From: Bacteriovorax sp. MedPE-SWde
GTDB taxonomy: Bacteria; Bdellovibrionota; Bacteriovoracia; Bacteriovoracales; Bacteriovoracaceae
NCBI GenBank assembly: GCA_001874305.1
Contig: MPCU01000004.1
Span: 62,001-126,000 of the forward strand
DNA: 64,000 nt
Direction: 5' to 3'
Below are positions 1 through 64,000 of the stretch, one piece after another. The notes under the pieces are model-generated. The model ran no database searches, had not been told where the DNA came from, and saw only the letters and a program-made list of their open reading frames with translations. How positions within the stretch are numbered: the first letter of the stretch is position 1; every line of letters starts with the position of its first letter. A program made the translations under genes and the position numbers.

Positions 1-145
1 ACGTAATGAATATATTTGTAACTGCGAAATCAGGAACGATAACCCAGCTTCCAATAACAGTAAGGTAATTTCCCGCAGAGTTTGTTACTGCAGACTTAAA
101 AACCGTGTAGCGTCTTAAAGAACGTGACTCCTCTAAAATATTCAC
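1..145 (-). CDS. N-terminus of an unidentified protein (partial)
   Basis: A frame open to the window edge starts at a GTG (143-145) preceded on the minus strand by AAAGGAGA with 5 bases of spacing, a good ribosome site. The first 48 residues begin MNILEESRSLRRYTVFKS and continue with a hydrophobic, beta-rich stretch. I do not recognise the family. It lies 64 bases downstream of the lipoprotein gene on the same strand, so the two may be co-transcribed. The rest is outside the window. Confidence 0.55.
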   Translation of the reverse strand, partial: MNILEESRSLRRYTVFKSAVTNSAGNYLTVIGSWVIVPDFAVTNIFIT

Positions 146-209
146 CAAATCTCCTTTATTTAAGAGATTATCGGTTAATAATTTCGATATCTTAAAGGAG
201 AAGTTCTAG

Positions 210-917
210 TTATTCATATACAATCGGATAATTGTAGATATTAATATCATTTAGTACTCGGTCTGAATTTCTTGACGTTTCTACTCTATGGCTAAATTTT
301 TGCCCACTAAACCTATCAATATACTCAGTTTTTAAGTGCTTCTCAGTTGACCAAAGAGGACCACCCAACTTCATAGAAAGCTCAGATTCTCCATTCATAG
401 ATTTAATACAAAGGTCCAAACTATTACCACCTTGAAGTACTCTGATAATAGAACTTCCATTAATATTAGAACCTAGAGAAGATACATTTAACTGATCCTT
501 TCTCTCTTTTAGAATATATGACTTAGTTAAGTTATATCTTTGGCAAGTAACTTTCGAATCATTAGACGTTACTCTTTGCTCAACAAATGAATAGATATTG
601 TATCCATCATATTTAACAACAGTAGAAATGCTATGTTTTTGCATCAAGCATGTAGTACGTGCGCCAAATTGATTATAAATATTAGACTGGTATATCTCTA
701 TCTCAGTCTTAGATAGGCCATTATAAATTCGACCGTACTCATGGCTCCTTTGGGAAATTAAATACTCTAATTCACCAAGACTAACCTGTTTCCCCTTTGA
801 GCAAGACACAACTGCAGAGTTTAGGGTTCCAGTAACTTCATTATTTGTCTTATCTTCATTTCCCTTTCCGCAAGATATGACCATAAGTAGAATTGATATT
901 CCTAAAATAGTACGCAT
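210..917 (-). CDS. Predicted lipoprotein of unknown function
   Basis: The 235-residue product starts with a short hydrophobic signal ending in a lipobox (VISC-GK, acylated Cys16), so it should be a lipid-anchored envelope protein. The mature part is polar with several cysteines (around residues 39, 90, 124 and 168), which could form disulfides. No enzyme motif is visible and I do not recognise the family. The start is well supported: GGGGAGG lies just upstream of the ATG. A possible sigma-70 promoter is at 944-973. Confidence 0.75.
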   Translation of the reverse strand: MRTILGISILLMVISCGKGNEDKTNNEVTGTLNSAVVSCSKGKQVSLGELEYLISQRSHEYGRIYNGLSKTEIEIYQSNIYNQFGARTTCLMQKHSISTVVKYDGYNIYSFVEQRVTSNDSKVTCQRYNLTKSYILKERKDQLNVSSLGSNINGSSIIRVLQGGNSLDLCIKSMNGESELSMKLGGPLWSTEKHLKTEYIDRFSGQKFSHRVETSRNSDRVLNDINIYNYPIVYE

Positions 918-943
918 TCTTTCCTCCCCATATTAAACGCCTC

Positions 944-973
944 ACTTTATGGAAAAACTGTGGTTCATGACAA
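944..973 (-). promoter_or_regulatory. Possible sigma-70 promoter of the lipoprotein gene
   Basis: On the minus strand TTGTCA (968-973) and TAAAGT (944-949) are separated by 18 bases, placing a start near 937, about 20 bases before the ATG. The -10 matches only 4 of 6 consensus bases. Confidence 0.3.
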
Positions 974-1141
974 ATTCTGTTTCTCAAAAAAGTCCATATG
1001 GCCGCCCTATGTAAGAAATTAGCCGTTTATTCTCACACGTAACCTATTGAAAGCATTACGAAACACATTCATAAACAGCTAATATCATTGATCTTCAATA
1101 CAAAAGCCAAGAATAAATCAGAGGAGCTTTTTGACACTACT

Positions 1142-1157
1142 TGGCACTCCCCTTGCA
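1142..1157 (+). promoter_or_regulatory. Sigma-54 (RpoN) promoter
   Basis: TGGCAC-N5-TTGCA matches the -24/-12 consensus of sigma-54 promoters at every conserved position. The -12 GC is at 1155-1156, predicting a transcript start near 1168, 27 bases before the ATG at 1195. Sigma-54 promoters need an enhancer-binding activator; no obvious symmetrical enhancer site is visible in 918-1141 and no activator gene lies in this window. Confidence 0.75.
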
Positions 1158-1178
1158 AATATGAACATATATTTATTT

Positions 1179-1190
1179 AGAGAGAGAGAG
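1179..1190 (+). repeat. AG dinucleotide repeat (six units) in the leader
   Basis: Six tandem AG units end four bases before the ATG at 1195 and occupy the ribosome-binding position. A purine-rich run like this can pair weakly with the anti-Shine-Dalgarno sequence, and its length could vary by slippage. Confidence 0.6.
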
Positions 1191-1194
1191 ACTT

Positions 1195-4100
1195 ATGAGA
1201 AAACAATCATTTCTACTATCACTTTTATGTACACTGACAATTCTTTGTACAAATTCTTTTGCCAAAAACTATCCAGATCTTGGGATGAACTCTGGCAGAA
1301 GTGAAGAAGGATTAATTAAAGTAGATCTCCCTCTACCAATAGTTAAGAACGAAATTATCGGCCTCTTAACTGGTGAGAATGGACCAATAAACGAAATCAC
1401 AAGATTTGATATAGACCCTGTTAAAAGAGTCTTATTTGTCGATGGTAAATTAACTATGCCAGATAGTCTTCTACTCTCTATGGAAGATACTGCTGGAGAT
1501 AAATTAATGAGTGAGCATTCATTCTCATTCGCCATTGGCCTACCTTCACCAAGCCTTCTTTCTGTCTCTCGCTATGTACAATTTAAAATACACAGATTTC
1601 AACTTGATGGTATTGATTACACGAAGGGGTTTAATATTATCTCAAGAGTTGTACCAGCTATTTTATCAAATAGAAGTCTCATCAATTACTTTATGGATGA
1701 GTCAAAAGCTCCAACAGACTACTCAGATAGCGATATGTCTCTACTTATTAAGAACTTCATCGATAGTGGAGTTATTAGATTTAGAGATAACACTATAAGC
1801 ATAAAATTTAATTTAAAGAATTTCACTGACCTTAAGAGATTTGCATATTTAGAAGAGTTAAGATTATGGCACTTCTCCCCTATTCTACTAAAAGGTACAA
1901 AGGATAAGTATGCCTTTAGAATAGAAGCGGGACTAGGAAAGCCAGGTAAGAATTGGGTGTCAGCTGCAAAAGAGAGGCAATCTGAGGATATTGATAATAT
2001 TCAAGAACACTTAGATGAAAAATATAAGATGTTTTCATATTCTATAAAGACTAAGAAGCAAGTCCACGCTCTTGTTTCAAAACTTAATGAAGACTCTGGT
2101 ATCCATAACTGGAGCACGAGAGAAGAAATTGAAATTGAAGACCTAAAGTCTAGACTTAACTCAAAAGCTTCAAATTCACTAACAAAGAGAAATGTAGATT
2201 TCATTGCTGATCCAGAAGAAACACAAGTACGTTTCTTCAAGCTTGCTAAAGAGTATGCACAGAATACATTTATAGACCTTAAAAAGAGACATGCTCTTGA
2301 CATCGAAAATAGATCAGGTGGTCGAGTTGGCACAGAGCTACCTTTTGCAAAGAAGAGATTATCACAAAAAGCAGTTAATCAATTTACAAATTTCTTCAGA
2401 GATTTTGAATTTGATAATGAACAATTATTTTCAAGACTAGATGTCGTTCTGGCACCACAATTTCCAGGTTTGGTGATTAGAGGTGAAGTAAACTTAAATA
2501 TCAATACTCTATTTGAAATGGGTCTCGAGGGTTCCGGGATAGACTTTTCTGGACCAAAGTTAAGATTTGATGACAAGATGTATGGAAAAGCACTTCCCTT
2601 TGAAATCAGTCTCTATACATATATGAGAGATAATGGCGTATTAGAGCTAGATATCAGAAACGCGACTTTAGGTGACAAGTTCAACAGAGTCGTACTAACT
2701 CCAAAAACTCAAAAAGGAAAATTTCTTGAAGAGTTTACGAAAATGGCAATTGTAAATGTTTTAAAATCATACTTGATGAGTGACCCAATGAGCTCACCTT
2801 CTGTAGCTGACGTAGAGACAACGGAACAAAAGAGAATAAAGTTATACCAGAAGATAAGTAACTACAAAGAACTATTTCTTTCTGCTGCCAAAATAGATAG
2901 ATCATCTAAGACTTTAAAGACAGAGAATATTTTAGACCTCTTAAAGATTAAGGAATTTGAATTAAATAATCCATTTAACGAACTTCCTGCTCAAATAGCA
3001 GAAGAAGAAGTTGTTGAATTCTTTAAAAGGTTAATTGGCTACGATAAAGATAGTGGAAGAATTCAGATCTATCTTGATCCAACAATCTTCAGTGAAAAAA
3101 TTCACTATGCAGACAATACTGTCCAGCTTTGGAACTTAGCGCCTCTCTATGACAAGTTAATGGATAAGACCTATTTAGAACTGGCCATTGGTAACAATAA
3201 AAGGTCGACGGCGTATCTTGAACACTTGTATACAAGAAAAGAAAAGACAGACTCAGATGTATTCACGGGAACAACAGGTATTAAATCTAATGAAGGACCA
3301 ATTGATTACAATCTCAAACTAGACTTAAAAGAGTTTGAAAGTACTGTAAACTCAATACTTGTAGGATCTCTAAATACTCAGCACAAGATGCTAGACAAAG
3401 AGCTTGCCAAAAACAGTGAAAGTGAAACAACAATATTAGAAGACCTTACTCTAAAATCTGAAGCTGATAATACTCTATCTCTTAAGATAACTATGAATAA
3501 GACTACAAAGAAGAAAAAAGGCTTTTTTTCAAGAGGTCTCGCTAGAATATTTAAAGGTGACAAATCAAAGTATATTACAGAAAGTGAAAGATCTAGCGTA
3601 ACAGCAAAGATCTATCTAGAGTCTGTTCCTTTAAATGATTATAAAAATGCTATCTTAAAGAAAAGAAAGAACGAAGTTTTTCTTGGAGACTCATTAATAA
3701 AACTAGACCTTCAGTCTGTTGGAATGAGAACCGAAAACCCAGGTCTATTCGCTAAGGCAATGAATGGATTGATTGGAAACGTAGACTTTAAAAAAGGAAT
3801 AATAGCTAAGAGCTTAAAGCGTCTTATTCTAAAAATAGCAGGTCCAGTCCTAAATGGAAAAGGAAGCAAGAATGGTAACACTACTTTAGCAGGTGTCCAT
3901 CTGAATAATTACCTAAAAGTATACACTCATAAAGATGAGATACTACTTCAAATAAACCCAAGATTCTCTGGGCCAGTATGGGATTTTATTCTTTTGACTA
4001 ATCAAAAGCATAAAGGAAGAAAGATTGGTTTAAATATCGACAAGAAGACTAATATACTAAACCTAGACTTCGTATCGGCCTTCACTCCATCAACTGTGGA

Positions 4101-4650
4101 TAAGATTGAACTTTACAATATTATGAAGAAGTCACTTGAGATAACAGGAAAATCACAATCAAATTCAAATTTTGAAAATTCAAGGAATATTCTCTTTATA
4201 CTAGATGATCTCTTTTATAATAGTGACAAGACAAAGAAGAGTCTCTTTCACAGGTTCACAGATGTTGTAAATAACTATGAAGAGCTTTCAATGGCCGGAC
4301 TTCAAGATCCGAATACTGAATTTACAAATAACAATGGATACAACTTCACTTCTGCTGGTGCAGAGATCATGCATATTGTTGTAACTGCAGAGTCACTACT
4401 AACAGCAATTAAAGAAATTGAAAAGGCAGATGTATTCTCACAAAATATCAAATATCAAAAAAGTTTAAAGGAAGTAAAGGACAAGCTCTCAAATCAGTAT
4501 ATTAATCCACTTCTTAAAATCTATAAGAATAAATTTATGGAGAATAATAAGAGAATTCTTAAGAAAGATGTTACTGACTGGAATCACCTTGTTTATCCAG
4601 ATGCTCTTTTCTCACAAAAAATCTACGAATACTTAGAAACAGAAAAATAA
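1195..4650 (+). CDS. Large exported protein of unknown function (1151 residues)
   Basis: An N-terminal signal peptide (basic MRKQ, hydrophobic core, cleavage after about NSFA at residue 23) directs this protein out of the cytoplasm. The rest is lysine-, serine- and asparagine-rich with no membrane helix, cysteine cluster or catalytic motif that I recognise. Conspicuous basic tracts (for example KKKKGFF near residue 770) look like linkers between domains. No C-terminal anchor is evident. It is a single-gene unit: a sigma-54 promoter is upstream, and a convergent gene follows after a shared hairpin. The leader just before the start is an AG dinucleotide repeat rather than a normal Shine-Dalgarno sequence. 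The family is unknown to me; a periplasmic or outer-membrane assembly role is possible but unsupported. Confidence 0.8.
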   Translation: MRKQSFLLSLLCTLTILCTNSFAKNYPDLGMNSGRSEEGLIKVDLPLPIVKNEIIGLLTGENGPINEITRFDIDPVKRVLFVDGKLTMPDSLLLSMEDTAGDKLMSEHSFSFAIGLPSPSLLSVSRYVQFKIHRFQLDGIDYTKGFNIISRVVPAILSNRSLINYFMDESKAPTDYSDSDMSLLIKNFIDSGVIRFRDNTISIKFNLKNFTDLKRFAYLEELRLWHFSPILLKGTKDKYAFRIEAGLGKPGKNWVSAAKERQSEDIDNIQEHLDEKYKMFSYSIKTKKQVHALVSKLNEDSGIHNWSTREEIEIEDLKSRLNSKASNSLTKRNVDFIADPEETQVRFFKLAKEYAQNTFIDLKKRHALDIENRSGGRVGTELPFAKKRLSQKAVNQFTNFFRDFEFDNEQLFSRLDVVLAPQFPGLVIRGEVNLNINTLFEMGLEGSGIDFSGPKLRFDDKMYGKALPFEISLYTYMRDNGVLELDIRNATLGDKFNRVVLTPKTQKGKFLEEFTKMAIVNVLKSYLMSDPMSSPSVADVETTEQKRIKLYQKISNYKELFLSAAKIDRSSKTLKTENILDLLKIKEFELNNPFNELPAQIAEEEVVEFFKRLIGYDKDSGRIQIYLDPTIFSEKIHYADNTVQLWNLAPLYDKLMDKTYLELAIGNNKRSTAYLEHLYTRKEKTDSDVFTGTTGIKSNEGPIDYNLKLDLKEFESTVNSILVGSLNTQHKMLDKELAKNSESETTILEDLTLKSEADNTLSLKITMNKTTKKKKGFFSRGLARIFKGDKSKYITESERSSVTAKIYLESVPLNDYKNAILKKRKNEVFLGDSLIKLDLQSVGMRTENPGLFAKAMNGLIGNVDFKKGIIAKSLKRLILKIAGPVLNGKGSKNGNTTLAGVHLNNYLKVYTHKDEILLQINPRFSGPVWDFILLTNQKHKGRKIGLNIDKKTNILNLDFVSAFTPSTVDKIELYNIMKKSLEITGKSQSNSNFENSRNILFILDDLFYNSDKTKKSLFHRFTDVVNNYEELSMAGLQDPNTEFTNNNGYNFTSAGAEIMHIVVTAESLLTAIKEIEKADVFSQNIKYQKSLKEVKDKLSNQYINPLLKIYKNKFMENNKRILKKDVTDWNHLVYPDALFSQKIYEYLETEK

Positions 4651-4653
4651 AAA

Positions 4654-4673
4654 AAGGGACCGTAAGGTCCCTT
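4654..4673. terminator. Intrinsic terminator between convergent genes
   Basis: AAGGGACC-GTAA-GGTCCCTT is a perfect 8-bp stem with a tetraloop. Read on the minus strand it is followed by a T run (complement of 4650-4658), so it ends the gamma-glutamyltransferase transcript well. Read on the plus strand the T tract is poor, so termination of the 1151-residue gene here is weaker. Confidence 0.75.
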
Positions 4674-4681
4674 CTAAATAC

Positions 4682-6403
4682 CTATATTCCTAGAGCTTTA
4701 CCTTCACCTCTTGGATCAGATACTCCAATTAGTTTTTCGCCTTCTTTAACTACAGCTTGAACTCTACAACCAAGACTCTTTTCAACAACTTTATGTCCCA
4801 TACTTTCAAGTTCTGCTTTAGTATTTGCATCAATTCCACCCTTATCAAATCTAATATAGTGTGGTCTCCACTGATGGTGATATCTTGCAGTAGCGACAGA
4901 CTCATAAAGAGGAAGGTCGTATTCAAAGTAATTTAATATCGTTTGCATTACACAAGTCAAAATTCGAGTTCCACTAGGTGTTCCTACTGCCATAACAGGT
5001 TTGTCACCTTCAAAAACAATAGTTGGCGACATTGAACTTAATGGTCTCTTTCCTGGTGAGACAAGGTTCTTATCGCCTCCAACAGCACCAAAGAGGTTTT
5101 GTGCTCCAACTTTATTAGCAAAATCATCCATTTCATTATTCAGAACAATTCCTGTTCCTTCTGCGACAAGCCCAGATCCAAAATATCCATTAATCGTCTG
5201 CGTTGATACAACGACATTTCCCTCGTTATCCATTATAGAAAAGTGAGTTGTGTGGTCTGCTTCATGCTTCCAAGGGTTACCCGCCTTGACATCATTAAGA
5301 CCAAACGCCTTATCTTCATTTATTTTTGCAGCAAGTTCATTTGCATAAGATTTCTTAGTTAAACCTTTAATTGGAACCTTTACATAATCACTGTCACCAA
5401 GATATTTAGCTCTATCAGCAAATGCCATTTCCATTGCTGATGAAACTAGGTGAATTGCTTTCGGGCTATATAGTCCCATTTCTTTTAGGTTATATCTTTC
5501 TAGTATATTTAAGATCTGAATAACATGAATTCCACCTGAGCTTGGTGGTGCCATAGAAACAATTTTCTTACCTTTAAATGTTCCTGTAACAGGTTCTCTT
5601 GTTACGACTTTATAGTTTCTTAGATCCTTATGTCTTAGAATCCCTCCATAACGACGAGAAGTCTTCACAATACCTTTTGCAACCTTACCTCTATAAAAAC
5701 CCTTATGTCCTTTTCTAGAAATAGCTCTTAGTGTCTTACCAAGGTCTTTTTGTGCGAGATGATCACCAGTCTTTAAGAGTTTTCCTTTTGGACAGAAGAT
5801 TTTCTTTGAACTTGGAAACTTACAAAGTACTGACTTTCTAATCTTTAAGGCTTTTTCCATTTCAGCATAAACAGGAAACCCCTCTTCTGCTAACTTAATT
5901 GCATCCTCTAAAACTGTTACGAGAGGAAGCTTTCCATACTTCTTATGAATTTCAAGAATCCCAGCAACTAGACCTGGTGTACCAACAGAGAAGATCCCAT
6001 CAATAGATTTTCGAGGAATAACGTTACCTGCCTGATCAAGATACATATTCTTTGATGATTTAAACGGTGCTCTTTCTCTAAAATCAAAGGCAAATGTCTT
6101 TCCGCTTTCTTTGTGGTGAAATAAGAGAAAACCTCCACCTCCTATCCCAGTAGATTGTGGCCTCTCTACAGATATTACAAATGAGATTGCTGCCATAGCA
6201 TCGATTATATTCCCTCCAAGGGCATACATTCTCTCTCCAGCATAAGTAGAATACTTCCCTTGTGTAGCAATCATTGCTTTCTTAGAAGTATCTACGTGGT
6301 TTTCTTTTTTAAAACCTGCGACTTCTTCCATTAGTATTGGTTTGTCTTTTGTTGCACAAGAAACAAGCCCGATCATCATGATCAGCATTAATGACTTCTT
6401 CAT
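4682..6403 (-). CDS. ggt: Gamma-glutamyltransferase (EC 2.3.2.2), lipoprotein form
   Basis: This enzyme hydrolyses or transfers the gamma-glutamyl group of glutathione and related compounds in the envelope. At 573 residues it is close to the usual length (E. coli about 580). Two-subunit architecture is visible: the TTHFS motif starts at Thr385, the expected autocleavage site and nucleophile, followed by the conserved DNEGN and GSG segments of the small subunit. The N-terminal region carries the family pattern STGIGGGGF. The signal ends in a lipobox (GLVSC, Cys16), so it is probably membrane-anchored rather than freely periplasmic. AGAGGA precedes the ATG. It is a single gene with its own terminator. 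Likely role: glutathione breakdown and amino-acid salvage. Confidence 0.95.
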   Translation of the reverse strand: MKKSLMLIMMIGLVSCATKDKPILMEEVAGFKKENHVDTSKKAMIATQGKYSTYAGERMYALGGNIIDAMAAISFVISVERPQSTGIGGGGFLLFHHKESGKTFAFDFRERAPFKSSKNMYLDQAGNVIPRKSIDGIFSVGTPGLVAGILEIHKKYGKLPLVTVLEDAIKLAEEGFPVYAEMEKALKIRKSVLCKFPSSKKIFCPKGKLLKTGDHLAQKDLGKTLRAISRKGHKGFYRGKVAKGIVKTSRRYGGILRHKDLRNYKVVTREPVTGTFKGKKIVSMAPPSSGGIHVIQILNILERYNLKEMGLYSPKAIHLVSSAMEMAFADRAKYLGDSDYVKVPIKGLTKKSYANELAAKINEDKAFGLNDVKAGNPWKHEADHTTHFSIMDNEGNVVVSTQTINGYFGSGLVAEGTGIVLNNEMDDFANKVGAQNLFGAVGGDKNLVSPGKRPLSSMSPTIVFEGDKPVMAVGTPSGTRILTCVMQTILNYFEYDLPLYESVATARYHHQWRPHYIRFDKGGIDANTKAELESMGHKVVEKSLGCRVQAVVKEGEKLIGVSDPRGEGKALGI

Positions 6404-6476
6404 TGAATCCTCTTAAATTTATGGTGTGATAGGGATTTTATAATCCAATGGATAGTATTTTACACGAATATTGATT

Positions 6477-7322
6477 TTATAAAAGCTCTCTGAGAAGGTC
6501 TTTTATACTAAGAAGGTCATTTGTTTCATGAAAATCTTCTTCATTCGCCTGATACCATTTGTTGCAACCGTTTTCTTTTACGTAATTGGGACCAGATCCC
6601 CTTACAAGAACACCAACAATATTCCCTGTTGCCTTTGAAAATACCGGAGAACCTGAATTACAACTAAAAGTATCAAGATTATGATTGTAACTATTCACAT
6701 TCTTATCAATTCTAGTTACGTGTCCCATTTGAGAAACCTTCTGGCTAACCCCTAAAGGGTGTCCCACCATAAATAATTCTTCCCCGACCTGCATTTTACG
6801 AGATTCAACTTTTAAAGGCCTTCGATCAAGAACTTTTCGATCAAGTTTTATTATAGCAAGATCAAGCCAAGTCCCATTAAAGAAGTCAAAATCATAGTGA
6901 ATAATCTCTTTGCAATTATATATGTTTTTCTTTTGTAGTTTTACCTGCTTGTCACTCGTTCTCGCGTAATCAAATACAATATTATAGTCATCACAACCAT
7001 AATCCATTGAATCATCAATACAATGGCCTGCAGTTAAAACCAAGTCATCAGCAATTAGCGCCGCTGAGCAATTTGCGATGGCCAAGTGATTTGCAAACTT
7101 CTCTTCAGTACAAAAACCATTTCCACTAACAAGACTTCTTTGCATCACTACTAACTCTTCTTGAGACTGATCTATCCTTGTTTTTGGAATTAAGGCAGCC
7201 GAGCTTATTGCGGCTTCTCTAATAAGAGGGTTCGTAATTTGGTAGCGATCAATACGGTCGTCAATACCAAAGACTCCGGCCATGACAAGCTGTATATGGA
7301 AAATAGCGATTACTAACTTCAT
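6477..7322 (-). CDS. Secreted trypsin-like serine protease (S1 family, V8-like)
   Basis: A 281-residue exported endopeptidase. The catalytic triad is clear: His100 in LTAGHC, Asp154 in LDLAII and Ser223 in CNSGSP. The NSGSP form of the serine motif is typical of V8/glutamyl-endopeptidase-like members. A short hydrophobic N-terminus (to about residue 18) serves as signal peptide, and residues 19-65 may be a propeptide. Six or so cysteines could form disulfides. The gene stands alone between ggt and the metal operon. In a predatory or polymer-degrading bacterium such enzymes digest external protein; that role is inferred. Confidence 0.88.
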   Translation of the reverse strand: MKLVIAIFHIQLVMAGVFGIDDRIDRYQITNPLIREAAISSAALIPKTRIDQSQEELVVMQRSLVSGNGFCTEEKFANHLAIANCSAALIADDLVLTAGHCIDDSMDYGCDDYNIVFDYARTSDKQVKLQKKNIYNCKEIIHYDFDFFNGTWLDLAIIKLDRKVLDRRPLKVESRKMQVGEELFMVGHPLGVSQKVSQMGHVTRIDKNVNSYNHNLDTFSCNSGSPVFSKATGNIVGVLVRGSGPNYVKENGCNKWYQANEEDFHETNDLLSIKDLLRELL

Positions 7323-7403
7323 TAAAATCCTCCAAGGAATGAAGGATATATAGCATAAGTATAAGGAAAGACATTACAAAATGAAGATTTTATAGGAAGA
7401 TAT

Positions 7404-7419
7404 GCCCCTCTAAAGGGGC
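7404..7419 (-). terminator. Hairpin terminator at the end of the metal-efflux operon
   Basis: GCCCCT-CTAA-AGGGGC is a perfect six-pair G/C-rich stem, 8 bases past the stop of the last operon gene. The minus-strand T tract is poor, so termination may be inefficient or Rho-assisted. Confidence 0.55.
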
Positions 7420-7426
7420 GAAATCA

Positions 7427-7915
7427 TTAAAACTTTGAGTCTTTAGAACCACAGTGAGGCATCATTGCGGCATATGGGTTATTTACCTTTGAATCCTTGG
7501 TAGAGTTTTGAACCCATTTCTTTTTAACCATAGGACATGAGTAAGCATTGTAGCCAGGTCCCACATTATAAGTATTAATGATATGAATTAATGCCATTGA
7601 TACTATGTGATAGTTCTGTCCATTTACATCCTTATCATTTGAGGACTTAATGTCAGAAAGCTTTCCTTGGGCAAACTTTAATAGCTTTGCTAGCTTCTTG
7701 TCAGATATATTAGAAATAGATTTATTAAGTTTCTTTGCAAATAACTCTACATTCTTTCCATCATAGCTAAAAAAAGATGCATGTAAATCTTCATTAACTT
7801 TTAATGCGTTTATAACTTCTGTTTGTACTTTCTTAGTTAGGGCCAATCTTTCTTTTGCAGCAGTGCTAAATACAAAGTTGCAAGCTAATATGACTAATAC
7901 TAAATACTTCTTCAT
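7427..7915 (-). CDS. Exported DUF3347-type protein of the metal-efflux operon
   Basis: A 162-residue protein with a signal peptide (cleavage near FSTAA, residue 20). The C-terminal half has the YSCPM...W.....NPY......CG pattern of DUF3347, a small helical domain often fused to CusB adaptors or encoded beside copper pumps. The cysteine pair (in YSCPM and PHCGS) with a methionine and a histidine could bind metal, by analogy only. Its ATG overlaps the cusA stop (ATGA, 4 bases), so translation is coupled and it is the last gene of the operon. Likely role: periplasmic metal handling for the pump. The family call rests on pattern recognition. Confidence 0.65.
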   Translation of the reverse strand: MKKYLVLVILACNFVFSTAAKERLALTKKVQTEVINALKVNEDLHASFFSYDGKNVELFAKKLNKSISNISDKKLAKLLKFAQGKLSDIKSSNDKDVNGQNYHIVSMALIHIINTYNVGPGYNAYSCPMVKKKWVQNSTKDSKVNNPYAAMMPHCGSKDSKF

Positions 7916-10900
7916 TTCTTCTCCTCAATTAAGTTATTTTCTGTTTCTATTTTTCTTTGTTCAAAAATACTAAATACAATTGGAACTATAAATAATGTAA
8001 CAAGCTCAACAAGCATCCCACCAAGTGTTGGAATGGCCATAGGCTTCATTACTTCACTACCAGTACTTGTCGCCCACATAATAGGAATTAGTGCTACCAC
8101 TGTCGTCGTAGTTGTCATAACAAGAGGTCTAATCCTCCTAGATCCAGCTTCAATAATACAGGCCTTAAGCCCTACCCAGTCCTTTGGTTTATGATTCTTT
8201 ATTGCTTGTTGAAGATAGGTCATCATAACAACGCCATCATCAACTGCGATACCAAAGAGAGCGATAAAACCAACCCAAACAGCAACCGATGTATTAAAAC
8301 CGCCAATCCATAAAAGAATTAATCCTCCAGAAAAAGCAATTGGAACAGCACTAAATATAATTGCTGCATTTCTTAAATTCTTTATTCCAAAGTAAATAAT
8401 TATCAAGTTAATTAAAAGGGCTATTGGCACAAGAATCTTCAAACGATTATTAGAGCGTACTTGATTTTCATACTGTCCGGCCCACACAATAGAATACCCT
8501 TTAGGCATTTCAACATTCTTTTCAATATGAGTCTTTGCTTCTTCTACAAAGCCTATAAGATCACGACCTGTAACATTTAAAAGAACAAGAGACCTCAGCA
8601 TACCATTTTCAGAGTGAATAGCAGCGGGTCCAGTTACGACTTTAATATCGGCCAATTGATTAATAGGTATATGGTGACCTAATGGACTTGGTACAAGAAC
8701 TTTCTTAAGTTCATCAATTCTATCTCTTAATTCTTTCTTGTAGCGAACACGGATTGGATATCTTTCTCGGCCATCATAGAACTGACCAATAGACATTCCA
8801 CCAACTGCAGTTTGAAGGATTTTATTAATCGTTCCAGTATTTATACCAAATCGACTCGCTGCTACCCTATCAATATCAAACTCAATATATGGCTTTCCAG
8901 TTATCTTTTCGGCATAGACGCCATAGGAGCCTTTAATCCTCTCAATTTCTTTACCTACTTTTGCAGCAAGACTTTCAAGAGTCTTTAAATCATCTCCAAA
9001 TATCTTTATACCAATTTGAGTCTTTATTCCCGTAGATATCATTGCGATTCTATTTTCAATAGGAAATAGCCAAGCATTTACCAGACCAGGTATTTGCATC
9101 TGTTGATCTAATTCATTCATAATGTCATATATTGATGTACCACTAGGCCATTGGTCTTCAGGAATAAGTTTAACCACAGTCTCAAACATCGCAACAGGAG
9201 CTGGATCAATTGCAGTATCAGCACGACCGAGCTTTCCAATTGCATCTTTAACCAGTGGATGCTCTTTTAATTTCTTGTCTGTATATGCCAGCAGCTCTCG
9301 CGATTTTGTCATACTTACATCAGGCGTGGTCACTGGCATATAGAGGATCTCACCTTCATTTAATGAAGGCATAAACTCTTTTCCAAGACGTGTAAACGCA
9401 AACGCACCGATTAAAAAGATAATAGTAGGAATTATAAAAAATACCTTTCTATTTTCTAGTAGCCAGCTAAGAACTGGACGATAACTATTAACAATAAAGC
9501 TACTAACTTTATTCTTTTCAATTGGTTTTAAGTTTCCTTTTAATAGAAATACCGATAAGGCAGGAAGAAGAACGATTGCCACAACAACTGAACCAAACAT
9601 AGCAAGCGTCTTCGCCCATGCTAGTGGACCAAATAGTTTACCTTCACTTCCTTCAAGTCCGAAAACAGGAAAGAATGTTACGATTGTTGTTGCTACTGCG
9701 GTTAAAATAGCTGGTCCGACTTCTCTAGCAGACTTTATAATGATATCTATTCTTTCCTTCTTAGAGGCCTCTGGCTTTTCTGCCAGGTGTGAATAGATAT
9801 TCTCAGTCATGATAATACCCATATCAACCATAGAACCAATTGCAATAACAAGACCTGATAGACTCATTACATTTGAATCAATTCCAAGTAGCTTCATAAG
9901 TATGAAACTTATCCCTACTCCGAAGGGTAATGTCAGGGATACAAGAATTGAAGATTGAAAGTGTAAGAGAAACAAGAGAATTACAATTACAGTAATAATA
10001 ATCTCTTCGCTCAGTGCCTTGTAGACTGTTCCAATCGTTCGCTCTATTACTTCTGTTCGATCATAAAATGGAACAAGAGATACGCCTTTTGGAAGCCCTC
10101 TCTTAACGACCTCTAATCTTTCTTTTACTTTATCAATGACTTGTTTTGGATTTTCTCCAAAGCGCATTGTAACAACACCACCAACGGCTTCAACTCCATT
10201 CTTATCAAGTGCTCCACGTCTAAATCCAGGGCCGTGACCAACTGATGCAACATCCTTAACTCTTATTGGGGATTTATTCTTAACAGCAATAACAACATTT
10301 TCAATATCAGAGAGAGACTTAAAAAATCCCTTTCCTCGAACAATATATTCACGATCACCATCTTCAACAACCTCTGCTCCAACATCAATATTACTATTTT
10401 GGATTGAGCTTATTAACTTGTTAAAGTGCACATCATAAGCAAATAGTTTATTAGGATCGACATCTATTTGGTACTCTTTTACAAACCCTCCAATCCCGGC
10501 AACCTCACTCACTCCCTCAACTCCTTGTAAGAGATAGCGTACATAGAAGTCTTGTATTGATCTAAGTTCAGCAAGGGACTTAGGTTTCTTGGCATCTTTA
10601 TCATTTTCCAACGTGTACCAAAAGACTTGCCCCAAACCTGTAGCATCAGGTCCCATTTGAGGTGACACACCAGATGGCAGCTCCCTTGAAGCAGTAGATA
10701 GTTTTTCGAGTACACGACTTCTACTCCAATAAAAGTCGATATCATCTTTAAAAATTACATAAATGATAGAGAAGCCAAATGCTGAGGTACCTCTAATATT
10801 TTTAACCCCCGGAATACCTTGTAACATGACACTTAAAGGATAAGTGACTTGCTCTTCAATATCTTTTGGGGAGCGACCTTCCCACTTGGTGAAAACTATC

Positions 10901-11040
10901 TGTTGATTTTCTCCAATATCAGGAATGGCATCAATCCTTGCTGTCTTTAAGCTAAAGACAGAAAGAAGTGCAATCAAAACAAAGGCCACAACGACTATGG
11001 CCCTCTTTCGAATAGAAAATTCTATTAAGTTCTGTATCAT
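7912..11040 (-). CDS. cusA: CusA-type heavy-metal RND efflux pump
   Basis: The inner-membrane proton-driven pump of a tripartite Cu(I)/Ag(I)-type exporter. At 1042 residues it has the normal RND length: one N-terminal helix, a large periplasmic loop, helices 2-6, a second loop and helices 7-12. Family sequences include GDREYIVRG, the helix-4 segment LVIAIGSMVDMGIIM with its charged residue, and GIAVDDGVVMM near the C-terminus, as in the HME subclass. Methionines in the second periplasmic half fit Cu/Ag export, but the exact metal is not proven by sequence. It overlaps cusB by 4 bases and the DUF3347 gene by 4 bases. Confidence 0.92.
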   Translation of the reverse strand: MIQNLIEFSIRKRAIVVVAFVLIALLSVFSLKTARIDAIPDIGENQQIVFTKWEGRSPKDIEEQVTYPLSVMLQGIPGVKNIRGTSAFGFSIIYVIFKDDIDFYWSRSRVLEKLSTASRELPSGVSPQMGPDATGLGQVFWYTLENDKDAKKPKSLAELRSIQDFYVRYLLQGVEGVSEVAGIGGFVKEYQIDVDPNKLFAYDVHFNKLISSIQNSNIDVGAEVVEDGDREYIVRGKGFFKSLSDIENVVIAVKNKSPIRVKDVASVGHGPGFRRGALDKNGVEAVGGVVTMRFGENPKQVIDKVKERLEVVKRGLPKGVSLVPFYDRTEVIERTIGTVYKALSEEIIITVIVILLFLLHFQSSILVSLTLPFGVGISFILMKLLGIDSNVMSLSGLVIAIGSMVDMGIIMTENIYSHLAEKPEASKKERIDIIIKSAREVGPAILTAVATTIVTFFPVFGLEGSEGKLFGPLAWAKTLAMFGSVVVAIVLLPALSVFLLKGNLKPIEKNKVSSFIVNSYRPVLSWLLENRKVFFIIPTIIFLIGAFAFTRLGKEFMPSLNEGEILYMPVTTPDVSMTKSRELLAYTDKKLKEHPLVKDAIGKLGRADTAIDPAPVAMFETVVKLIPEDQWPSGTSIYDIMNELDQQMQIPGLVNAWLFPIENRIAMISTGIKTQIGIKIFGDDLKTLESLAAKVGKEIERIKGSYGVYAEKITGKPYIEFDIDRVAASRFGINTGTINKILQTAVGGMSIGQFYDGRERYPIRVRYKKELRDRIDELKKVLVPSPLGHHIPINQLADIKVVTGPAAIHSENGMLRSLVLLNVTGRDLIGFVEEAKTHIEKNVEMPKGYSIVWAGQYENQVRSNNRLKILVPIALLINLIIIYFGIKNLRNAAIIFSAVPIAFSGGLILLWIGGFNTSVAVWVGFIALFGIAVDDGVVMMTYLQQAIKNHKPKDWVGLKACIIEAGSRRIRPLVMTTTTTVVALIPIMWATSTGSEVMKPMAIPTLGGMLVELVTLFIVPIVFSIFEQRKIETENNLIEEKK

Positions 11041-12401
11041 TTCTTCATATCCTCATAGCCACCAAAGAGTTGGGCCTGTGCATCTAGGAGAAAACTCCCC
11101 TCAATAACAACTTCTTCATTTTCCATAAGCCCATTTTTAACTTCAACATAACCCTCTGATTCATGTCCCGTGTGAATAGTTTTAGCTTGAAACTGTCTCT
11201 TATTTATCTTAACCCAGACAACCTTTCTCTTTCCCGTATCAATAATTGCAGTACGAGGAATAACCAAAGATGTTCCCTCTAAAGAGATATCAAGAGTCGC
11301 ATCCGCAATCATTCCTGGCTTTAGCTTTCCAGAGCTATTTTTAATAGTTGTGCGAATTTTCAATGTTCTAGACTTTACATTTAACACTGGATCAATAAAG
11401 TCGATCTCACCTTTAACAATTTCTCCAGGAAGTGATGTAAATTCCATAACTACACTTTGACCAAGACTAACGATGGCCGCATCCTGCTCATAAACATCCA
11501 TTTCAACCCAAATTTCAGAAAGGTCTGATAACTCAAAGAAGTTCTGTCCCTCTTTAAAATACTTTCCAACAGTGGCATTTCTCTTTCTTACGATACCTGT
11601 GGCCGATGAATAAATTGTTATACTTCTGGGTACCTCTGATTTCTTATACCAATCTTCGTATTGAGACTTTCTAATCCCCCAAAGTTTTAAACGCTGCTCA
11701 CTTTGTTTGAGCATATCTTTAAATTCTCTATTTTTAGATCTAGATGAACTCTTCTTAGCAATAAGGTACTCTTCTCCGGCCGTAATGAGCTTAGGACTAT
11801 AGAGTTCAACAACAGGATCACCAACCTTGATAAAACTACCTGTGGACTTGATATAGACCTTTTCCACCCTTCCGCCTATTCGGGCAGGGATACTGCTTTC
11901 TTTATCTTCAGATTGAAGGATTGTTCCTAGTAAACGAATCTTCTTATTCATTTTCATAGTCGTTACAGGAAAGAAGTCTGGTGTAAAGTGGCCCATCTGA
12001 GATTTTCTAAGCTTCACTTTACCAATGACTTTTCCTGCCTTATTTTCAAGGGGCTTTTTAATCATTGGGCTTCCATCAATTGGGCATACATCTTCTTTTT
12101 CACTAGTAACATCTGGAAAGTTAGAACATTGCCAGAGCGAGACAGAAGGAGCTATTTCAACATGACTTGACTCTTCAGAATCATCAACCTCGATCTTTGT
12201 CAGATTCATGTGACAGATAGGACATTTCCCAGCTTTATCTTCTTTAATTTGTGGATGCATAGAGCAAGTGTAATAGCTTTGAGTAGTGCTATGTGCATGT
12301 CCAGAATGCTTATCATTCTTATTTTCACTAAACTCACTCTTAGAGCAGGAAGTGAATGAAATAAGTAGTAAGCTTAAAAATAGAAGTGATATTTTACTCA
12401 T
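11037..12401 (-). CDS. cusB: CusB-type periplasmic adaptor with two N-terminal metal-binding modules
   Basis: Membrane fusion protein linking the RND pump to the outer-membrane channel. It begins with a lipobox (SFTSC, Cys19), then a His-rich stretch (HSGHAH, 32-37), then a heavy-metal-binding module (YTCSMHP...CPICHMNL, ligands Cys46, Met48, His49, Cys60, Cys63, Met65). A second, weaker copy follows (Cys92, Cys106). The remainder is the barrel-sandwich/hairpin/beta-barrel architecture of adaptors (for example RIGGRVEKVYIKSTG, about 165-180). At 454 residues it is slightly longer than E. coli CusB because of the extra metal modules. It overlaps cusC by 8 bases and cusA by 4. Confidence 0.9.
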   Translation of the reverse strand: MSKISLLFLSLLLISFTSCSKSEFSENKNDKHSGHAHSTTQSYYTCSMHPQIKEDKAGKCPICHMNLTKIEVDDSEESSHVEIAPSVSLWQCSNFPDVTSEKEDVCPIDGSPMIKKPLENKAGKVIGKVKLRKSQMGHFTPDFFPVTTMKMNKKIRLLGTILQSEDKESSIPARIGGRVEKVYIKSTGSFIKVGDPVVELYSPKLITAGEEYLIAKKSSSRSKNREFKDMLKQSEQRLKLWGIRKSQYEDWYKKSEVPRSITIYSSATGIVRKRNATVGKYFKEGQNFFELSDLSEIWVEMDVYEQDAAIVSLGQSVVMEFTSLPGEIVKGEIDFIDPVLNVKSRTLKIRTTIKNSSGKLKPGMIADATLDISLEGTSLVIPRTAIIDTGKRKVVWVKINKRQFQAKTIHTGHESEGYVEVKNGLMENEEVVIEGSFLLDAQAQLFGGYEDMKK

Positions 12402-13611
12402 AGAGAGATTCTCCTAAAATATATCTCAGTGTAACTTTCTTTATGTCTCGTTTTGCAACAAGCATAACTTTCTTCATTAATATTTTTTGTAATTTTAATT
12501 CTGACTGTAGTAATTCAACATAACTTGAATTCCCCAAACTATATGACTTTGCAGTAATCTTTCGAGAGTTCTTTGCAAACTTAATAGTCTTCTTTGTTAA
12601 GATGGAAACTTCCCCACTAACTTTTTTAATTTCCTTCTCTAATATTTTACTATCTCGATCCTTACTTCGTTTGTAATTTTCTAACTCCTTTTTAGCACTG
12701 TACTTTTCATTAACAGCTTTTCCATAAACAGAATACTTCTTGCCCGAAAATGGTAGAGGAAAACTAATAGAGGCACCTACAAAATCTCCTCTATTGTCAA
12801 TATTAGATCTCTTTGTATAGCCTAGCCCTACTGTTACATCGGGAAGAAAGTTCTGTTTAGATGCCGTAAGTCCATAGCTCTTAGAATTAAGTTTAGATTT
12901 TAAAGAAAGCTCCTTAAAGTCTTTAATCTTACTAGCCTTTGTGGAAAGGACCTTCCAAGGAACACTATTATATTTAAACTTATCTCCACCTTTAGCAACG
13001 ACAAGGTAGTTTAAGCGATCTTCTAATTGTGATAATTCATAAGACTTATTACTCAGTTGAACTTCAAGTTCAGATTTACGAATTTGGATATCAAGTAATG
13101 CTTGTTGTGAAGTACGGCCATTCGCATAGAGCTTCTTACTTACTTTTAGAATTTTCTTTATCCAACTATAATTCTCTTCAAGAATAATCTTTTCTGAGAC
13201 CATCTTCCTTCTTAAGATTACAACTTCCCACAGTCCTTTAACTAAAGAGAGCTCTTTATTTTTAGCATCATAGTTTAGAGAGTTAGCAAGTGAAGTCATG
13301 GCATTTTGAATATTTCCATATTTCGTGGACAATGCTATTTTTTGAGAAACTCCAAACTCTAGTCCTGTCATTGGCGTCTCATTATCCTTTAATGAGTCCT
13401 TCGGATAGTTCTTTGCCGAAACCTTAAACATTGGGTCTCCCCAACTTCCTTTCTCTCCAGCCCCTTCTCTAACAGACAATGAGCTCTTTTCTATTCTTTG
13501 GACACTTTCATGAGTACTCAGCTTCTTTGCTGCTTCAATAAAGCTAATCGCAAATACTTGCTGTATATTTAGTAATGAAATAAATAGTAGTACAGTATTA
13601 CTTAGATTCAT
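12394..13611 (-). CDS. Outer-membrane efflux protein (TolC/CusC family)
   Basis: The outer-membrane exit duct of the metal exporter. The 405-residue protein has a signal peptide (to about residue 21) and two repeats rich in long amphipathic helices, the outer-membrane efflux protein pattern. The segment YGLTASKQNFLPDVTVGLGY is the typical strand leading into the second repeat. No lipobox is present, unlike E. coli CusC. It overlaps the upstream haem-binding-domain gene by 14 bases and the adaptor by 8, so it is tightly co-translated. Confidence 0.85.
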   Translation of the reverse strand: MNLSNTVLLFISLLNIQQVFAISFIEAAKKLSTHESVQRIEKSSLSVREGAGEKGSWGDPMFKVSAKNYPKDSLKDNETPMTGLEFGVSQKIALSTKYGNIQNAMTSLANSLNYDAKNKELSLVKGLWEVVILRRKMVSEKIILEENYSWIKKILKVSKKLYANGRTSQQALLDIQIRKSELEVQLSNKSYELSQLEDRLNYLVVAKGGDKFKYNSVPWKVLSTKASKIKDFKELSLKSKLNSKSYGLTASKQNFLPDVTVGLGYTKRSNIDNRGDFVGASISFPLPFSGKKYSVYGKAVNEKYSAKKELENYKRSKDRDSKILEKEIKKVSGEVSILTKKTIKFAKNSRKITAKSYSLGNSSYVELLQSELKLQKILMKKVMLVAKRDIKKVTLRYILGESLYE

Positions 13612-14089
13612 TTTCCAACTTCCTCATAGAACTATCAACCCATCGTATAATTGAATCGACTTCTGACGATTTTAATTTTTTACCAATATGCATAATTCTA
13701 TATCGAAGAGGAGGCATCCCTCCACTAATTACTGAGTTTTTAATAGACTTTAAATCGTTAATAGGACTTTCATGACTCAAGAAAGGAAAGTCTTGTGTGA
13801 AATCTAGATGTTTCTTAGCTTCAATAATATCACTATTAATTATCTTCTTCACAACTGGAAGCTCATAGTACCAAGGGTAATTTACCTGTGCGCTATGACA
13901 GTCAAAACATGACTTTTTAAATATAGACTTAACTGTAGAAAGGTATTCAGAGTTAATCTCTAATAAGACAGACTTTCTTATTTCTTTCTTCTCTACGATC
14001 TTACTTTCTTTAGAGTGATCAATCCCACCGTGACCAAAGGCCAGCGGAACGATTATAAATGTAATTAATAAGTATTTTAATTTAGTCAT
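13598..14089 (-). CDS. Exported haem-binding-domain protein (one CxxCH)
   Basis: First gene of the metal-efflux operon. I choose the ATG at 14089 (163 residues) rather than the one at 14101: it has GGGA/GGGAA upstream at normal spacing, whereas the first ATG abuts AGGGA, and it fits the promoter at 14113-14140. After a signal peptide (to about FGHGG) comes FKKSCFDCHS with the pattern PWYYE...A..HLDF, which matches the Haem_bd domain, a short cytochrome-like module with one CxxCH. Likely role: periplasmic haem or redox protein linked to copper stress (Cu(I)/Cu(II) chemistry), inferred from its place at the head of the operon. Confidence 0.75.
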   Translation of the reverse strand: MTKLKYLLITFIIVPLAFGHGGIDHSKESKIVEKKEIRKSVLLEINSEYLSTVKSIFKKSCFDCHSAQVNYPWYYELPVVKKIINSDIIEAKKHLDFTQDFPFLSHESPINDLKSIKNSVISGGMPPLRYRIMHIGKKLKSSEVDSIIRWVDSSMRKLENESK

Positions 14090-14112
14090 AATTTTTCCCA
14101 TTCCCTATGTAA

Positions 14113-14140
14113 TACGAGAGTAAATTGTTATATGTGACAA
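14113..14140 (-). promoter_or_regulatory. Predicted ECF-sigma promoter of the metal-efflux operon
   Basis: On the minus strand TTGTCACA (14140-14133) and CGTA (14116-14113) are 16 bases apart. The same pair with the same spacing occurs before the divergent sigma gene. A CGT-type -10 and a TGTCA-type -35 are characteristic of ECF promoters. The expected start is near 14106, leaving about 17 bases of leader before the ATG at 14089. Confidence 0.7.
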
Positions 14141-14160
14141 TTTTTATAAAGTTCTCTATA

Positions 14161-14174
14161 TAATCTCGAGATTA
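14161..14174. promoter_or_regulatory. 14-bp perfect palindrome, possible operator
   Basis: TAATCTCGAGATTA reads the same on both strands and lies between the two divergent ECF promoters, a reasonable place for a dimeric regulator. No regulator can be named. Confidence 0.4.
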
Positions 14175-14193
14175 ATTGAAGTATCCTATTACT

Positions 14194-14205
14194 GTCGTTA
14201 ACGAC
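14194..14205. promoter_or_regulatory. 12-bp perfect palindrome, possible operator
   Basis: GTCGTTAACGAC is a perfect palindrome whose flanks extend the symmetry imperfectly (TACT on the left, AGTA after two extra bases on the right). It lies about mid-way between the two ECF-type promoters. Confidence 0.4.
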
Positions 14206-14242
14206 TTAGTAATATTAACAAGTTACAGTTTTTATTAACTTT

Positions 14243-14270
14243 TTGTCACAAATCGGATTTGATATTCGTA
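14243..14270 (+). promoter_or_regulatory. Predicted autoregulatory ECF promoter of the sigma gene
   Basis: TTGTCACA (14243-14250), 16 bases, then CGTA (14267-14270), the same arrangement as in front of the divergent efflux operon. The predicted start falls near 14277, only about 9 bases before the ATG at 14286, so the leader would be very short and would cut into the AGGAG at 14274-14278. Confidence 0.6.
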
Positions 14271-14285
14271 ATTAGGAGTAGAGGC

Positions 14286-14816
14286 ATGAATCCATTCTCC
14301 CACTTAGAGGATGAGAAACTCATGAAGTTATACCAAGAAGATGAATTCTTGGCCTTTGAAGTTCTTTATGAAAGACATAGAGATCGTGTGTACTCCTATA
14401 TCCAAAAGCGATTGCACAAGCAAAACGATATCGATGAAGTATTTCAAAATGTCTTTCTTAAGTTCCATCGAAGTAAGAACCTCTACAATGATAAGTACCT
14501 TGTAGTTCAATGGGTATATACGATTACAAGAAGTGAGTTATTAGACTTTTGTAAAAAGAAGAAACTTGAGGTTGTTGAGTTTGATGATGCTCAACATGGA
14601 ACACAGCAAGAACAAAATGATAATGAGCTAGACTTGAGCGAATATAAGAATCTCACTGAAAAAGAGAGAGATGTTTTAAAGCGAAAGTTCTACTCAGATG
14701 AAGACTACGAAGAGATATCTAAGGCACTAGAAACATCTCAGGCAAATGCCAGAAAGATTGTTTCAAGAGCTCTTAATAAGATAAGAAAGAAACTAATAGG
14801 AGGAAGTCATGAGTAA
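14286..14816 (+). CDS. ECF-family RNA polymerase sigma factor
   Basis: A 176-residue sigma factor with region 2 (LAFEVLYERHRDRVYSYIQ through DEVFQNVFLKFHR and a WVYTITR segment) and region 4 (LTEKERDVLKRKF, then a helix-turn-helix with SQANARKIVSRAL), and no region 3: the ECF plan. I start it at the ATG at 14286, which has AGGAG 7 bases upstream, rather than at a TTG further up. It overlaps the following membrane-protein gene by 8 bases, the usual sigma/anti-sigma arrangement. It is divergent from the metal-efflux operon and shares a promoter motif with it, so I infer that it activates itself and that operon. Confidence 0.9.
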   Translation: MNPFSHLEDEKLMKLYQEDEFLAFEVLYERHRDRVYSYIQKRLHKQNDIDEVFQNVFLKFHRSKNLYNDKYLVVQWVYTITRSELLDFCKKKKLEVVEFDDAQHGTQQEQNDNELDLSEYKNLTEKERDVLKRKFYSDEDYEEISKALETSQANARKIVSRALNKIRKKLIGGSHE

Positions 14817-15330
14817 TAAGCAAGACTTCAAAGATTTTCTAAGGACAAATAAATCTTCACCAAGTGAAGATACGTCTAAGAATATCCTAAACTCTATTAG
14901 AAGAGAGATGATTCCAAACAAGGGAATAGTCTTTACAAAGCTTATCCTAGTTCAGGCATTCATTGGTGCTATCACTATGATCTTTTGTCCACAGTTTAGC
15001 ATGAGTCTAACTAGCAATGACGAGCTCTACCATTTCTTTCATAGAACCTTTGGTCATTATGGATGCATGATGGTTTGTGGAAGTATATTTATTGGAAGTG
15101 GTGCCCTATTCTCCTCAACAATTCTGAATTGGGCCGAAATACGTCTTTTAAAAGAATCTAAACTTCTAAGTTACTTTGGACTAAGCGGTCTTTTTGCACT
15201 TTCATTTTTATTTGTTGGTGCACAAGTCTATCTTGACGTTGCAATTGCTTGGATGATTGGTGCGACACTAAGCGGATCTGTCTTCTTTCAAGTTTCAACA
15301 ATTCTCAAGAAGAAAATTCAGCTTTCATGA
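14809..15330 (+). CDS. Membrane protein, probable anti-sigma factor
   Basis: A 173-residue protein with a cytoplasmic N-terminus of about 40 residues (SNKQDFKDFLRTNK...) and about four membrane helices. Position (8-base overlap with the ECF sigma gene) and topology suggest an anti-sigma factor. The zinc-binding HxxxCxxC motif of common anti-sigmas is absent from the N-terminus. Instead Cys, His and Met cluster at the membrane face: Cys60, then His75, His78, His83, Cys86, Met87, Met88 and Cys90. With a copper pump across the intergenic region, these are plausible metal-sensing ligands, which is inference. It converges with the antiporter gene, overlapping by 6 bases. Confidence 0.6.
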   Translation: MSNKQDFKDFLRTNKSSPSEDTSKNILNSIRREMIPNKGIVFTKLILVQAFIGAITMIFCPQFSMSLTSNDELYHFFHRTFGHYGCMMVCGSIFIGSGALFSSTILNWAEIRLLKESKLLSYFGLSGLFALSFLFVGAQVYLDVAIAWMIGATLSGSVFFQVSTILKKKIQLS

Positions 15331-16539
15331 TGCGTCTTTAATCGCTGAAAACTCTTCATCACTCTTTTCTTCAATGGCCGGAACTTTGACATTTAAGTAA
15401 TCAACTATCTTAGTAAATAATGGTGAGAGAAACAAGCTCAGCGTAATAGAGCTAATAAGTAGATTAGAAAATTCAGTCGCAATAATCGAATGGCTTACCG
15501 CTGTTGATATAATGAGAAGTCCAAACTCTCCCCCCTGTCCAAGAAGAATTCCCATCTTCATACCTGTAGACCATCTCCCTGTTTTGATTCTACCAATGAC
15601 CATTAGAATTAAAAACTTCACTGAAGTAAATAAGAGAGTCAACATAACAACTGTATACACATTATTCTTAAAATAATCTGTATCTATACTTAGACCAAAG
15701 GCCATGAAGAAAACCCCCATGAGCATTGACTTAAGAGGTACAGAGAAGGTGGAGATATCATGGCGGAGTTTAGAGTTAGTTAGAAATATTCCGGCCATGA
15801 AAGAGCCTAACGCCTTGGACAACCCTACAAACTCCATAAGAAGAGCAGAGCCTATAATCATCATCAGGCAACAACTAATGAATATCTCGCGACTTTGAGA
15901 TTTATATATCCAAGAGATTGCTGGAATTAGAGCAAACATCCCAAAGAGTAATGCCGCTAAAGTAATCTGTATATTTATAAAGAGCCCTCTATAATCGAAT
16001 CCAGATGTAATTTGAGAGGACTCAGCAAAGAAAGGTAGTACTGTTAGAATTGGAATGATTATTAAATCTTGAAATAAGAGAATTGAAAAACTTGATTGTC
16101 CATAACTCTTTGTTAATTGATCTGACTCCTTTAGGTAATAAAGAGCAAAGGCGGTGGAAGATAGAGAAAGCGAGCTACCAGCGACAATCGCCATTGTTGT
16201 ATCAACACCAAAGAAAGTTAAGATATAAGAGATAAGAGCTGTTGTGACAAAGAACTGAGGAATCCCCTCTTTAAAGATAATTCCCTTTAATTTTGAAAGA
16301 CGGGATGGACTAAGTTCAAGACCAATTACAAAGAGCAACATAATGATCCCAAAGTCACTTATTTGCTTTATATCTTCAGAGTGATCAAGAAGGCCTATTC
16401 CTGCAGGGCCTAGAATTAGTCCCGAACAAATATAGCCAAGAATGGCGCCTAGTCCCAGCGCCTTAAAAAGGGGCACTAATATGACAGTCGCCCCAAGGTA
16501 ATAAAAAATATCAAGAAGTATACTTTCTTCAAACATCAT
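15325..16539 (-). CDS. Kef/CPA2-type cation:proton antiporter membrane domain
   Basis: A 404-residue, roughly 12-helix protein of the monovalent cation:proton antiporter-2 family. Signature stretches include LGAILGYICSGLILGPAGIG at the N-terminus (residues 28-47), LLFVIGLELSPSRL and GILLGQGGEFG. The cytosolic nucleotide-binding RCK/TrkA-N domain of full-length KefB/KefC (about 600 residues) is missing, so this is the short form. Likely role: K+ or Na+ efflux in exchange for protons. It lies 58 bases after csoR on the same strand and may be read through from the copper operon, but nothing links it to copper. Confidence 0.85.
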   Translation of the reverse strand: MMFEESILLDIFYYLGATVILVPLFKALGLGAILGYICSGLILGPAGIGLLDHSEDIKQISDFGIIMLLFVIGLELSPSRLSKLKGIIFKEGIPQFFVTTALISYILTFFGVDTTMAIVAGSSLSLSSTAFALYYLKESDQLTKSYGQSSFSILLFQDLIIIPILTVLPFFAESSQITSGFDYRGLFINIQITLAALLFGMFALIPAISWIYKSQSREIFISCCLMMIIGSALLMEFVGLSKALGSFMAGIFLTNSKLRHDISTFSVPLKSMLMGVFFMAFGLSIDTDYFKNNVYTVVMLTLLFTSVKFLILMVIGRIKTGRWSTGMKMGILLGQGGEFGLLIISTAVSHSIIATEFSNLLISSITLSLFLSPLFTKIVDYLNVKVPAIEEKSDEEFSAIKDAS

Positions 16540-16597
16540 CGCACCAATTTGTTATTACCATTCTAGCGGACAGTCTGAAGATTTACCTAGCAAAACT

Positions 16598-16876
16598 CTA
16601 CGATTTTGCTGTCCTTTTTAGAAGCTGCATTATTTCATCAATCTTTACTTGCGCCTGCTCTGAAGAACCAGATCCTATGGCATCTGATACGCAGTGATTC
16701 ATATGGTTCTCTAGAATCTCTAGCTCTAAGGATTTTAATGCGCTTCGAGCGGCCTTAACTTGAGTTAGAATTTCAATACAATACTTCTCTGATTCCAGCA
16801 TCCCTGTAATCCCGCGTATTTGTCCTTCAATTCTCTTCGTACGGTTAAGTAGAGATTTATTATCTGCACCTTTCAT
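16598..16876 (-). CDS. csoR: CsoR-type copper-sensing repressor
   Basis: A 92-residue all-helical DUF156 repressor. The Cu(I) ligands are all present with canonical spacing: Cys33, His58 and Cys62, matching Cys45/His70/Cys74 of B. subtilis CsoR. The DNA-contact N-terminus has the conserved [12 protein letters not shown]. The N-terminal His ligands of the nickel sensor RcnR are absent, which favours copper. It overlaps copA by 4 bases (ATGA) and ends the copZ-copA-csoR unit, whose operator is at 19265-19281. Copper binding would release the operator and induce the operon, including csoR. Confidence 0.9.
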
Positions 16877-19035
16877 ATTACATTCCTTATTCTAAGACTA
16901 TTTGCCACGACAGAAATACTGCTCATTCCCATTGCTATACTTGCAAAGACTGGTGACATCAGAGGCCCATCAAAGACATAGAGTACACCTGCTGCGACAG
17001 GAATCAATAAAGTATTATATATAAATGAGAGAAAAAGATTCTGTTTAATTATCTTTAGAGTTTCTCTAGAAAGGACTAGGAATTCATAAGCTTTATGGAT
17101 ATCGCCATGAACAATTGTCACATCACTTGCATTGATAGCAACATCAGTCCCTGTCCCCATTGCCATTGAAAGATCAGCCTTGGCCAGAGCAGGAGCATCA
17201 TTAACACCATCTCCAATCATAACGACTTTCTTCCCTTCAGATTTAATTTGATCTACATACTTGGCCTTATCAAGTGGCAGAGCATTTGCAACAAAGTTAT
17301 GAATGCCAAGTTCATCAACAACTTCCTTTGCTACGACTTCATTGTCTCCAGTAATAAGCCAGGTCTCAATACCAATATTATGAAAGTCCTGTATCATTTT
17401 CTTCGCTTCGGGTTTAATTTCATCCCCTACAACAAGTAGTGAGACAAATTTACCATCTTTTGAAACATAGACATAACTTCCAACCTTGCTCGGGCTAAAC
17501 TCATCTTTAAATGAGACTCCCTTTTCTTCTAATAGTTTTCTATTTCCAACAAGGTATGTGGACTCTCCAATCTCTGCTTCTAATCCTTTTCCTGAAATAT
17601 TTTCAAACATATCAGGATCATCAAAGTCCGCTTCTTCATCTTCTGCATATTTGACTACCGCTCTCGCAATAGGATGTTCTGAATAACTTTCTATTGAAGC
17701 TATATCTGAAAGTAGCTTCTTCTTATCCACTCCTTCAATAACTTTAAATTCTACGACCTTTGGTTTCCCCTCTGTTAGAGTTCCTGTTTTATCAAAGATT
17801 ATAGAATTAATTTTTGTACCTTTTTCAATAACTTCTCCACCACCAATAAGTAGCCCCTTCATTGATGCTCGACCAGTTGCAACGACAACGGCAGTAGGTG
17901 TTGCCAACCCTAGAGCACATGGGCAAGCTATAACTAGAACAGCAATCATATTAGAGATTGCATTTCCCCAACGAGGATCTGGTCCAACGAGAAACCAAAG
18001 TACGAAAGTTGCTATTGCAATGGCAACGACAACTGGAACAAAGTATCCACTGATTTGATCAGCTAGACGTTGAATCTGAGGTTTATTATTTTGTGCATTT
18101 TCAACAAATGTCACAATTTGAGATAAGAATGTATCCTTTCCAACTTTTTGTGCTTTAAACTCAAGAACGCTCTCACCGTTAATAGTTCCTGCGAAAACAC
18201 TTCCTCCAACTTCTTTTACAACAGGTAGTGGCTCACCAGAAATCATAGATTCATCAATTGACGATCTTCCTTTTACTATCTTTCCATCTACCGGTATTTT
18301 CTCACCCGGCCTTACTCTTAAGACATCACCAACCTGTACGTCTTGAATTTGAATTTCTTCTACCACTCCATCTTTTATAATCCATGCTGTCTTAGCACCA
18401 ATCTCCAATAGAGAGTTTAGCGCTTCTTTCGCTTTCTTCTTCGCTTTCGTTTCAAAGAAGTGACCAAGAAATACAAATGAGATAATAAATCCTATTGCTT
18501 CAAAATACACCCTCTGTGTTAATCCAAGAGAAATCGAAGTTTGCGAGAAGATGGAAACAAATGCTGAATAAATATATGCAGCACTTGTACCAATACCAAT
18601 AAGAGTATTCATATTAGACTGACCAGTTTTTATAAAACTGATTACAGACTTTTGAAAAGATAGACCGATCCAAATCCAAATAGGTAGTGCTAGTACCATT
18701 TGAATTAGCCAATTAATTTTTTGATTAGGTAAGTTTTTTAACGGTCCCATGGCCAATAAGAAAATTATTAGAGAGAGCGAGATTGAAATAAAGAATTTTC
18801 TAAGATCATCTGATTCATCTTTTTCTTTTCTCTCATCACTTAATGAGAATCCAAGGTCCTCTATTTTACTAGATACATTGGCCCATACATTTTCATCTCT
18901 AAGAACAAACTGCCCTGACTCTGTTGCAAAGTTTATTGCAGTCTTTTCGACTCCATCCATCCCAACAAGAGCTTTTTCAATATTTGCCGCACAACCAGCA
19001 CAACTCATTCCAATAATTTTCTTATTAATTTCCAT
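16873..19035 (-). CDS. copA: Copper-exporting P1B-type ATPase
   Basis: A 720-residue P-type ATPase that pumps Cu(I) from the cytosol. One N-terminal metal-binding domain has GMSCAGC (Cys12, Cys15). The membrane metal site is CPC at 371-373. The phosphorylation motif DKTGTLT starts at Asp415; HPIARA and [10 protein letters not shown] complete the ATP-binding and hinge motifs. Eight helices are expected. Many CopA proteins have two N-terminal metal domains, so this is a single-domain version. It follows copZ by 1 base and overlaps csoR by 4 bases. Confidence 0.95.
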
Positions 19036-19036
19036 G

Positions 19037-19255
19037 TTATTCCTTAGACATTTTACTTACAGGAAACCCAAGTTCTTCAATTTGTTTCTTAAAGATCATC
19101 GGTTTTACCTCATCATCTAACTCAAGAGAAACGACCTGCTCTTCAATGCTTACACTAATGTTTTGAATTCCAGACTCATCTTTAAGTCCACTTTCTAACT
19201 TTGATACACATCCGCCACATTTTACGCCGGATACTGAAAAATTTATTTTCTTCAT
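19037..19255 (-). CDS. copZ: CopZ-like copper chaperone
   Basis: A 72-residue heavy-metal-associated domain with the CxxC site in GVKCGGC (Cys13, Cys16). I start it at 19255, where GGAGG stands 4 bases upstream; a longer open frame exists but would run through the operator and promoter. It would carry Cu(I) to CopA, encoded 1 base downstream. It is the first gene of the CsoR-regulated operon. The CGGC form with K before the cysteine differs from the commoner MxCxxC. Confidence 0.9.
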
Positions 19256-19264
19256 AGAACCTCC

Positions 19265-19281
19265 ATACCCCCTAGGGGTAT
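19265..19281. promoter_or_regulatory. CsoR operator
   Basis: ATACCCC-N3-GGGGTAT is a perfect 7+7 inverted repeat, the G/C-tract-with-TA-ends pattern of CsoR sites. It lies between the -10 (19292-19297) and the copZ ribosome site, so a bound repressor would block the start of transcription. Confidence 0.8.
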
Positions 19282-19291
19282 CCTGATTTCT

Positions 19292-19320
19292 ATTATAAAT
19301 CAAGTCGTTCCGTGATAAAA
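19292..19320 (-). promoter_or_regulatory. Promoter of copZ-copA-csoR
   Basis: On the minus strand a perfect TATAAT (19297-19292) is preceded after 17 bases by TTTTAT (19320-19315), a weak -35. The start is predicted near 19285, just before the CsoR operator. Confidence 0.65.
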
Positions 19321-19328
19321 TCTTTTTT

Positions 19329-19805
19329 ATGATAGATAAGTCACTGATTTTAAGTAAGTTAACTGAAATATATTCACAGGAGCTCAACAAAGCATCAAAG
19401 ATTGCGGCCGATGCAAAGGAGCTTCTCAATCAATCTGATATGAAACAAGAAAGTAAGTATGACACTCGAAGAACCGAGGCCCAGTACTTAGCAGGAGCTC
19501 AGGCCGTGAGAACAAAAGAGTTAGAAGCGGATCTCGAAAACTTAAAAAAGCTTGAAATACAAAGCTCTTACTCAAAGGCGTCAATTGGCGCAGTCGTTAA
19601 ATGTCTTGTTGAAGATAAACACGTAACTATCTTCATCGCACCTTCAAGTGGTGGTATGACATTAGATATAAATGGGCAAGCTATACAGGTAACCTCTTAT
19701 AACTCACCTCTTGGAGACTCCTTAATGACTATGGAGTCTGGAGATTACTTTGAAGTAGAATCTCCTAGAGGAGAAATTGAATACGAAATACTATCAATTG
19801 AATAA
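19329..19805 (+). CDS. GreA/GreB-family transcription factor-like protein
   Basis: A 158-residue protein with a coiled-coil N-terminal half (about 1-75, containing ESKYDTRRTEAQYLAGAQAV) and an FKBP-like C-terminal half ending SPLGDSLMTMESGDYFEVES...EYEILSIE, the ending typical of GreA/GreB, which rescue backtracked RNA polymerase through its secondary channel. The acidic tip of the coiled coil is not the canonical GreA sequence, so it may be a Gre-like regulator rather than a cleavage factor. No good ribosome site precedes the ATG. It is divergent from copZ and its start abuts that promoter's -35. Confidence 0.7.
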   Translation: MIDKSLILSKLTEIYSQELNKASKIAADAKELLNQSDMKQESKYDTRRTEAQYLAGAQAVRTKELEADLENLKKLEIQSSYSKASIGAVVKCLVEDKHVTIFIAPSSGGMTLDINGQAIQVTSYNSPLGDSLMTMESGDYFEVESPRGEIEYEILSIE

Positions 19806-20468
19806 TTATTCATAATCAGGCATCAAACACCCGGGAGTTTTCTTATTTACCGTATAGTATGACCCAGAAGGAAGACTAGTTCCTGAAGCTATTTCAGTTC
19901 CTGGACCAAATGTAGAAAACGCTCCAAGAAAACAATTATCTCCAATAGTAATCCCTTTATAATAGAGAAAGAATCTTCCTTTACGTACTTGAACTACATG
20001 TGGTGAGAAGTAACACTTATTTCCGATAAATACATTATCACCAATTGTAATATGTCCCCTATCAACAACTTCAACACCAGGAATGAAATTAACATTCTTT
20101 CCAATTTTAGATCCCCATAGTCTTAACCATAAATTAAAGAGCCCGGGAACTATAAAGAGCAAACGCTCTAAAATTGGAAACATGAGATAGACCTGTTGAA
20201 TTCTATAACTAGAGATCCACGGAGAGAACTTATCCTCACCAAAGAAAGATGCTCCAATTTTCATCGGATATATTGCACATATAACTCTAAAAAATACCAG
20301 AGGAACTAGGTATGGAATCAAGAGAGCAATTACCAACAATGCACACGAGCTCTTCTGATAACTCAATATAAGAGTTCCTACGAAGAGGATTGAAACAAAT
20401 AGCGTAAAGAAGGGAAGAGTTTTCTTAAACAACAAATTCATTATAATATCTTTCTTACTCGCCTTCAT
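19806..20468 (-). CDS. Membrane-anchored hexapeptide-repeat acyltransferase
   Basis: A 220-residue protein: two membrane helices (about 15-55), a loop with FWIS-like aromatic residues, then a left-handed beta-helix built of hexapeptide repeats (IGKNVNF, VDRGHITIGDNVFIG, GITIGDNCFLG). Such domains transfer acetyl, succinyl or other acyl groups. The acceptor cannot be read from sequence. It is divergent from the P450 operon across an 85-base gap whose 16-bp palindrome contains a -10 on each strand, so co-regulation is plausible and it might acylate a product of that pathway. Confidence 0.75.
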   Translation of the reverse strand: MKASKKDIIMNLLFKKTLPFFTLFVSILFVGTLILSYQKSSCALLVIALLIPYLVPLVFFRVICAIYPMKIGASFFGEDKFSPWISSYRIQQVYLMFPILERLLFIVPGLFNLWLRLWGSKIGKNVNFIPGVEVVDRGHITIGDNVFIGNKCYFSPHVVQVRKGRFFLYYKGITIGDNCFLGAFSTFGPGTEIASGTSLPSGSYYTVNKKTPGCLMPDYE

Positions 20469-20480
20469 ATTTTTACCTTA

Positions 20481-20536
20481 TTACCCTGTTTCACTACATG
20501 AGCTATAATTATAGCTGAATTCAAAACTACGGTAAA
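20481..20536. promoter_or_regulatory. Divergent promoter pair sharing a 16-bp palindrome
   Basis: AGCTATAATTATAGCT (20501-20516) is a perfect palindrome containing TATAAT on both strands. Plus strand: TTACCC (20481-20486), 17 bases, TATAAT (20504-20509). Minus strand: TTTACC (20536-20531), 17 bases, TATAAT (20513-20508). The two promoters overlap and should compete, or respond to one regulator. Confidence 0.55.
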
Positions 20537-20553
20537 TTGAGGAATATATTGAT

Positions 20554-21912
20554 ATGGCCAATCGGTTAATACCTTCCCCCCCTAAAGATAAGATCTGGGG
20601 TAAGCTTACAGGACATGCATTAAGTTTAAGTAAGAATAGACTCGAATATATGATGAGTCTGCTGAATAACTATGGTGATTTTGTAGAGCTCAAAATGGGG
20701 CAGCAAACTACTTACCTTCTTACAAATCCAGAGGGTGTCGACTATGTTCTTCGAAAGAATGCGAAAAACTTTTCAAAGGAAACACCTGGCTTTAAACTTG
20801 TTAGTGATGTCACCGGAAAGGGTGTCTTCACAGAAAGTGGAAAATCATGGTTAGAAAAGAGAAAGAAAGTTAATCCCTTCTTCTCTCCAAAGAATAAGAT
20901 ACACTGGCTTCCCCACATTATCGAAACGGCAAATGAACTTATAGATGACCTTAATCGATCGTCAAATAAAAGTGTTAATATTTGTCCCCTAATGACAAGG
21001 TCAACTCTTCAAATACTAGGAAGAACAATCTTTAATGAGGATCTAGGAAAGTTTGGTGATATATTCGAAAAAGAACTCAATAACCTCATCCATCTAACAG
21101 AAGAGAAAATAACACAAATCATACCGATACCTACTCCTAAGAAGGTACGACAAAGGAAGTCTTTCGAAAAATCTATGTCCATTCTTGATGGAATCATATT
21201 AGATATGATTAACAGAGCAAAAGAGAGGCCATCAGAACCAGACAAGAATATGATTCATACATTTCTTGAACACGCCACTGATGAAACAACAGAGAAATAC
21301 CTTATCGATCAAATAAAGACAATGGCCTTTGCAGGTCACGAAACGAGCTCAAATGTTCTCTCTTGGTCAATGTATCTAATATTAAATAATCCAGAATGGC
21401 ATAACAAGATTAAAGCAGAAATAGATTCAGTAATAGGCCCTAATGAACTTAGTGTTGATAACCTTAATCTCTTTCCAAATTTAACTATGGCACTCAAAGA
21501 GTCCATGAGACTCTACCCTCCGGCATGGTCACTTGGAAGAAAGGCCGAAAGTGATGATGAGATACTTGGCCACAAAGTTAAACAAGGAGATATCTTTATT
21601 ATCTCCCCCTATCTTACACAGCATAATAGCGCTGTGTTTACTAATCCAGATGACTTCTCTCCTGAGCGCTTTAGTGAAGAGAATGAAGTTAAAATACCAT
21701 CTGGTGCCTATATCCCATTTGGGATTGGCCCTCGCTCCTGCATCGGAGAAGGTCTGGCAATGATGGAAATAATTGGAATCATAGTAAAGCTCTTTCAAAA
21801 CTTTGAAATGGAGCTCGACAAAAAAGTGAAGGTAGAAATTAATCAAAAGTTAACTCTACAAGCAAAGAATGGAATTAACGTCTTTTTTAAAAGAAAGAAT
21901 AAGAAAGACTAA
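20554..21912 (+). CDS. Cytochrome P450
   Basis: A 452-residue haem monooxygenase without an N-terminal membrane anchor, so probably soluble. Diagnostic motifs are in order: the oxygen-binding I helix AGHETSS, the K-helix ESMRLYP (ExxR), the PERF motif, and the haem loop FGIGPRSCIGEG with axial Cys396. It needs an electron-donor pair that is not encoded here. The substrate is unknown; the presence of ExxR and NPxxFxPERF is typical of fatty-acid, sterol or terpenoid hydroxylases. It heads an operon with a phosphotransferase 10 bases downstream and a UbiA-like protein. Confidence 0.92.
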   Translation: MANRLIPSPPKDKIWGKLTGHALSLSKNRLEYMMSLLNNYGDFVELKMGQQTTYLLTNPEGVDYVLRKNAKNFSKETPGFKLVSDVTGKGVFTESGKSWLEKRKKVNPFFSPKNKIHWLPHIIETANELIDDLNRSSNKSVNICPLMTRSTLQILGRTIFNEDLGKFGDIFEKELNNLIHLTEEKITQIIPIPTPKKVRQRKSFEKSMSILDGIILDMINRAKERPSEPDKNMIHTFLEHATDETTEKYLIDQIKTMAFAGHETSSNVLSWSMYLILNNPEWHNKIKAEIDSVIGPNELSVDNLNLFPNLTMALKESMRLYPPAWSLGRKAESDDEILGHKVKQGDIFIISPYLTQHNSAVFTNPDDFSPERFSEENEVKIPSGAYIPFGIGPRSCIGEGLAMMEIIGIIVKLFQNFEMELDKKVKVEINQKLTLQAKNGINVFFKRKNKKD

Positions 21913-21922
21913 GGAAGAAATA

Positions 21923-24598
21923 ATGAAAACCAATTGGGTAATTGAATTTGGTGAAATTGAAGATGTTAATACTGTTGGAGAGAAGTCATGGAACTTATCT
22001 CAAATGGTAAATCAAGGGCACCCTATTCCACATGGATTTGCTATTACAAAGCAGGCCTTTGAAAACTTTCTCTCTTATAATGATATTGAGAATAAGGTGG
22101 CACCAATACTTAAGTCCATAGACTATAGTGATCCAGTAGATCTCAAAAGAGGTAGTGAAAAAATAAGAGATATCGTCATATCATCAAAGGTTCCAAGGCC
22201 AGTAGTTGATGATATTATCAAGCTTAAAACAGAACTTTCAGATGGTGCCATGATGGTGAGAAGTTCAGCATTAGGGGAAGATTCAGAAGATAGCTCATTT
22301 GCTGGGCAACTTGATTCATTTATTACCGAAGGTACAGATGATGAGATCATTGAATCCCTACTCTTGTGTTGGGCCAGTTACTGGAGTGAGAGAGCTCTAT
22401 TTTATCAAAACTATAAGAAAGTTAGTCTACAAGGAATGGGTGTAGTCGTTCAAGAAATGGTGCGACCAGTAGTGGCAGGGGTACTCTTTACGAGGAATCC
22501 AAACCATTCATCAAAACCTGAGATGCTTCTTGAATACTGTTTTGGTCATGCTGAAATTCTCGTTTCAGGACAAATAACTCCTGGGGCAATAACGATAAAT
22601 AGAGATAATAAAGCAGTAGAAATCCTCTCTCGTCCAGATCAGATTGACTATAAGAGTGAAGAACATATAGTGACAGGTAAAGAGAAATGGATAACAGATC
22701 TCTTTAGTGTTGCTTTAAAGCTAGAAAAAGAATTGGGAAGACCTGCCGATATTGAATGGGCAGTCAATGAAAGAGGAGAGGTAAAGATTGTACAATCGAG
22801 GCCTATAACTCAACTTCATGACCTGAAAGAGAAATCAAGTGAAAAGCTTGTCCATTGGTCAAATGTAAATGTGAATGAAAACTATCCAACTCCAATTTCC
22901 CCCCTTCTCTACTCAGTTGCTCTACAATCCTTCTATCACTATTTTAGAGATCTAGGTAAGTCATTTGGAATCAGAGAAAAACGACTAATTGAAAATGATT
23001 ATTACTTAAAGAATATAATTGGAAGTCATGGCGGTAAGATGTATTACAACATGACCTCAATTCATTCATGTATCCAAATTCTGCCATTTGGTAAGAAATT
23101 ATCCGGATACTTTAATAACTTTGTTGGTGATCCACGAAGTAAGACAGAGGGTATAGAGGATAAGACATCTGAGAATACTTTAGAATTACTAACTCAGACA
23201 GCAGAGGTCTTTTTAATACTATTCACAACTCTTAGAACATTTCTCTTTATTCCATTTAAAATAAAGTCCTTAGAAGATGAAGTTGATACACATCTTAAAA
23301 AGTGTCAAACAGGTCCAGGAAAGAATGATGTCGACAATCATCTTAAAGAGTGCTTTAACGGGTTTTTAAAGATACGCTTTTTGAGCTGGAAAAAGGCTTC
23401 CCTGGCCGACTCTCTTGCTATGTTTGCCTATGGAGCTCTTGGTAGTTTTCTATCCAGATATATTGAGAAGGCCGACGCAACAAAGAATACTCTTCTTCAG
23501 GGAATCCCTAACCTTGTTAGTAGTGTACCTCCTGAAAAGATCTGGGAGTTATCAACAGAGATAAAATCAAGCCCTGAATTAATGGAGCTCTTTAAGAAAG
23601 ACTCTAAAGAAATCTATAGTGAACTTCAGTCTAATAAGCAATATATCAAGTTTAAAGATTCTCTAGATGATTTCTTACTTCACTGGGGGCATCGTTGCTC
23701 AGGAGAACTAATGCTTACTGAGCCCAACTTTCAAGAAGACCCTGCATCATTTCTTGACACTCTTAAAGGGTATATTAAAGCAGATGTTGAGTCTCCAAAG
23801 AAAGTTATCGCAAGAAAGACTATTGAAAGAGCAAAAATTATTAAAGATACACAGTTTAAGCTTTTTAAAACGCCTCTAGACTTTATTCTATGGCCTTTTA
23901 AAGCTCTATTTTTTAGAGTAACTCTTGCAGCTACAGCACAAGGAATTCGCTATAGAGAAAGAGTAAGGCTAAAGCAGGCGATGATCTATGGTGCCTTTAG
24001 ACAAACACTTCTTACTCTATCCCATAGAATGATTAATAAAGGGATACTAAAAAATGAAGATGATATCTTCTTTCTTACTTATGAAGAGATTTCTCACTTT
24101 GTAGCTGGAGCAGAAATGCTTCCAAATGCACTTAGTGATATTGCCAATGAGAGGCGTGAAGAGCATCAAAGAGTAACAAAGCTATCCCCTCCCGATCATT
24201 TCTATCTACCTGAAGGTGAATACTTTGAAAGTATGGAAAGTGTAATATTAGAAAAGAGAGAAAATATCCAGCATGACGAGTTTACTCTAGTTGGTCTTGC
24301 CGCTTGTGGAGGGACAAAGAAAGGAAGGGCAAAGATTCTTGAATCGGCACTTGATGCGAAGGATCTTACTCCGGGAGATATACTTGTTACTAAGCAAACT
24401 GATCCAGGCTGGGCGACAGTCTTTCCTCTTATCAGCGCTCTTGTAATTGAAAGAGGTGGAATGCTATCACACGGGGCCATAGTGGCCAGAGAGTTTGGTA
24501 TTCCAGCAGTTGTTGGTGCTGACAACGCAACGTCTTCAATAAAAGACGAAGCAGAAATATTCGTAGATGGTGATAATGGTATTGTTAAACTACAGTAA
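21923..24598 (+). CDS. Rifampin-phosphotransferase-like, PEP-synthase-family enzyme
   Basis: A 891-residue enzyme; I use the ATG at 21923 (AAGGAAG upstream, 10 bases after the P450 stop) rather than one inside the P450 gene. The N-terminal ATP-grasp domain (about 1-320) has VRSSALGEDSEDSSFAGQ, GVLFTRNP and QSRPIT. A large helical middle domain of about 450 residues resembles no substrate domain I can name. The C-terminal swivelling domain has the phosphohistidine loop GGMLSHGAIVAREFGIPAVVG (His850) and the protein ends about 40 residues later. True PEP synthase carries a TIM-barrel after this domain; here it is absent, so the order ATP-grasp / middle / His matches rifampin phosphotransferase. 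That enzyme uses ATP to phosphorylate a hydroxyl, releasing AMP and phosphate. The acceptor here may be the P450 product (inference). Confidence 0.85.
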   Translation: MKTNWVIEFGEIEDVNTVGEKSWNLSQMVNQGHPIPHGFAITKQAFENFLSYNDIENKVAPILKSIDYSDPVDLKRGSEKIRDIVISSKVPRPVVDDIIKLKTELSDGAMMVRSSALGEDSEDSSFAGQLDSFITEGTDDEIIESLLLCWASYWSERALFYQNYKKVSLQGMGVVVQEMVRPVVAGVLFTRNPNHSSKPEMLLEYCFGHAEILVSGQITPGAITINRDNKAVEILSRPDQIDYKSEEHIVTGKEKWITDLFSVALKLEKELGRPADIEWAVNERGEVKIVQSRPITQLHDLKEKSSEKLVHWSNVNVNENYPTPISPLLYSVALQSFYHYFRDLGKSFGIREKRLIENDYYLKNIIGSHGGKMYYNMTSIHSCIQILPFGKKLSGYFNNFVGDPRSKTEGIEDKTSENTLELLTQTAEVFLILFTTLRTFLFIPFKIKSLEDEVDTHLKKCQTGPGKNDVDNHLKECFNGFLKIRFLSWKKASLADSLAMFAYGALGSFLSRYIEKADATKNTLLQGIPNLVSSVPPEKIWELSTEIKSSPELMELFKKDSKEIYSELQSNKQYIKFKDSLDDFLLHWGHRCSGELMLTEPNFQEDPASFLDTLKGYIKADVESPKKVIARKTIERAKIIKDTQFKLFKTPLDFILWPFKALFFRVTLAATAQGIRYRERVRLKQAMIYGAFRQTLLTLSHRMINKGILKNEDDIFFLTYEEISHFVAGAEMLPNALSDIANERREEHQRVTKLSPPDHFYLPEGEYFESMESVILEKRENIQHDEFTLVGLAACGGTKKGRAKILESALDAKDLTPGDILVTKQTDPGWATVFPLISALVIERGGMLSHGAIVAREFGIPAVVGADNATSSIKDEAEIFVDGDNGIVKLQ

Positions 24599-25178
24599 AT
24601 ATATTCAAGAGAGATTCTCTTTTAGAACTTACTCTCTATTGACCTTTTCACTCTGGTTGATTATTAGTTATTCGGGTGAGCTAGGAATGAATCTTATTCT
24701 TCCTCCTCTGCTATTTCTTTCGCTCTTTAATTTTAGATTAATAGATGATCTGACAGATATAAGAAGTGACAGAATAAATTTTCCAAAAAGGCATCTCGCT
24801 AAATTAGAGTCTCTTACCTCTTTTGTCGTCTTATCTGTTTTGATTCATGCTCTAATAACACTAGCATTATATATTGTTCAAACACCAAGCATTGCTCTTG
24901 TTTTTACAATCTATTCCGGAATGCTTGCATTTGGCTGTGTAATACTTAGGTCAAGAACGAAACTTGAAACATTACCAACACTACTCTCATTATCTAAGTA
25001 TTCTTTTCTTATTATTCTCTTTTCTCACAATTCAAAGAGAGAGGCCTTAGTCGTAATGGCACTTTTCATTATTTATGAGTGGTTCCATGACAAGCGTAAA
25101 AATAGTAAAGTCATGATAGGACTTGGATTTTCATTACTTATGCTATCTGTTGGACTATATATAGCTCCCCTATTCTAA
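24567..25178 (+). CDS. Short UbiA-like membrane protein
   Basis: A 203-residue protein with about six membrane helices. A DDxxDxxxD motif (IDDLTDIRSD, Asp60, Asp61, Asp64, Asp68) followed by basic residues FPKR resembles the first Mg-diphosphate site of UbiA prenyltransferases. It is shorter than typical UbiA (about 290) and I cannot find the second Asp-rich motif, so catalysis is uncertain. It overlaps the phosphotransferase gene by 32 bases; the start could also be the ATG at 24576. Being in the same operon suggests action on a lipid or isoprenoid product. Confidence 0.55.
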   Translation: MVIMVLLNYSKYIQERFSFRTYSLLTFSLWLIISYSGELGMNLILPPLLFLSLFNFRLIDDLTDIRSDRINFPKRHLAKLESLTSFVVLSVLIHALITLALYIVQTPSIALVFTIYSGMLAFGCVILRSRTKLETLPTLLSLSKYSFLIILFSHNSKREALVVMALFIIYEWFHDKRKNSKVMIGLGFSLLMLSVGLYIAPLF

Positions 25179-25187
25179 TGAATAGGG
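25168..25187. terminator. Bidirectional hairpin over two convergent stop codons
   Basis: CCCTATTC-TAAT-GAATAGGG is a perfect 8-bp stem with tetraloop. The stop codons of both convergent genes (UbiA-like and the 473-residue protein) lie in it. T tracts are poor on both sides. Confidence 0.5.
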
Positions 25188-26596
25188 AGAACCTTAATAA
25201 GATTAGCTGTTGATTTTGATAGTCGAAGAGACTTAATTAACTGAAGATAGTTCTTATCAGTTGCCTTAGGAATGAATCCGTTAAATGTTGAGTCCATGTA
25301 CTTTACAGGTTTTCCATAGTTAAAATCCCATGCGTAAACCTTCCCCTCTTCGATTGGATGAACCGCATCCTTCTTATCAACTTTCCAAATTCTGTTTTGT
25401 TCCTTACCTTCGAAATACTCCTTTGGAAGAAGTTTCTTGAAGTCAGAAATTTCAAATAACTTATGAGGCAGAATATCAAATTCGTATCTCGTGGCCCTTG
25501 CTTTTAATCTGTAACTCTTCTTATCTAGTGCGGCCTTAAAAATCGCTACTTTCTCTTTATACACCTCAATCTTTCGAGACTTTCTTACCTTCAATTGATC
25601 TGTATCAACAATATAGTTTTGACCTGGACCGACATTTTGAACTAAGGATTTATATGATTCAAATTCTATATTAATCGACTTGGAAAAGTTCTTGAGAGAG
25701 GACATCAGTAATCTTTTTGAGACTTCTCCATTTCGAAGAGTAAACAAGTGCTTATACTTATCCTTCTTAAGTTCTTCCATTCTATCGACAATTGCCAGAG
25801 GGCTTGGAAAGTCCCTAAAGAGAACCTTCTTTAGAATGGCATTTACAGTTGCCTTATTAACTATGGCCTCTACAAACTTATGAATATCATTAAAGTTATA
25901 TGCACCAAAGAAGTTGATCATTCCTATATATGATTCAATCTGACTTCTTAAAAGACCAAAGTGCGCTGGTAGTACCTTTTGATAGCGATCCCTTTCCTCA
26001 ACAAAGAACCACTCTTTCTTATCTGGTGTATGCTCTGCTGGAATATATCCTCTGTATACGTACTGGTCCGCAATAAACTCTTTACGTCCCTTCACACTCA
26101 ACTTTTCCAATACTTTTGAAAGATCAATAAGTCTTGGTTTTACTTCATTTAGTAAGTGATCTTGAAAATCAGAAATCTTTGCAAACTGACCTTTCTTCAT
26201 ATTTGGCTCTGTTAAGTAACGTCCAAACTTCCTCATATGCTTACTTGTCTGATAGTCAGGAGCATACATACTTCTCATTGAAGAGACCCACATACTGTAA
26301 ACAAAGTCAGACTGTGCCAAGAATGCTTCTTCTCTCCACGTAAGTCCCTCTAGAGACTGGAAGACTTTAGTAAATGAGCTATATAGCTGAATGATGAGAT
26401 CATCTTTGTGAACTTCCATTGCTGCTGTCTTTTGTATATCGCCAAAGAAACCATTATATAAGAGAGGATCATGCATATTGAAAATTTTCTCATTCCAAGT
26501 ATCAATAATCTTCTTCTCAGTATTACTGAAAACACTTACGTTGACCAAAACAGTCAGGCTAAGAACAAATGTTTTTAAATAACTCAAATTCATCAT
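25175..26596 (-). CDS. Exported protein of unknown function (473 residues)
   Basis: A signal peptide (to about FSNT, residue 25) leads a soluble, mainly helical protein rich in aromatic and charged residues, without cysteines or recognisable catalytic motifs. I do not recognise the family. It converges on the P450 operon with a 4-base overlap and is divergent from the desaturase gene, so it is not co-transcribed with either. Confidence 0.7.
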   Translation of the reverse strand: MMNLSYLKTFVLSLTVLVNVSVFSNTEKKIIDTWNEKIFNMHDPLLYNGFFGDIQKTAAMEVHKDDLIIQLYSSFTKVFQSLEGLTWREEAFLAQSDFVYSMWVSSMRSMYAPDYQTSKHMRKFGRYLTEPNMKKGQFAKISDFQDHLLNEVKPRLIDLSKVLEKLSVKGRKEFIADQYVYRGYIPAEHTPDKKEWFFVEERDRYQKVLPAHFGLLRSQIESYIGMINFFGAYNFNDIHKFVEAIVNKATVNAILKKVLFRDFPSPLAIVDRMEELKKDKYKHLFTLRNGEVSKRLLMSSLKNFSKSINIEFESYKSLVQNVGPGQNYIVDTDQLKVRKSRKIEVYKEKVAIFKAALDKKSYRLKARATRYEFDILPHKLFEISDFKKLLPKEYFEGKEQNRIWKVDKKDAVHPIEEGKVYAWDFNYGKPVKYMDSTFNGFIPKATDKNYLQLIKSLRLSKSTANLIKVLPIH

Positions 26597-26670
26597 AGGT
26601 ACCTACTAAAAATTAATTCTATATTCGATTATTATAGTACTAAAAACAGATTCGATGAAGGGATGAAGAA

Positions 26671-27636
26671 ATGGATGATTCAGAATATAAGGCCTTGGTA
26701 AAAGAGAAGCTCAAGCTTGCACCAAGCTGGGTTCAAGGCTTCATCTTAATATCAATACCATTCTGCCTATTGGCAGTCTCAATTTGGCTAAATACTTATG
26801 GAGGTGCTCTTTGGGTACTAGGTCAAATTATATCTATCCCTGCTTTTCTTCAGTTATTTGTCATTGTACATGAAGCTGGTCATAACTCTCTACTACCAAA
26901 GACTAATGCTAATATTTTCATTGGAAATATCGCAAGTATTTTTGCTGTAGTTCCCTTCTTCTCTTGGAAGTTAATACATAGACAACATCACCTCCTAACA
27001 GGTTGGAGAGATCGTGATCCTACGACAAAAATTCAGGTATCTCCAGAAGCGCAAAATCTCAACAAAGTTCAAAAGATAATAAATAATGTCTGCTGGAAAC
27101 TATGGATTCCACTTTTCTCTTTCTATTATCGTGTTGGAACCTATTGGAATGTTAAGTCCATTCTCTGGGCCATATCGAATAAAGCCGATAGAGTTAAAAT
27201 CTTTATCAATATTACCCTTCTCATAGTTTTCTATGTGAGCTGTTTCTATTATCATTTCGAGTTTATTAAAAATAACCTACTGATTGGCTTTGTCATTAGT
27301 CTATCTATTATGGACACTGTCATGCTTAGCCAACACAGCCATATTCCAATGCCAGTCAGTGAAGGTAAAAAGGTTAAGAATTTTTCAAATAGAGACCAAG
27401 TCCAATTTACAAGATCACTAATTATGCCAAAGTATATTGCAAAATATATCTTTTTAAACTTCAATTATCACGAGCTACATCATCTCCTACCAACATTGCC
27501 TTGTTACTATTTAGACGGGATTGGCCTAGAATTTAGTAATACAGAAAACTATTTTAATTGGGTTAGAAGAGCAAAGAAAGTCAATGCTACAACACTTGTA
27601 TTTAGTACACGAGATAAGACAAATTTAAATATATAA
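26671..27636 (+). CDS. Membrane fatty-acid desaturase family protein
   Basis: A 321-residue di-iron membrane oxygenase. All three His boxes are present: HEAGH (67-71), HRQHH (103-107) and HELHH (267-271), set in a four-helix membrane plan. Members insert double bonds or hydroxyls in acyl chains, sphingolipids or carotenoids; the substrate cannot be read here. The methyltransferase gene follows after 17 bases. Confidence 0.85.
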   Translation: MDDSEYKALVKEKLKLAPSWVQGFILISIPFCLLAVSIWLNTYGGALWVLGQIISIPAFLQLFVIVHEAGHNSLLPKTNANIFIGNIASIFAVVPFFSWKLIHRQHHLLTGWRDRDPTTKIQVSPEAQNLNKVQKIINNVCWKLWIPLFSFYYRVGTYWNVKSILWAISNKADRVKIFINITLLIVFYVSCFYYHFEFIKNNLLIGFVISLSIMDTVMLSQHSHIPMPVSEGKKVKNFSNRDQVQFTRSLIMPKYIAKYIFLNFNYHELHHLLPTLPCYYLDGIGLEFSNTENYFNWVRRAKKVNATTLVFSTRDKTNLNI

Positions 27637-27653
27637 AGATCAGGAAAAGAATT

Positions 27654-28646
27654 ATGAAAAGCCAAGACCAGAGTTCAACGAAGCACTTTGATTCCCTAGA
27701 GAATCCTCCTCAAAATAAGTTTGAATATGTAAATTGTTACAATTGTAATAATGATGACTTTGAAATCCTGCTTATTGGTCAAGATGACCTCACTGGAAAA
27801 GCTGGAAATTTTCGTTATGTTAAGTGTAATACATGTGACTTCGTCTACCAAAATCCTAGAGTTAAAGCAGAACAAATAAAAGATTTCTACGACGATGATT
27901 ATATTGCCCATGATAGAAATAAAAAGAAAGAAGGTATTAAAGCTAAAGGCTTCGAGCATGGATTAAAAGTTCATGATGGTAAAAAAGAAAAGATAATTAC
28001 AGATCACTATAATGTAACGGATAAAACAGAGATACTTGATGTCGGTTGTGCTATTGGAACATTCCTTCTTCATATGAACAAGAAGCATAATGCAAAAGTT
28101 AGCGGTGTTGATTTTAAAGATATATCCAACTACCCAGAGGCCGCAGCAATTAACTCCTATGTTGGTCTCTTCTATGAGCAAGACTTCAAAGATAAGAAAT
28201 TTGATGTCATTACTATGTGGCATTTCCTCGAACATTGCTATGACCCGAAAAGAACGTTAAAAACAGCCCATGACATTCTTGCAGACGACGGTCGTGTATT
28301 TATAGAGGTACCTAGGCTTGACTCACTCACCTACTTACTTCAAGGAAAGAGATGGCCAGGTGTTCAAGCTCCTCAACATTTAACAATGTTTGATAAGAAG
28401 AAGTTTATTGAATTCTGTGAAGAAGCAGGATTTGAAGTAGAGGAATATATGGCATGGGGAGCATTCCCTGCTTATTTCTATATTTACTTTGGTTTCCTTT
28501 TTAGATTCTGGGGAGGAAAGGGAATACTACTCGACAACCACTTTATTCCCTACACTCTTGGTCTTATTCTAATGAGTCCAATATTACTTTTTGAAAAGTG
28601 GCTAAACCTTTGTATGCAAACTGTAGTTTTAAAAAAGAAAAAATAA
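27654..28646 (+). CDS. SAM-dependent methyltransferase with N-terminal zinc-ribbon-like segment
   Basis: A 330-residue protein. Residues 25-70 contain CYNC and CNTC, a putative zinc ribbon. A class I methyltransferase fold follows with the SAM-binding motif LDVGCAIGTFLLHM (about 124) and the WHFLEH segment that marks this subfamily. The C-terminal part has two hydrophobic stretches (about 255-315), suggesting membrane association and a lipid or lipid-linked acceptor. It sits between the desaturase (17 bases) and the periplasmic protein (1 base). Confidence 0.8.
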   Translation: MKSQDQSSTKHFDSLENPPQNKFEYVNCYNCNNDDFEILLIGQDDLTGKAGNFRYVKCNTCDFVYQNPRVKAEQIKDFYDDDYIAHDRNKKKEGIKAKGFEHGLKVHDGKKEKIITDHYNVTDKTEILDVGCAIGTFLLHMNKKHNAKVSGVDFKDISNYPEAAAINSYVGLFYEQDFKDKKFDVITMWHFLEHCYDPKRTLKTAHDILADDGRVFIEVPRLDSLTYLLQGKRWPGVQAPQHLTMFDKKKFIEFCEEAGFEVEEYMAWGAFPAYFYIYFGFLFRFWGGKGILLDNHFIPYTLGLILMSPILLFEKWLNLCMQTVVLKKKK

Positions 28647-28647
28647 G

Positions 28648-29532
28648 TTGAAAAGGCTGCTGCTCGCTTCCATTCTCTCCCTTCCTTTGCCTCAAGTTAT
28701 TCAGGCAAAGGAAACAATTAACTGGGTCAAATGGAAGTTAGTTCCTGAGTATATTGATAGTGCTCCTTATAAGGATATGGGCTATCTCGATAATTTTCTA
28801 AAATATACACTAAAACGACTACCTGAATATAACCACAAGCAAGAATATAGTCCTATTAATAGAATTGCTGAGTCATGGAAGAATGGGAATGTATGCTCTC
28901 TTCACCTTTGGCTTGGTTACTGGCCCAAAAAGATAATTTATTCAAAACCATATGCTTTCACACCACGCTTTGGAATCATTGTAAGAAAAGACTCTAAGAT
29001 ATTTAAGCACCTCGGTACGCGCAAGAGTGTTTCATTAAAATACTTATTATCTGAAACTAACTATGCAATGGGCATCCTTCCTCTATTTTACAGAACGGGA
29101 ACTAATTCTAGGTACCCACAACTTAAACACTTAATTAAACCATATATTGGTACAAAGAAAGTAGAAGAGTTTAAGAATAGCCGAAATGAAATGAGTGTGG
29201 CCTACCTAGATTCTAGTAGAGTGGACTATATTCTACGCATGAGAATTACTCATTACGCTGAAACAAAAATTAAATCGATAAATCCGAATAAGTATCAGCA
29301 CTATTACTTAGATGAAGGCATGACTTATAAGAAAGTTGCCGCTGCATGTTCTAAAAGTAAGTTAGGCAAGGAAGTAATAACAAAGATAAATAAATTTATC
29401 GAACAAGATTACGACTTCTTTAACAAGTATATCTACTTCAGACAACAATGGGACACTCACAATACTGTCTTTGAAGAAAATTATAAAAACTACTTCATCA
29501 AAAAGATTCCAAACACCAAAATTACTAAGTAG
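28648..29532 (+). CDS. Periplasmic solute-binding-like protein
   Basis: A 294-residue exported protein with a signal peptide (to about VIQA, residue 20). Start is TTG one base after the methyltransferase stop; no ATG upstream gives the signal peptide, so TTG is likely. The body looks like a family-3 extracellular solute-binding protein without a transporter partner, similar to orphan periplasmic proteins. No catalytic motif is seen. It ends the desaturase-methyltransferase run; ligand unknown. Confidence 0.55.
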   Translation: MKRLLLASILSLPLPQVIQAKETINWVKWKLVPEYIDSAPYKDMGYLDNFLKYTLKRLPEYNHKQEYSPINRIAESWKNGNVCSLHLWLGYWPKKIIYSKPYAFTPRFGIIVRKDSKIFKHLGTRKSVSLKYLLSETNYAMGILPLFYRTGTNSRYPQLKHLIKPYIGTKKVEEFKNSRNEMSVAYLDSSRVDYILRMRITHYAETKIKSINPNKYQHYYLDEGMTYKKVAAACSKSKLGKEVITKINKFIEQDYDFFNKYIYFRQQWDTHNTVFEENYKNYFIKKIPNTKITK

Positions 29533-29543
29533 CTAAACTACTT
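29527..29543. terminator. Small hairpin over two convergent stop codons
   Basis: AAGTAG-CTAAA-CTACTT is a six-pair stem that covers the stop of the periplasmic protein gene and that of the exporter gene. It is A/T-rich and lacks a good T tract, so it may be weak. Confidence 0.3.
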
Positions 29544-31868
29544 CTCTCCCCTATCTATTTCAAGTAACAATGCCGGAAGAAATAATAAATCAGTAACCAG
29601 TGCCAAAAATAGTGTAATAGAACAAAGTACTCCAAAGTTTCTGTTAGGTATAAACTCAGAGAACACAAATACTCCAAACCCTACGACTAGAAGAAGTGTT
29701 GTACAAACAAGGGCCCTTCCTGTGATTTTAAAAGTCATACCTATTGACTCAACTGCAGAGTGCCCATAGTTTCGATAAGTCTTATAATTCACTATGAAAT
29801 GAATGGTATCATCTACAGCAATCCCAAGACAGACAGCATAAACAATACTCGTTCCGATATCTATATAATTCCCCATAAGTTTCATAATACATGCTGAGAA
29901 AATAAGAGGAATTACATTTGGAAGCATAGATAACAAAGATAACTTTATATCTCTAAAGATGAAAAGTAGTAAGAGGCTTACAAAGCATAGTGCCATGGCC
30001 ATTGAGCTAAAAAAGGTTGTTACAACTTTTGAATTAATTGAGTTATAGATAGGAACAGTTCCACCCGTTTCAATCTCAAGGTTAAATTTCTTACCTTGAT
30101 CTAGTAACCAATTCACCATGACTTCACTTTCCTTAGAAGTCTCTGTTGACCAAACAAGTCTCAATCTAATGACTCGATTGTCTAAGCTTAATTGATTATT
30201 GAGATCCATTCCTTCAGGTAATCCCATCGTATAAAGGAGAAGGGTTTCGGCAACAGCTGCTTGCGTATCAGGTATCTTATAAAAACTCTTATCTCCACCA
30301 TTTAAGGCTTCATTTAACTTTCTTACAATATCAATAAAGCTCTTAACCCTAACTATTTCATCGTGCGCTAATATGTGCTTGATATAGGACTCGACATTTT
30401 TTAAGAATTTAGGATTCTTAGCTCCTTCCTCTACTCCACTATCAATGACTAACTCTATTCCCTTTAGACCATCCATTTTCTTTGATGTAAAATCATAACT
30501 CTTTCTAAATGGAAGGTTCTTATCAAAGTACTTTATAGGGTCACTATTAACTTCATTTTGAAGTGCAATAATACCTGAAGTTATAATCATTAAGCTAAAA
30601 ATGAAAATTATTGGTCTTTTAAATTTATCTATCCATATCACAAAAGGATTATGAGAAAGCTCTCCGTCAGGACTTTCAAAACTAATGATTCGAGGAGCTT
30701 TCAGTTCTTTCTTATCAAGAGACGGTGCCAATAAACTTAAGACTGGTCCAATTAAGAGATAAGAAAAGAACCAGGCCAAAATTGTTCCTATTCCTGCGAC
30801 AACTCCTAAGTCCCTAACTGGTGCAATATCCGTAATACTAATGGAAAAGAAACTAATCGCTGTTGAAATAGTTGTTAATGCCGTTGGTTTAAAGTTCTTT
30901 GCTAAAGAGTAAGTCACTGCCTTCTTTGTAAGAAAACCCTCTGATCTAAAGTGAAAGAATGTAAAAAGAATATGAAGAGCATCTGCTAGACAAATCGCTA
31001 GTAAAATACCCGGTATCGCAGCAAGGAGATTATTAAATGAAATTCCACTCAGACCAAGATAACCAAGTGATGAGCAAATAGTAACAGTAGCAAGAACGAG
31101 AGGCAGAACGACCGAAGAAAAACTTCTAAATATATAGAATAGTAGTCCTACAATGAAGAACATCATTATTGGAACGATTTTCTCATTATCACGATCTGAA
31201 ATTTCTTTGAAGGCATGATTAGACGGAACTTCACCAACAATGAAGAACTCTAAACCTTGCACATCTTTATACTTCTCAATTAGCTTTCGCACATCCTCAG
31301 TAACTTTCTGATATGTCTGTGTGCCTTTATGAAAAGGCCTTATGAAACCATAAATCAGAGAGTAATCCTGATCCTTAGAAAGATAGAAATCTGGAATTGT
31401 TAAGTCTTTTAAAGCACGGTGTTTAAGTTTGACTAAATTTTCGTCTGTAAACTCAAAGTCTTCTGCTAAGAATGGACCTATATTTATATCATCTTCTTTA
31501 GAGTCAATATCATTGAAATTTGTTAGTGACTCCACTCGCATTATATCTGCAACTTGCCACAGGTCATCTGTAATGGACTCAATAGTCTTTAAGGTACTCT
31601 TATTAAAGATCCCCTTCTTTTGAGATATTCCTATTGCAATGGCCTCATCAGAGCCAAACATTCTTTCAAATTTATTTAATTTTAAGATATTCGGATGATC
31701 ATCATCAAACCAAATTCGAGCAGAGAACTTCCCTTCAATTCTACTTAGCCCGATCGAAAAACCAAGAATGATAAGTAAGAAAATGGTTAAGAATGTCTTA
31801 GGACGATTAACTATTCTCTGAGATAAATAATAAGGTATTTTGGAGTTAACTATTTGATTTTCATGCAT
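29538..31868 (-). CDS. RND/MMPL-family exporter
   Basis: A 776-residue membrane protein with two halves, each a membrane helix, a large periplasmic domain (about 45-225 and 430-610) and five further helices. Key residues follow the RND-superfamily plan, including the conserved segments AICLADALHILFTFFHF (helix-4 Asp) and GIAVDDTIHFIVNY in the second half. Such proteins, including HpnN and MMPLs, move lipids or hydrophobic molecules. It is convergent with the desaturase-methyltransferase genes and could export their lipid products, but position alone supports this. Confidence 0.85.
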   Translation of the reverse strand: MHENQIVNSKIPYYLSQRIVNRPKTFLTIFLLIILGFSIGLSRIEGKFSARIWFDDDHPNILKLNKFERMFGSDEAIAIGISQKKGIFNKSTLKTIESITDDLWQVADIMRVESLTNFNDIDSKEDDINIGPFLAEDFEFTDENLVKLKHRALKDLTIPDFYLSKDQDYSLIYGFIRPFHKGTQTYQKVTEDVRKLIEKYKDVQGLEFFIVGEVPSNHAFKEISDRDNEKIVPIMMFFIVGLLFYIFRSFSSVVLPLVLATVTICSSLGYLGLSGISFNNLLAAIPGILLAICLADALHILFTFFHFRSEGFLTKKAVTYSLAKNFKPTALTTISTAISFFSISITDIAPVRDLGVVAGIGTILAWFFSYLLIGPVLSLLAPSLDKKELKAPRIISFESPDGELSHNPFVIWIDKFKRPIIFIFSLMIITSGIIALQNEVNSDPIKYFDKNLPFRKSYDFTSKKMDGLKGIELVIDSGVEEGAKNPKFLKNVESYIKHILAHDEIVRVKSFIDIVRKLNEALNGGDKSFYKIPDTQAAVAETLLLYTMGLPEGMDLNNQLSLDNRVIRLRLVWSTETSKESEVMVNWLLDQGKKFNLEIETGGTVPIYNSINSKVVTTFFSSMAMALCFVSLLLLFIFRDIKLSLLSMLPNVIPLIFSACIMKLMGNYIDIGTSIVYAVCLGIAVDDTIHFIVNYKTYRNYGHSAVESIGMTFKITGRALVCTTLLLVVGFGVFVFSEFIPNRNFGVLCSITLFLALVTDLLFLPALLLEIDRGEK

Positions 31869-32086
31869 GACATAATTCTACCCTTTTTGGTGAACTATTC
31901 AACGCGATAGAAATTGTTCCTAGCAAGCTCAACTTTTTGGCTCAACTACAGACTTGTTGCCATATCCATCTAGTTAACAACTATTAATTTTAATTGTTAC
32001 TCTAGAAAAGTCTATTACTTACTGAATAAAGAAATCTTGATTATAAATTAATGACGATACCATTTATATTCTCTAGAGGGGGATTT

Positions 32087-32452
32087 ATGAACAAGATTCT
32101 AATAATTGAAGACGAAAAAGAACTTCATGAAGTTATTGAATTGTATCTCGAAGATATGAATTTAGAGATAACATGTGCCCATTGTTCGCACGAAGCCAGA
32201 GACCTATTTCGAAGAACAGACTATAGCTTAGTATTGTGTGATGTTTATTTGGGTGAAGGTGTATCAGGAATCGACCTAATGCATGAAATAATGAATATTC
32301 GACCAACGGTAAAATTTATTTTGTCTAGTGCATTTATTCCGCAGTTAAACACAGAGTACATAGGAGTTAACTATAAAGTATCTTATCTGCCAAAGCCATT
32401 TGAAGAGCAAGAGATAAGATCACTTGTTAGTGAACTCCTAAATTCCGGTTAA
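32087..32452 (+). CDS. Single-domain response regulator (receiver only)
   Basis: A 121-residue CheY-like receiver with no output domain. The acidic pair is EDE (8-10), the phospho-acceptor is Asp52 in LCDVYLGEG, and Lys103 is in LPKPF. I start it at the ATG at 32087, preceded by AGAGGGGGA; an in-frame ATG 36 bases upstream has no ribosome site. There is no histidine kinase beside it, so its partner is elsewhere (a kinase at 37402 or 49367 is possible). Likely role: phosphotransfer or protein-protein signalling. Confidence 0.85.
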   Translation: MNKILIIEDEKELHEVIELYLEDMNLEITCAHCSHEARDLFRRTDYSLVLCDVYLGEGVSGIDLMHEIMNIRPTVKFILSSAFIPQLNTEYIGVNYKVSYLPKPFEEQEIRSLVSELLNSG

Positions 32453-32761
32453 CTATAACTTGTACTTACATGCAACCATTACTGCAGGAAGTTCTCTCAG
32501 TTCCTCTAAGATTGACTCTGCATTGAACCAATCTTTAAGACTTACTTTAAGAGTATATCGACTTCCTCTTTTTGAAAGAATTGTAATGGCATCATTACTT
32601 ATTAGTTCATAGAATTCATCAGATACTAGTTCCTCATTTACAGAGACACTGAAAATATCTTCATGAACATAGTCTGTTGCATATGAAGCGTTGTAGCACT
32701 CATCAAGAATTGACTGTGCTTGAATTGAAAAAACAAATAAGAATGCTACTAATAACTTCAT
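32453..32761 (-). CDS. Small exported protein of unknown function
   Basis: A 102-residue protein with a signal peptide ending near SIQAQ (residue 14-16). I choose the ATG at 32761 (AGGGGA upstream); a longer frame begins inside the helicase gene. Two cysteines (near the N-terminus and near the C-terminus) may pair. It directly follows the helicase gene but an exported protein is unlikely to share its task. Family not recognised. Confidence 0.6.
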   Translation of the reverse strand: MKLLVAFLFVFSIQAQSILDECYNASYATDYVHEDIFSVSVNEELVSDEFYELISNDAITILSKRGSRYTLKVSLKDWFNAESILEELRELPAVMVACKYKL

Positions 32762-32772
32762 ATAATCCCCTA

Positions 32773-34956
32773 TTAGAATAAAATAGTTCTCTCTGCTGGG
32801 TGCATTACCCATAGTTGATGAATTGCTCTTGTTGCTGCTAAATGTAATCTCTTTCTACATCTAGGTGTTTCTGGGTAATTGATTCTGTCAGCGTCAGGAA
32901 TGATTACATAATCAAATTCAAGACCTCTAATCTGATCGACCGTCGTTATGTCTATCCCTGGTCTAAAACTAAAGTCCTGATCTAGAACTAGTCTTACACC
33001 ACCAATATCTTCAAGTTCATTAAAGAATAACTTAGCGCTATCTTCTGTATTACAAATAAGAGCGATACTTGCTCTTGGTTCACGCTTAACAAGGTCAACT
33101 AGTGCATCACTCAATATCATAGAGCCATGGGCACGGTGTTGAACTTGAGTTTTTAGCACTGGACCGCCACTCTTCTTTGATTCAGGAATCTGAGAAGGTG
33201 CAAGTGGACCAAGCACGCCATGGGCAAACTTAACAATTTCCTTTGGCGACCTATAAGAGACATTTAGCTCTTGTGCTTTAAAGTTAGGAACTCCTAGGTT
33301 CTTTAATACATTCTCCCAAGAAGAGAATGAAAGACTTGGATCTATCTGTTGAATAGCATCACCAGCAACAGTGAAGTTTCCATCATCTGTGAGTGTTGTT
33401 GCAATGGCCTTGAGTTCCGCATCTGAAAGCTCTTGGGCCTCATCTAAGAAGATGTGCTTATAAACTTTAGAGTTTCTACCGTCAGCGAAGAACTTACCAA
33501 GCTTAAGTTTTACAAGTTGAATAATGAGAGGATAATCCTCAACATCGTACTCACCTTTTATTCCTGATTTTCTATTCTGATACTCTCCATCATCATCGAA
33601 TTTTTCAATTTGTCTCGCTGTATGCATTTTAAAATCTTCAAGCATACGAGAAGAGACTTTTCCATCTGTCATCTCTGTCAATTTAGACATGAGCTTACTA
33701 TCAGAGTAGAAGTTGAGAATATCTTCTTTAAAATTCTTTAACTGCTTACCAAGCTTTGAGACTTTAATTCTCTCTAAAGAGCTTATTCTATTGAACTTAT
33801 AAATTTTTCTAAGTCTTGGAACAAGTGGCATATTTGAGTACTTATTAAATTCACTTTCTAGCTTTCCACTTGGATCAATCAAATTTAGCTCAGCTCTAAC
33901 TTCGCCCTCTTGTTTAGCAATATATAACTCAAGAAGATCAAGCATCTTAGCGTGTTTTTTAATTGTAACCACAGAAAGAGGTGCCTCGTAATTAACCTTT
34001 CTAGGAAGTCCTCTTACATTTTGCATAAGAAGCTCTTTAATCAGAAAATCATTCGCCTTAACATTTACTTTATCAAGTCCCACTGAATTTAGAAGTGTTT
34101 GAGATAGCTTGATAAGACCGGTATTTGGAACGAGCACTAAAGCATCATGTGCTCTTAAGTGTCTTTTCTCACAAAGTTTAGCAATTCTATAAAGTGCTAC
34201 AGTAGTCTTTCCACTCCCTGCACCACCTGTGATCAGTAATGGTTCACGGACATCTTTATTAACAATTTCATATTGAATTTTATCTAATAGAGAAATTACT
34301 TCAGGAGAATCGTAATTAGTCTTACCACGGCCAAAACCTAGTTCCTGATTAGCTTTTCCTTCCCCACCTTCAAGTACAGTTGCTTCCTCATAGAGATTTG
34401 TCCACTCGCCATCACGTTTAACAAATGATTCGCCATTTCTATCAATTCTTAAAAGCTTTCCGTCTCTAATAGTTTGGATTGATTTTTGAAGAATAACTCC
34501 TTCAATAGTTCTATCATCCAAATCAAAGTCAAACTCATCCCCTTCCATATATTGATAGAAGATCCTAGCAATTGGCGCCTTCTTCCAGTCGACAATTTTA
34601 AACGAGAGATCTCTCTTAGTCATAGCAATATGACCTAAGAAGATATCCTTAACTTTACCAGCTTGCTCAATTTTCATGTGACCAAAGTATGGAGACTCAC
34701 AGTCCGGTAGACTGTCATTACTTGAATGTCTTCCTGCTAATTGGTGCTGTAGATTCAGCTGTTGAAGAATCCCCGGAAGGTCATCTTCTTTACAGTTCTT
34801 GGCCTCTTCTTTAAGGGCCTTTATATTACGTTCAATTTCTATTAATGCTAAAATATTATGATCAGGGATCGCCTTAATTGTCTGAATTGTGTCAGACAAA
34901 AGAGTCTCCTGTTTCTTTAGGTACTCTAGAGAATCTTGGGTCAAAGAGTTAGGCAT
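32773..34956 (-). CDS. helD: HelD-like superfamily I helicase (RNA polymerase-associated)
   Basis: A 727-residue UvrD/Rep-type ATPase. An N-terminal coiled-coil (about 1-90) is followed by an ATPase with Walker A GGAGSGKTT (about 243-251), Walker B LDEAQEL, motif IV YRSPKEIV, and TTVDQIRGLEFDYVIIPDAD near the end, with the final LAATRA motif VI. This combination, with a coiled-coil N-terminus and a middle insertion, matches HelD (helicase IV-like), which recycles stalled RNA polymerase. A good sigma-70 promoter lies at 34990-35018. The gene is single, divergent from slyD. Confidence 0.85.
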   Translation of the reverse strand: MPNSLTQDSLEYLKKQETLLSDTIQTIKAIPDHNILALIEIERNIKALKEEAKNCKEDDLPGILQQLNLQHQLAGRHSSNDSLPDCESPYFGHMKIEQAGKVKDIFLGHIAMTKRDLSFKIVDWKKAPIARIFYQYMEGDEFDFDLDDRTIEGVILQKSIQTIRDGKLLRIDRNGESFVKRDGEWTNLYEEATVLEGGEGKANQELGFGRGKTNYDSPEVISLLDKIQYEIVNKDVREPLLITGGAGSGKTTVALYRIAKLCEKRHLRAHDALVLVPNTGLIKLSQTLLNSVGLDKVNVKANDFLIKELLMQNVRGLPRKVNYEAPLSVVTIKKHAKMLDLLELYIAKQEGEVRAELNLIDPSGKLESEFNKYSNMPLVPRLRKIYKFNRISSLERIKVSKLGKQLKNFKEDILNFYSDSKLMSKLTEMTDGKVSSRMLEDFKMHTARQIEKFDDDGEYQNRKSGIKGEYDVEDYPLIIQLVKLKLGKFFADGRNSKVYKHIFLDEAQELSDAELKAIATTLTDDGNFTVAGDAIQQIDPSLSFSSWENVLKNLGVPNFKAQELNVSYRSPKEIVKFAHGVLGPLAPSQIPESKKSGGPVLKTQVQHRAHGSMILSDALVDLVKREPRASIALICNTEDSAKLFFNELEDIGGVRLVLDQDFSFRPGIDITTVDQIRGLEFDYVIIPDADRINYPETPRCRKRLHLAATRAIHQLWVMHPAERTILF

Positions 34957-34989
34957 TTGCAGTCAGCTCCGAAATAATAGTTTCGGCCC

Positions 34990-35018
34990 AATATAGACGT
35001 AATTTACAAGCTCGACAA
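34990..35018 (-). promoter_or_regulatory. Sigma-70 promoter of the helicase gene
   Basis: On the minus strand TTGTCG (35018-35013), 17 bases, TATATT (34995-34990). The -10 matches 5 of 6 bases and the -35 4 of 6; start near 34983, 27 bases before the ATG. Confidence 0.65.
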
Positions 35019-35071
35019 TGGGTTTCGTACCTTGGCACAATGCGTTTTTTTACGAAATCACCATATAATTA

Positions 35072-35100
35072 TTTACACAATGCTTTGTCAGTAGTTTAAT
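35072..35100 (+). promoter_or_regulatory. Sigma-70 promoter of slyD
   Basis: TTTACA (35072-35077), 17 bases, TTTAAT (35095-35100): 5 of 6 in both hexamers. The start is near 35107, giving a leader of about 47 bases before the ATG at 35154, with AAAGGA as ribosome site. Confidence 0.6.
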
Positions 35101-35153
35101 GCCCTTCTCAATGCCACATAATGATGTGACGCAGACCTCAAAAAGGAATATAT

Positions 35154-35627
35154 ATGTCTAAGAAAGTTATCGGATTTCATTACACACTAAAGGACGGACA
35201 AGGAACTACTATTGATAGTTCTGAAGGTGCGACACCTCTACTATTTCTTCAAGAAAGTGGAATGATCATTCCAGGACTTGAAAAAGAGCTAATCACAATG
35301 GCAATTGGTGATAAGAAAAATATCGAAGTTAAAGCAGCTGATGCTTATGGTGAAAAAAGAGATGATATGATCATCACTGTTAAAAAAGACCAGTTTCCAG
35401 AAGGTACTGAAGTTGCAGCAGGTGATCAGTTTAGAGTAAACCAAGATGCTAACATGCCTCCATTCACAGTTCTTTCTGTTGAAGGTGAAGAAGTTACTCT
35501 TGATGGAAATCACCCACTAGCAGGTCTAGATCTTTTCTTTGATGTTGAAATCACAGAGAATAGAGATGCAACTGAAGAAGAAGTTGCTCACGGTCACGCA
35601 CACGGAGAAGGTGGACACCACCACTAG
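35154..35627 (+). CDS. slyD: SlyD-type FKBP peptidyl-prolyl isomerase
   Basis: A 157-residue proline isomerase and chaperone. The FKBP part has IPGLEKEL and GDKKNIEVKAADAYGEKRDD, then an inserted flap domain (about 75-120), as in SlyD. The tail is His-rich (HGHAHGEGGHHH), the nickel-binding tail of SlyD that supplies metal for hydrogenase or urease and also binds copper and zinc. In this short variant the tail is about 15 residues. It has its own promoter and a strong terminator at 35635. Confidence 0.93.
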   Translation: MSKKVIGFHYTLKDGQGTTIDSSEGATPLLFLQESGMIIPGLEKELITMAIGDKKNIEVKAADAYGEKRDDMIITVKKDQFPEGTEVAAGDQFRVNQDANMPPFTVLSVEGEEVTLDGNHPLAGLDLFFDVEITENRDATEEEVAHGHAHGEGGHHH

Positions 35628-35634
35628 AATATAT

Positions 35635-35665
35635 AAAGGGTCCAGAAGGGCCCTTTTTTATTTTC
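35635..35665 (+). terminator. Strong intrinsic terminator of slyD
   Basis: AAAGGGTCC-AGAA-GGGCCCTTT (one T-G wobble) forms a 9-pair stem with tetraloop, followed by TTTATTTT. It overlaps the 3' end of the convergent HIT gene. Confidence 0.88.
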
Positions 35666-36047
35666 CGCCAAATTGATCAATCCAAAACTCAACTTTAGAT
35701 TGATCAAAATCACTTTTTGCCTTTGATCCCCAAATTGCCCCTGGCCATGCACGATCATTCTTATATCTTGCTAGAACATGTACATGAAGTTGTGCAACCA
35801 TATTGCCCAAACTAGCGACATTTATCTTATCTGCCTTAGCGATACTTAGCTTATCACTTACAAGAGAAATTTCACGGCATAACTCAAACTGGTCATCCAT
35901 TTCAAGATCACTCCAGTCCTTCTTACCTTCTTTTAGAGGGATCAATACAAACCAATCAAGATCACCATCTTTAATAAGTCTCAATTCAGACAATTTCAAA
36001 GTCGTTATATATTCACTGTCAGCAATAATCTTTTCATTTACTTGCAC
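35658..36047 (-). CDS. HIT-family nucleotide-binding protein
   Basis: A 129-residue HIT-fold protein. The motif QLHVHVLAR contains His88 and His90; the third His of the standard HxHxH is Leu92 as in a HIT subfamily with QLHVHV. The conserved AWPGAIWG follows. These proteins bind or cleave nucleotide conjugates; the altered triad leaves activity uncertain. It is last in an operon with a lipoprotein and a serine hydrolase (1-base and 4-base overlaps). Confidence 0.8.
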   Translation of the reverse strand: MQVNEKIIADSEYITTLKLSELRLIKDGDLDWFVLIPLKEGKKDWSDLEMDDQFELCREISLVSDKLSIAKADKINVASLGNMVAQLHVHVLARYKNDRAWPGAIWGSKAKSDFDQSKVEFWIDQFGGK

Positions 36048-36328
36048 TACTTCTCCAATTGGCAGCCAAAGCGACTTCCAGTATATTTTGCAATCGAGTC
36101 AGTAAAGAGAAAGCTTGCTTGAACAAACTTTCTTTCAGTATCTAATTTATAAGAACTTACTTCCACGATATATGATGCATAACCCTTACAGTATTTTTCA
36201 GATTGATCTTCTACAAAGATACAAGAACAAAACTCTTTTGCAAAACTAGAGCTCACTCCTTTCTTAAGGCCACAAGAACTCAATAGAAAAGTTAATGATA
36301 AAAAGACTAGTCTAGCTTTGAACTTCAT
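36047..36328 (-). CDS. Small lipoprotein of unknown function
   Basis: A 93-residue protein with signal and lipobox (LLSSC, Cys19). The mature part has several cysteines (including FCSCIF, about 33-35, and one in YCKGY), which may form disulfides or bind metal. Its ATG overlaps the hydrolase stop by 4 bases, so it is translated with it. Family not recognised. Confidence 0.65.
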   Translation of the reverse strand: MKFKARLVFLSLTFLLSSCGLKKGVSSSFAKEFCSCIFVEDQSEKYCKGYASYIVEVSSYKLDTERKFVQASFLFTDSIAKYTGSRFGCQLEK

Positions 36329-37362
36329 TTCGCTTCTCCCCTAACGTATTTATCTTTAAACAAAAGTGAGAATACATCATTGAGATTAAAACGATTCTCT
36401 CTATCATTTGCGGTTCTCACAATAATCATTTTCTCAGAAGGTATGATTGTCATTGATTGTCCATGATGGCCTAACGCCATGAGAATATCCACTGGAGCGT
36501 TCTTGTGCTTCTTTCCAAATTTAGGATGAGCTTTATTTAGCCACCAGTGTGCTCCATATGTTGCACCACTCATATGGCCCTTTAGCTCTGTTTTAAAAGT
36601 TGAAGGTGAATTAAGAGATGAGAACTCGACCCATTCCTCATCAAAAATTTGAACTCCATTCCACTCACCTTTATTAAGATAGAGTTGCCCAATTTTTGCT
36701 AAGTCAACTGGAGAAATATAGAGATAAGAGGAAGCAACAAAGTTATTTTGATGATCCCTTTCCCACGTTACATCTTTTATGCCGAGAGGAATAAATAGTT
36801 TTCGCCAAGGAAATGATTCATAGTCACTAAGAGATAGTTTCTTTTGTAAAACACTCATGAGAAAATTAGATTCACCACTCGAGTAATTAAAGTACTCCCC
36901 TGGTTGGTATTTTTGATCTTTCTTTGATACGAACTTTGCCATGTCTTTAAAGTTAGAAATATACAGCATTTTTAGAACATCACTATTTAAAGGATTACTC
37001 TCATAGCTCTCATTCCAAGTAAGGCCAGAGCTCATATTGAGAAGATGCTGAATAGTTAGCTTATTACTCACCTTTGGGTAATATTTAGAGACAAGCTCAT
37101 TTCTATTAATAAGACCATGCTTTTCAGCAATACCAATTAGAGTTCCAGCAATTGACTTTGTTGCCGACCAAACCCTTTGCTTCTTTTCAACTGAATATAA
37201 TTTTGAACTATTTTGATAAAGAGTTTTCCCATCTTTTATTACGAGAAATGATTTTGTTGAATACTTATCATTATTAAAGAGCAATGAATCAAAGCCCTTC
37301 TTTAAAGTTGCATGGGCAAGAAAGGAATTGAAAGCTAGAGCGAGTATAATAAGTTTCTTCAT
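36325..37362 (-). CDS. Exported serine hydrolase (beta-lactamase/NylB-like)
   Basis: A 345-residue beta-lactamase-fold hydrolase with signal peptide. The SxxK nucleophile motif is SATK (Ser66, Lys69). The second motif, usually YxN, is YSSGESN starting at Tyr159, the form found in 6-aminohexanoate-dimer-hydrolase-like members. The third region is GHHGQ near 305. This suggests an esterase, amidase or peptidase rather than a penicillin-binding protein, though DD-peptidase action is not excluded. It begins the three-gene operon. Confidence 0.82.
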   Translation of the reverse strand: MKKLIILALAFNSFLAHATLKKGFDSLLFNNDKYSTKSFLVIKDGKTLYQNSSKLYSVEKKQRVWSATKSIAGTLIGIAEKHGLINRNELVSKYYPKVSNKLTIQHLLNMSSGLTWNESYESNPLNSDVLKMLYISNFKDMAKFVSKKDQKYQPGEYFNYSSGESNFLMSVLQKKLSLSDYESFPWRKLFIPLGIKDVTWERDHQNNFVASSYLYISPVDLAKIGQLYLNKGEWNGVQIFDEEWVEFSSLNSPSTFKTELKGHMSGATYGAHWWLNKAHPKFGKKHKNAPVDILMALGHHGQSMTIIPSEKMIIVRTANDRENRFNLNDVFSLLFKDKYVRGEAK

Positions 37363-37401
37363 TTACTTATTATACGCACCCATAATATAGATAGAAAGTA
37401 A

Positions 37402-38886
37402 TTATCTTTTTTGAAAACTAAGAACAAAGGTCGTATTACTTCTTTCTTGATCAATATAAAGTTCTGCACCAATTTGCTCAGATAAGTACTTACTTAGAGA
37501 AAGTCCTACTCCAGTCCCCTTCCCCTTCACTTTTGTCGTATAGAATGCTTTCATTACTTTTTCAGCAATCTCTTTGGGAACACCATTTCCAGAGTCTTGA
37601 ACGCAAATATCAATAGAGTTATGGTCTTCTTCTAGAATTACTTTTATCCACTTCTCTTTTAAAGGCTCAACTGCATCAACTGCATTACTTAAAAGGTTAA
37701 TTAGAATCTGGGATAATGGAGAATACTTCGTATTAATAAATGCTGACTCTGTATAATCTTCAACCTCTACCTCTACTCCAGACTTTTTTAATTTATAGAC
37801 ACATAAATCTATACTCTCTCTTACAACGTCATTTAAATCTACATCTAAAACTTCTTCATTAAAGTTAAACTGAGATAAATTGCGAAGAGATGAAGTTACT
37901 TTGCCAGCCCTTTCAACCCCTAGCTTCATCTTTGTAAGGCCATGAATAAGCATTTCTTTATTTATTTCTTTTCTCTCAATTTTCTTTAAAAGATAACTGA
38001 CATGAAAACCGATGATAGAGAGAGGGTTATTTATCTCATGCATAATTCCCGTACTCATTTCACCTATAGTTGCTAAGTGAGAACTAAGCTCATTAAACTT
38101 TCTCTCCTCTTCTAAGCTTTTCTCTAACCTCTTCTGGTCTGAAACATCAAAACGAATTGCCATATAATGAGAAACTTTCCCACTCTCCATAATAGGAACA
38201 ATCGCAGTATCAAGCCAGTAAACTTCCCCATTCTTACTTCTATTGGCAACTCTTCCCTTCCAGATTCCACCACGATTAATAGTTCTCCACATATTCTTAA
38301 AGAAGGACTTATCATGTATTCCAGAGTTTACTATTGAATGAGTCTGTCCAATAAGCTCCTCGCGAGAGTAGCCAGAGACCTTACAAAACTGATCATTTAC
38401 ATATGTAATCCTTCCCCTAATATCAGTGGATGCAACAATAGCTATTTGATCCATCATCTCCTGATACTGATTAGAGATATCAGTTACGATTTTAAGCTCT
38501 CTACTCTTTCGTATATCTTCAGTAATATCTACGATTAACCCATGAAAGCTCTTAACTCTTCCCCAAACATCTCTCTCAATAATCGTCTTCTCTTTAACCC
38601 AATAGACTTCTCCGTCAGGAGATAACATTCTCCACTCAAAGTGAGCGATATCTTGCTTATTCTTTAAAATAGTCGTTAACTCAGCCTCTACTCTTAAGTA
38701 ATCATCAGGATGCATTAAGTCTTTAAAGGTCTTCTTCTTATTGATGATATCAAGTTTAGAAAAACCAAACTTCACGATATTGTTAGATATTTGAATTATT
38801 GCCCAGCCATCACTAGGAGAACACCTATAGAAAACTCCAGGGCTTTCGTTCTTCAATTGTTCAAAATAGTTTAGTGCCTGACTCAT
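37402..38886 (-). CDS. PAS-domain sensor histidine kinase
   Basis: A 494-residue cytoplasmic kinase with no membrane helix. Two PAS domains occur (about 15-125 and 143-255, the second with ITYVNDQFCKVSGYSREELIGQ-type sequence and a C-terminal PAC, RFDVSDQK). The HisKA phospho-site is His283 in MHEINNPLS, followed by HATPase boxes: N-box QILINLLSNAVDAV, G1 DSGNG and G2 GKGTGVGLSLSK. A cognate response regulator is not adjacent. Phased direct repeats in the leader (38930-38962) suggest autoregulation through a PhoB/OmpR-type regulator. Confidence 0.9.
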   Translation of the reverse strand: MSQALNYFEQLKNESPGVFYRCSPSDGWAIIQISNNIVKFGFSKLDIINKKKTFKDLMHPDDYLRVEAELTTILKNKQDIAHFEWRMLSPDGEVYWVKEKTIIERDVWGRVKSFHGLIVDITEDIRKSRELKIVTDISNQYQEMMDQIAIVASTDIRGRITYVNDQFCKVSGYSREELIGQTHSIVNSGIHDKSFFKNMWRTINRGGIWKGRVANRSKNGEVYWLDTAIVPIMESGKVSHYMAIRFDVSDQKRLEKSLEEERKFNELSSHLATIGEMSTGIMHEINNPLSIIGFHVSYLLKKIERKEINKEMLIHGLTKMKLGVERAGKVTSSLRNLSQFNFNEEVLDVDLNDVVRESIDLCVYKLKKSGVEVEVEDYTESAFINTKYSPLSQILINLLSNAVDAVEPLKEKWIKVILEEDHNSIDICVQDSGNGVPKEIAEKVMKAFYTTKVKGKGTGVGLSLSKYLSEQIGAELYIDQERSNTTFVLSFQKR

Positions 38887-38913
38887 TGGGCCTCCTTAGC
38901 TTGTTTTTCATAA

Positions 38914-38962
38914 TAGTTTGATCGGTCAAACTAAAGACAAACTAAAGACAACCTAAAGATGA
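38914..38962. repeat. Three phased 11-bp direct repeats plus a 20-bp inverted repeat
   Basis: ACTAAAGACAA occurs at 38930-38940 and again at 38941-38951, followed by a degenerate copy CCTAAAGATGA (38952-38962): three tandem 11-mers, one helical turn each. Overlapping on the left is TAGTTTGA-N4-TCAAACTA (38914-38933). Read on the minus strand the repeats become TTGTCTTTAGT, an arrangement like PhoB boxes. TATTAT lies directly downstream (38917-38912), so the repeats occupy the -35 region of the kinase gene. Confidence 0.75.
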
Positions 38963-38976
38963 TCTTAATCAGGTTC

Positions 38977-40125
38977 CTATACAAATGATTCAGGAGGCGT
39001 CTTCTTAAAGACTATGGCCGGAATAATACTAGAAAAGAGAGTATAAACAATTAACCCTGACAGGATACGCGGCTCAAGATTAAACTTCTCTTTAAGAATT
39101 CCCGCAATAACCAATCCAAAAATTAGCGTAGGTAGTAGTGATGTTGAAATTTCATTTCTGTCCTTCCAAAAGTCATTGATAAAGAACTTCAATGTACTAA
39201 ATACCATGGCAATTCTTAAAGGAATAAAAACAAGTAAGAACACCATTCCAAGAATTAACCCCTCAACTGTGAAGAGGTCTTCTGTAAATGATAGACCGGC
39301 CTTAAAGAAGTAAAAAGGAATAAAGAAAGAAAAGAACATTCCTAAGTTTTTAAGAATCTCTTCGGCCTTATGACTTTTCCCAAGATGCTTAAACTCACTT
39401 GCCAGCATTCCAACAATAAATGCTCCAACGAGATAGTAAGTTCCAATCTTCTTAGTTAAAACACCACATATGAGAGCTACTAGGATTAGGAATCCAACCT
39501 CAGAGTCTGGTGCATAAGGGGCAACGAACTTGAAGAATAACTTAAAGAGAAAAGGTAGAAAGACAATTAAACTTATCAATATCCCAGAAGAAGTTCCTAA
39601 CTGGCTCCAACTATCAGATTGTAGTGCGATAAAGAGTAGAAAGATTGCTGCAATTTCTTTTGCAATCGCCTTAGATCGGATCCAGTACTGCTGTTCTTCT
39701 GAAAAACCATAGTTTTTAAGAGAGTTTAAAATAAACCCTGTTGATGGCGTCATTATAGCTAGAGCTAATAATAGTGCGGCACGATGGCTCAGATCAAATA
39801 TAAAAAAGAAAGCTATAGCTATCGCAACAGTGATGGCTACAGTCTGTAAAACGTGGAGCCCAAGGGCCATTCCATCTTTTTTTAGCTCTTCAACTTCAAT
39901 TTCTAAACCAGCAAAGAGAAACAGAGATGTAATCCCTAGTCGAGACAACATTAATAACATTTGATCATTTTCAAACCAACCAAGACCTAATGCTGTTCCA
40001 ATACCTAAGAATATTGAAGAAATACCCACTGGAATATGAAACCTAAGCAACGCCTTAGGTAGGATCAATAAAATAGAAAACAGAAAGAGATATTGAAGCT
40101 CAATTGAGTTTGCTAAGTCTGCCAT
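38977..40125 (-). CDS. CPA2-type cation:proton antiporter
   Basis: A 382-residue membrane protein with about 11-12 helices of the Kef/NhaS3 type: AIMTPSTGFILN and VEELKKDG after helix 4, then YYLVGAFIVGMLASEFKHLG. It lacks a nucleotide-binding domain. Likely Na+ or K+ exchange with protons. It is a second antiporter of this family in the window (other at 15325-16539) and has diverged clearly. It precedes the PAS kinase, with 90 bases between. Confidence 0.82.
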   Translation of the reverse strand: MADLANSIELQYLFLFSILLILPKALLRFHIPVGISSIFLGIGTALGLGWFENDQMLLMLSRLGITSLFLFAGLEIEVEELKKDGMALGLHVLQTVAITVAIAIAFFFIFDLSHRAALLLALAIMTPSTGFILNSLKNYGFSEEQQYWIRSKAIAKEIAAIFLLFIALQSDSWSQLGTSSGILISLIVFLPFLFKLFFKFVAPYAPDSEVGFLILVALICGVLTKKIGTYYLVGAFIVGMLASEFKHLGKSHKAEEILKNLGMFFSFFIPFYFFKAGLSFTEDLFTVEGLILGMVFLLVFIPLRIAMVFSTLKFFINDFWKDRNEISTSLLPTLIFGLVIAGILKEKFNLEPRILSGLIVYTLFSSIIPAIVFKKTPPESFV

Positions 40126-40171
40126 TTTGTCCCTTTAAAAAATTATTGTTATCTTAATTTTAGAGATAAAA

Positions 40172-41134
40172 TTACTCATTTAAACTACAGAGTGCGTCAT
40201 AACACCAAGGCTTACTTAAAGCTAAGGTTGTCTTACTATTTTCGTCGAAAGCTTCTCTGTTTGCGATATCTGTAAAAACAATCTCTGTCCCAATTACAGC
40301 AACGTCATAGTAGTACTGTCCATTGTTAAACTTTCGCCTAACAATTTTTCCCTCTACCTTGCCCTTATCCGAGATATCCACATGATGGTAGTAGCCCGGC
40401 TTAATAGAATTGGAATCTCCATCCTTTACTATATTTCCATTACCAAAGAACTTTGCAACAAATTCATTCTCAGGTTTTAGATATAACTCAGAAGGTGTTC
40501 CAAATTGTTGAATCTTTGAATCATTAAGGATTACGACTTCATCAGAAAAGCTCATCGCCTCATCTCTATCATGAGTGACAAGAATACAAGTTATAGCGAG
40601 CTTTTTTAAGATTGCCTTTATCTCTTCCCTTAACTCAACTCTTAAAACAGGATCAAGACTTGAGAAACTTTCGTCCATAAGGATGAGCTTAGGTTGAGGG
40701 GCCAGGGCCCTAACGAGGGAAACTCTTTGTTTCTCTCCTCCACTTAACTCATGTGGAAGCTTTGAAGCATGAGATGTTAGGTTTACAAGCTCAAGTAATT
40801 CATTAACCCTCTTTTCTCTACTAGATACTTCCCAACTTGATATACCGTATTCAATATTTTCTCTCACACTTAAGTTTGGAAATAACGTCTCCTCTTGAAA
40901 TACAAGACCAATACTTCTCTTATCAATAGGTGTCGAAATAAGGTCCTTTCCATGAAGTGTAATACTACCCTTTAATGGAGATATAAATCCCGCAATTGTA
41001 TGAAGTAAAGTTGATTTACCACAGCCAGATGGGCCGACAAGGGAAATTAATTTGTGTTCGTGTACCTTAAAACTAACATCATCGAGAATAATATTCTCAC
41101 CACGCTTAACACTTAGGTTACTAATCTTTAGCAA
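40172..41134 (-). CDS. fbpC: Fe(3+) ABC transporter ATPase (FbpC-like)
   Basis: A 320-residue ATPase with Walker A GPSGCGKST (about 35-43), signature LSGGEKQRVS and Walker B LILMDESFSSLD. About 100 residues of C-terminal regulatory domain (TOBE-like) follow the ATPase. Encoded with the permease and substrate-binding genes in one operon (14-base overlap with the permease). It powers uptake of ferric iron delivered by FbpA. Confidence 0.88.
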   Translation of the reverse strand: MLKISNLSVKRGENIILDDVSFKVHEHKLISLVGPSGCGKSTLLHTIAGFISPLKGSITLHGKDLISTPIDKRSIGLVFQEETLFPNLSVRENIEYGISSWEVSSREKRVNELLELVNLTSHASKLPHELSGGEKQRVSLVRALAPQPKLILMDESFSSLDPVLRVELREEIKAILKKLAITCILVTHDRDEAMSFSDEVVILNDSKIQQFGTPSELYLKPENEFVAKFFGNGNIVKDGDSNSIKPGYYHHVDISDKGKVEGKIVRRKFNNGQYYYDVAVIGTEIVFTDIANREAFDENSKTTLALSKPWCYDALCSLNE

Positions 41135-42713
41135 GACTATCTCCTTTAATACTCATAATTAATACTGTTAGCATTCCAAGTAGAACAAGGAATAGAGCAC
41201 CAAGAGAAGCTCTCTCCCACTCACCTTCACTTGTTAATTCATAGATCTTAGTTGAAAGAGTATCGTGCCCCATAGGCCTTAACATGAGGGTCAAGGGCAT
41301 TTCTTTTGCAACTTCTACAAAGACAAATAAGAATGCATATATAGTGTTACCCTTTAAAAATGGTAACCAAATTTTTCTAATAAATGTCGGTGATCTCTTT
41401 CCAAGACTTCGAGATGCATTCTCCAGGCCCGGATTCATTAATCTCGCAGTTGGAGAGATTGTTCTGTGACCAACAGAGAGAAAGCGATAACTTAGCCCTA
41501 TAACGACAAGTAACAACCCCATCCCCATTGGACTAGTCCCCATCACATTTTTAAAGAGAAGAAAGATTCCAACGGCAACAATATTTCCAGGAAGCGCGTA
41601 GCCAACTAAGAAGAAGCTTCTTAAAAATGGCAGCCACTTTTCACGGAGCTTATTTCTTTCAAAGTAAATCATACTCAAAGAAACAACCGATACGATAAGC
41701 CCAACTTCAACAGCTAAGCCTAGCGTATTCTGAATAAGTCCTACATAGTTATCCAAAACTTCTTTACCCCATGCTTCTCTTGCCCAAATAATTAATTGAA
41801 GAAGTGGAAGAATCAACGAAAAGAAGATAACGAATAAGATAAAAAATAGAGATAACAACTTCCCTTTAAGGCCTAGCTTAAAGAGCATTTCATTTGATTG
41901 TGATTTTAATAGAGGCACTTGTCTCTTGGAAACATTGGACTCTAAGAAAAACAGAATCAAAGAAAAAATAAGTAATAGTAAACTCAAACGGGTTGCACTA
42001 CCTAAACTAAAGAGACTACTCCACGCCATATAGATTGAAGTTGTAAATGTATCAAAATTAAATACTGAAACGGCACCAAAGTCTGCCATAACTTCCATTC
42101 CAACAATCGTACAACCAGCAAAGAGAGGTACTATACTGATAGGCAGAAGAATCTTTCGTATAAATGTATATTCACTTTGTCCTAGAGAAAGAGAAGTTTG
42201 AAAAAGTCTATAATCAACTTTTCTTAGAACGAGACGCACAGGCATTAGGATATAAGGAAAGAGTCCTAGACTAAATACAAATGCAACGCCAAATACATTT
42301 TTAAACTTTAGATTTCCTAATGTATCCAAACCAATTTCACGAAAGAATGTCAGAACAGGTCCGGCCCATTCAAAAAATCCTACATAGATAAAGGCCAGAA
42401 CATAGAGAGGAAAAGCTAAGGGAAGAATTGTCAGAATATTCCACAGCTTCTTTCCTGGAATATTGGTAAGTTCTAAAATAACTGCCAAAGGGATAGCGAG
42501 AATAGTGCATCCAAAAATAGAAAGTATAACGAGTTTAAATGAATTAGATAAGAGTCCAGGAACCACTTGATTGATAACAAATGTCCAGGACTCGAGATCT
42601 TGTGTAGGTATTTCCCTGCCCTCTATAAAGAGAAAGATTACTGGTAAAAGGGCAATGAGGGAGAAGAAGAGGTAGGTGTAAAACCCTACCTTCTTATTTG
42701 TAACCAACTTCAT
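41121..42713 (-). CDS. fbpB: Fe(3+) ABC transporter permease (FbpB-like)
   Basis: A 530-residue permease, the fused two-domain form with 12 helices. Each half carries a binding-protein-dependent transport EAA loop, for example SLSLGQSEYTFIRKILLP in the first half and ENASRSLGKRSPTFIRKIWLP in the second. It overlaps fbpA by 20 bases and fbpC by 14. Confidence 0.9.
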   Translation of the reverse strand: MKLVTNKKVGFYTYLFFSLIALLPVIFLFIEGREIPTQDLESWTFVINQVVPGLLSNSFKLVILSIFGCTILAIPLAVILELTNIPGKKLWNILTILPLAFPLYVLAFIYVGFFEWAGPVLTFFREIGLDTLGNLKFKNVFGVAFVFSLGLFPYILMPVRLVLRKVDYRLFQTSLSLGQSEYTFIRKILLPISIVPLFAGCTIVGMEVMADFGAVSVFNFDTFTTSIYMAWSSLFSLGSATRLSLLLLIFSLILFFLESNVSKRQVPLLKSQSNEMLFKLGLKGKLLSLFFILFVIFFSLILPLLQLIIWAREAWGKEVLDNYVGLIQNTLGLAVEVGLIVSVVSLSMIYFERNKLREKWLPFLRSFFLVGYALPGNIVAVGIFLLFKNVMGTSPMGMGLLLVVIGLSYRFLSVGHRTISPTARLMNPGLENASRSLGKRSPTFIRKIWLPFLKGNTIYAFLFVFVEVAKEMPLTLMLRPMGHDTLSTKIYELTSEGEWERASLGALFLVLLGMLTVLIMSIKGDSLAKD

Positions 42714-43683
42714 GCATTAGTTTTATCGCTTTCTTCTGTAATTTACCAGCGTCAGTTAGGTTGAATGCAGTATTTGCTTTAAATTTTCCCCATGACTTAA
42801 CAATGTCTGACTGAGGAGCATTTTTAAGAATTGGAAATTCCATATTTACTTGCGCAAAGTGCTTTTGAGCTTCTGAAGATGATAGCCATTCTAAGAACTT
42901 CTGTGCTTCAACTTGGTTCTTAGAGTTTTTAACAATTCCGGCCCCTGATACATTGATATGTACACCGTAAGATTTTTGGTTTGGCCATGTAATAGCTAGT
43001 GGTAACTTAGGTGACTTCTTCATAAGTCTTCCAAAATAGTAAGTATTTACAATCCCTACTGCACATTGACCCGCCGCCACGGCCTTAAGAACATTAGTAT
43101 CATTAGAGAAGATATCTACTTTATTAGATACCCATCCAGTTATGATCTTCTTAGTTTTTTCGTAACCATGAGTTGAAATTAACATTGCAACTAATGACTG
43201 GTTGTAAACCTTCTTAGAAGTTCTTAAACAGAGCTTTCCTTTCCACTCAGGCCTTGCAAGGTCTTCATAAGATAGAGTCGTCCCATTTTTCACAAGCTTG
43301 GTATTAACAACTGTAGTTCTTGCTCTAACAGAAAGTCCGTACCACTTACTATCTCTATCTCTAAGGTGAGATGGAACATTCTTATCTAGAACTTTAGAAC
43401 TAAGTGAGTTCAATAGTCCTTCGTGAGATGCGTACCAAAGGTTACCAGCATCTACTGTCATAAAAATATCGGCCTCAGGGTTTTTAAGTTCAGCTTTTAA
43501 GTTCTGAATTAAGGCACCGGCCTTACCAGTTTTATAATTGATTTTTACACCAGTCTTACCTTCGTAAGCCTTGAATATATCTTTAACAAGGTGTTCTTTT
43601 CTCGATGTATATACAGTTAAACCTTTTGCGTTTACTGCAAAGCAACAAATTAGTAAGAAAGCAGTGCTTAAAATTTTCATCAT
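42694..43683 (-). CDS. fbpA: Ferric-iron-binding periplasmic protein (FbpA-like)
   Basis: A 329-residue solute-binding protein of the iron type. Signal peptide ends near FAVNA (about 19). The mature start LTVYTSRKEHLV and the segment NTYYFGRLM, with a YY pair in the second lobe, are the Tyr-rich ferric-ion ligands of FbpA/FutA proteins. A promoter at 43732-43760 is suggested. It captures Fe3+ in the periplasm for FbpBC. Together with the divergent TonB and receptor it completes an iron-import route. Confidence 0.88.
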   Translation of the reverse strand: MMKILSTAFLLICCFAVNAKGLTVYTSRKEHLVKDIFKAYEGKTGVKINYKTGKAGALIQNLKAELKNPEADIFMTVDAGNLWYASHEGLLNSLSSKVLDKNVPSHLRDRDSKWYGLSVRARTTVVNTKLVKNGTTLSYEDLARPEWKGKLCLRTSKKVYNQSLVAMLISTHGYEKTKKIITGWVSNKVDIFSNDTNVLKAVAAGQCAVGIVNTYYFGRLMKKSPKLPLAITWPNQKSYGVHINVSGAGIVKNSKNQVEAQKFLEWLSSSEAQKHFAQVNMEFPILKNAPQSDIVKSWGKFKANTAFNLTDAGKLQKKAIKLMHEVGYK

Positions 43684-43731
43684 ATGTCCTTTTTTGATTG
43701 GATTTTGTCCATTTCTACGATAAGTAGGACT

Positions 43732-43760
43732 AATCTACAATAGTTTTAATGATCAAACAA
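43732..43760 (-). promoter_or_regulatory. Likely promoter of fbpABC
   Basis: On the minus strand TTGTTT (43760-43755), 17 bases, TAGATT (43737-43732). Both hexamers match 4 of 6. No good Fur box is seen. Confidence 0.45.
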
Positions 43761-43813
43761 TGAGTTGAGTCACAAAATTTATGCAAAGAGCTTTATCTTT
43801 AAAAGAGATTGAT

Positions 43814-44362
43814 ATGAACGACAAAAGGACAAAATGGATTGTCTTTAGTGTATTAGTTCACCTTGCTCTTCTAGTTGGACCGTCTTTAAAAAAGGCTGAC
43901 TCTCTTGATAAACTCAACTTCGCTATTCCAAAATCACGAGTTCAACTACAGCTAAGAAAGCAGCACAAGGCGCCTGTACCAGTCATGGCCAAGAAGATCG
44001 TAAAGAAGATCAGCAAAAAGGCCCGTAAAAAGCTCGTTAAGCCTATCGAAAAGAAAAAAGAAGTCATTCAAAATAAGCCAGTTAACAATGTTGTTACGGA
44101 CTCAAAGGTCGTAAACAACCTCTTTAAGAACTATGTAAAACCAAAGTATCCAAGAGTTCTTCAAAAGAGAAAAATACCTGGTCAGGTAACAATCGCCTTC
44201 ACTATTACAAAGGCCGGAGCAATTGCTGATCTAAAAATCCTTAGCTCTACTCACAAACTCTTAAAAAGATCTGTAGAGAAATCAGTTTCTCAATGGGTTT
44301 TCAAAGAGTTACCTCATCAAACAAGAGTAAAGAGGAAAATAGTTTTCGGTGACAAACTATAG
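43814..44362 (+). CDS. tonB: TonB-like energy transducer
   Basis: A 182-residue protein; I use the ATG at 43814 because purine-rich AAAAGAGA precedes it, whereas an ATG 33 bases upstream has nothing. One N-terminal membrane helix (about 8-24) is followed by a Lys/Pro-rich linker and the C-terminal TonB domain (about 95-182, with YPRVLQKRKIPGQVTIAFTI). It couples the proton-motive force to the receptor. Its linker is K-rich rather than the usual (EP)(KP) repeat. It heads a cluster with the receptor, 72 bases before the DUF4856 gene. Confidence 0.85.
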   Translation: MNDKRTKWIVFSVLVHLALLVGPSLKKADSLDKLNFAIPKSRVQLQLRKQHKAPVPVMAKKIVKKISKKARKKLVKPIEKKKEVIQNKPVNNVVTDSKVVNNLFKNYVKPKYPRVLQKRKIPGQVTIAFTITKAGAIADLKILSSTHKLLKRSVEKSVSQWVFKELPHQTRVKRKIVFGDKL

Positions 44363-44363
44363 T

Positions 44364-44392
44364 TTGACATACAAAACTCCTATTGCTACAAA
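44364..44392 (+). promoter_or_regulatory. Sigma-70 promoter of the DUF4856-imelysin-receptor genes
   Basis: Consensus TTGACA (44364-44369), 17 bases, TACAAA (44387-44392, 4 of 6). It starts 2 bases after the tonB stop and gives a leader of about 36 bases before 44435. Confidence 0.65.
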
Positions 44393-44434
44393 TCACTTAA
44401 CAAATAACAGAAGATCGAAATAAAGGTATTAATT

Positions 44435-45880
44435 ATGAAATCAAAAGCACTATTAGCACTATTTCTCTCTACTCGTATTCTAGCTGGAACAGCTTATGAT
44501 GAAGCAGTAGAAACACTAAAGAACGCTCCACAAGAAATTAAGGCCACTATGGCAACGGCACCATCTGTTTACTCTTTTGAGAGTCAACTTGAAGCAGGAA
44601 AGAAATCTGTAAGCTACTCTGGTCAAACATTTAGACAAGTTCTTATCGCAGACCTTAAGTCTTATATGGGTGGACAGTTAGCAGGTAACTTCATGGGTGA
44701 CGATGTTGAGGCACTAGAAGTATTAAATAGCTACTTCTTATTCTCAAATACAACTAACTCAACAGCTATTGATGCAATTGAAGCAAATAGCGAGTTCAAA
44801 GTTTCTGCAAAGATGATTGATGGAACGGCGGCCGATATCACAGAAGGTTTCTTCTACGGTGACCTTAAGGGATCTGGTAAGAACCTTATCAAAAAACTAG
44901 CTGGTGTTGATAATCCACTTAGAAGAGGAAAACTTGTAGGTGCTACAGGTTATAATACTCCTGCTGAATATGTTGATGGTCTTTTTGCTGAGTTCTCTAA
45001 GAACCAAGTTGATGGAGATACATTCCTAGTTGCTAACGGTAACCTTGCAAAGCAAAGAGTTACAAAAGCACAAGTAACTAAAGACGGTAGAGACTTAACT
45101 CAACTTACACAGAAATTTCTATTTGGAGCAATCTCTTACTCTCAAGCAGCTGGAGATTACTTATCAACAACTCTTTCTCCAAAGAAGGGTTTAAACACTG
45201 ATAACGAATTCGCAAATAAGCCAGGTAAAGCATATACAACACTTGAGCACTACTTTGACGAAGGTTTCGGTTACTTTGGTGCTGCGGCAGACTTTAAAAA
45301 CTACTCAGACAAGCAAGTAAAATCAAAACTATCAATTGATACTAACAAAGATGGTGAGATCTCGCTAGAAACAGAAAAGAGTATGGGAATTGCTGTTAAC
45401 ACTGCAAAGATTGACGGTGCTTCAACAATTAAAACAGACTTTTCAGGTGAAGCTATTAACGCTTTTCTTTCTGGACGTCAGTTAATTACATCTAAGCCTG
45501 CTAACTATAAGAAGTATGTAGTTGCAAACGCTAGAGTTGCTCTTGGTGCATGGGAAAAAACTATTGCAGCAACAGTTGTTCACTATATTAACTTCACAAT
45601 TAAAGAAATGAATGAGTACGGAACAGATGCTTACCTATTCACAAACTTAGCTAAGTATTGGTCAGAAATGAAAGGATACTCATTTGCATTTCAATTCAGT
45701 CCTACTGCAATTATGACAGATGCTGATTTTGATTCTATGCAAGCTCTTTTTGGAGATAAGCCAGTTCTTCCAACTGCAGATAAGGCCGCTGTTGCAAAGT
45801 ACAAAGCTGATCTTTTAAAAGCAAGAGACATCCTAGAAAAAGCATACAACTTCTCTAAAGAAAACGTAGCTAACTGGTAA
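44435..45880 (+). CDS. DUF4856-family exported protein
   Basis: A 481-residue exported protein (signal to about LAGTA, residue 19). It matches the DUF4856 family by pattern, with blocks such as AYTTLEHYFDEGFGYFGA (about 266-283) and LGAWEKTIAATVVHYIN. Such proteins accompany imelysins in iron-responsive loci. A calcium-binding-like loop DTNKDGEIS lies near residue 302, not a complete EF-hand since position 12 is Thr. Likely role: periplasmic partner of the imelysin and receptor in iron uptake; the mechanism is unknown. Confidence 0.75.
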   Translation: MKSKALLALFLSTRILAGTAYDEAVETLKNAPQEIKATMATAPSVYSFESQLEAGKKSVSYSGQTFRQVLIADLKSYMGGQLAGNFMGDDVEALEVLNSYFLFSNTTNSTAIDAIEANSEFKVSAKMIDGTAADITEGFFYGDLKGSGKNLIKKLAGVDNPLRRGKLVGATGYNTPAEYVDGLFAEFSKNQVDGDTFLVANGNLAKQRVTKAQVTKDGRDLTQLTQKFLFGAISYSQAAGDYLSTTLSPKKGLNTDNEFANKPGKAYTTLEHYFDEGFGYFGAAADFKNYSDKQVKSKLSIDTNKDGEISLETEKSMGIAVNTAKIDGASTIKTDFSGEAINAFLSGRQLITSKPANYKKYVVANARVALGAWEKTIAATVVHYINFTIKEMNEYGTDAYLFTNLAKYWSEMKGYSFAFQFSPTAIMTDADFDSMQALFGDKPVLPTADKAAVAKYKADLLKARDILEKAYNFSKENVANW

Positions 45881-45901
45881 CAAGTAACTTTAAATACACT
45901 T

Positions 45902-45927
45902 AAGGCCTAGGTTAATCCCTAGGCCTT
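45902..45927 (+). terminator. Strong intercistronic hairpin (attenuating terminator)
   Basis: AAGGCCTAGG-TTAATC-CCTAGGCCTT is a perfect 10-bp stem, followed by only two more T residues (TTA), in the 64-base gap between the DUF4856 and imelysin genes. It could terminate part of the transcripts or stabilise the upstream message, making the first gene more abundant. Confidence 0.65.
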
Positions 45928-45944
45928 TTATAGAGAGTAATATT

Positions 45945-47171
45945 ATGAAGAAGAGTTTTTATTCAATTATTATTAGTTCACTTATTTTTAATAGCTGTGG
46001 CGACTTTGAACACAAGAATATGACCGAAGGTCCATCTCAAAATGTTCAGGGTGATATTGGTTTATCGGCACCTGGTGACCTAGGTTCTATCAATCAGGGA
46101 TCATTCGCACTTAATAAAATGATTTCAAATATCGGAATCAATATTATTACTCCGGCCGTTGCAGACTTCAAAAATAATGCGGAAAAGTTAAATGATAAAA
46201 CTCAGGTATACTGCCAAATCGCAGAAACTCTAACAACAGATGAAACTGTTATGACAGTTCTAAGAACTGAGCTTCAACAGACTTGGTCTCAGGCAATGAA
46301 GTCATATCATTATCTCGAAGCAGCTAAGTTTGGTCCAGTAGCTTATAATGAAGAAGAACTTGGTCTAAAACTATACTCATGGCCATTAACAAATGCATGT
46401 AGAGTTGATCTTGAAGTTGTTAAAGCAAGTTCTCGTGCAAATTACAAGTTAAGAGACAACTTAAATACAAGAGGTCTTGATGCTCTTGAAGGTCTCTTCT
46501 TTGTAAACGAAGATTCTCACAGCTGTCCTAGAGCAAACTCAAGACTAACAGCGTGGTTAGCAAAGCCTCTTTCTCAAAAAAGAGTTGATAGATGTAAAGT
46601 AATGAAGGTTGTTGCAAAAGACCTTTTAGAAAATGCAAAGACTCTAAATAAGTCTTGGGATCTAAGACAAGATCACTTCACGATACAACTTGTAAAAGAC
46701 AAATCTCAACAGGAACTTCTTGATGCTTCAAGATCAGTTTCTCAATCTCTCTTCTATGTTGAAGAGGTCGTGAAGGACACAAAGATTGGTAAAGATGCTC
46801 AGTCTTGTACAAAACTAACGGAGCACGTAACTAATCCAACAATGGCAGCTAGCTCTATCCTTGAAAACCTGAAAGGTTTTAAGGATGTATTTAACGGTGT
46901 AAATAGAACAACGGCCTATAATGGATTTGGATACGATGATTACCTAAGATCCCTCGGGTTTGAAGGTGTTTCCTCACAAATAAATACAGCGACAGATACT
47001 GCAATCCAAAACTTCTCTGACCTTATTAATGCACAAACAGAAATCTCAAAGCAAGATATCTGTGCAAGATTTGATGACGTAAGAGAGATTACGAATGTTC
47101 TTAAGGGCGAGTTTTTACTGGCCCTAGGAAAAGACTCAGCACCAGGTCAATCACAAGGTGACATGGACTAA
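45945..47171 (+). CDS. Imelysin-family (M75-like) lipoprotein
   Basis: A 408-residue lipoprotein (lipobox FNSC, Cys18). The imelysin/IPPA-like fold is recognised by blocks such as TWSQAMKSYHYLEAAKFGP, YSWPLTNACRVD, and RGLDALEGLFF, matching the family's GLHAxEYLLW block. These proteins are induced by iron limitation and bound to the outer membrane or surface. The GxHxxE pattern is changed here (GLDALE), so peptidase activity is unlikely. It lies 9 bases before the receptor gene, suggesting direct cooperation. Confidence 0.8.
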   Translation: MKKSFYSIIISSLIFNSCGDFEHKNMTEGPSQNVQGDIGLSAPGDLGSINQGSFALNKMISNIGINIITPAVADFKNNAEKLNDKTQVYCQIAETLTTDETVMTVLRTELQQTWSQAMKSYHYLEAAKFGPVAYNEEELGLKLYSWPLTNACRVDLEVVKASSRANYKLRDNLNTRGLDALEGLFFVNEDSHSCPRANSRLTAWLAKPLSQKRVDRCKVMKVVAKDLLENAKTLNKSWDLRQDHFTIQLVKDKSQQELLDASRSVSQSLFYVEEVVKDTKIGKDAQSCTKLTEHVTNPTMAASSILENLKGFKDVFNGVNRTTAYNGFGYDDYLRSLGFEGVSSQINTATDTAIQNFSDLINAQTEISKQDICARFDDVREITNVLKGEFLLALGKDSAPGQSQGDMD

Positions 47172-47179
47172 GGCCAGAT

Positions 47180-49366
47180 ATGAAAAAGATACTTCCACTA
47201 TTACTTATATTTAATATTCATGCCCAAGTTAGTGAGAGCTCTATTTCTAAAGCTCCTAAATCAACAAAGGCACTAGAATTTTCTGAAGATGAAACGATTT
47301 ATGTTATCGGGTCTAAAGAAAAGGCCTTCTCGGCCCCAGGTTCTGCCCATTTTATAGATCAAGAGGAACTGAAGAGATTTGATTATACTGATATAGGAAG
47401 AATCCTAGATAAAGTACCAGGCGTATATATTCAAGAAGAAGATGGTGTCGGGCTAAGGCCAAATATTGGACTAAGAGGTGCTCACCCACATAGAAGTAAG
47501 AAAGTAACTCTTATGGAAGACGGAATCCTTATTGGACCTGCTCCATATTCTGCACCAGCTGCATACTACTTCCCTACTCCAACTCTTGCATCAACGATGG
47601 AAGTTTTCAAAGGCCCTGCTGCTGTAAAATTTGGTCCAAACTCTATTGGTGGAGCAGTTAATATTGTTACCAAGCCAATTCTAAAAAAAGAAGAAAGTGA
47701 AGTTAATTTCTCATACGGAGTAATTAAGAAAGCGATGATTTCTAACTCCGGAACTAAAGGTCACACAGGTTGGAGAATTGAAGCCCACAAGATACAAAGT
47801 GATGGGTTTAAGACTCTTCCAAGTGGAGATGATACTGGTTTTGATAAGAATGATTTTCTCGCAAAGTATGAATATGACTTAGGAAGATCTTTCGGAGGAA
47901 AACCACAGAAGCTATCAATCAAAGCGAGCTATGCTGATGAACTTTCAAAAGAGACATACCTTGGTACAACAGCTGAGGACTTTGACTCTAATGCTTATGA
48001 CAGATATGCCGCTTCAAATGATGATGAAATGAACTGGGAGCATTACCAGGCGATGGTTAAGCACGCCATTACATTAAGCTCAAATGTAAAATTAAATACA
48101 ACGGTATATCATCATGGCTTTAAAAGAGACTGGTATAAGTTTAATGGTCTTGCAGCAGGCCAAGATATTAATGATATTATGCTAGGAAAGAGTGGGCAGA
48201 ATTATCTCACACTTATAAAGGGACAACGAGATACTCTCAATGCTGACGAGAACTTAGTTCTTGGAAGAAACAGCCGTAAGTATTTTTCACAAGGTGCCCT
48301 ATTACAGTCAACAATAAACGCTGACCACGGTGATTTCTACCATACACTATCTCTTGGATTAAGAGTTCACAGAGACCAAGTCGATAGAAATCACACTGTA
48401 AAAGAAGCAGAAATGATCAACGGAAATCTTGACTATATCGAAGGATCTGAAACTCTTTCAAATACAACGAAGGATACCTCAACAGCAATGACAATTTTTG
48501 CAGAAGATGAGGTCTCTCATAATGATCTCACAGTATCTGTTGGTTCAAGAGTTGAGTTTGTTAAAACGAAGAGAGAAAATAGCTTAGACTCCCAAAGAGA
48601 TGGAGATAACAAAGACACTATAGTTGTTCCAGGTCTTGGATTCAATTATATGCTCACTGATAATCTCGTTCTAGTAGGTGGTATAAATAAAGGAATAACT
48701 CTTGTTGGTCCAGGTCAAGATGACTCAATCAAGCCAGAAGAAAGTTTAAATTATGAAATGGGAATGAGACTTAAAGCTCCTGTATACCTTGAAGTAATTG
48801 GATTCTATAGTGATTACTCTAATATCAAAGGAACTTGTTCTTTCTCTTCTGGTTGTGCTGAAGACAAGATTGACTCTGAATATAATGGTGGAGAAGCGGA
48901 GATTTTTGGTATTGAATCTGCTATGTCACATACATTTAAAGCGAAGAGCTACCAGTTCCCAGTAGAGCTTAGCTACACAAGAACAGTCGCAAGATTTACA
49001 AGAACAACAACTTCTGACAATAAGGAATGGGGTATTGGCGAAATAAAAACTGGAGACCCTCTTCCATATGTTCCTCAAGACCAAATCTCAGCAAAGGTTG
49101 GACTAAATAATGATATATTTGCGACATCTCTAAATATGGTTTGGAAGGGAGACATGGCAGATCAATCAGTAGAAGAAGGACGTAAGTTAATTCCATCTTA
49201 CGGTGTTCTCGATTGGGTCGCTTCATATAATTACAGTAAGACTGGAAAGATTTTTACTAAGGTCGACAATATACTAGATAATACTTATCTCGTTAGTCTT
49301 AGACCATATGGAGCAAGACCTGGAAAACCTAGAATGCTTAGTATTGGACTGAATCAGAAGTTCTAA
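47180..49366 (+). CDS. TonB-dependent outer-membrane receptor (FecA-like)
   Basis: A 728-residue receptor. Signal peptide to about HAQ (residue 16); TonB box ETIYVIGS (about 39-46); plug domain (about 50-165) with VPGVYIQEEDGVGLRPNIGLRG and GPAAVKFGPNSIGGAVNIVTK; then a beta-barrel ending in ...SIGLNQKF with terminal Phe. Most similar in pattern to FecA-type ferric-siderophore receptors. The two cysteines in GTCSFSSGCAED (about 553-563) may close an external loop. Likely it imports an iron chelate; the ligand cannot be read. Confidence 0.92.
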   Translation: MKKILPLLLIFNIHAQVSESSISKAPKSTKALEFSEDETIYVIGSKEKAFSAPGSAHFIDQEELKRFDYTDIGRILDKVPGVYIQEEDGVGLRPNIGLRGAHPHRSKKVTLMEDGILIGPAPYSAPAAYYFPTPTLASTMEVFKGPAAVKFGPNSIGGAVNIVTKPILKKEESEVNFSYGVIKKAMISNSGTKGHTGWRIEAHKIQSDGFKTLPSGDDTGFDKNDFLAKYEYDLGRSFGGKPQKLSIKASYADELSKETYLGTTAEDFDSNAYDRYAASNDDEMNWEHYQAMVKHAITLSSNVKLNTTVYHHGFKRDWYKFNGLAAGQDINDIMLGKSGQNYLTLIKGQRDTLNADENLVLGRNSRKYFSQGALLQSTINADHGDFYHTLSLGLRVHRDQVDRNHTVKEAEMINGNLDYIEGSETLSNTTKDTSTAMTIFAEDEVSHNDLTVSVGSRVEFVKTKRENSLDSQRDGDNKDTIVVPGLGFNYMLTDNLVLVGGINKGITLVGPGQDDSIKPEESLNYEMGMRLKAPVYLEVIGFYSDYSNIKGTCSFSSGCAEDKIDSEYNGGEAEIFGIESAMSHTFKAKSYQFPVELSYTRTVARFTRTTTSDNKEWGIGEIKTGDPLPYVPQDQISAKVGLNNDIFATSLNMVWKGDMADQSVEEGRKLIPSYGVLDWVASYNYSKTGKIFTKVDNILDNTYLVSLRPYGARPGKPRMLSIGLNQKF

Positions 49367-49377
49367 TTAAGGAACTT
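49358..49377. terminator. Hairpin over convergent stop codons
   Basis: AAGTTC-N8-GAACTT is a six-pair stem spanning the receptor's stop codon and the end of the convergent kinase gene. Followed by TTATA on the plus strand. Confidence 0.4.
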
Positions 49378-50653
49378 TTATATAGAAATAACAATTTGTA
49401 TATGCGTCGGGCATACTCTCAACAAAGAGCTCGGCGTTATGTAAATGAAGAAAAGTTTTTACTATTTTAAGTCCTAGGCCTGTAGTCTTCTCTCCCATCG
49501 TCCCAAGTCTCCCAATAGGTTTTTCATTTTGAATCGAGTTGATAACCTCTTTAGACATTCCTAACCCCTCATCATAAACAGAGAAGAGATATAACCCTTG
49601 AATCTTTTCAACACTGAGCTTCACATCACTTCCCTTATTTGAAAACTTCACGGCATTAACAATGAGATTTTCAATTGCCCTTTCAATTTTCGCTTTATCA
49701 ATGAAAACAACTGAGTTCTCATCAAGGGCATTATTAATGACGAGATTAACCTTCTTACGTCTACAAAAAGGAACAACCATACTTCTTACCGACTCAATGA
49801 CATCCGATACTTTTTCCTCCTTCAGCTTAACACTTAACTCACCAGACTCAATTAGACTCATATCAAGCACCTCTTCACACATTTCCAATGAGAGGTCCAT
49901 TCCGTTACGAGCACTTCTTAAACATGCCATAATTTCGTCAGGGCTTAATTCATCCATCTCATTTATTAAAAGGTCAATATATGAAACTGATGATCCAATA
50001 GGGTTTCTCAAGTCATGACTCATATTTCCAACGAAGGTGTGAAGGTCCTTATTCTTAGTTTCAGCAGTTATATAGACGTTGCGACTAATGCGATAAAGCC
50101 CTACTGAGATAAGAAAGGATGAAAGTGTAACGAAGATATACTCTATAACATAGACTTCCTCAGGAAATGATCTTGCATGTTCTCCATAACCTAGAACAAA
50201 GTAAGCAACCATAAGCATTGATGTTGAATAAAGTGCGCCAAGTAAACCACACCACATTCCCCCAAGGAATGTTAACCACATAGGCATGAGAACAAGCCAA
50301 TAGTAAATAGGTCCATGAATACTCGGGTTTATCATCAGCATAATTGGCCAATAAATAATGAGGAATCCACCAACAAGATAGAATGCCTTCTCCAAACCTT
50401 TCGAACGTCTTATTAAAAAAAGTGCAATAGTAAGGACGACTGGCCAAATAGAGACAATCTCATATCCCTTCACTCCATAAATATAATAGAGAAGAGCAAT
50501 TGATAGAGAAACAAAGATCGAGCCAGTACAAATGGCGCAAAAAGAGCGCACCTTAATCTTAGTCTCACTACTAGTATTAGATGAGTAAGCGTCGCCTACA
50601 ATAAGGTCTATGATATTAATAATTTTCTTATCAAGACGATCTACAAGGTTCAA
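49367..50653 (-). CDS. Membrane sensor histidine kinase (orphan)
   Basis: A 428-residue kinase with about six N-terminal helices (about 30-190) and no large extracytoplasmic domain, so it probably senses a membrane or intracellular signal. HisKA: MSHDLRNPIGSS with His213. HATPase: ENLIVNAVKFS (N box), DEGLGM (G1), GLGLKIVKTFL (G2). No response regulator is adjacent. It converges with the receptor gene; a link to iron is only positional. Confidence 0.88.
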   Translation of the reverse strand: MNLVDRLDKKIINIIDLIVGDAYSSNTSSETKIKVRSFCAICTGSIFVSLSIALLYYIYGVKGYEIVSIWPVVLTIALFLIRRSKGLEKAFYLVGGFLIIYWPIMLMINPSIHGPIYYWLVLMPMWLTFLGGMWCGLLGALYSTSMLMVAYFVLGYGEHARSFPEEVYVIEYIFVTLSSFLISVGLYRISRNVYITAETKNKDLHTFVGNMSHDLRNPIGSSVSYIDLLINEMDELSPDEIMACLRSARNGMDLSLEMCEEVLDMSLIESGELSVKLKEEKVSDVIESVRSMVVPFCRRKKVNLVINNALDENSVVFIDKAKIERAIENLIVNAVKFSNKGSDVKLSVEKIQGLYLFSVYDEGLGMSKEVINSIQNEKPIGRLGTMGEKTTGLGLKIVKTFLHLHNAELFVESMPDAYTNCYFYIKVP

Positions 50654-50784
50654 ATTGAATCTCCATATTTTTTATGAATATCAATTAATTCTAAGGTATG
50701 AATTTCGAGAAAAAACAAAGCTTTATCGAAACTAAGAACGGTAGGTGATTATACTTATATATAGCTTTATTTCCTTAAGAATCT

Positions 50785-50815
50785 CTCAAGTCTTCAGCTA
50801 GGCTAAAGACTCGAG
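50785..50815. terminator. Imperfect hairpin, possible terminator of the ABC-F gene
   Basis: CTCAAGTCTTCAGC-TAG-GCTAAAGACTCGAG makes a 14-position stem with two mismatches, 35 bases past the ABC-F stop. No strong T tract, so the role is uncertain. Confidence 0.4.
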
Positions 50816-50849
50816 TATTTAAAGAAAGTGCCATAATAAAGAGACGACG

Positions 50850-52472
50850 CTATGCCTGTGTAACTTTAGACGTATAGTACTGATAATTTCCAGGGTAGAT
50901 TCTTACTTCCCCCTTAGAGACTTCATAGACTTTCTCTGTCAATTCATTAAGAAAGTGACGATCGTGGCTTACAAATAATATCGTTCCTTCAAATTTCTTT
51001 AGGGCCTCTAATAGAACTTCACGAGATTTTATATCCAAGTGGTTTGTCGGCTCATCCAGAACAAGAAAGTTATTATTTTGAGAGAGAAGAACGGCAAGTA
51101 CAAGACGGGACTTCTCTCCTCCAGATAGGTACTTAACTTTTTTATCAACGTCATTACCTCTAAAAAGAAATGCCGCTAATAAGTTTCTTACATAACCATC
51201 GGATGCAGAACCTAGTCCTTTTCTAACTTCATCAAAAACTGAACTTTCCGGATCGAGTACATCTAGTGAATACTGACTAAAGTAGCCTAGCTTAATGCTT
51301 GGGCCGATAGCTATATTACCTGTAGTAGCATCTGTGTGATCTGTAATACATTTTAATAGAGTTGATTTACCTGCTCCATTGACACCGACTACGGCAATTT
51401 TATCTAACCTTTTAACTGTTGCGTTGAGCCCCTTAAAGACTTCATGAATCCCCTCTGATGTTTCCCATGATTTACCAAGGTCATTAACGATGACAACATC
51501 ATCTCCCCCGCGTGGTGGTTCAGGAAATTGAAAATGAATTGTTTCCTCTTCAGCGGGCACTTCAATTCTATCAATTTTTTCAAGCTTTTTTACTCGAGAC
51601 TGAACTTGAGCTGCATGTGAAGCACGTGCCTTAAATTTAGCAATGAACTCCTCTTCTTTAGATAGCATTTCCTGCTGTCTAGCTGCTTGTGCTTTAAGTT
51701 GTACAAGTCTTACTTCCCTTTCCTCTACATAGAAATCGTAGTTACCACTATATGTTGTTAGCTTACCATGTGAAATTTCGATGATCTTATTACAAACATT
51801 ATTCATGAAGTCTCTATCATGAGTTGTCATAAAGATAGCACCAGCATAGTTTTTAAGCCATTCTTCAATCCAAAGAATTGTTTCCATATCAAGATAGTTT
51901 GTAGGCTCATCCATAATGATAAGATCAGGCGTCATAACGAGAACTTTTGCAAGAGCAATTCTCATCTTCCAACCACCACTAAAGCTCTCAACCATTTTCT
52001 GATGATCGCAAGGAAGTATCCCTAAACCAGTGAGAATCTCTTCTGCTCTTGTTTCAAGGTCATATCCACCTCGTTTTTCAAACTCACTTTGAACATCTCC
52101 CATTTTCGCTAGGACATTATTCATTTCATCATCTGACATATTGGCGCAATCAACTAACATGTCTTCATATTTTTTTAATTTAGTTTGTAGCTCTTTTACT
52201 TTTTCATCACCTTCCATAACTTCTTGAAGCGCAGTTTTTCCTGCCATCTCTCCAACTTTTTGAGAGAAATAGGCCCAGCGAAGTTTATCAGGAAAACTAA
52301 TTTGACCTGTATCGGCCCTCTCTTCTCCAATAATCATTCTAAATAAAGTTGTCTTCCCTGCTCCATTTGGACCAACAAGGCCAACTTTTTCACCAGGGTT
52401 AATTTGAAAAGACCCTGCCGAATATAGTGTTTCACCACTTTGTATTTTTGAAATATTTGATACATTTAACAT
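50850..52472 (-). CDS. ABC-F ribosome-associated ATPase
   Basis: A 540-residue protein with two ATPase domains in tandem and no membrane segment. Walker A: GPNGAGKTT (about 35-43) and GVNGAGKST (about 367). Signatures are ESFSGGWKMR and KYLSGGEKSR; Walker B LIIMDEPTNYLD and FLVLDEPTNHLD. A charged linker (about 240-300) separates them. This is the Uup/YbiT-like ABC-F group that binds the ribosome E site, some members giving antibiotic protection. No resistance-specific linker is evident. A single gene. Confidence 0.9.
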   Translation of the reverse strand: MLNVSNISKIQSGETLYSAGSFQINPGEKVGLVGPNGAGKTTLFRMIIGEERADTGQISFPDKLRWAYFSQKVGEMAGKTALQEVMEGDEKVKELQTKLKKYEDMLVDCANMSDDEMNNVLAKMGDVQSEFEKRGGYDLETRAEEILTGLGILPCDHQKMVESFSGGWKMRIALAKVLVMTPDLIIMDEPTNYLDMETILWIEEWLKNYAGAIFMTTHDRDFMNNVCNKIIEISHGKLTTYSGNYDFYVEEREVRLVQLKAQAARQQEMLSKEEEFIAKFKARASHAAQVQSRVKKLEKIDRIEVPAEEETIHFQFPEPPRGGDDVVIVNDLGKSWETSEGIHEVFKGLNATVKRLDKIAVVGVNGAGKSTLLKCITDHTDATTGNIAIGPSIKLGYFSQYSLDVLDPESSVFDEVRKGLGSASDGYVRNLLAAFLFRGNDVDKKVKYLSGGEKSRLVLAVLLSQNNNFLVLDEPTNHLDIKSREVLLEALKKFEGTILFVSHDRHFLNELTEKVYEVSKGEVRIYPGNYQYYTSKVTQA

Positions 52473-52534
52473 ATAATGCCCTTAATTTAGTTTTCGAAAT
52501 TTTAACAAAATTAGCTTAAGCGTACTAGTCTAAA

Positions 52535-53188
52535 CTAGAGACGAACTCTCCAGCCAACAGTAGCTTTAAGGTAGCGAAGAACAAGGTTTTCACCTGTAAA
52601 GTCACTAGAGATATCTCCTTGCAGATTTTCAATCTTTTCTATGTAGCTATCTAAGGCTTCTGTTTTCTCTGGAAGCTCTTTTTCAATTCCTTGAAGAGCC
52701 TTTGCTGCATATAAGAATTCATCGCTATTATTACCGGCAATAAAATAAGAATCAACAACCTGGCTAAGAGTTTCCTTAAATTTAATCAATAGCTGCTTTG
52801 AAATATTAGTATCAAGAGGCATATTGATACTATAGGCCCAATCCTTAAGCTCCTCTATTCTAGTGTCATAAACAAAGAAAGGATCAACCCTATCAAGTTC
52901 ATATCCCCACTTTCCTTTTTTAATAATAGCACCCTGACAAACAGTCAGATAGGCCTCGTCACTTATACTTCTTAATTCCACACGAGAGGTCCCAAGAACT
53001 AACTCAATTCCACTTTCTCTCATACACTCATACTCACAAGAAAAAACCACTGTCCTTGGAAATGGTGACTGATAGTCATTCTCTATATACTTCTTAGAGC
53101 TAATTTTTGGCAAACATTGTGAGAACTCTAAAGAGTAAACTAGGGAAGATTTAAGTGCGACAATAAGAATTAGAATGGTTTTTTTCAT
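52535..53188 (-). CDS. Exported protein of unknown function (217 residues)
   Basis: Signal peptide to about VYSLE (residue 20), followed by a mature part with four cysteines (near residues 24, 51, 55 and 84), suggesting disulfides. No recognised domain. It is divergent from the metalloprotease gene across a 123-base gap. Family unknown. Confidence 0.65.
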   Translation of the reverse strand: MKKTILILIVALKSSLVYSLEFSQCLPKISSKKYIENDYQSPFPRTVVFSCEYECMRESGIELVLGTSRVELRSISDEAYLTVCQGAIIKKGKWGYELDRVDPFFVYDTRIEELKDWAYSINMPLDTNISKQLLIKFKETLSQVVDSYFIAGNNSDEFLYAAKALQGIEKELPEKTEALDSYIEKIENLQGDISSDFTGENLVLRYLKATVGWRVRL

Positions 53189-53255
53189 TTTATCTACATC
53201 CCATGACTCACCTAATAATGAAAGAATTTGTTATATTTTTACACCTCCAAATAAT

Positions 53256-53283
53256 TGTCAATGAATGAAGAAATACTATTTAA
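53256..53283 (+). promoter_or_regulatory. Likely promoter of the metalloprotease gene
   Basis: TTGTCA (53256-53261), 16 bases, TATTAA (53278-53283). The start would lie near 53290, which excludes the upstream in-frame ATG at 53255 and supports the ATG at 53312. Confidence 0.45.
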
Positions 53284-53311
53284 TAGGAATATAAAAATCA
53301 AGGAGTTAGAT

Positions 53312-54331
53312 ATGTTTAAAAAGGTAGCGTGGGCCCTTCCACTTCTACTAGGTAGCTCTATGGTCATGGCCCATGGAGATATCGATAGAAAGTACGACCC
53401 AAGTCAAATACATACACCCCAAATTCTCGATCATGTCGTCGGACCAACTCGAGTTATTACTTCTCCAGGACCAATGAATGAGACGAAGGTAGTTGTAAAG
53501 CTACTGAGAAATAAAGATGGTCTCCAGGTAGAGCAAGTTATTGAAACTCCTGACCTTGAAATTAACTGCGACCTTAAGTCTGGCTCTTCCAGGATGACAA
53601 ATAAGTACTTTCAAATTAAACAACAATCAGTCTATGAAATTCAAGGACCTATCGAGTGTGGAAGTACAAATACATGGATCTTTGATGCTGAAAGTATAGA
53701 AGGTCAAGTAATGGGTATTCATGATCTCTCTATAAAAGCTGTTCGTCAGTTCAAGAATATGGGTCTTATTAAGTTTTGGAAAAAGAAAATAACGATGAGA
53801 TGGCCTTCAGATGGAGACTACTACAACTGGAATACAGTAAATATAACAAGAGGCGACCACTGGGATGTGGTAGGTCATGAGATTGGACATGCAATCTACG
53901 CACAAGCAAAGATTGGACGCTCAGAAGGTGGAAGGCATAGAATTGATGAGTGCTACACAGGAACTCTTGCCCTATCTGAAGGATGGGCAAGCTTCTTTTC
54001 GGCATGGCTATCAATTGACCTCAAAGACTCTGATGCAAAGTTTGAGTTTATGGTTCCTCGAAGAGCTCCACTTACAATAGAGTCTATCCCAAGTGATGTT
54101 TGTAAAGGGCCCACTAATGAATGGCGAGTAACTGGCTTTCTCTGGGACATAATAGATCACTCATATGATGGTGAGAGTTCACAGGAAGCTTTTTCTAAAA
54201 TATGGAAAATCACTCTTAACCAAAAATTTAGAGATATTGGTAAACTAGCAAATGAGCTTACAAAGTCTATTGACCCCATGCTAGTTAAAATCTTATGGGA
54301 AAAGAATTTCCTTACAGATTTTAAACAATAA
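53312..54331 (+). CDS. Secreted zinc metalloprotease (gluzincin-type)
   Basis: A 339-residue exported protein (signal to about MVMA, residue 20). I start it at 53312, with AAGGAG 6 bases upstream. The zinc site is HEIGH (His189, Glu190, His193) and Glu223 in SEGWASFF, 30 residues on, giving an HExxH...E gluzincin arrangement. Cysteines in ECYTG and VCKG may form a disulfide. The family is not one I can name precisely; it may be a truncated thermolysin-like relative. Target protein unknown. A second exported gene follows after 16 bases. Confidence 0.78.
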   Translation: MFKKVAWALPLLLGSSMVMAHGDIDRKYDPSQIHTPQILDHVVGPTRVITSPGPMNETKVVVKLLRNKDGLQVEQVIETPDLEINCDLKSGSSRMTNKYFQIKQQSVYEIQGPIECGSTNTWIFDAESIEGQVMGIHDLSIKAVRQFKNMGLIKFWKKKITMRWPSDGDYYNWNTVNITRGDHWDVVGHEIGHAIYAQAKIGRSEGGRHRIDECYTGTLALSEGWASFFSAWLSIDLKDSDAKFEFMVPRRAPLTIESIPSDVCKGPTNEWRVTGFLWDIIDHSYDGESSQEAFSKIWKITLNQKFRDIGKLANELTKSIDPMLVKILWEKNFLTDFKQ

Positions 54332-54347
54332 ATGGTAGAAATATCTC

Positions 54348-55178
54348 ATGAAGAAGATTTTAATACTTTGTACTACACTTTTATCCCTTTCTGTATTCGC
54401 CCAAAGTGAATTAGAAAGAATAAATGGAATTTTAAATAGTTCGAAAGCTAAACCTGAACTTATTAAAGACTTAAGAGCTGAAGCAAAGTCCAATAAATTG
54501 GCCAAGAAACTTCTTCATGAGCTAGATCTCTACGGTTTAATAAAGAAGAGAGAACCCTTAATTGAAAAAGAGATTAAACCAGAGCTCAACAAGTATAGAG
54601 AATTAGTTATAGATAAGATTCAAAGAAATCTTCACGGGGGCTATTTAAAGCGACTAAGTTCCCAGTGGGGAGAATGCCAATCTGGAAAATGCCTCTCCTC
54701 TAAAGACGGAGTTTTCAAATATCAATTTCCTAAGAAAGAAATTTGCTTTCCAAATACGACATGTGGTTTTTACAAGTGCATGGAAGAAAAATATCAATGC
54801 GCTAAAGTAGACTCAAACTACTTTAGCGAACTGGCTTTTCCTACATGTTCAAAGTACATGAAAAACATTCAACGAAATTACTTTTCTAAAAAAGGGATTG
54901 ATTGGATATACAATGTCATGGTTTGCTTACAAAAAGGTCTTGTAAAAGAGTGTGATGAAGACGGAAATTGCGACCAATCAACTAGAAGAGATAAGTGTGA
55001 ACATATTACGAAGTATACATTAGAGTTTCACCCCTCATGCTACTTAAATAGTGGTGTAGGAGTCTGTCAGTTGCCATTAAAAGACAAAATTAATATTTGG
55101 AGGACTGTAGCAAAGTTTCTAACCGCCGACGAAACGACTCAAGCTTTTAGAGTCGTCTTAAAATGTATCATTCCATAA
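54348..55178 (+). CDS. Cysteine-rich exported protein of unknown function
   Basis: A 276-residue protein with signal peptide (to about VFAQ, residue 19) and about 14 cysteines in the second half (for example CQSGKC, CFPNTTCGFYKC), so extensive disulfide bonding outside the cytoplasm is likely. No enzyme motif is seen. It starts 16 bases after the metalloprotease gene and is probably co-transcribed with it; a partner, substrate or inhibitor of that protease is possible (inference). Confidence 0.7.
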   Translation: MKKILILCTTLLSLSVFAQSELERINGILNSSKAKPELIKDLRAEAKSNKLAKKLLHELDLYGLIKKREPLIEKEIKPELNKYRELVIDKIQRNLHGGYLKRLSSQWGECQSGKCLSSKDGVFKYQFPKKEICFPNTTCGFYKCMEEKYQCAKVDSNYFSELAFPTCSKYMKNIQRNYFSKKGIDWIYNVMVCLQKGLVKECDEDGNCDQSTRRDKCEHITKYTLEFHPSCYLNSGVGVCQLPLKDKINIWRTVAKFLTADETTQAFRVVLKCIIP

Positions 55179-55257
55179 TAGAGAAGCTTTTACCTTCTAG
55201 TAGTTCATGAGCACTCCCCTAAAATAAATATATACTATTTTAATTAACGGAGTCTAA

Positions 55258-56718
55258 ATGGATATGAAAGTAAAGTTTAGTGACGATCTATCACTTGAAA
55301 ATGAATTTGAAGATTTACCACCAGAGGATTTCCTCTACGACAGAAGAGGTCCATGGCCACAACCATCACCAAATCACCCTTTTGGAGAAGCTCCAGGTGT
55401 TCTTCATCTTCCATTCTCAGAGAACTTTTATTGGTGGCTGAAAACAGGTTCGCGCTATGTAAGAGACATGCTCTTTTACTGGCCAGTCGCACTAGGAAAG
55501 GCAATATCGTGGGGTGGAGTTTCTCCAGTTTCAGATGATGAATTTTCCGATTACTTTTACAACTCATGCTATAGCAAATTCTTTACATTTGAATTAACAG
55601 ATAAGGTTAAGGATCTCTTCAAAGAATATATGGACCCTGAAAAGAGGTACTGCGTGTGTGACTTTGTCGGCATGAAGGTATTAAAGCCAATTAATGGTGT
55701 TCACTGTGATCCTTCAATTACCTTATTTGAAGTTATTGAAGGTGGTGTAAAACCTATAGCTATAAACTTGAAAGATTATGTCGTTGATCAAACGGATGGA
55801 GATCACTGGCTACTCGCTAAGTATATTGCCCTTCAGGCGGCAGGGAATCACGTTATTGTAGCAACTCACCCAAGGCTTCACTTTCCAATGGATGCCATTA
55901 ATGCAATTACAAAAACAGCTGTTCCAAAAAACCATATTCTATTTCAACTACTCTACCCACACTTTGAGTTAACTTTAAAGCTAGATTATCAGGTTTTAAA
56001 TAATCCTATTTCTCTCTTAAAGAATGAGTGGTGGATGAATTATGCACCATTTCCAGCGACTGGTGAATCAATGCGCGATCTTGTCGTCTTAGGCTTTCAT
56101 GGAATAAAGGAAAACCCAGCTTATCCTAAATACTTCTTTCCTCTTGAAGGTCCTCAAAAGGTAGAGTCTTCATATGGAACTTTTCATGATGGTTATTATC
56201 AAGTCTATTTAAAATTTGTTAAGTCTGTATTGGCTGAAATTCCTGTTGGAGATAGGTTTGTTACGAGATGGGCAAACTACATTCACCAAGAAATGAAGTC
56301 ATTTCCAAACGGTGAAGATATATGGAAGGGAGATAACTTTGCTCATGCCGTTGCTTCATATATTTGGGATGTATCACTTGGACACGCGGCCGATCATAAG
56401 ACCTATGCAGAAATTCCAATCAATAAGAACCCATTAAGAATTAGAGTTGAAACTCCACACTTTAAAAATCCAGGATTTAAACTAAACCTTAAAAAAGTAG
56501 CTGGTGTTATTGACCAAATGAAGCTGGTAATGGCCAACAGAATGTTCTTCATGCCTACAAATGTTAGTACTCTTATTAAAATAGATTATAACTTTCCTCT
56601 TCCAGCTCTACAAAAGAGTGCTGAGCAGTTTAAGAAAGATATGTACGAGCACGAAAGTAACTTAAAGGTAAGAAACTTTATGCCTGTTGACGAGATAACG
56701 GCAAGTATTCAGTACTAA
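55258..56718 (+). CDS. Divergent lipoxygenase-family protein
   Basis: A 486-residue protein without a signal peptide. The catalytic-domain pattern of lipoxygenases is visible: HWLLAKYIALQ (W184, A187, K188), NHVIVATHPRLHFPMDAINA (197-216), then NHILFQLLYPHFELTL and, near the C-terminus, GHAADH (His376, His380). The first iron-ligand pair is His198/His204 (HX5H instead of HX4H), the second is His376/His380 (as in mammalian 15-lipoxygenases). The C-terminal residue, normally the Ile ligand, is Tyr486. It is shorter than most (plants over 800, animal about 660). Thus the fold is likely but the iron site and activity are uncertain. If active, it would oxygenate polyunsaturated fatty acids. No desaturase producing such lipids is adjacent. 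Confidence 0.75.
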   Translation: MDMKVKFSDDLSLENEFEDLPPEDFLYDRRGPWPQPSPNHPFGEAPGVLHLPFSENFYWWLKTGSRYVRDMLFYWPVALGKAISWGGVSPVSDDEFSDYFYNSCYSKFFTFELTDKVKDLFKEYMDPEKRYCVCDFVGMKVLKPINGVHCDPSITLFEVIEGGVKPIAINLKDYVVDQTDGDHWLLAKYIALQAAGNHVIVATHPRLHFPMDAINAITKTAVPKNHILFQLLYPHFELTLKLDYQVLNNPISLLKNEWWMNYAPFPATGESMRDLVVLGFHGIKENPAYPKYFFPLEGPQKVESSYGTFHDGYYQVYLKFVKSVLAEIPVGDRFVTRWANYIHQEMKSFPNGEDIWKGDNFAHAVASYIWDVSLGHAADHKTYAEIPINKNPLRIRVETPHFKNPGFKLNLKKVAGVIDQMKLVMANRMFFMPTNVSTLIKIDYNFPLPALQKSAEQFKKDMYEHESNLKVRNFMPVDEITASIQY

Positions 56719-57450
56719 TCACTTTAAAATCATTTTATAACTGAGACTAGAAAAAATGGGGAGTGTAATAAAAACCACTCCCCATATTACCAATGTCCAA
56801 ATTAGAGATTTCTTATAAGGTATTATTCCTTCATACTTAAACCCATCTTTCCTTGCAAAAAGTCTCTTTCCAAATCGGTATAAGAAAAATCCTTGAATCG
56901 TTGCAAAGACACACCAAATACTTGGAGCATCAAAAACAATTTCAAAGTTTGATAGTATTCCTCCACAGAAGTTACTAATATTCTTAGATCCCGCTATATT
57001 CTTATACAAACCAAATCCATAACTGTAGGTTGCAGCAAGAATAAATGAAAAATTTAGCGTATAAAAAGGAAGAACTCTTGAATCCTTCCTAATGCTAAGA
57101 GGAAGCTTCTTATAAAGAAAGAAGTGAAGACAATTCCAAAACAAAAAAAGAGCAAGCCAGACAGCTCCCCAATAGAAATGAGACTCACCTCGCACATAGA
57201 AGTGAGTGTTACTAAAGACCATTTCCCTTGTGGCCATATGGATCACTAAGAGCCCTAAGATAAAGAGGTAAATTCTTGCCCCTAACCTTCGGCCTAAGAA
57301 AAATTCACTTCCTAGAATGTTAAAAAACATTGCTAATATTGAGAAGAATAAACCAGTTTTATAAACTAAAATATTCTCTGAAGAGATCGCCCACCACTCA
57401 AAGAATTGATGTGTACCTATACATAGATAGCCAATAACAAGAGAAAGCAA
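56719..57450 (-). CDS. Membrane protein of unknown function
   Basis: A seven-or-so-helix protein of 243 residues from the TTG at 57450, with no ribosome site there. The frame remains open upstream through a plausible first helix (EISLVAGSSIYFASAIIS) to about 57588. AGGAG at 57578-57574 is followed by ATC at 57567 with 6 bases of spacing, but no ATG/GTG/TTG lies at that place, so the true start may be non-standard or there is a sequencing or frame change. A T-tracted hairpin lies within the last coding part (56750-56785). The C-terminus abuts the lipoxygenase-like gene's stop with no gap. Family not recognised. Confidence 0.55.
   Translation of the reverse strand: MLSLVIGYLCIGTHQFFEWWAISSENILVYKTGLFFSILAMFFNILGSEFFLGRRLGARIYLFILGLLVIHMATREMVFSNTHFYVRGESHFYWGAVWLALFLFWNCLHFFLYKKLPLSIRKDSRVLPFYTLNFSFILAATYSYGFGLYKNIAGSKNISNFCGGILSNFEIVFDAPSIWCVFATIQGFFLYRFGKRLFARKDGFKYEGIIPYKKSLIWTLVIWGVVFITLPIFSSLSYKMILK
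56750..56785 (-). terminator. Intragenic intrinsic terminator near the 3' end of the membrane-protein gene
   Basis: Read on the minus strand, ATGGGGAGTG-N10-CACTCCCCAT is a perfect 10-bp stem followed by TTTTTT, the classic terminator form. It lies inside the reading frame, 29-66 bases before the stop codon at 56719, so transcripts ending there would lack a stop. Confidence 0.7.
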
Positions 57451-57621
57451 GCATTTTGCTTTATCATCTTTTAAAAATCTATGAAGCTTATACTTGAGTG
57501 AAATAATAGCACTTGCAAAATAGATGCTACTTCCTGCAACTAAACTAATTTCTTTACTATAACAGATTAGGATCTCCTGATAAAATACCGTAATAATAGA
57601 ATAAATAAAGTTAGGTTATAA

Positions 57622-60600
57622 ATGAAGCCAAAAATAAATAAAAATGATGAGCTTTCAACATTAAGTAAAGTTAATCCTCGCGGTGAAAAAAGCTACTTTG
57701 AAAAAAGGGTTCAATCTGAAGGTTCAGAAGATCTTAGACATGCTATTTTAAAGCGTGAATACAACCTTATGCGAGAGGTAAAGCACCCTAATATAATAGA
57801 ATTTCTAAACTATGATAAAGATAAGTCTAGCATTCTCTTTGCAAATGCTGATTTAGAAACGCTAACTTCTCTAATGGCCTACTCTGAGTTATCAATCAAA
57901 GAGATATGCCAAATGTCCCTACAAATAGTTAAAGCTCTTGAATTTATCTGGGAAAGGGGAATGGTTTACAATAACCTCAATCCCAACTCTATACTCTTTA
58001 ATAAAGATGAATCACTTTATAAGTTAATTAACTTTCACAACACATCAAATATTTCAAAGTTACGTGAGAATACATCCAAGCTTAACCAGCTTGAAGGTGA
58101 CATTCATTATATATCTCCTGAACAGTCAGGACGAATGAATAGATCTATAGACTATAGAAGTGATATTTATTCATTGGGAGCTATCCTCTACTTTGCTCTA
58201 ACAAATAAAAATCTTTTCAATGAAAAATCTCCTCACGAAATTATTCACGCTCATATTACAAAGGAACCTATACCTTTATCTATATTAAACCCAAAGGTCT
58301 CAAAGTCCCTTGCTTCAATAATACATAAAATGCTAAACAAGAATGCAGAAGATCGCTACCAATCAGCATTTGGGGTAAAAAAAGATATAGAAGAAGTCTT
58401 AAGAATCTTATCAGGGGATGCGACAGAAGCGGACTTTGAAATTGGAAAGCATGATAGCGCCAGTTCGTTTAAAATTCCTGAAAAACTCTATGGTAGAGAT
58501 AAGGAAGAACAACAGGTTATAAAGTCCTACGAAAATACTGTAGGTCAAAAGAATAGATTACTTCTTATTAATGGTTACTCTGGTATAGGAAAAACAGCTC
58601 TAGTTAATGAAGTAAAGAAACCCATAACAAAGCATAATGGGAGATTTACTTTTGGTAAGTTTGATCAGCTAAAGAAGAGTATTCCATTTTCAGGATTCAT
58701 TCAGGCATTAACAAGTCTTGTAAATGATATTCTTACCGAGGATGATGAAGTTATCTTTTCTTGGAGAGAGAAAATTTTAGAAAAGGTTGGTACTGATGGG
58801 CATATACTAACTGAGCTTATCCCAAACCTTGAAAAGATTATTGGCAGGCAAATAACAAAACGTGATGACTTAACTTCAGTCGAGTTACAAAACCTATTTA
58901 ATAAAACAATTAAAGACTTTATTGGATTATTTAAGAGTTCATCATCCCCTCTTATTCTATTCTTAGATGATCTACAATGGGCAGACAACTCAACAATTAA
59001 CCTCATAAGATTCCTTGTTACTGACTCGAAAGATCAAAACCTTTTACTCATTGCGGGATATCGTAGCAACGAAGTTGGTGTTAATCACCCCTTTCAAGTT
59101 TGCATTGAGGAAATAGATAAGCTTGGTGGTTTAATTGATGAGGTCTCACTCGATAACTTAGAGCCCGAAGATATTCATAATTTACTTATGGATACATTAA
59201 AAGTTAACTCAACGGAACTGACAGAATTAACAGACACTATTTATAAAAAGACTAAGGGAAATCCATTCTTTACTAGAAACCTTGTAAAGTCTCTACATTC
59301 ACGAGGTCTCATATATTTCAATCAAATAAATAATTCTTGGGCATGGATGCAAGAAAAGATTAGTCACACAGAGATCTCTAATAATCTCTTAGACCTTCTC
59401 ATATCGAATCTAAAAATGATGAATCCAATGGAGCTTGAATTAGTAAAGCATGCATCAATTATAGGTTCATCATTTGATACTGAGATTCTTGGAAAAGTTC
59501 TTGATTCAAGTGTTAATGAGTTCTCGAGTGCTCTTTATCGCTGTATAGAAGATGATCTTCTTATTCCCCTCGATAAGAACTACCGCTATATGGATACAAT
59601 TGGAGACGATAGGATCACCTGCCAATTAAAGTTCTCTCACGATAAAATCCAACAGGCAGCATACGAGTTAACAACAGATGAAGAAAAAATTAATCTTCAT
59701 GAAAAAATAGCAAATTACTTTATTCAAAAATATATTAACAAAGAAGATACAGATATTTTCGAGCTCTCTTTTCATATCAATAAGCTTATCGGAAAGAGAG
59801 ATCTAAGCAATGAGCTACTATCTGAGATAAACTATAAGGCCGGACTAAAAGCACAGGATGCCTCTGCATACTTCGCGGCCAAAGATCATTATGAAATTGC
59901 CCACACCAACCTTTCACTACACTGCTGGGACACACATTACGAATATACTCTTAAAGTAAAAACTGCTCTATCTGAATGTTATTACCTTTGTGCAGAAACA
60001 GAAAAAGCAGAAAAACTATATAACGAGCTACTCGCTAATACTAAAAATAAGAGTGACAAAGCAAAGATTTATGAAATTCAAATGAATTACTTCACAAATC
60101 AAGGCCGAGCAGATGATGCCATACAGGTTGGAAAAAAAGCATTAAAGCTATATGGGATATCATTTCCAGAAAAGGCCACAATGCTACATGTCTTTCCTAA
60201 GTTAATTCGAGTTAAGCTGGCATTTGCTCTAAAGAATGATGATAAAATTTTAAATAATAAGAAACTTACCAATGAAGATGCGCTAGCTGCGATGAAAATT
60301 CTCTCAAATATGTCACCGAGCTGTTTTATACAAAGTCCTGAGTCAATGCTCTTGAATTGTCTAAACTGTCTTATTTTGACTCTAAAGCATGGAAATACTG
60401 ACGTCTCTTCTTACGTAATTTCATTAATGGGCTTCGTTGAGGCCGTTGCTCTTGGGAACTTCAAAAGAGCGAAAGAGTTGATGCATCTAGCGACTAAAAT
60501 TAGTGAAAAATTTGATCCTCAACTTAACTACCAAGCTAAACTAATTTTTGCTTGGAATAATTTTGTTCAATTTCATCACGCTCCAGTTGAAGAGAGTACA

Positions 60601-62727
60601 AACTGGCTTAGGAAGGGTCATAGCGCAGGTATTAATTGTGGAGACTTTAACTTTGCAAACTATTGCCTCTACTCCCTTTTTTCAAGAGAGCTTTATCTAG
60701 GTAACAATCTTAAACAAGTATATAAGAATTCTATAGAATATAGTCTCTTCGCCGACAGCATCTCTGATCAATATATTATTCCAATGATGCAAATCATGAG
60801 ACGCTTCATATCTCTAATGAATAATGAATATGACAAGAACTTCATTAAGAGAGATCAAAGTTTTAATTCAGAGATGTTTGTTGAAAAGCAAATTGCTAAT
60901 AATGACCATCAAAACCTCGCATGGTTCTATACATTTGATAGTATTCGCCACTACATACATGAAGAGTATGATCAGGCCTATAGCTCTACTATAAATGCTG
61001 AAAAACATGGTGAAGTTGGAGCACAAAAACAAATTATCTTATTCGAGCACTACTTCTATGCGGTTTTGATTAGTTCTAAAATGCTCCTTCTTAATAAGGT
61101 GAATAAGAAGGAAGCTATCAAGCATGCTAATACCAACCTAAAGAAACTTAAAAAAGCATATGAAACAATGCCAGAAAACTTTAGATCCCGTTATCACTTG
61201 GCAAAAGCATCTCTTCTTGAAGCAACATGTCCAGATAAGGCAGATCCAATTTATATGCACTATCACAAGGCCATAGACTTTGCTAACCAAGACAAATACC
61301 CGCAGGTTGAGGCCATTGCATGTGAAAACTTTGCTAATTACCTTAAAGTTTTTGACTCTCATGGATACTGTCAGTTTCTAACAAAGAGATCATTCGAGAA
61401 GTATCAGCAATGGGGTGCTACAAATAAGTTAAGACTTCTAACTTATAAAATAGACTCAGACCTTAACGATGATATCATTGATATAGATACTAAAACATTT
61501 ATTGAAACAGCACATCTCATCTCCAGCGAAAGAGATCTCAATCAACTTATAAATAAGATTATTAAGACATCTATTAGTTACTCTAATGCACAATCAGGTG
61601 TCCTCGTCATAAAAGATGGAAATGAATTAAAAGTACATGGTGATTCGCAAGATTTCCCTAAGCTACTTATTGATTATATTCTCAACACTGGAGATGTTGT
61701 AAGACTAGATACTCTAGAACAACAGGAAAGATTTATTAGAGATGATTATTTTAATGAAAACCCTCCTCGTTCAGTTCTAGCGATCCCTTTGACTGCAAAT
61801 GATCAAACGAATGCCGTTATCTATTTAGAAAATAAAACAACTAAGGGAGTTTTTACCAAAGATAAGACATCTGTTTTAGAAGTCATCACAACGCAAATGG
61901 CACTTTCTCTTGATAATGCTTTTATATTGAGAGATCTAGAAAAAATAGTAAAGGTTAGAACGCAAGAACTAGAAAATAAACGTTCAGAGCTTGAGCTCTC
62001 ATATAAAGAAAAAGAGACACTTATTAGAGTTCTTTGTCATGACCTCGCCAATATTGTTATGGCCAATAAAGGCGCACTAAGAAGAATTTCAAGAGATGTT
62101 GAACAGAAGGTAAACGATAAAGTTGATGACTATCTTCAAAGACTGAGTTTATCCCTTAAAAGTCAGGCATATATTATTAATAATGTTAGAAGTATGGAAC
62201 TTGCTAAGAAAGATAATCTCAATCTAACATTTGAGAATATATCTCTCATAGATGCTATTAATGACTCTATTAATACATTTGAAGAGCAGGCACTCGCTAA
62301 AGATATCAAATTTGAGATTGATGAAAAAATTAAAAGCGCAATTATCTTCTGCGATAGAGTTAGCTTATCAGTAAATGTTCTTAATAATATTATTAACAAT
62401 GCTATAAAATTCTCATATACAGGCGGATCTCTACACTTTAAGTTTATAAAAGAAGATCAGAATATATTCCAATTTTCAATAGTAGATAGAGGAATAGGAA
62501 TGCCCAAAGACTTTAGAGATAGCCTCTTTGAAAATTCACACCATGAAACGACAAAGGGAACATCTCAGGAAAGAGGAAGTGGTTTTGGTCTAGGAATTAT
62601 CAAATTCTATATAGATAAGTTCGAAGGACTCATGGATATTACAAGTCGTCATGTAGATGAAGATAGTGAAAATCATGGAACGGAAATAAAATTAACTTTA
62701 AAGAAAGAAGTCGTAACAAATGAATAA
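57622..62727 (+). CDS. Trifunctional pseudokinase / AAA ATPase / GAF / histidine kinase
   Basis: A 1701-residue protein with: a Ser/Thr-kinase-like domain (about 1-265), an ATPase with Walker A GYSGIGKTA (Lys324) and Walker B LILFLDDLQWAD (about 445), a long helical TPR-like region (about 600-1280), a GAF domain (about 1290-1430) and a histidine kinase (H-box LCHDLANIV with His1473; N box NVLNNIINNAIKF; G2 GSGFGLGIIKF). The kinase-like domain lost its catalytic residues: HRD is YNN (116-118), DFG is NFH (137-139), and the glycine loop is missing, while the activation segment SPEQSGRMNR remains. It thus seems to be a pseudokinase sensor. The output is the histidine kinase. It overlaps the DUF924 gene by 8 bases. 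Confidence 0.88.
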   Translation: MKPKINKNDELSTLSKVNPRGEKSYFEKRVQSEGSEDLRHAILKREYNLMREVKHPNIIEFLNYDKDKSSILFANADLETLTSLMAYSELSIKEICQMSLQIVKALEFIWERGMVYNNLNPNSILFNKDESLYKLINFHNTSNISKLRENTSKLNQLEGDIHYISPEQSGRMNRSIDYRSDIYSLGAILYFALTNKNLFNEKSPHEIIHAHITKEPIPLSILNPKVSKSLASIIHKMLNKNAEDRYQSAFGVKKDIEEVLRILSGDATEADFEIGKHDSASSFKIPEKLYGRDKEEQQVIKSYENTVGQKNRLLLINGYSGIGKTALVNEVKKPITKHNGRFTFGKFDQLKKSIPFSGFIQALTSLVNDILTEDDEVIFSWREKILEKVGTDGHILTELIPNLEKIIGRQITKRDDLTSVELQNLFNKTIKDFIGLFKSSSSPLILFLDDLQWADNSTINLIRFLVTDSKDQNLLLIAGYRSNEVGVNHPFQVCIEEIDKLGGLIDEVSLDNLEPEDIHNLLMDTLKVNSTELTELTDTIYKKTKGNPFFTRNLVKSLHSRGLIYFNQINNSWAWMQEKISHTEISNNLLDLLISNLKMMNPMELELVKHASIIGSSFDTEILGKVLDSSVNEFSSALYRCIEDDLLIPLDKNYRYMDTIGDDRITCQLKFSHDKIQQAAYELTTDEEKINLHEKIANYFIQKYINKEDTDIFELSFHINKLIGKRDLSNELLSEINYKAGLKAQDASAYFAAKDHYEIAHTNLSLHCWDTHYEYTLKVKTALSECYYLCAETEKAEKLYNELLANTKNKSDKAKIYEIQMNYFTNQGRADDAIQVGKKALKLYGISFPEKATMLHVFPKLIRVKLAFALKNDDKILNNKKLTNEDALAAMKILSNMSPSCFIQSPESMLLNCLNCLILTLKHGNTDVSSYVISLMGFVEAVALGNFKRAKELMHLATKISEKFDPQLNYQAKLIFAWNNFVQFHHAPVEESTNWLRKGHSAGINCGDFNFANYCLYSLFSRELYLGNNLKQVYKNSIEYSLFADSISDQYIIPMMQIMRRFISLMNNEYDKNFIKRDQSFNSEMFVEKQIANNDHQNLAWFYTFDSIRHYIHEEYDQAYSSTINAEKHGEVGAQKQIILFEHYFYAVLISSKMLLLNKVNKKEAIKHANTNLKKLKKAYETMPENFRSRYHLAKASLLEATCPDKADPIYMHYHKAIDFANQDKYPQVEAIACENFANYLKVFDSHGYCQFLTKRSFEKYQQWGATNKLRLLTYKIDSDLNDDIIDIDTKTFIETAHLISSERDLNQLINKIIKTSISYSNAQSGVLVIKDGNELKVHGDSQDFPKLLIDYILNTGDVVRLDTLEQQERFIRDDYFNENPPRSVLAIPLTANDQTNAVIYLENKTTKGVFTKDKTSVLEVITTQMALSLDNAFILRDLEKIVKVRTQELENKRSELELSYKEKETLIRVLCHDLANIVMANKGALRRISRDVEQKVNDKVDDYLQRLSLSLKSQAYIINNVRSMELAKKDNLNLTFENISLIDAINDSINTFEEQALAKDIKFEIDEKIKSAIIFCDRVSLSVNVLNNIINNAIKFSYTGGSLHFKFIKEDQNIFQFSIVDRGIGMPKDFRDSLFENSHHETTKGTSQERGSGFGLGIIKFYIDKFEGLMDITSRHVDEDSENHGTEIKLTLKKEVVTNE

Positions 62728-63268
62728 AGTAACACAGAAAAGCATACTCGATTTTTGGTTCAAGGAATTAACACCACAACAGTGGTGGGCCAAAGACCCT
62801 AAACTAGATACAGATATTAAAAGACAATTTCAAAAGATCCATGAAGATGCTAAGAATTGTAAACTATCTCACTGGCGAGAAAGCCCAAAAGGCTCTCTTG
62901 CTGAAATTATTATCCTTGATCAATTCTCGAGAAATATCTTTAGAGATACACCTCAATCTTTCTCATGCGACCCTCTTGCCCTAGGTTTAGCACAGGTTGC
63001 CATAGAAAAAGGTTTTGATAAACAACTCTCTCTCCAGGAAAGGGCCTTCCTCTACCTCCCCTACATGCATAGTGAGTCGTTACAAATTCACAACGAAGCG
63101 ATATCTTTATTTTCAGCAAAAGGACTAGAGTCAAATTTAGAATTTGAGATGAAGCATCATACTATAATAGAAAAATTCGGAAGATATCCTCACCGAAACA
63201 AGATTCTAGGAAGAGAATCTACTCTTGAAGAAGAAGAATTTCTCAAAGGTCCAAATTCTTCATTTTAA
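62720..63268 (+). CDS. DUF924-family protein
   Basis: A 182-residue protein beginning ILDFWF and containing SLAEIIILDQFSRNIFR and YLPYMHSES, the DUF924 pattern. Helical, cytosolic, function unknown; the Arg/Asp/His blocks have been likened to a TPR-like fold. It overlaps the large kinase gene by 8 bases and lies 16 bases before the hydrolase, so all three may be one transcript. Confidence 0.85.
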   Translation: MNKVTQKSILDFWFKELTPQQWWAKDPKLDTDIKRQFQKIHEDAKNCKLSHWRESPKGSLAEIIILDQFSRNIFRDTPQSFSCDPLALGLAQVAIEKGFDKQLSLQERAFLYLPYMHSESLQIHNEAISLFSAKGLESNLEFEMKHHTIIEKFGRYPHRNKILGRESTLEEEEFLKGPNSSF

Positions 63269-63284
63269 CTATAAGGTAAATATT

Positions 63285-64000
63285 ATGGCATTCTTTGAAA
63301 CAAGTCTCGGAAAGACATTCTACATAAAAAAAGGAAGAAAGGGCGACACTCCAATAATAGGTTGCCATGGTGGCCCAGGGGGAACACACAACTCAATAGC
63401 TCCCCTACTTGAATTGGCTACGGACAGACAGGTCGTAGTTTATGATCAAATTGGTTCCGGAAAATCATCCTTAACAAAAGAAAAGCACTGGAATATAGAA
63501 ACTTTTTGTAAGAACCTCGATCAACTAGCAAAACATCTTGGCTTCAAAGAATTTATACTCTATGGAAGTTCATGGGGAGGAACACTTATTCTTGAGTATT
63601 ACAAAAGATACCCAAAGAAAGTAAAAGGCCTAATTTTTCACTCCTCTCTTATATCATCTCCAGTGTGGGTTAAAGACGCAAAGAAGTTAATCTCTAAGCT
63701 ACCTAAGAAACAAATTGAAGTTATCAAGTGTTGTGAAAAGGTAGGAGCAACTGACTCAAAAGTATATAAGGAAGCTATTAAGTCATATTATCAAAAGCAC
63801 GTGTGTCGTGACCCTAAGGCCTATGCTCCAAGTAAAAAGAAGAAGCCACGTTTTAACGAAGAATTATATATGTATATGTGGGGTCCGAGTGAATTCTGTC
63901 CTACAGGTATATTAAAAAAGTATGACGGTACCTCACTATTAAAGAAAATTAATGTTCCGACTCTTTTTACAAGTGGTCAATATGATGAAGCAACACCAGC
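63285..64000 (+). CDS. Proline iminopeptidase-like alpha/beta hydrolase (partial)
   Basis: The first 238 residues of an alpha/beta hydrolase, cut by the window edge. ATG at 63285 is preceded by AAGG. HGGPGG (oxyanion region), the nucleophile motif GSSWGG (Ser near 97) and SGQYDEATPA with the catalytic Asp are visible; the final His lies outside. The combination of HGGPGG and GxSWGG fits proline iminopeptidases, which remove N-terminal Pro from short peptides. No signal peptide, so it acts on peptides in the cytosol. Confidence 0.85.
   Translation, partial: MAFFETSLGKTFYIKKGRKGDTPIIGCHGGPGGTHNSIAPLLELATDRQVVVYDQIGSGKSSLTKEKHWNIETFCKNLDQLAKHLGFKEFILYGSSWGGTLILEYYKRYPKKVKGLIFHSSLISSPVWVKDAKKLISKLPKKQIEVIKCCEKVGATDSKVYKEAIKSYYQKHVCRDPKAYAPSKKKKPRFNEELYMYMWGPSEFCPTGILKKYDGTSLLKKINVPTLFTSGQYDEATP

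Follow-up and report, generated by a model that had tools for sequence, protein, structure and literature searches.

A conserved promoter pair predicts an ECF sigma factor/membrane partner switch for copper efflux in Bacteriovorax and its phylum

The genome of Bacteriovorax sp. MedPE-SWde (GCA_001874305.1), a marine bacterium of predatory type, contains an ECF sigma factor gene and a haem-binding/CusCBA efflux operon that diverge from a short gap, in which one bipartite motif occurs twice, once ahead of each transcript. We read this arrangement with high confidence as an autoregulated ECF sigma factor/membrane anti-sigma factor switch for copper (or silver) efflux, whose two back-to-back promoters would both be read by this sigma factor. 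The analysis started from a 64-kb window (contig MPCU01000004.1, positions 62,001-126,000, forward strand; window coordinates are used throughout) and was extended to the whole assembly, the order and the phylum. The features of the locus are as follows.

14243-14270, + strand: predicted sigma gene promoter, autoregulatory (-35 TTGTCACA at 14243-14250, spacer of 16 nt, -10 CGTA at 14267-14270)
14113-14140, - strand: predicted divergent target promoter, that of the haem-binding/cus operon (-35 at 14140-14133, -10 at 14116-14113)
14286-14816, + strand: ECF sigma factor, start ATG 14286, 176 aa (comprises only regions 2 and 4; C-terminal extension absent)
14809-15330, + strand: probable membrane anti-sigma factor, the partner (173 aa; gene overlaps the sigma gene's 3' end)
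13598-14101, - strand: secreted protein with a haem-binding domain (PF14376), encoded first in the target operon (possible alternative start at the second ATG, 14089)
12394-13611, - strand: CusC-type outer-membrane efflux protein (PF02321)
11037-12401, - strand: CusB-type periplasmic adaptor with a heavy-metal-binding domain (PF16576, PF19335)
7912-11040, - strand: CusA-type RND pump (M568, M618 and M667 correspond to M573, M623 and M672 of E. coli CusA)
7427-7915, - strand: small secreted protein, last gene of the operon (match to the LIC13259/LIC11441 family below cut-off)

The same motif precedes both divergent transcripts

The original prediction described two copies of TTGTCACA-N16-CGTA, at 14140-14113 (- strand) and 14243-14270 (+ strand). 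Coordinates, blocks and the 16-nt spacer are all confirmed, and these two copies are, as claimed, the only exact matches in the window. The pattern itself holds except for its first T, which proves to be a preference only in a consensus built from 76 instances. The refined consensus is t-TGTCACAAA-N13-T-CGTA; the -10 block reads TCGTA in most relatives, and CGTA usually lies 10-40 nt ahead of the start codon. Base composition predicts about 2e-5 exact matches in the 184-nt gap between the sigma gene and the cus operon. A search of the gap for a sigma-70 promoter found none; the two weak matches obtained fall within the haem-binding gene or at its start.

A genome-wide search with the pattern, which the original prediction had suggested, was carried out by pattern matching and returned three exact matches in the 3.76-Mb assembly, including the promoter pair, against about 0.5 expected from base composition. 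We rejected the third match (G000:C6:15962-15989, - strand) as a promoter, as it lies antisense within a potassium-channel-like ORF and is probably due to chance. Matches with one mismatch are not enriched in this genome (7 forward versus 6 for the reversed control) and give no grounds for proposing a wider regulon; the regulon here appears to consist of only the sigma transcript and the haem-binding/cus transcript.

A minimal sigma factor is encoded with a cysteine-containing membrane protein

The sigma protein scores above the cut-offs for PF04542, PF04545 and TIGR02937 and ends just after region 4, lacking both the large extension of the ECF41 type and the C-terminal Cys-rich domain of the CorE type. 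ATG 14286 is the sensible start codon, 15 nt past CGTA; the start given in the ORF list, TTG 14259, falls within the promoter and was rejected. Contig searches with the sigma protein yielded just two matches, a close relative and a doubtful one from Bacteroidales. The sigma protein of Bacteriovorax sp. DB6_IX is 70% identical, and in that genome both motif copies are exact, the spacers and flanks are changed, and the haem-binding gene is absent.

The AlphaFold2 model of the partner (mean pLDDT 85.7) has short N-terminal helices at residues 3-15 and 20-34, followed by four long helical stretches that are probable membrane helices. Among 33 homologues, C60, C86 and C90 are invariant and H75 is nearly so. 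C60 ends membrane helix 1, H75 lies near the start of helix 2, and C86 and C90 fall within helix 2; given a cytoplasmic N-terminus, the model would place C60 and H75 on the periplasmic side. The partner belongs to no Pfam or NCBIfam family, its few weak Pfam matches being unrelated membrane families, and none of the 33 scanned members of its family matches the Pfam DUF1109/NrsF family at E <= 1. Searches of PDB sequences and folds returned nothing convincing and no similar solved fold, and plasmid records hold no relatives of the partner.

The sequence and fold searches gave no match that supports an anti-sigma role. The partner nevertheless shows the features of the membrane anti-sigma class, as it adjoins the sigma gene, is membrane-anchored and has a short cytoplasmic N-terminus; it is also conserved together with the sigma factor across the phylum. 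It is likely an anti-sigma factor, an activity that we infer from gene position, size and topology. The two genes do not always remain adjacent. In three genomes (G003, G047 and G052; loci L072, L073 and L084), the partner gene stands directly behind the motif; the sigma gene lies elsewhere in G003 and G047 and was not found in G052, whose assembly is 73% complete. Sigma and partner genes can therefore be unlinked, and both still seem to belong to the circuit.

The divergent operon encodes a copper/silver-type pump

When CusA was aligned to 3t51, all three methionines (M568, M618 and M667) proved to be kept. Their E. coli counterparts, M573, M623 and M672, form the three-methionine Cu(I)/Ag(I) site, and the conserved Met triad marks the predicted pump as one of the copper/silver type. 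The product of the operon's last gene is presumably DUF3347-like; in some relatives, a DUF3347-like gene alone is the divergent target of the motif.

The motif is conserved at the sigma/partner pair across the phylum

The motif lies just upstream of the sigma/partner pair at 29 of 40 loci in the order and at 21 of 39 elsewhere in the phylum, and the reversed pattern at none. The phylum loci were chosen by the partner protein alone, which was found in 190 of 369 genomes at E <= 1e-10. At the 39 loci outside the order, the 21 are exact motifs aimed at the sigma gene from within 150 nt (reversed motif, 0), and by inspection about nine further loci are off by one base or one spacer unit. The motif at the sigma gene usually comes with a second copy facing outward, at a Cus-type operon or at a gene for a haem-binding-domain or DUF3347-like protein.

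Across 129 genomes of the order, TGTCACAAA-N13-TCGTA has 58 matches versus 5 for the reversed control. The 54 distinct matches in the order's loci lie upstream of 20 sigma, 10 cusC, 9 haem-binding, 5 DUF3347-like, 3 partner and 1 csoR genes (48/54), and 6 other genes; judging from the appearance of their sequences, some of these encode an outer-membrane-efflux-like protein and secreted proteins rich in Cys/His. With spacers of 8-24 nt allowed, the spacer is 16 nt in 50 of 54 TGTCACA/CGTA pairings. One genome (G107) has a 15-nt spacer in both promoters, as expected if the same sigma factor reads both. Paired -35 blocks stand anywhere from 1 to 185 nt apart, which argues against a single joint operator.

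Some sigma homologues lack the motif, namely those at L090, L091, L116 and L117 and those of a lineage with more distant sigma/partner pairs (L177-L180, L188). This lineage has no CGTA-type promoters; at L177 and L178, TGTCACA-N16-CCTA faces away from the sigma gene, CCTA being perhaps a diverged -10 block. At L158, L159 and L162, TTGTA replaces TCGTA in the sigma promoter, and the divergent promoter keeps TCGTA. Only 1-4 nt separate the -35 blocks at L115, L169 and L172. Both promoters could hardly be occupied simultaneously at such a distance, and close-set promoters of this sort may create mutual exclusion.

The motif at cus operons goes with the sigma/partner pair

Where cusCBA has been separated from the sigma gene, the motif is still found at the pump. 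In three genomes (G045, G046 and G123), cusCBA lies far from the sigma gene with the motif directly ahead of it (L082, L083 and L076), and in G050 the cus operon, 1.7 kb away, has its own copy (L112). The motif is upstream of the cus operon at 28 of 28 loci in relatives that have the sigma/partner pair, versus 0 of 10 in nine relatives without a detected partner protein, whose CusA proteins are 61-81% identical. Six of the 28 loci were found via the motif (L072, L073, L076, L082, L083 and L084) and the other 22 were chosen by the sigma or the partner protein; when the six are set aside, the motif is present at 22 of 22. Fisher's exact test gives p = 2e-9 for 28/28 versus 0/10, a value that overstates the evidence because the loci are phylogenetically related and their counts are not independent, but the direction of the contrast is unambiguous. 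In several sigma-less relatives, for example at L219 and L225 (G048 and G035), cusCBA lies directly after or near csoR and lacks the motif, much as though its regulation had passed to CsoR.

Since the motif pair recurs in much of the phylum and is missing at the pump where there is no sigma factor, it is very likely that the sigma factor activates the pump as well as its own gene. The identity of the promoter and its target is strongly supported at the level of sequence. The original prediction had proposed an ECF target promoter, autoregulation of the sigma gene and a regulon that includes the divergent copper efflux operon. This reading is supported by the phylum-wide conservation of the motif at the sigma/partner pair, by its presence at relocated cusCBA operons and by its absence from cusCBA where the pair is absent; for copper, the Met triad of CusA adds independent evidence.

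Alternative explanations

The AT-rich composition of the gap is all that speaks for a chance duplication, which we regard as vanishingly improbable: 2e-5 copies are expected per gap, and conservation across the phylum refutes it. The blocks might also form the operator of a separate DNA-binding regulator, such as a dimer recognising TGTGACA/TGTCACA. TGTCACA does resemble CRP-type operator half-sites, and in some relatives (L169, L172) the abutting -35 blocks form a palindrome. An operator is nonetheless very unlikely, as the motif is asymmetric, bipartite and aimed at the gene with strict 16-nt spacing, CGTA usually stands 10-40 nt from the start codon, the distance between paired copies is variable, and the motif matches the experimentally shown promoter of an ECF sigma factor, ECF41.

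A different question is whether the same promoter pair, read by the same sigma factor, answers to copper. The signal could be envelope, redox or haem-related stress, with cus as one of several responses. Haem-binding-domain and DUF3347-like genes are common targets, in some genomes with no pump alongside (L100, L101, L104 and L110), and the Caulobacter SigF-NrsF system, with a Cys-containing membrane anti-sigma factor, responds to chromium and cadmium (PMC3511200). We consider a non-copper signal unlikely, although not negligibly so. The Met triad marks the pump as Cu/Ag-type, the pump-less sigma loci of G045, G046 and G123 are accompanied by motif-bearing cusCBA operons elsewhere in these genomes (L082, L083 and L076), and copZ, copA and csoR flank the locus in many relatives.

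Discussion

In the switch that we favour, the motifs would serve as -35 and -10 elements for a pair of back-to-back promoters, and RNA polymerase bearing the product of the sigma gene (14286-14816) would read both. When there is no signal, the short N-terminal helices of the partner would tether the sigma factor to the inner membrane. An excess of copper (or silver) in the periplasm would be sensed, probably via the invariant cysteines and the conserved histidine near the periplasmic side, and the sigma factor would be freed. The freed sigma factor would transcribe its own operon, providing amplification together with negative feedback through the anti-sigma factor, and also the divergent haem-binding/CusCBA operon, by which Cu(I)/Ag(I) would be pumped from the periplasm. 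Copper as the signal and the mechanism of sigma release are the parts of this scheme that we infer.

Several known systems share parts of this design. The ECF41 promoter has been shown experimentally to be TGTCACA-N16-CGTC, with the same -35 block and the same 16-nt spacing as here but CGTC in place of CGTA at -10, and its regulon is likewise confined to neighbouring genes (PMC3426412). ECF41 factors have a large C-terminal extension and no anti-sigma gene, whereas the present sigma factor lacks the extension and is encoded with a membrane partner. The present switch would operate like SigF-NrsF of Caulobacter crescentus, a two-gene operon in which a minimal ECF sigma gene precedes the gene for a negative regulator, a multi-TM protein of the inner membrane whose N-terminus is short and whose cysteines are conserved; this system governs a small heavy-metal regulon (PMC3511200). 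NrsF, however, is a DUF1109 protein with six TM helices and two conserved cysteines, compared with four probable TM helices and three invariant cysteines in the partner, and the target here is CusCBA. Myxococcus xanthus CorE is a copper-dependent ECF sigma factor that controls copper detoxification genes (PMC10141476), but it has no anti-sigma factor and senses copper itself by the C-terminal Cys-rich domain that is absent from the present sigma factor. Acinetobacter SigAb is a copper-responsive, autoregulated ECF sigma factor with a co-encoded small membrane anti-sigma factor, AabA; at 107 aa, AabA is much smaller than the partner, it is encoded with the periplasmic AabB, and the metal-resistance genes are indirect targets (PMC12153292). 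Our literature search found no paper describing a sigma/partner copper system in these bacteria. We therefore rate it as a sigma/anti-sigma copper switch, which is a known kind; what is new is that its probable anti-sigma factor comes from an unclassified family and that its promoter is found phylum-wide.

In E. coli, CusRS-CusCFBA provides regulated tripartite efflux of periplasmic Cu(I)/Ag(I) alongside a cytoplasmic sensor of copper that serves the P-type ATPase, and CueR and CusRS form separate cytoplasmic and periplasmic circuits. The efflux would be alike in the two organisms, and its control differs, resting on a two-component system in E. coli and on a predicted ECF sigma/anti-sigma pair here. 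A near-perfect palindrome typical of CsoR operators, ATACCCCTAGGGGGTAT, lies at 19281-19265 (- strand) upstream of the copZ start codon (ATG 19255) and ahead of copZ-copA-csoR, which suggests a separate cytoplasmic copper circuit. As copZ-copA-csoR has its own CsoR-type palindrome, the cytoplasmic and the periplasmic pool of copper probably each have a circuit of their own. The gap from the sigma operon to csoR holds what appears from its sequence to be a KefB-like cation/proton antiporter gene (15325-16539, - strand), which is also present in Bacteriovorax DB6_IX (L008) and unmatched in the other order-level loci.

A plausible but still tentative extension is that the partner is the founder of an undescribed, phylum-wide anti-sigma family that binds periplasmic copper directly, via the invariant cysteines and the conserved histidine, which lie in the membrane or close to it, and thereby replaces CusRS-type two-component sensing of periplasmic copper in the phylum. 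The partner family, which has no Pfam entry, is a likely metal sensor. The TGTCACA -35 block, described as specific to ECF41, very probably also serves a sigma family whose architecture differs. With the motif, metal-resistance genes can be located in those members of the phylum that are unannotated. For the phylum as a whole, many of whose members are predators, one sigma factor, one membrane partner and one promoter together offer a defined, testable metal-response regulon.
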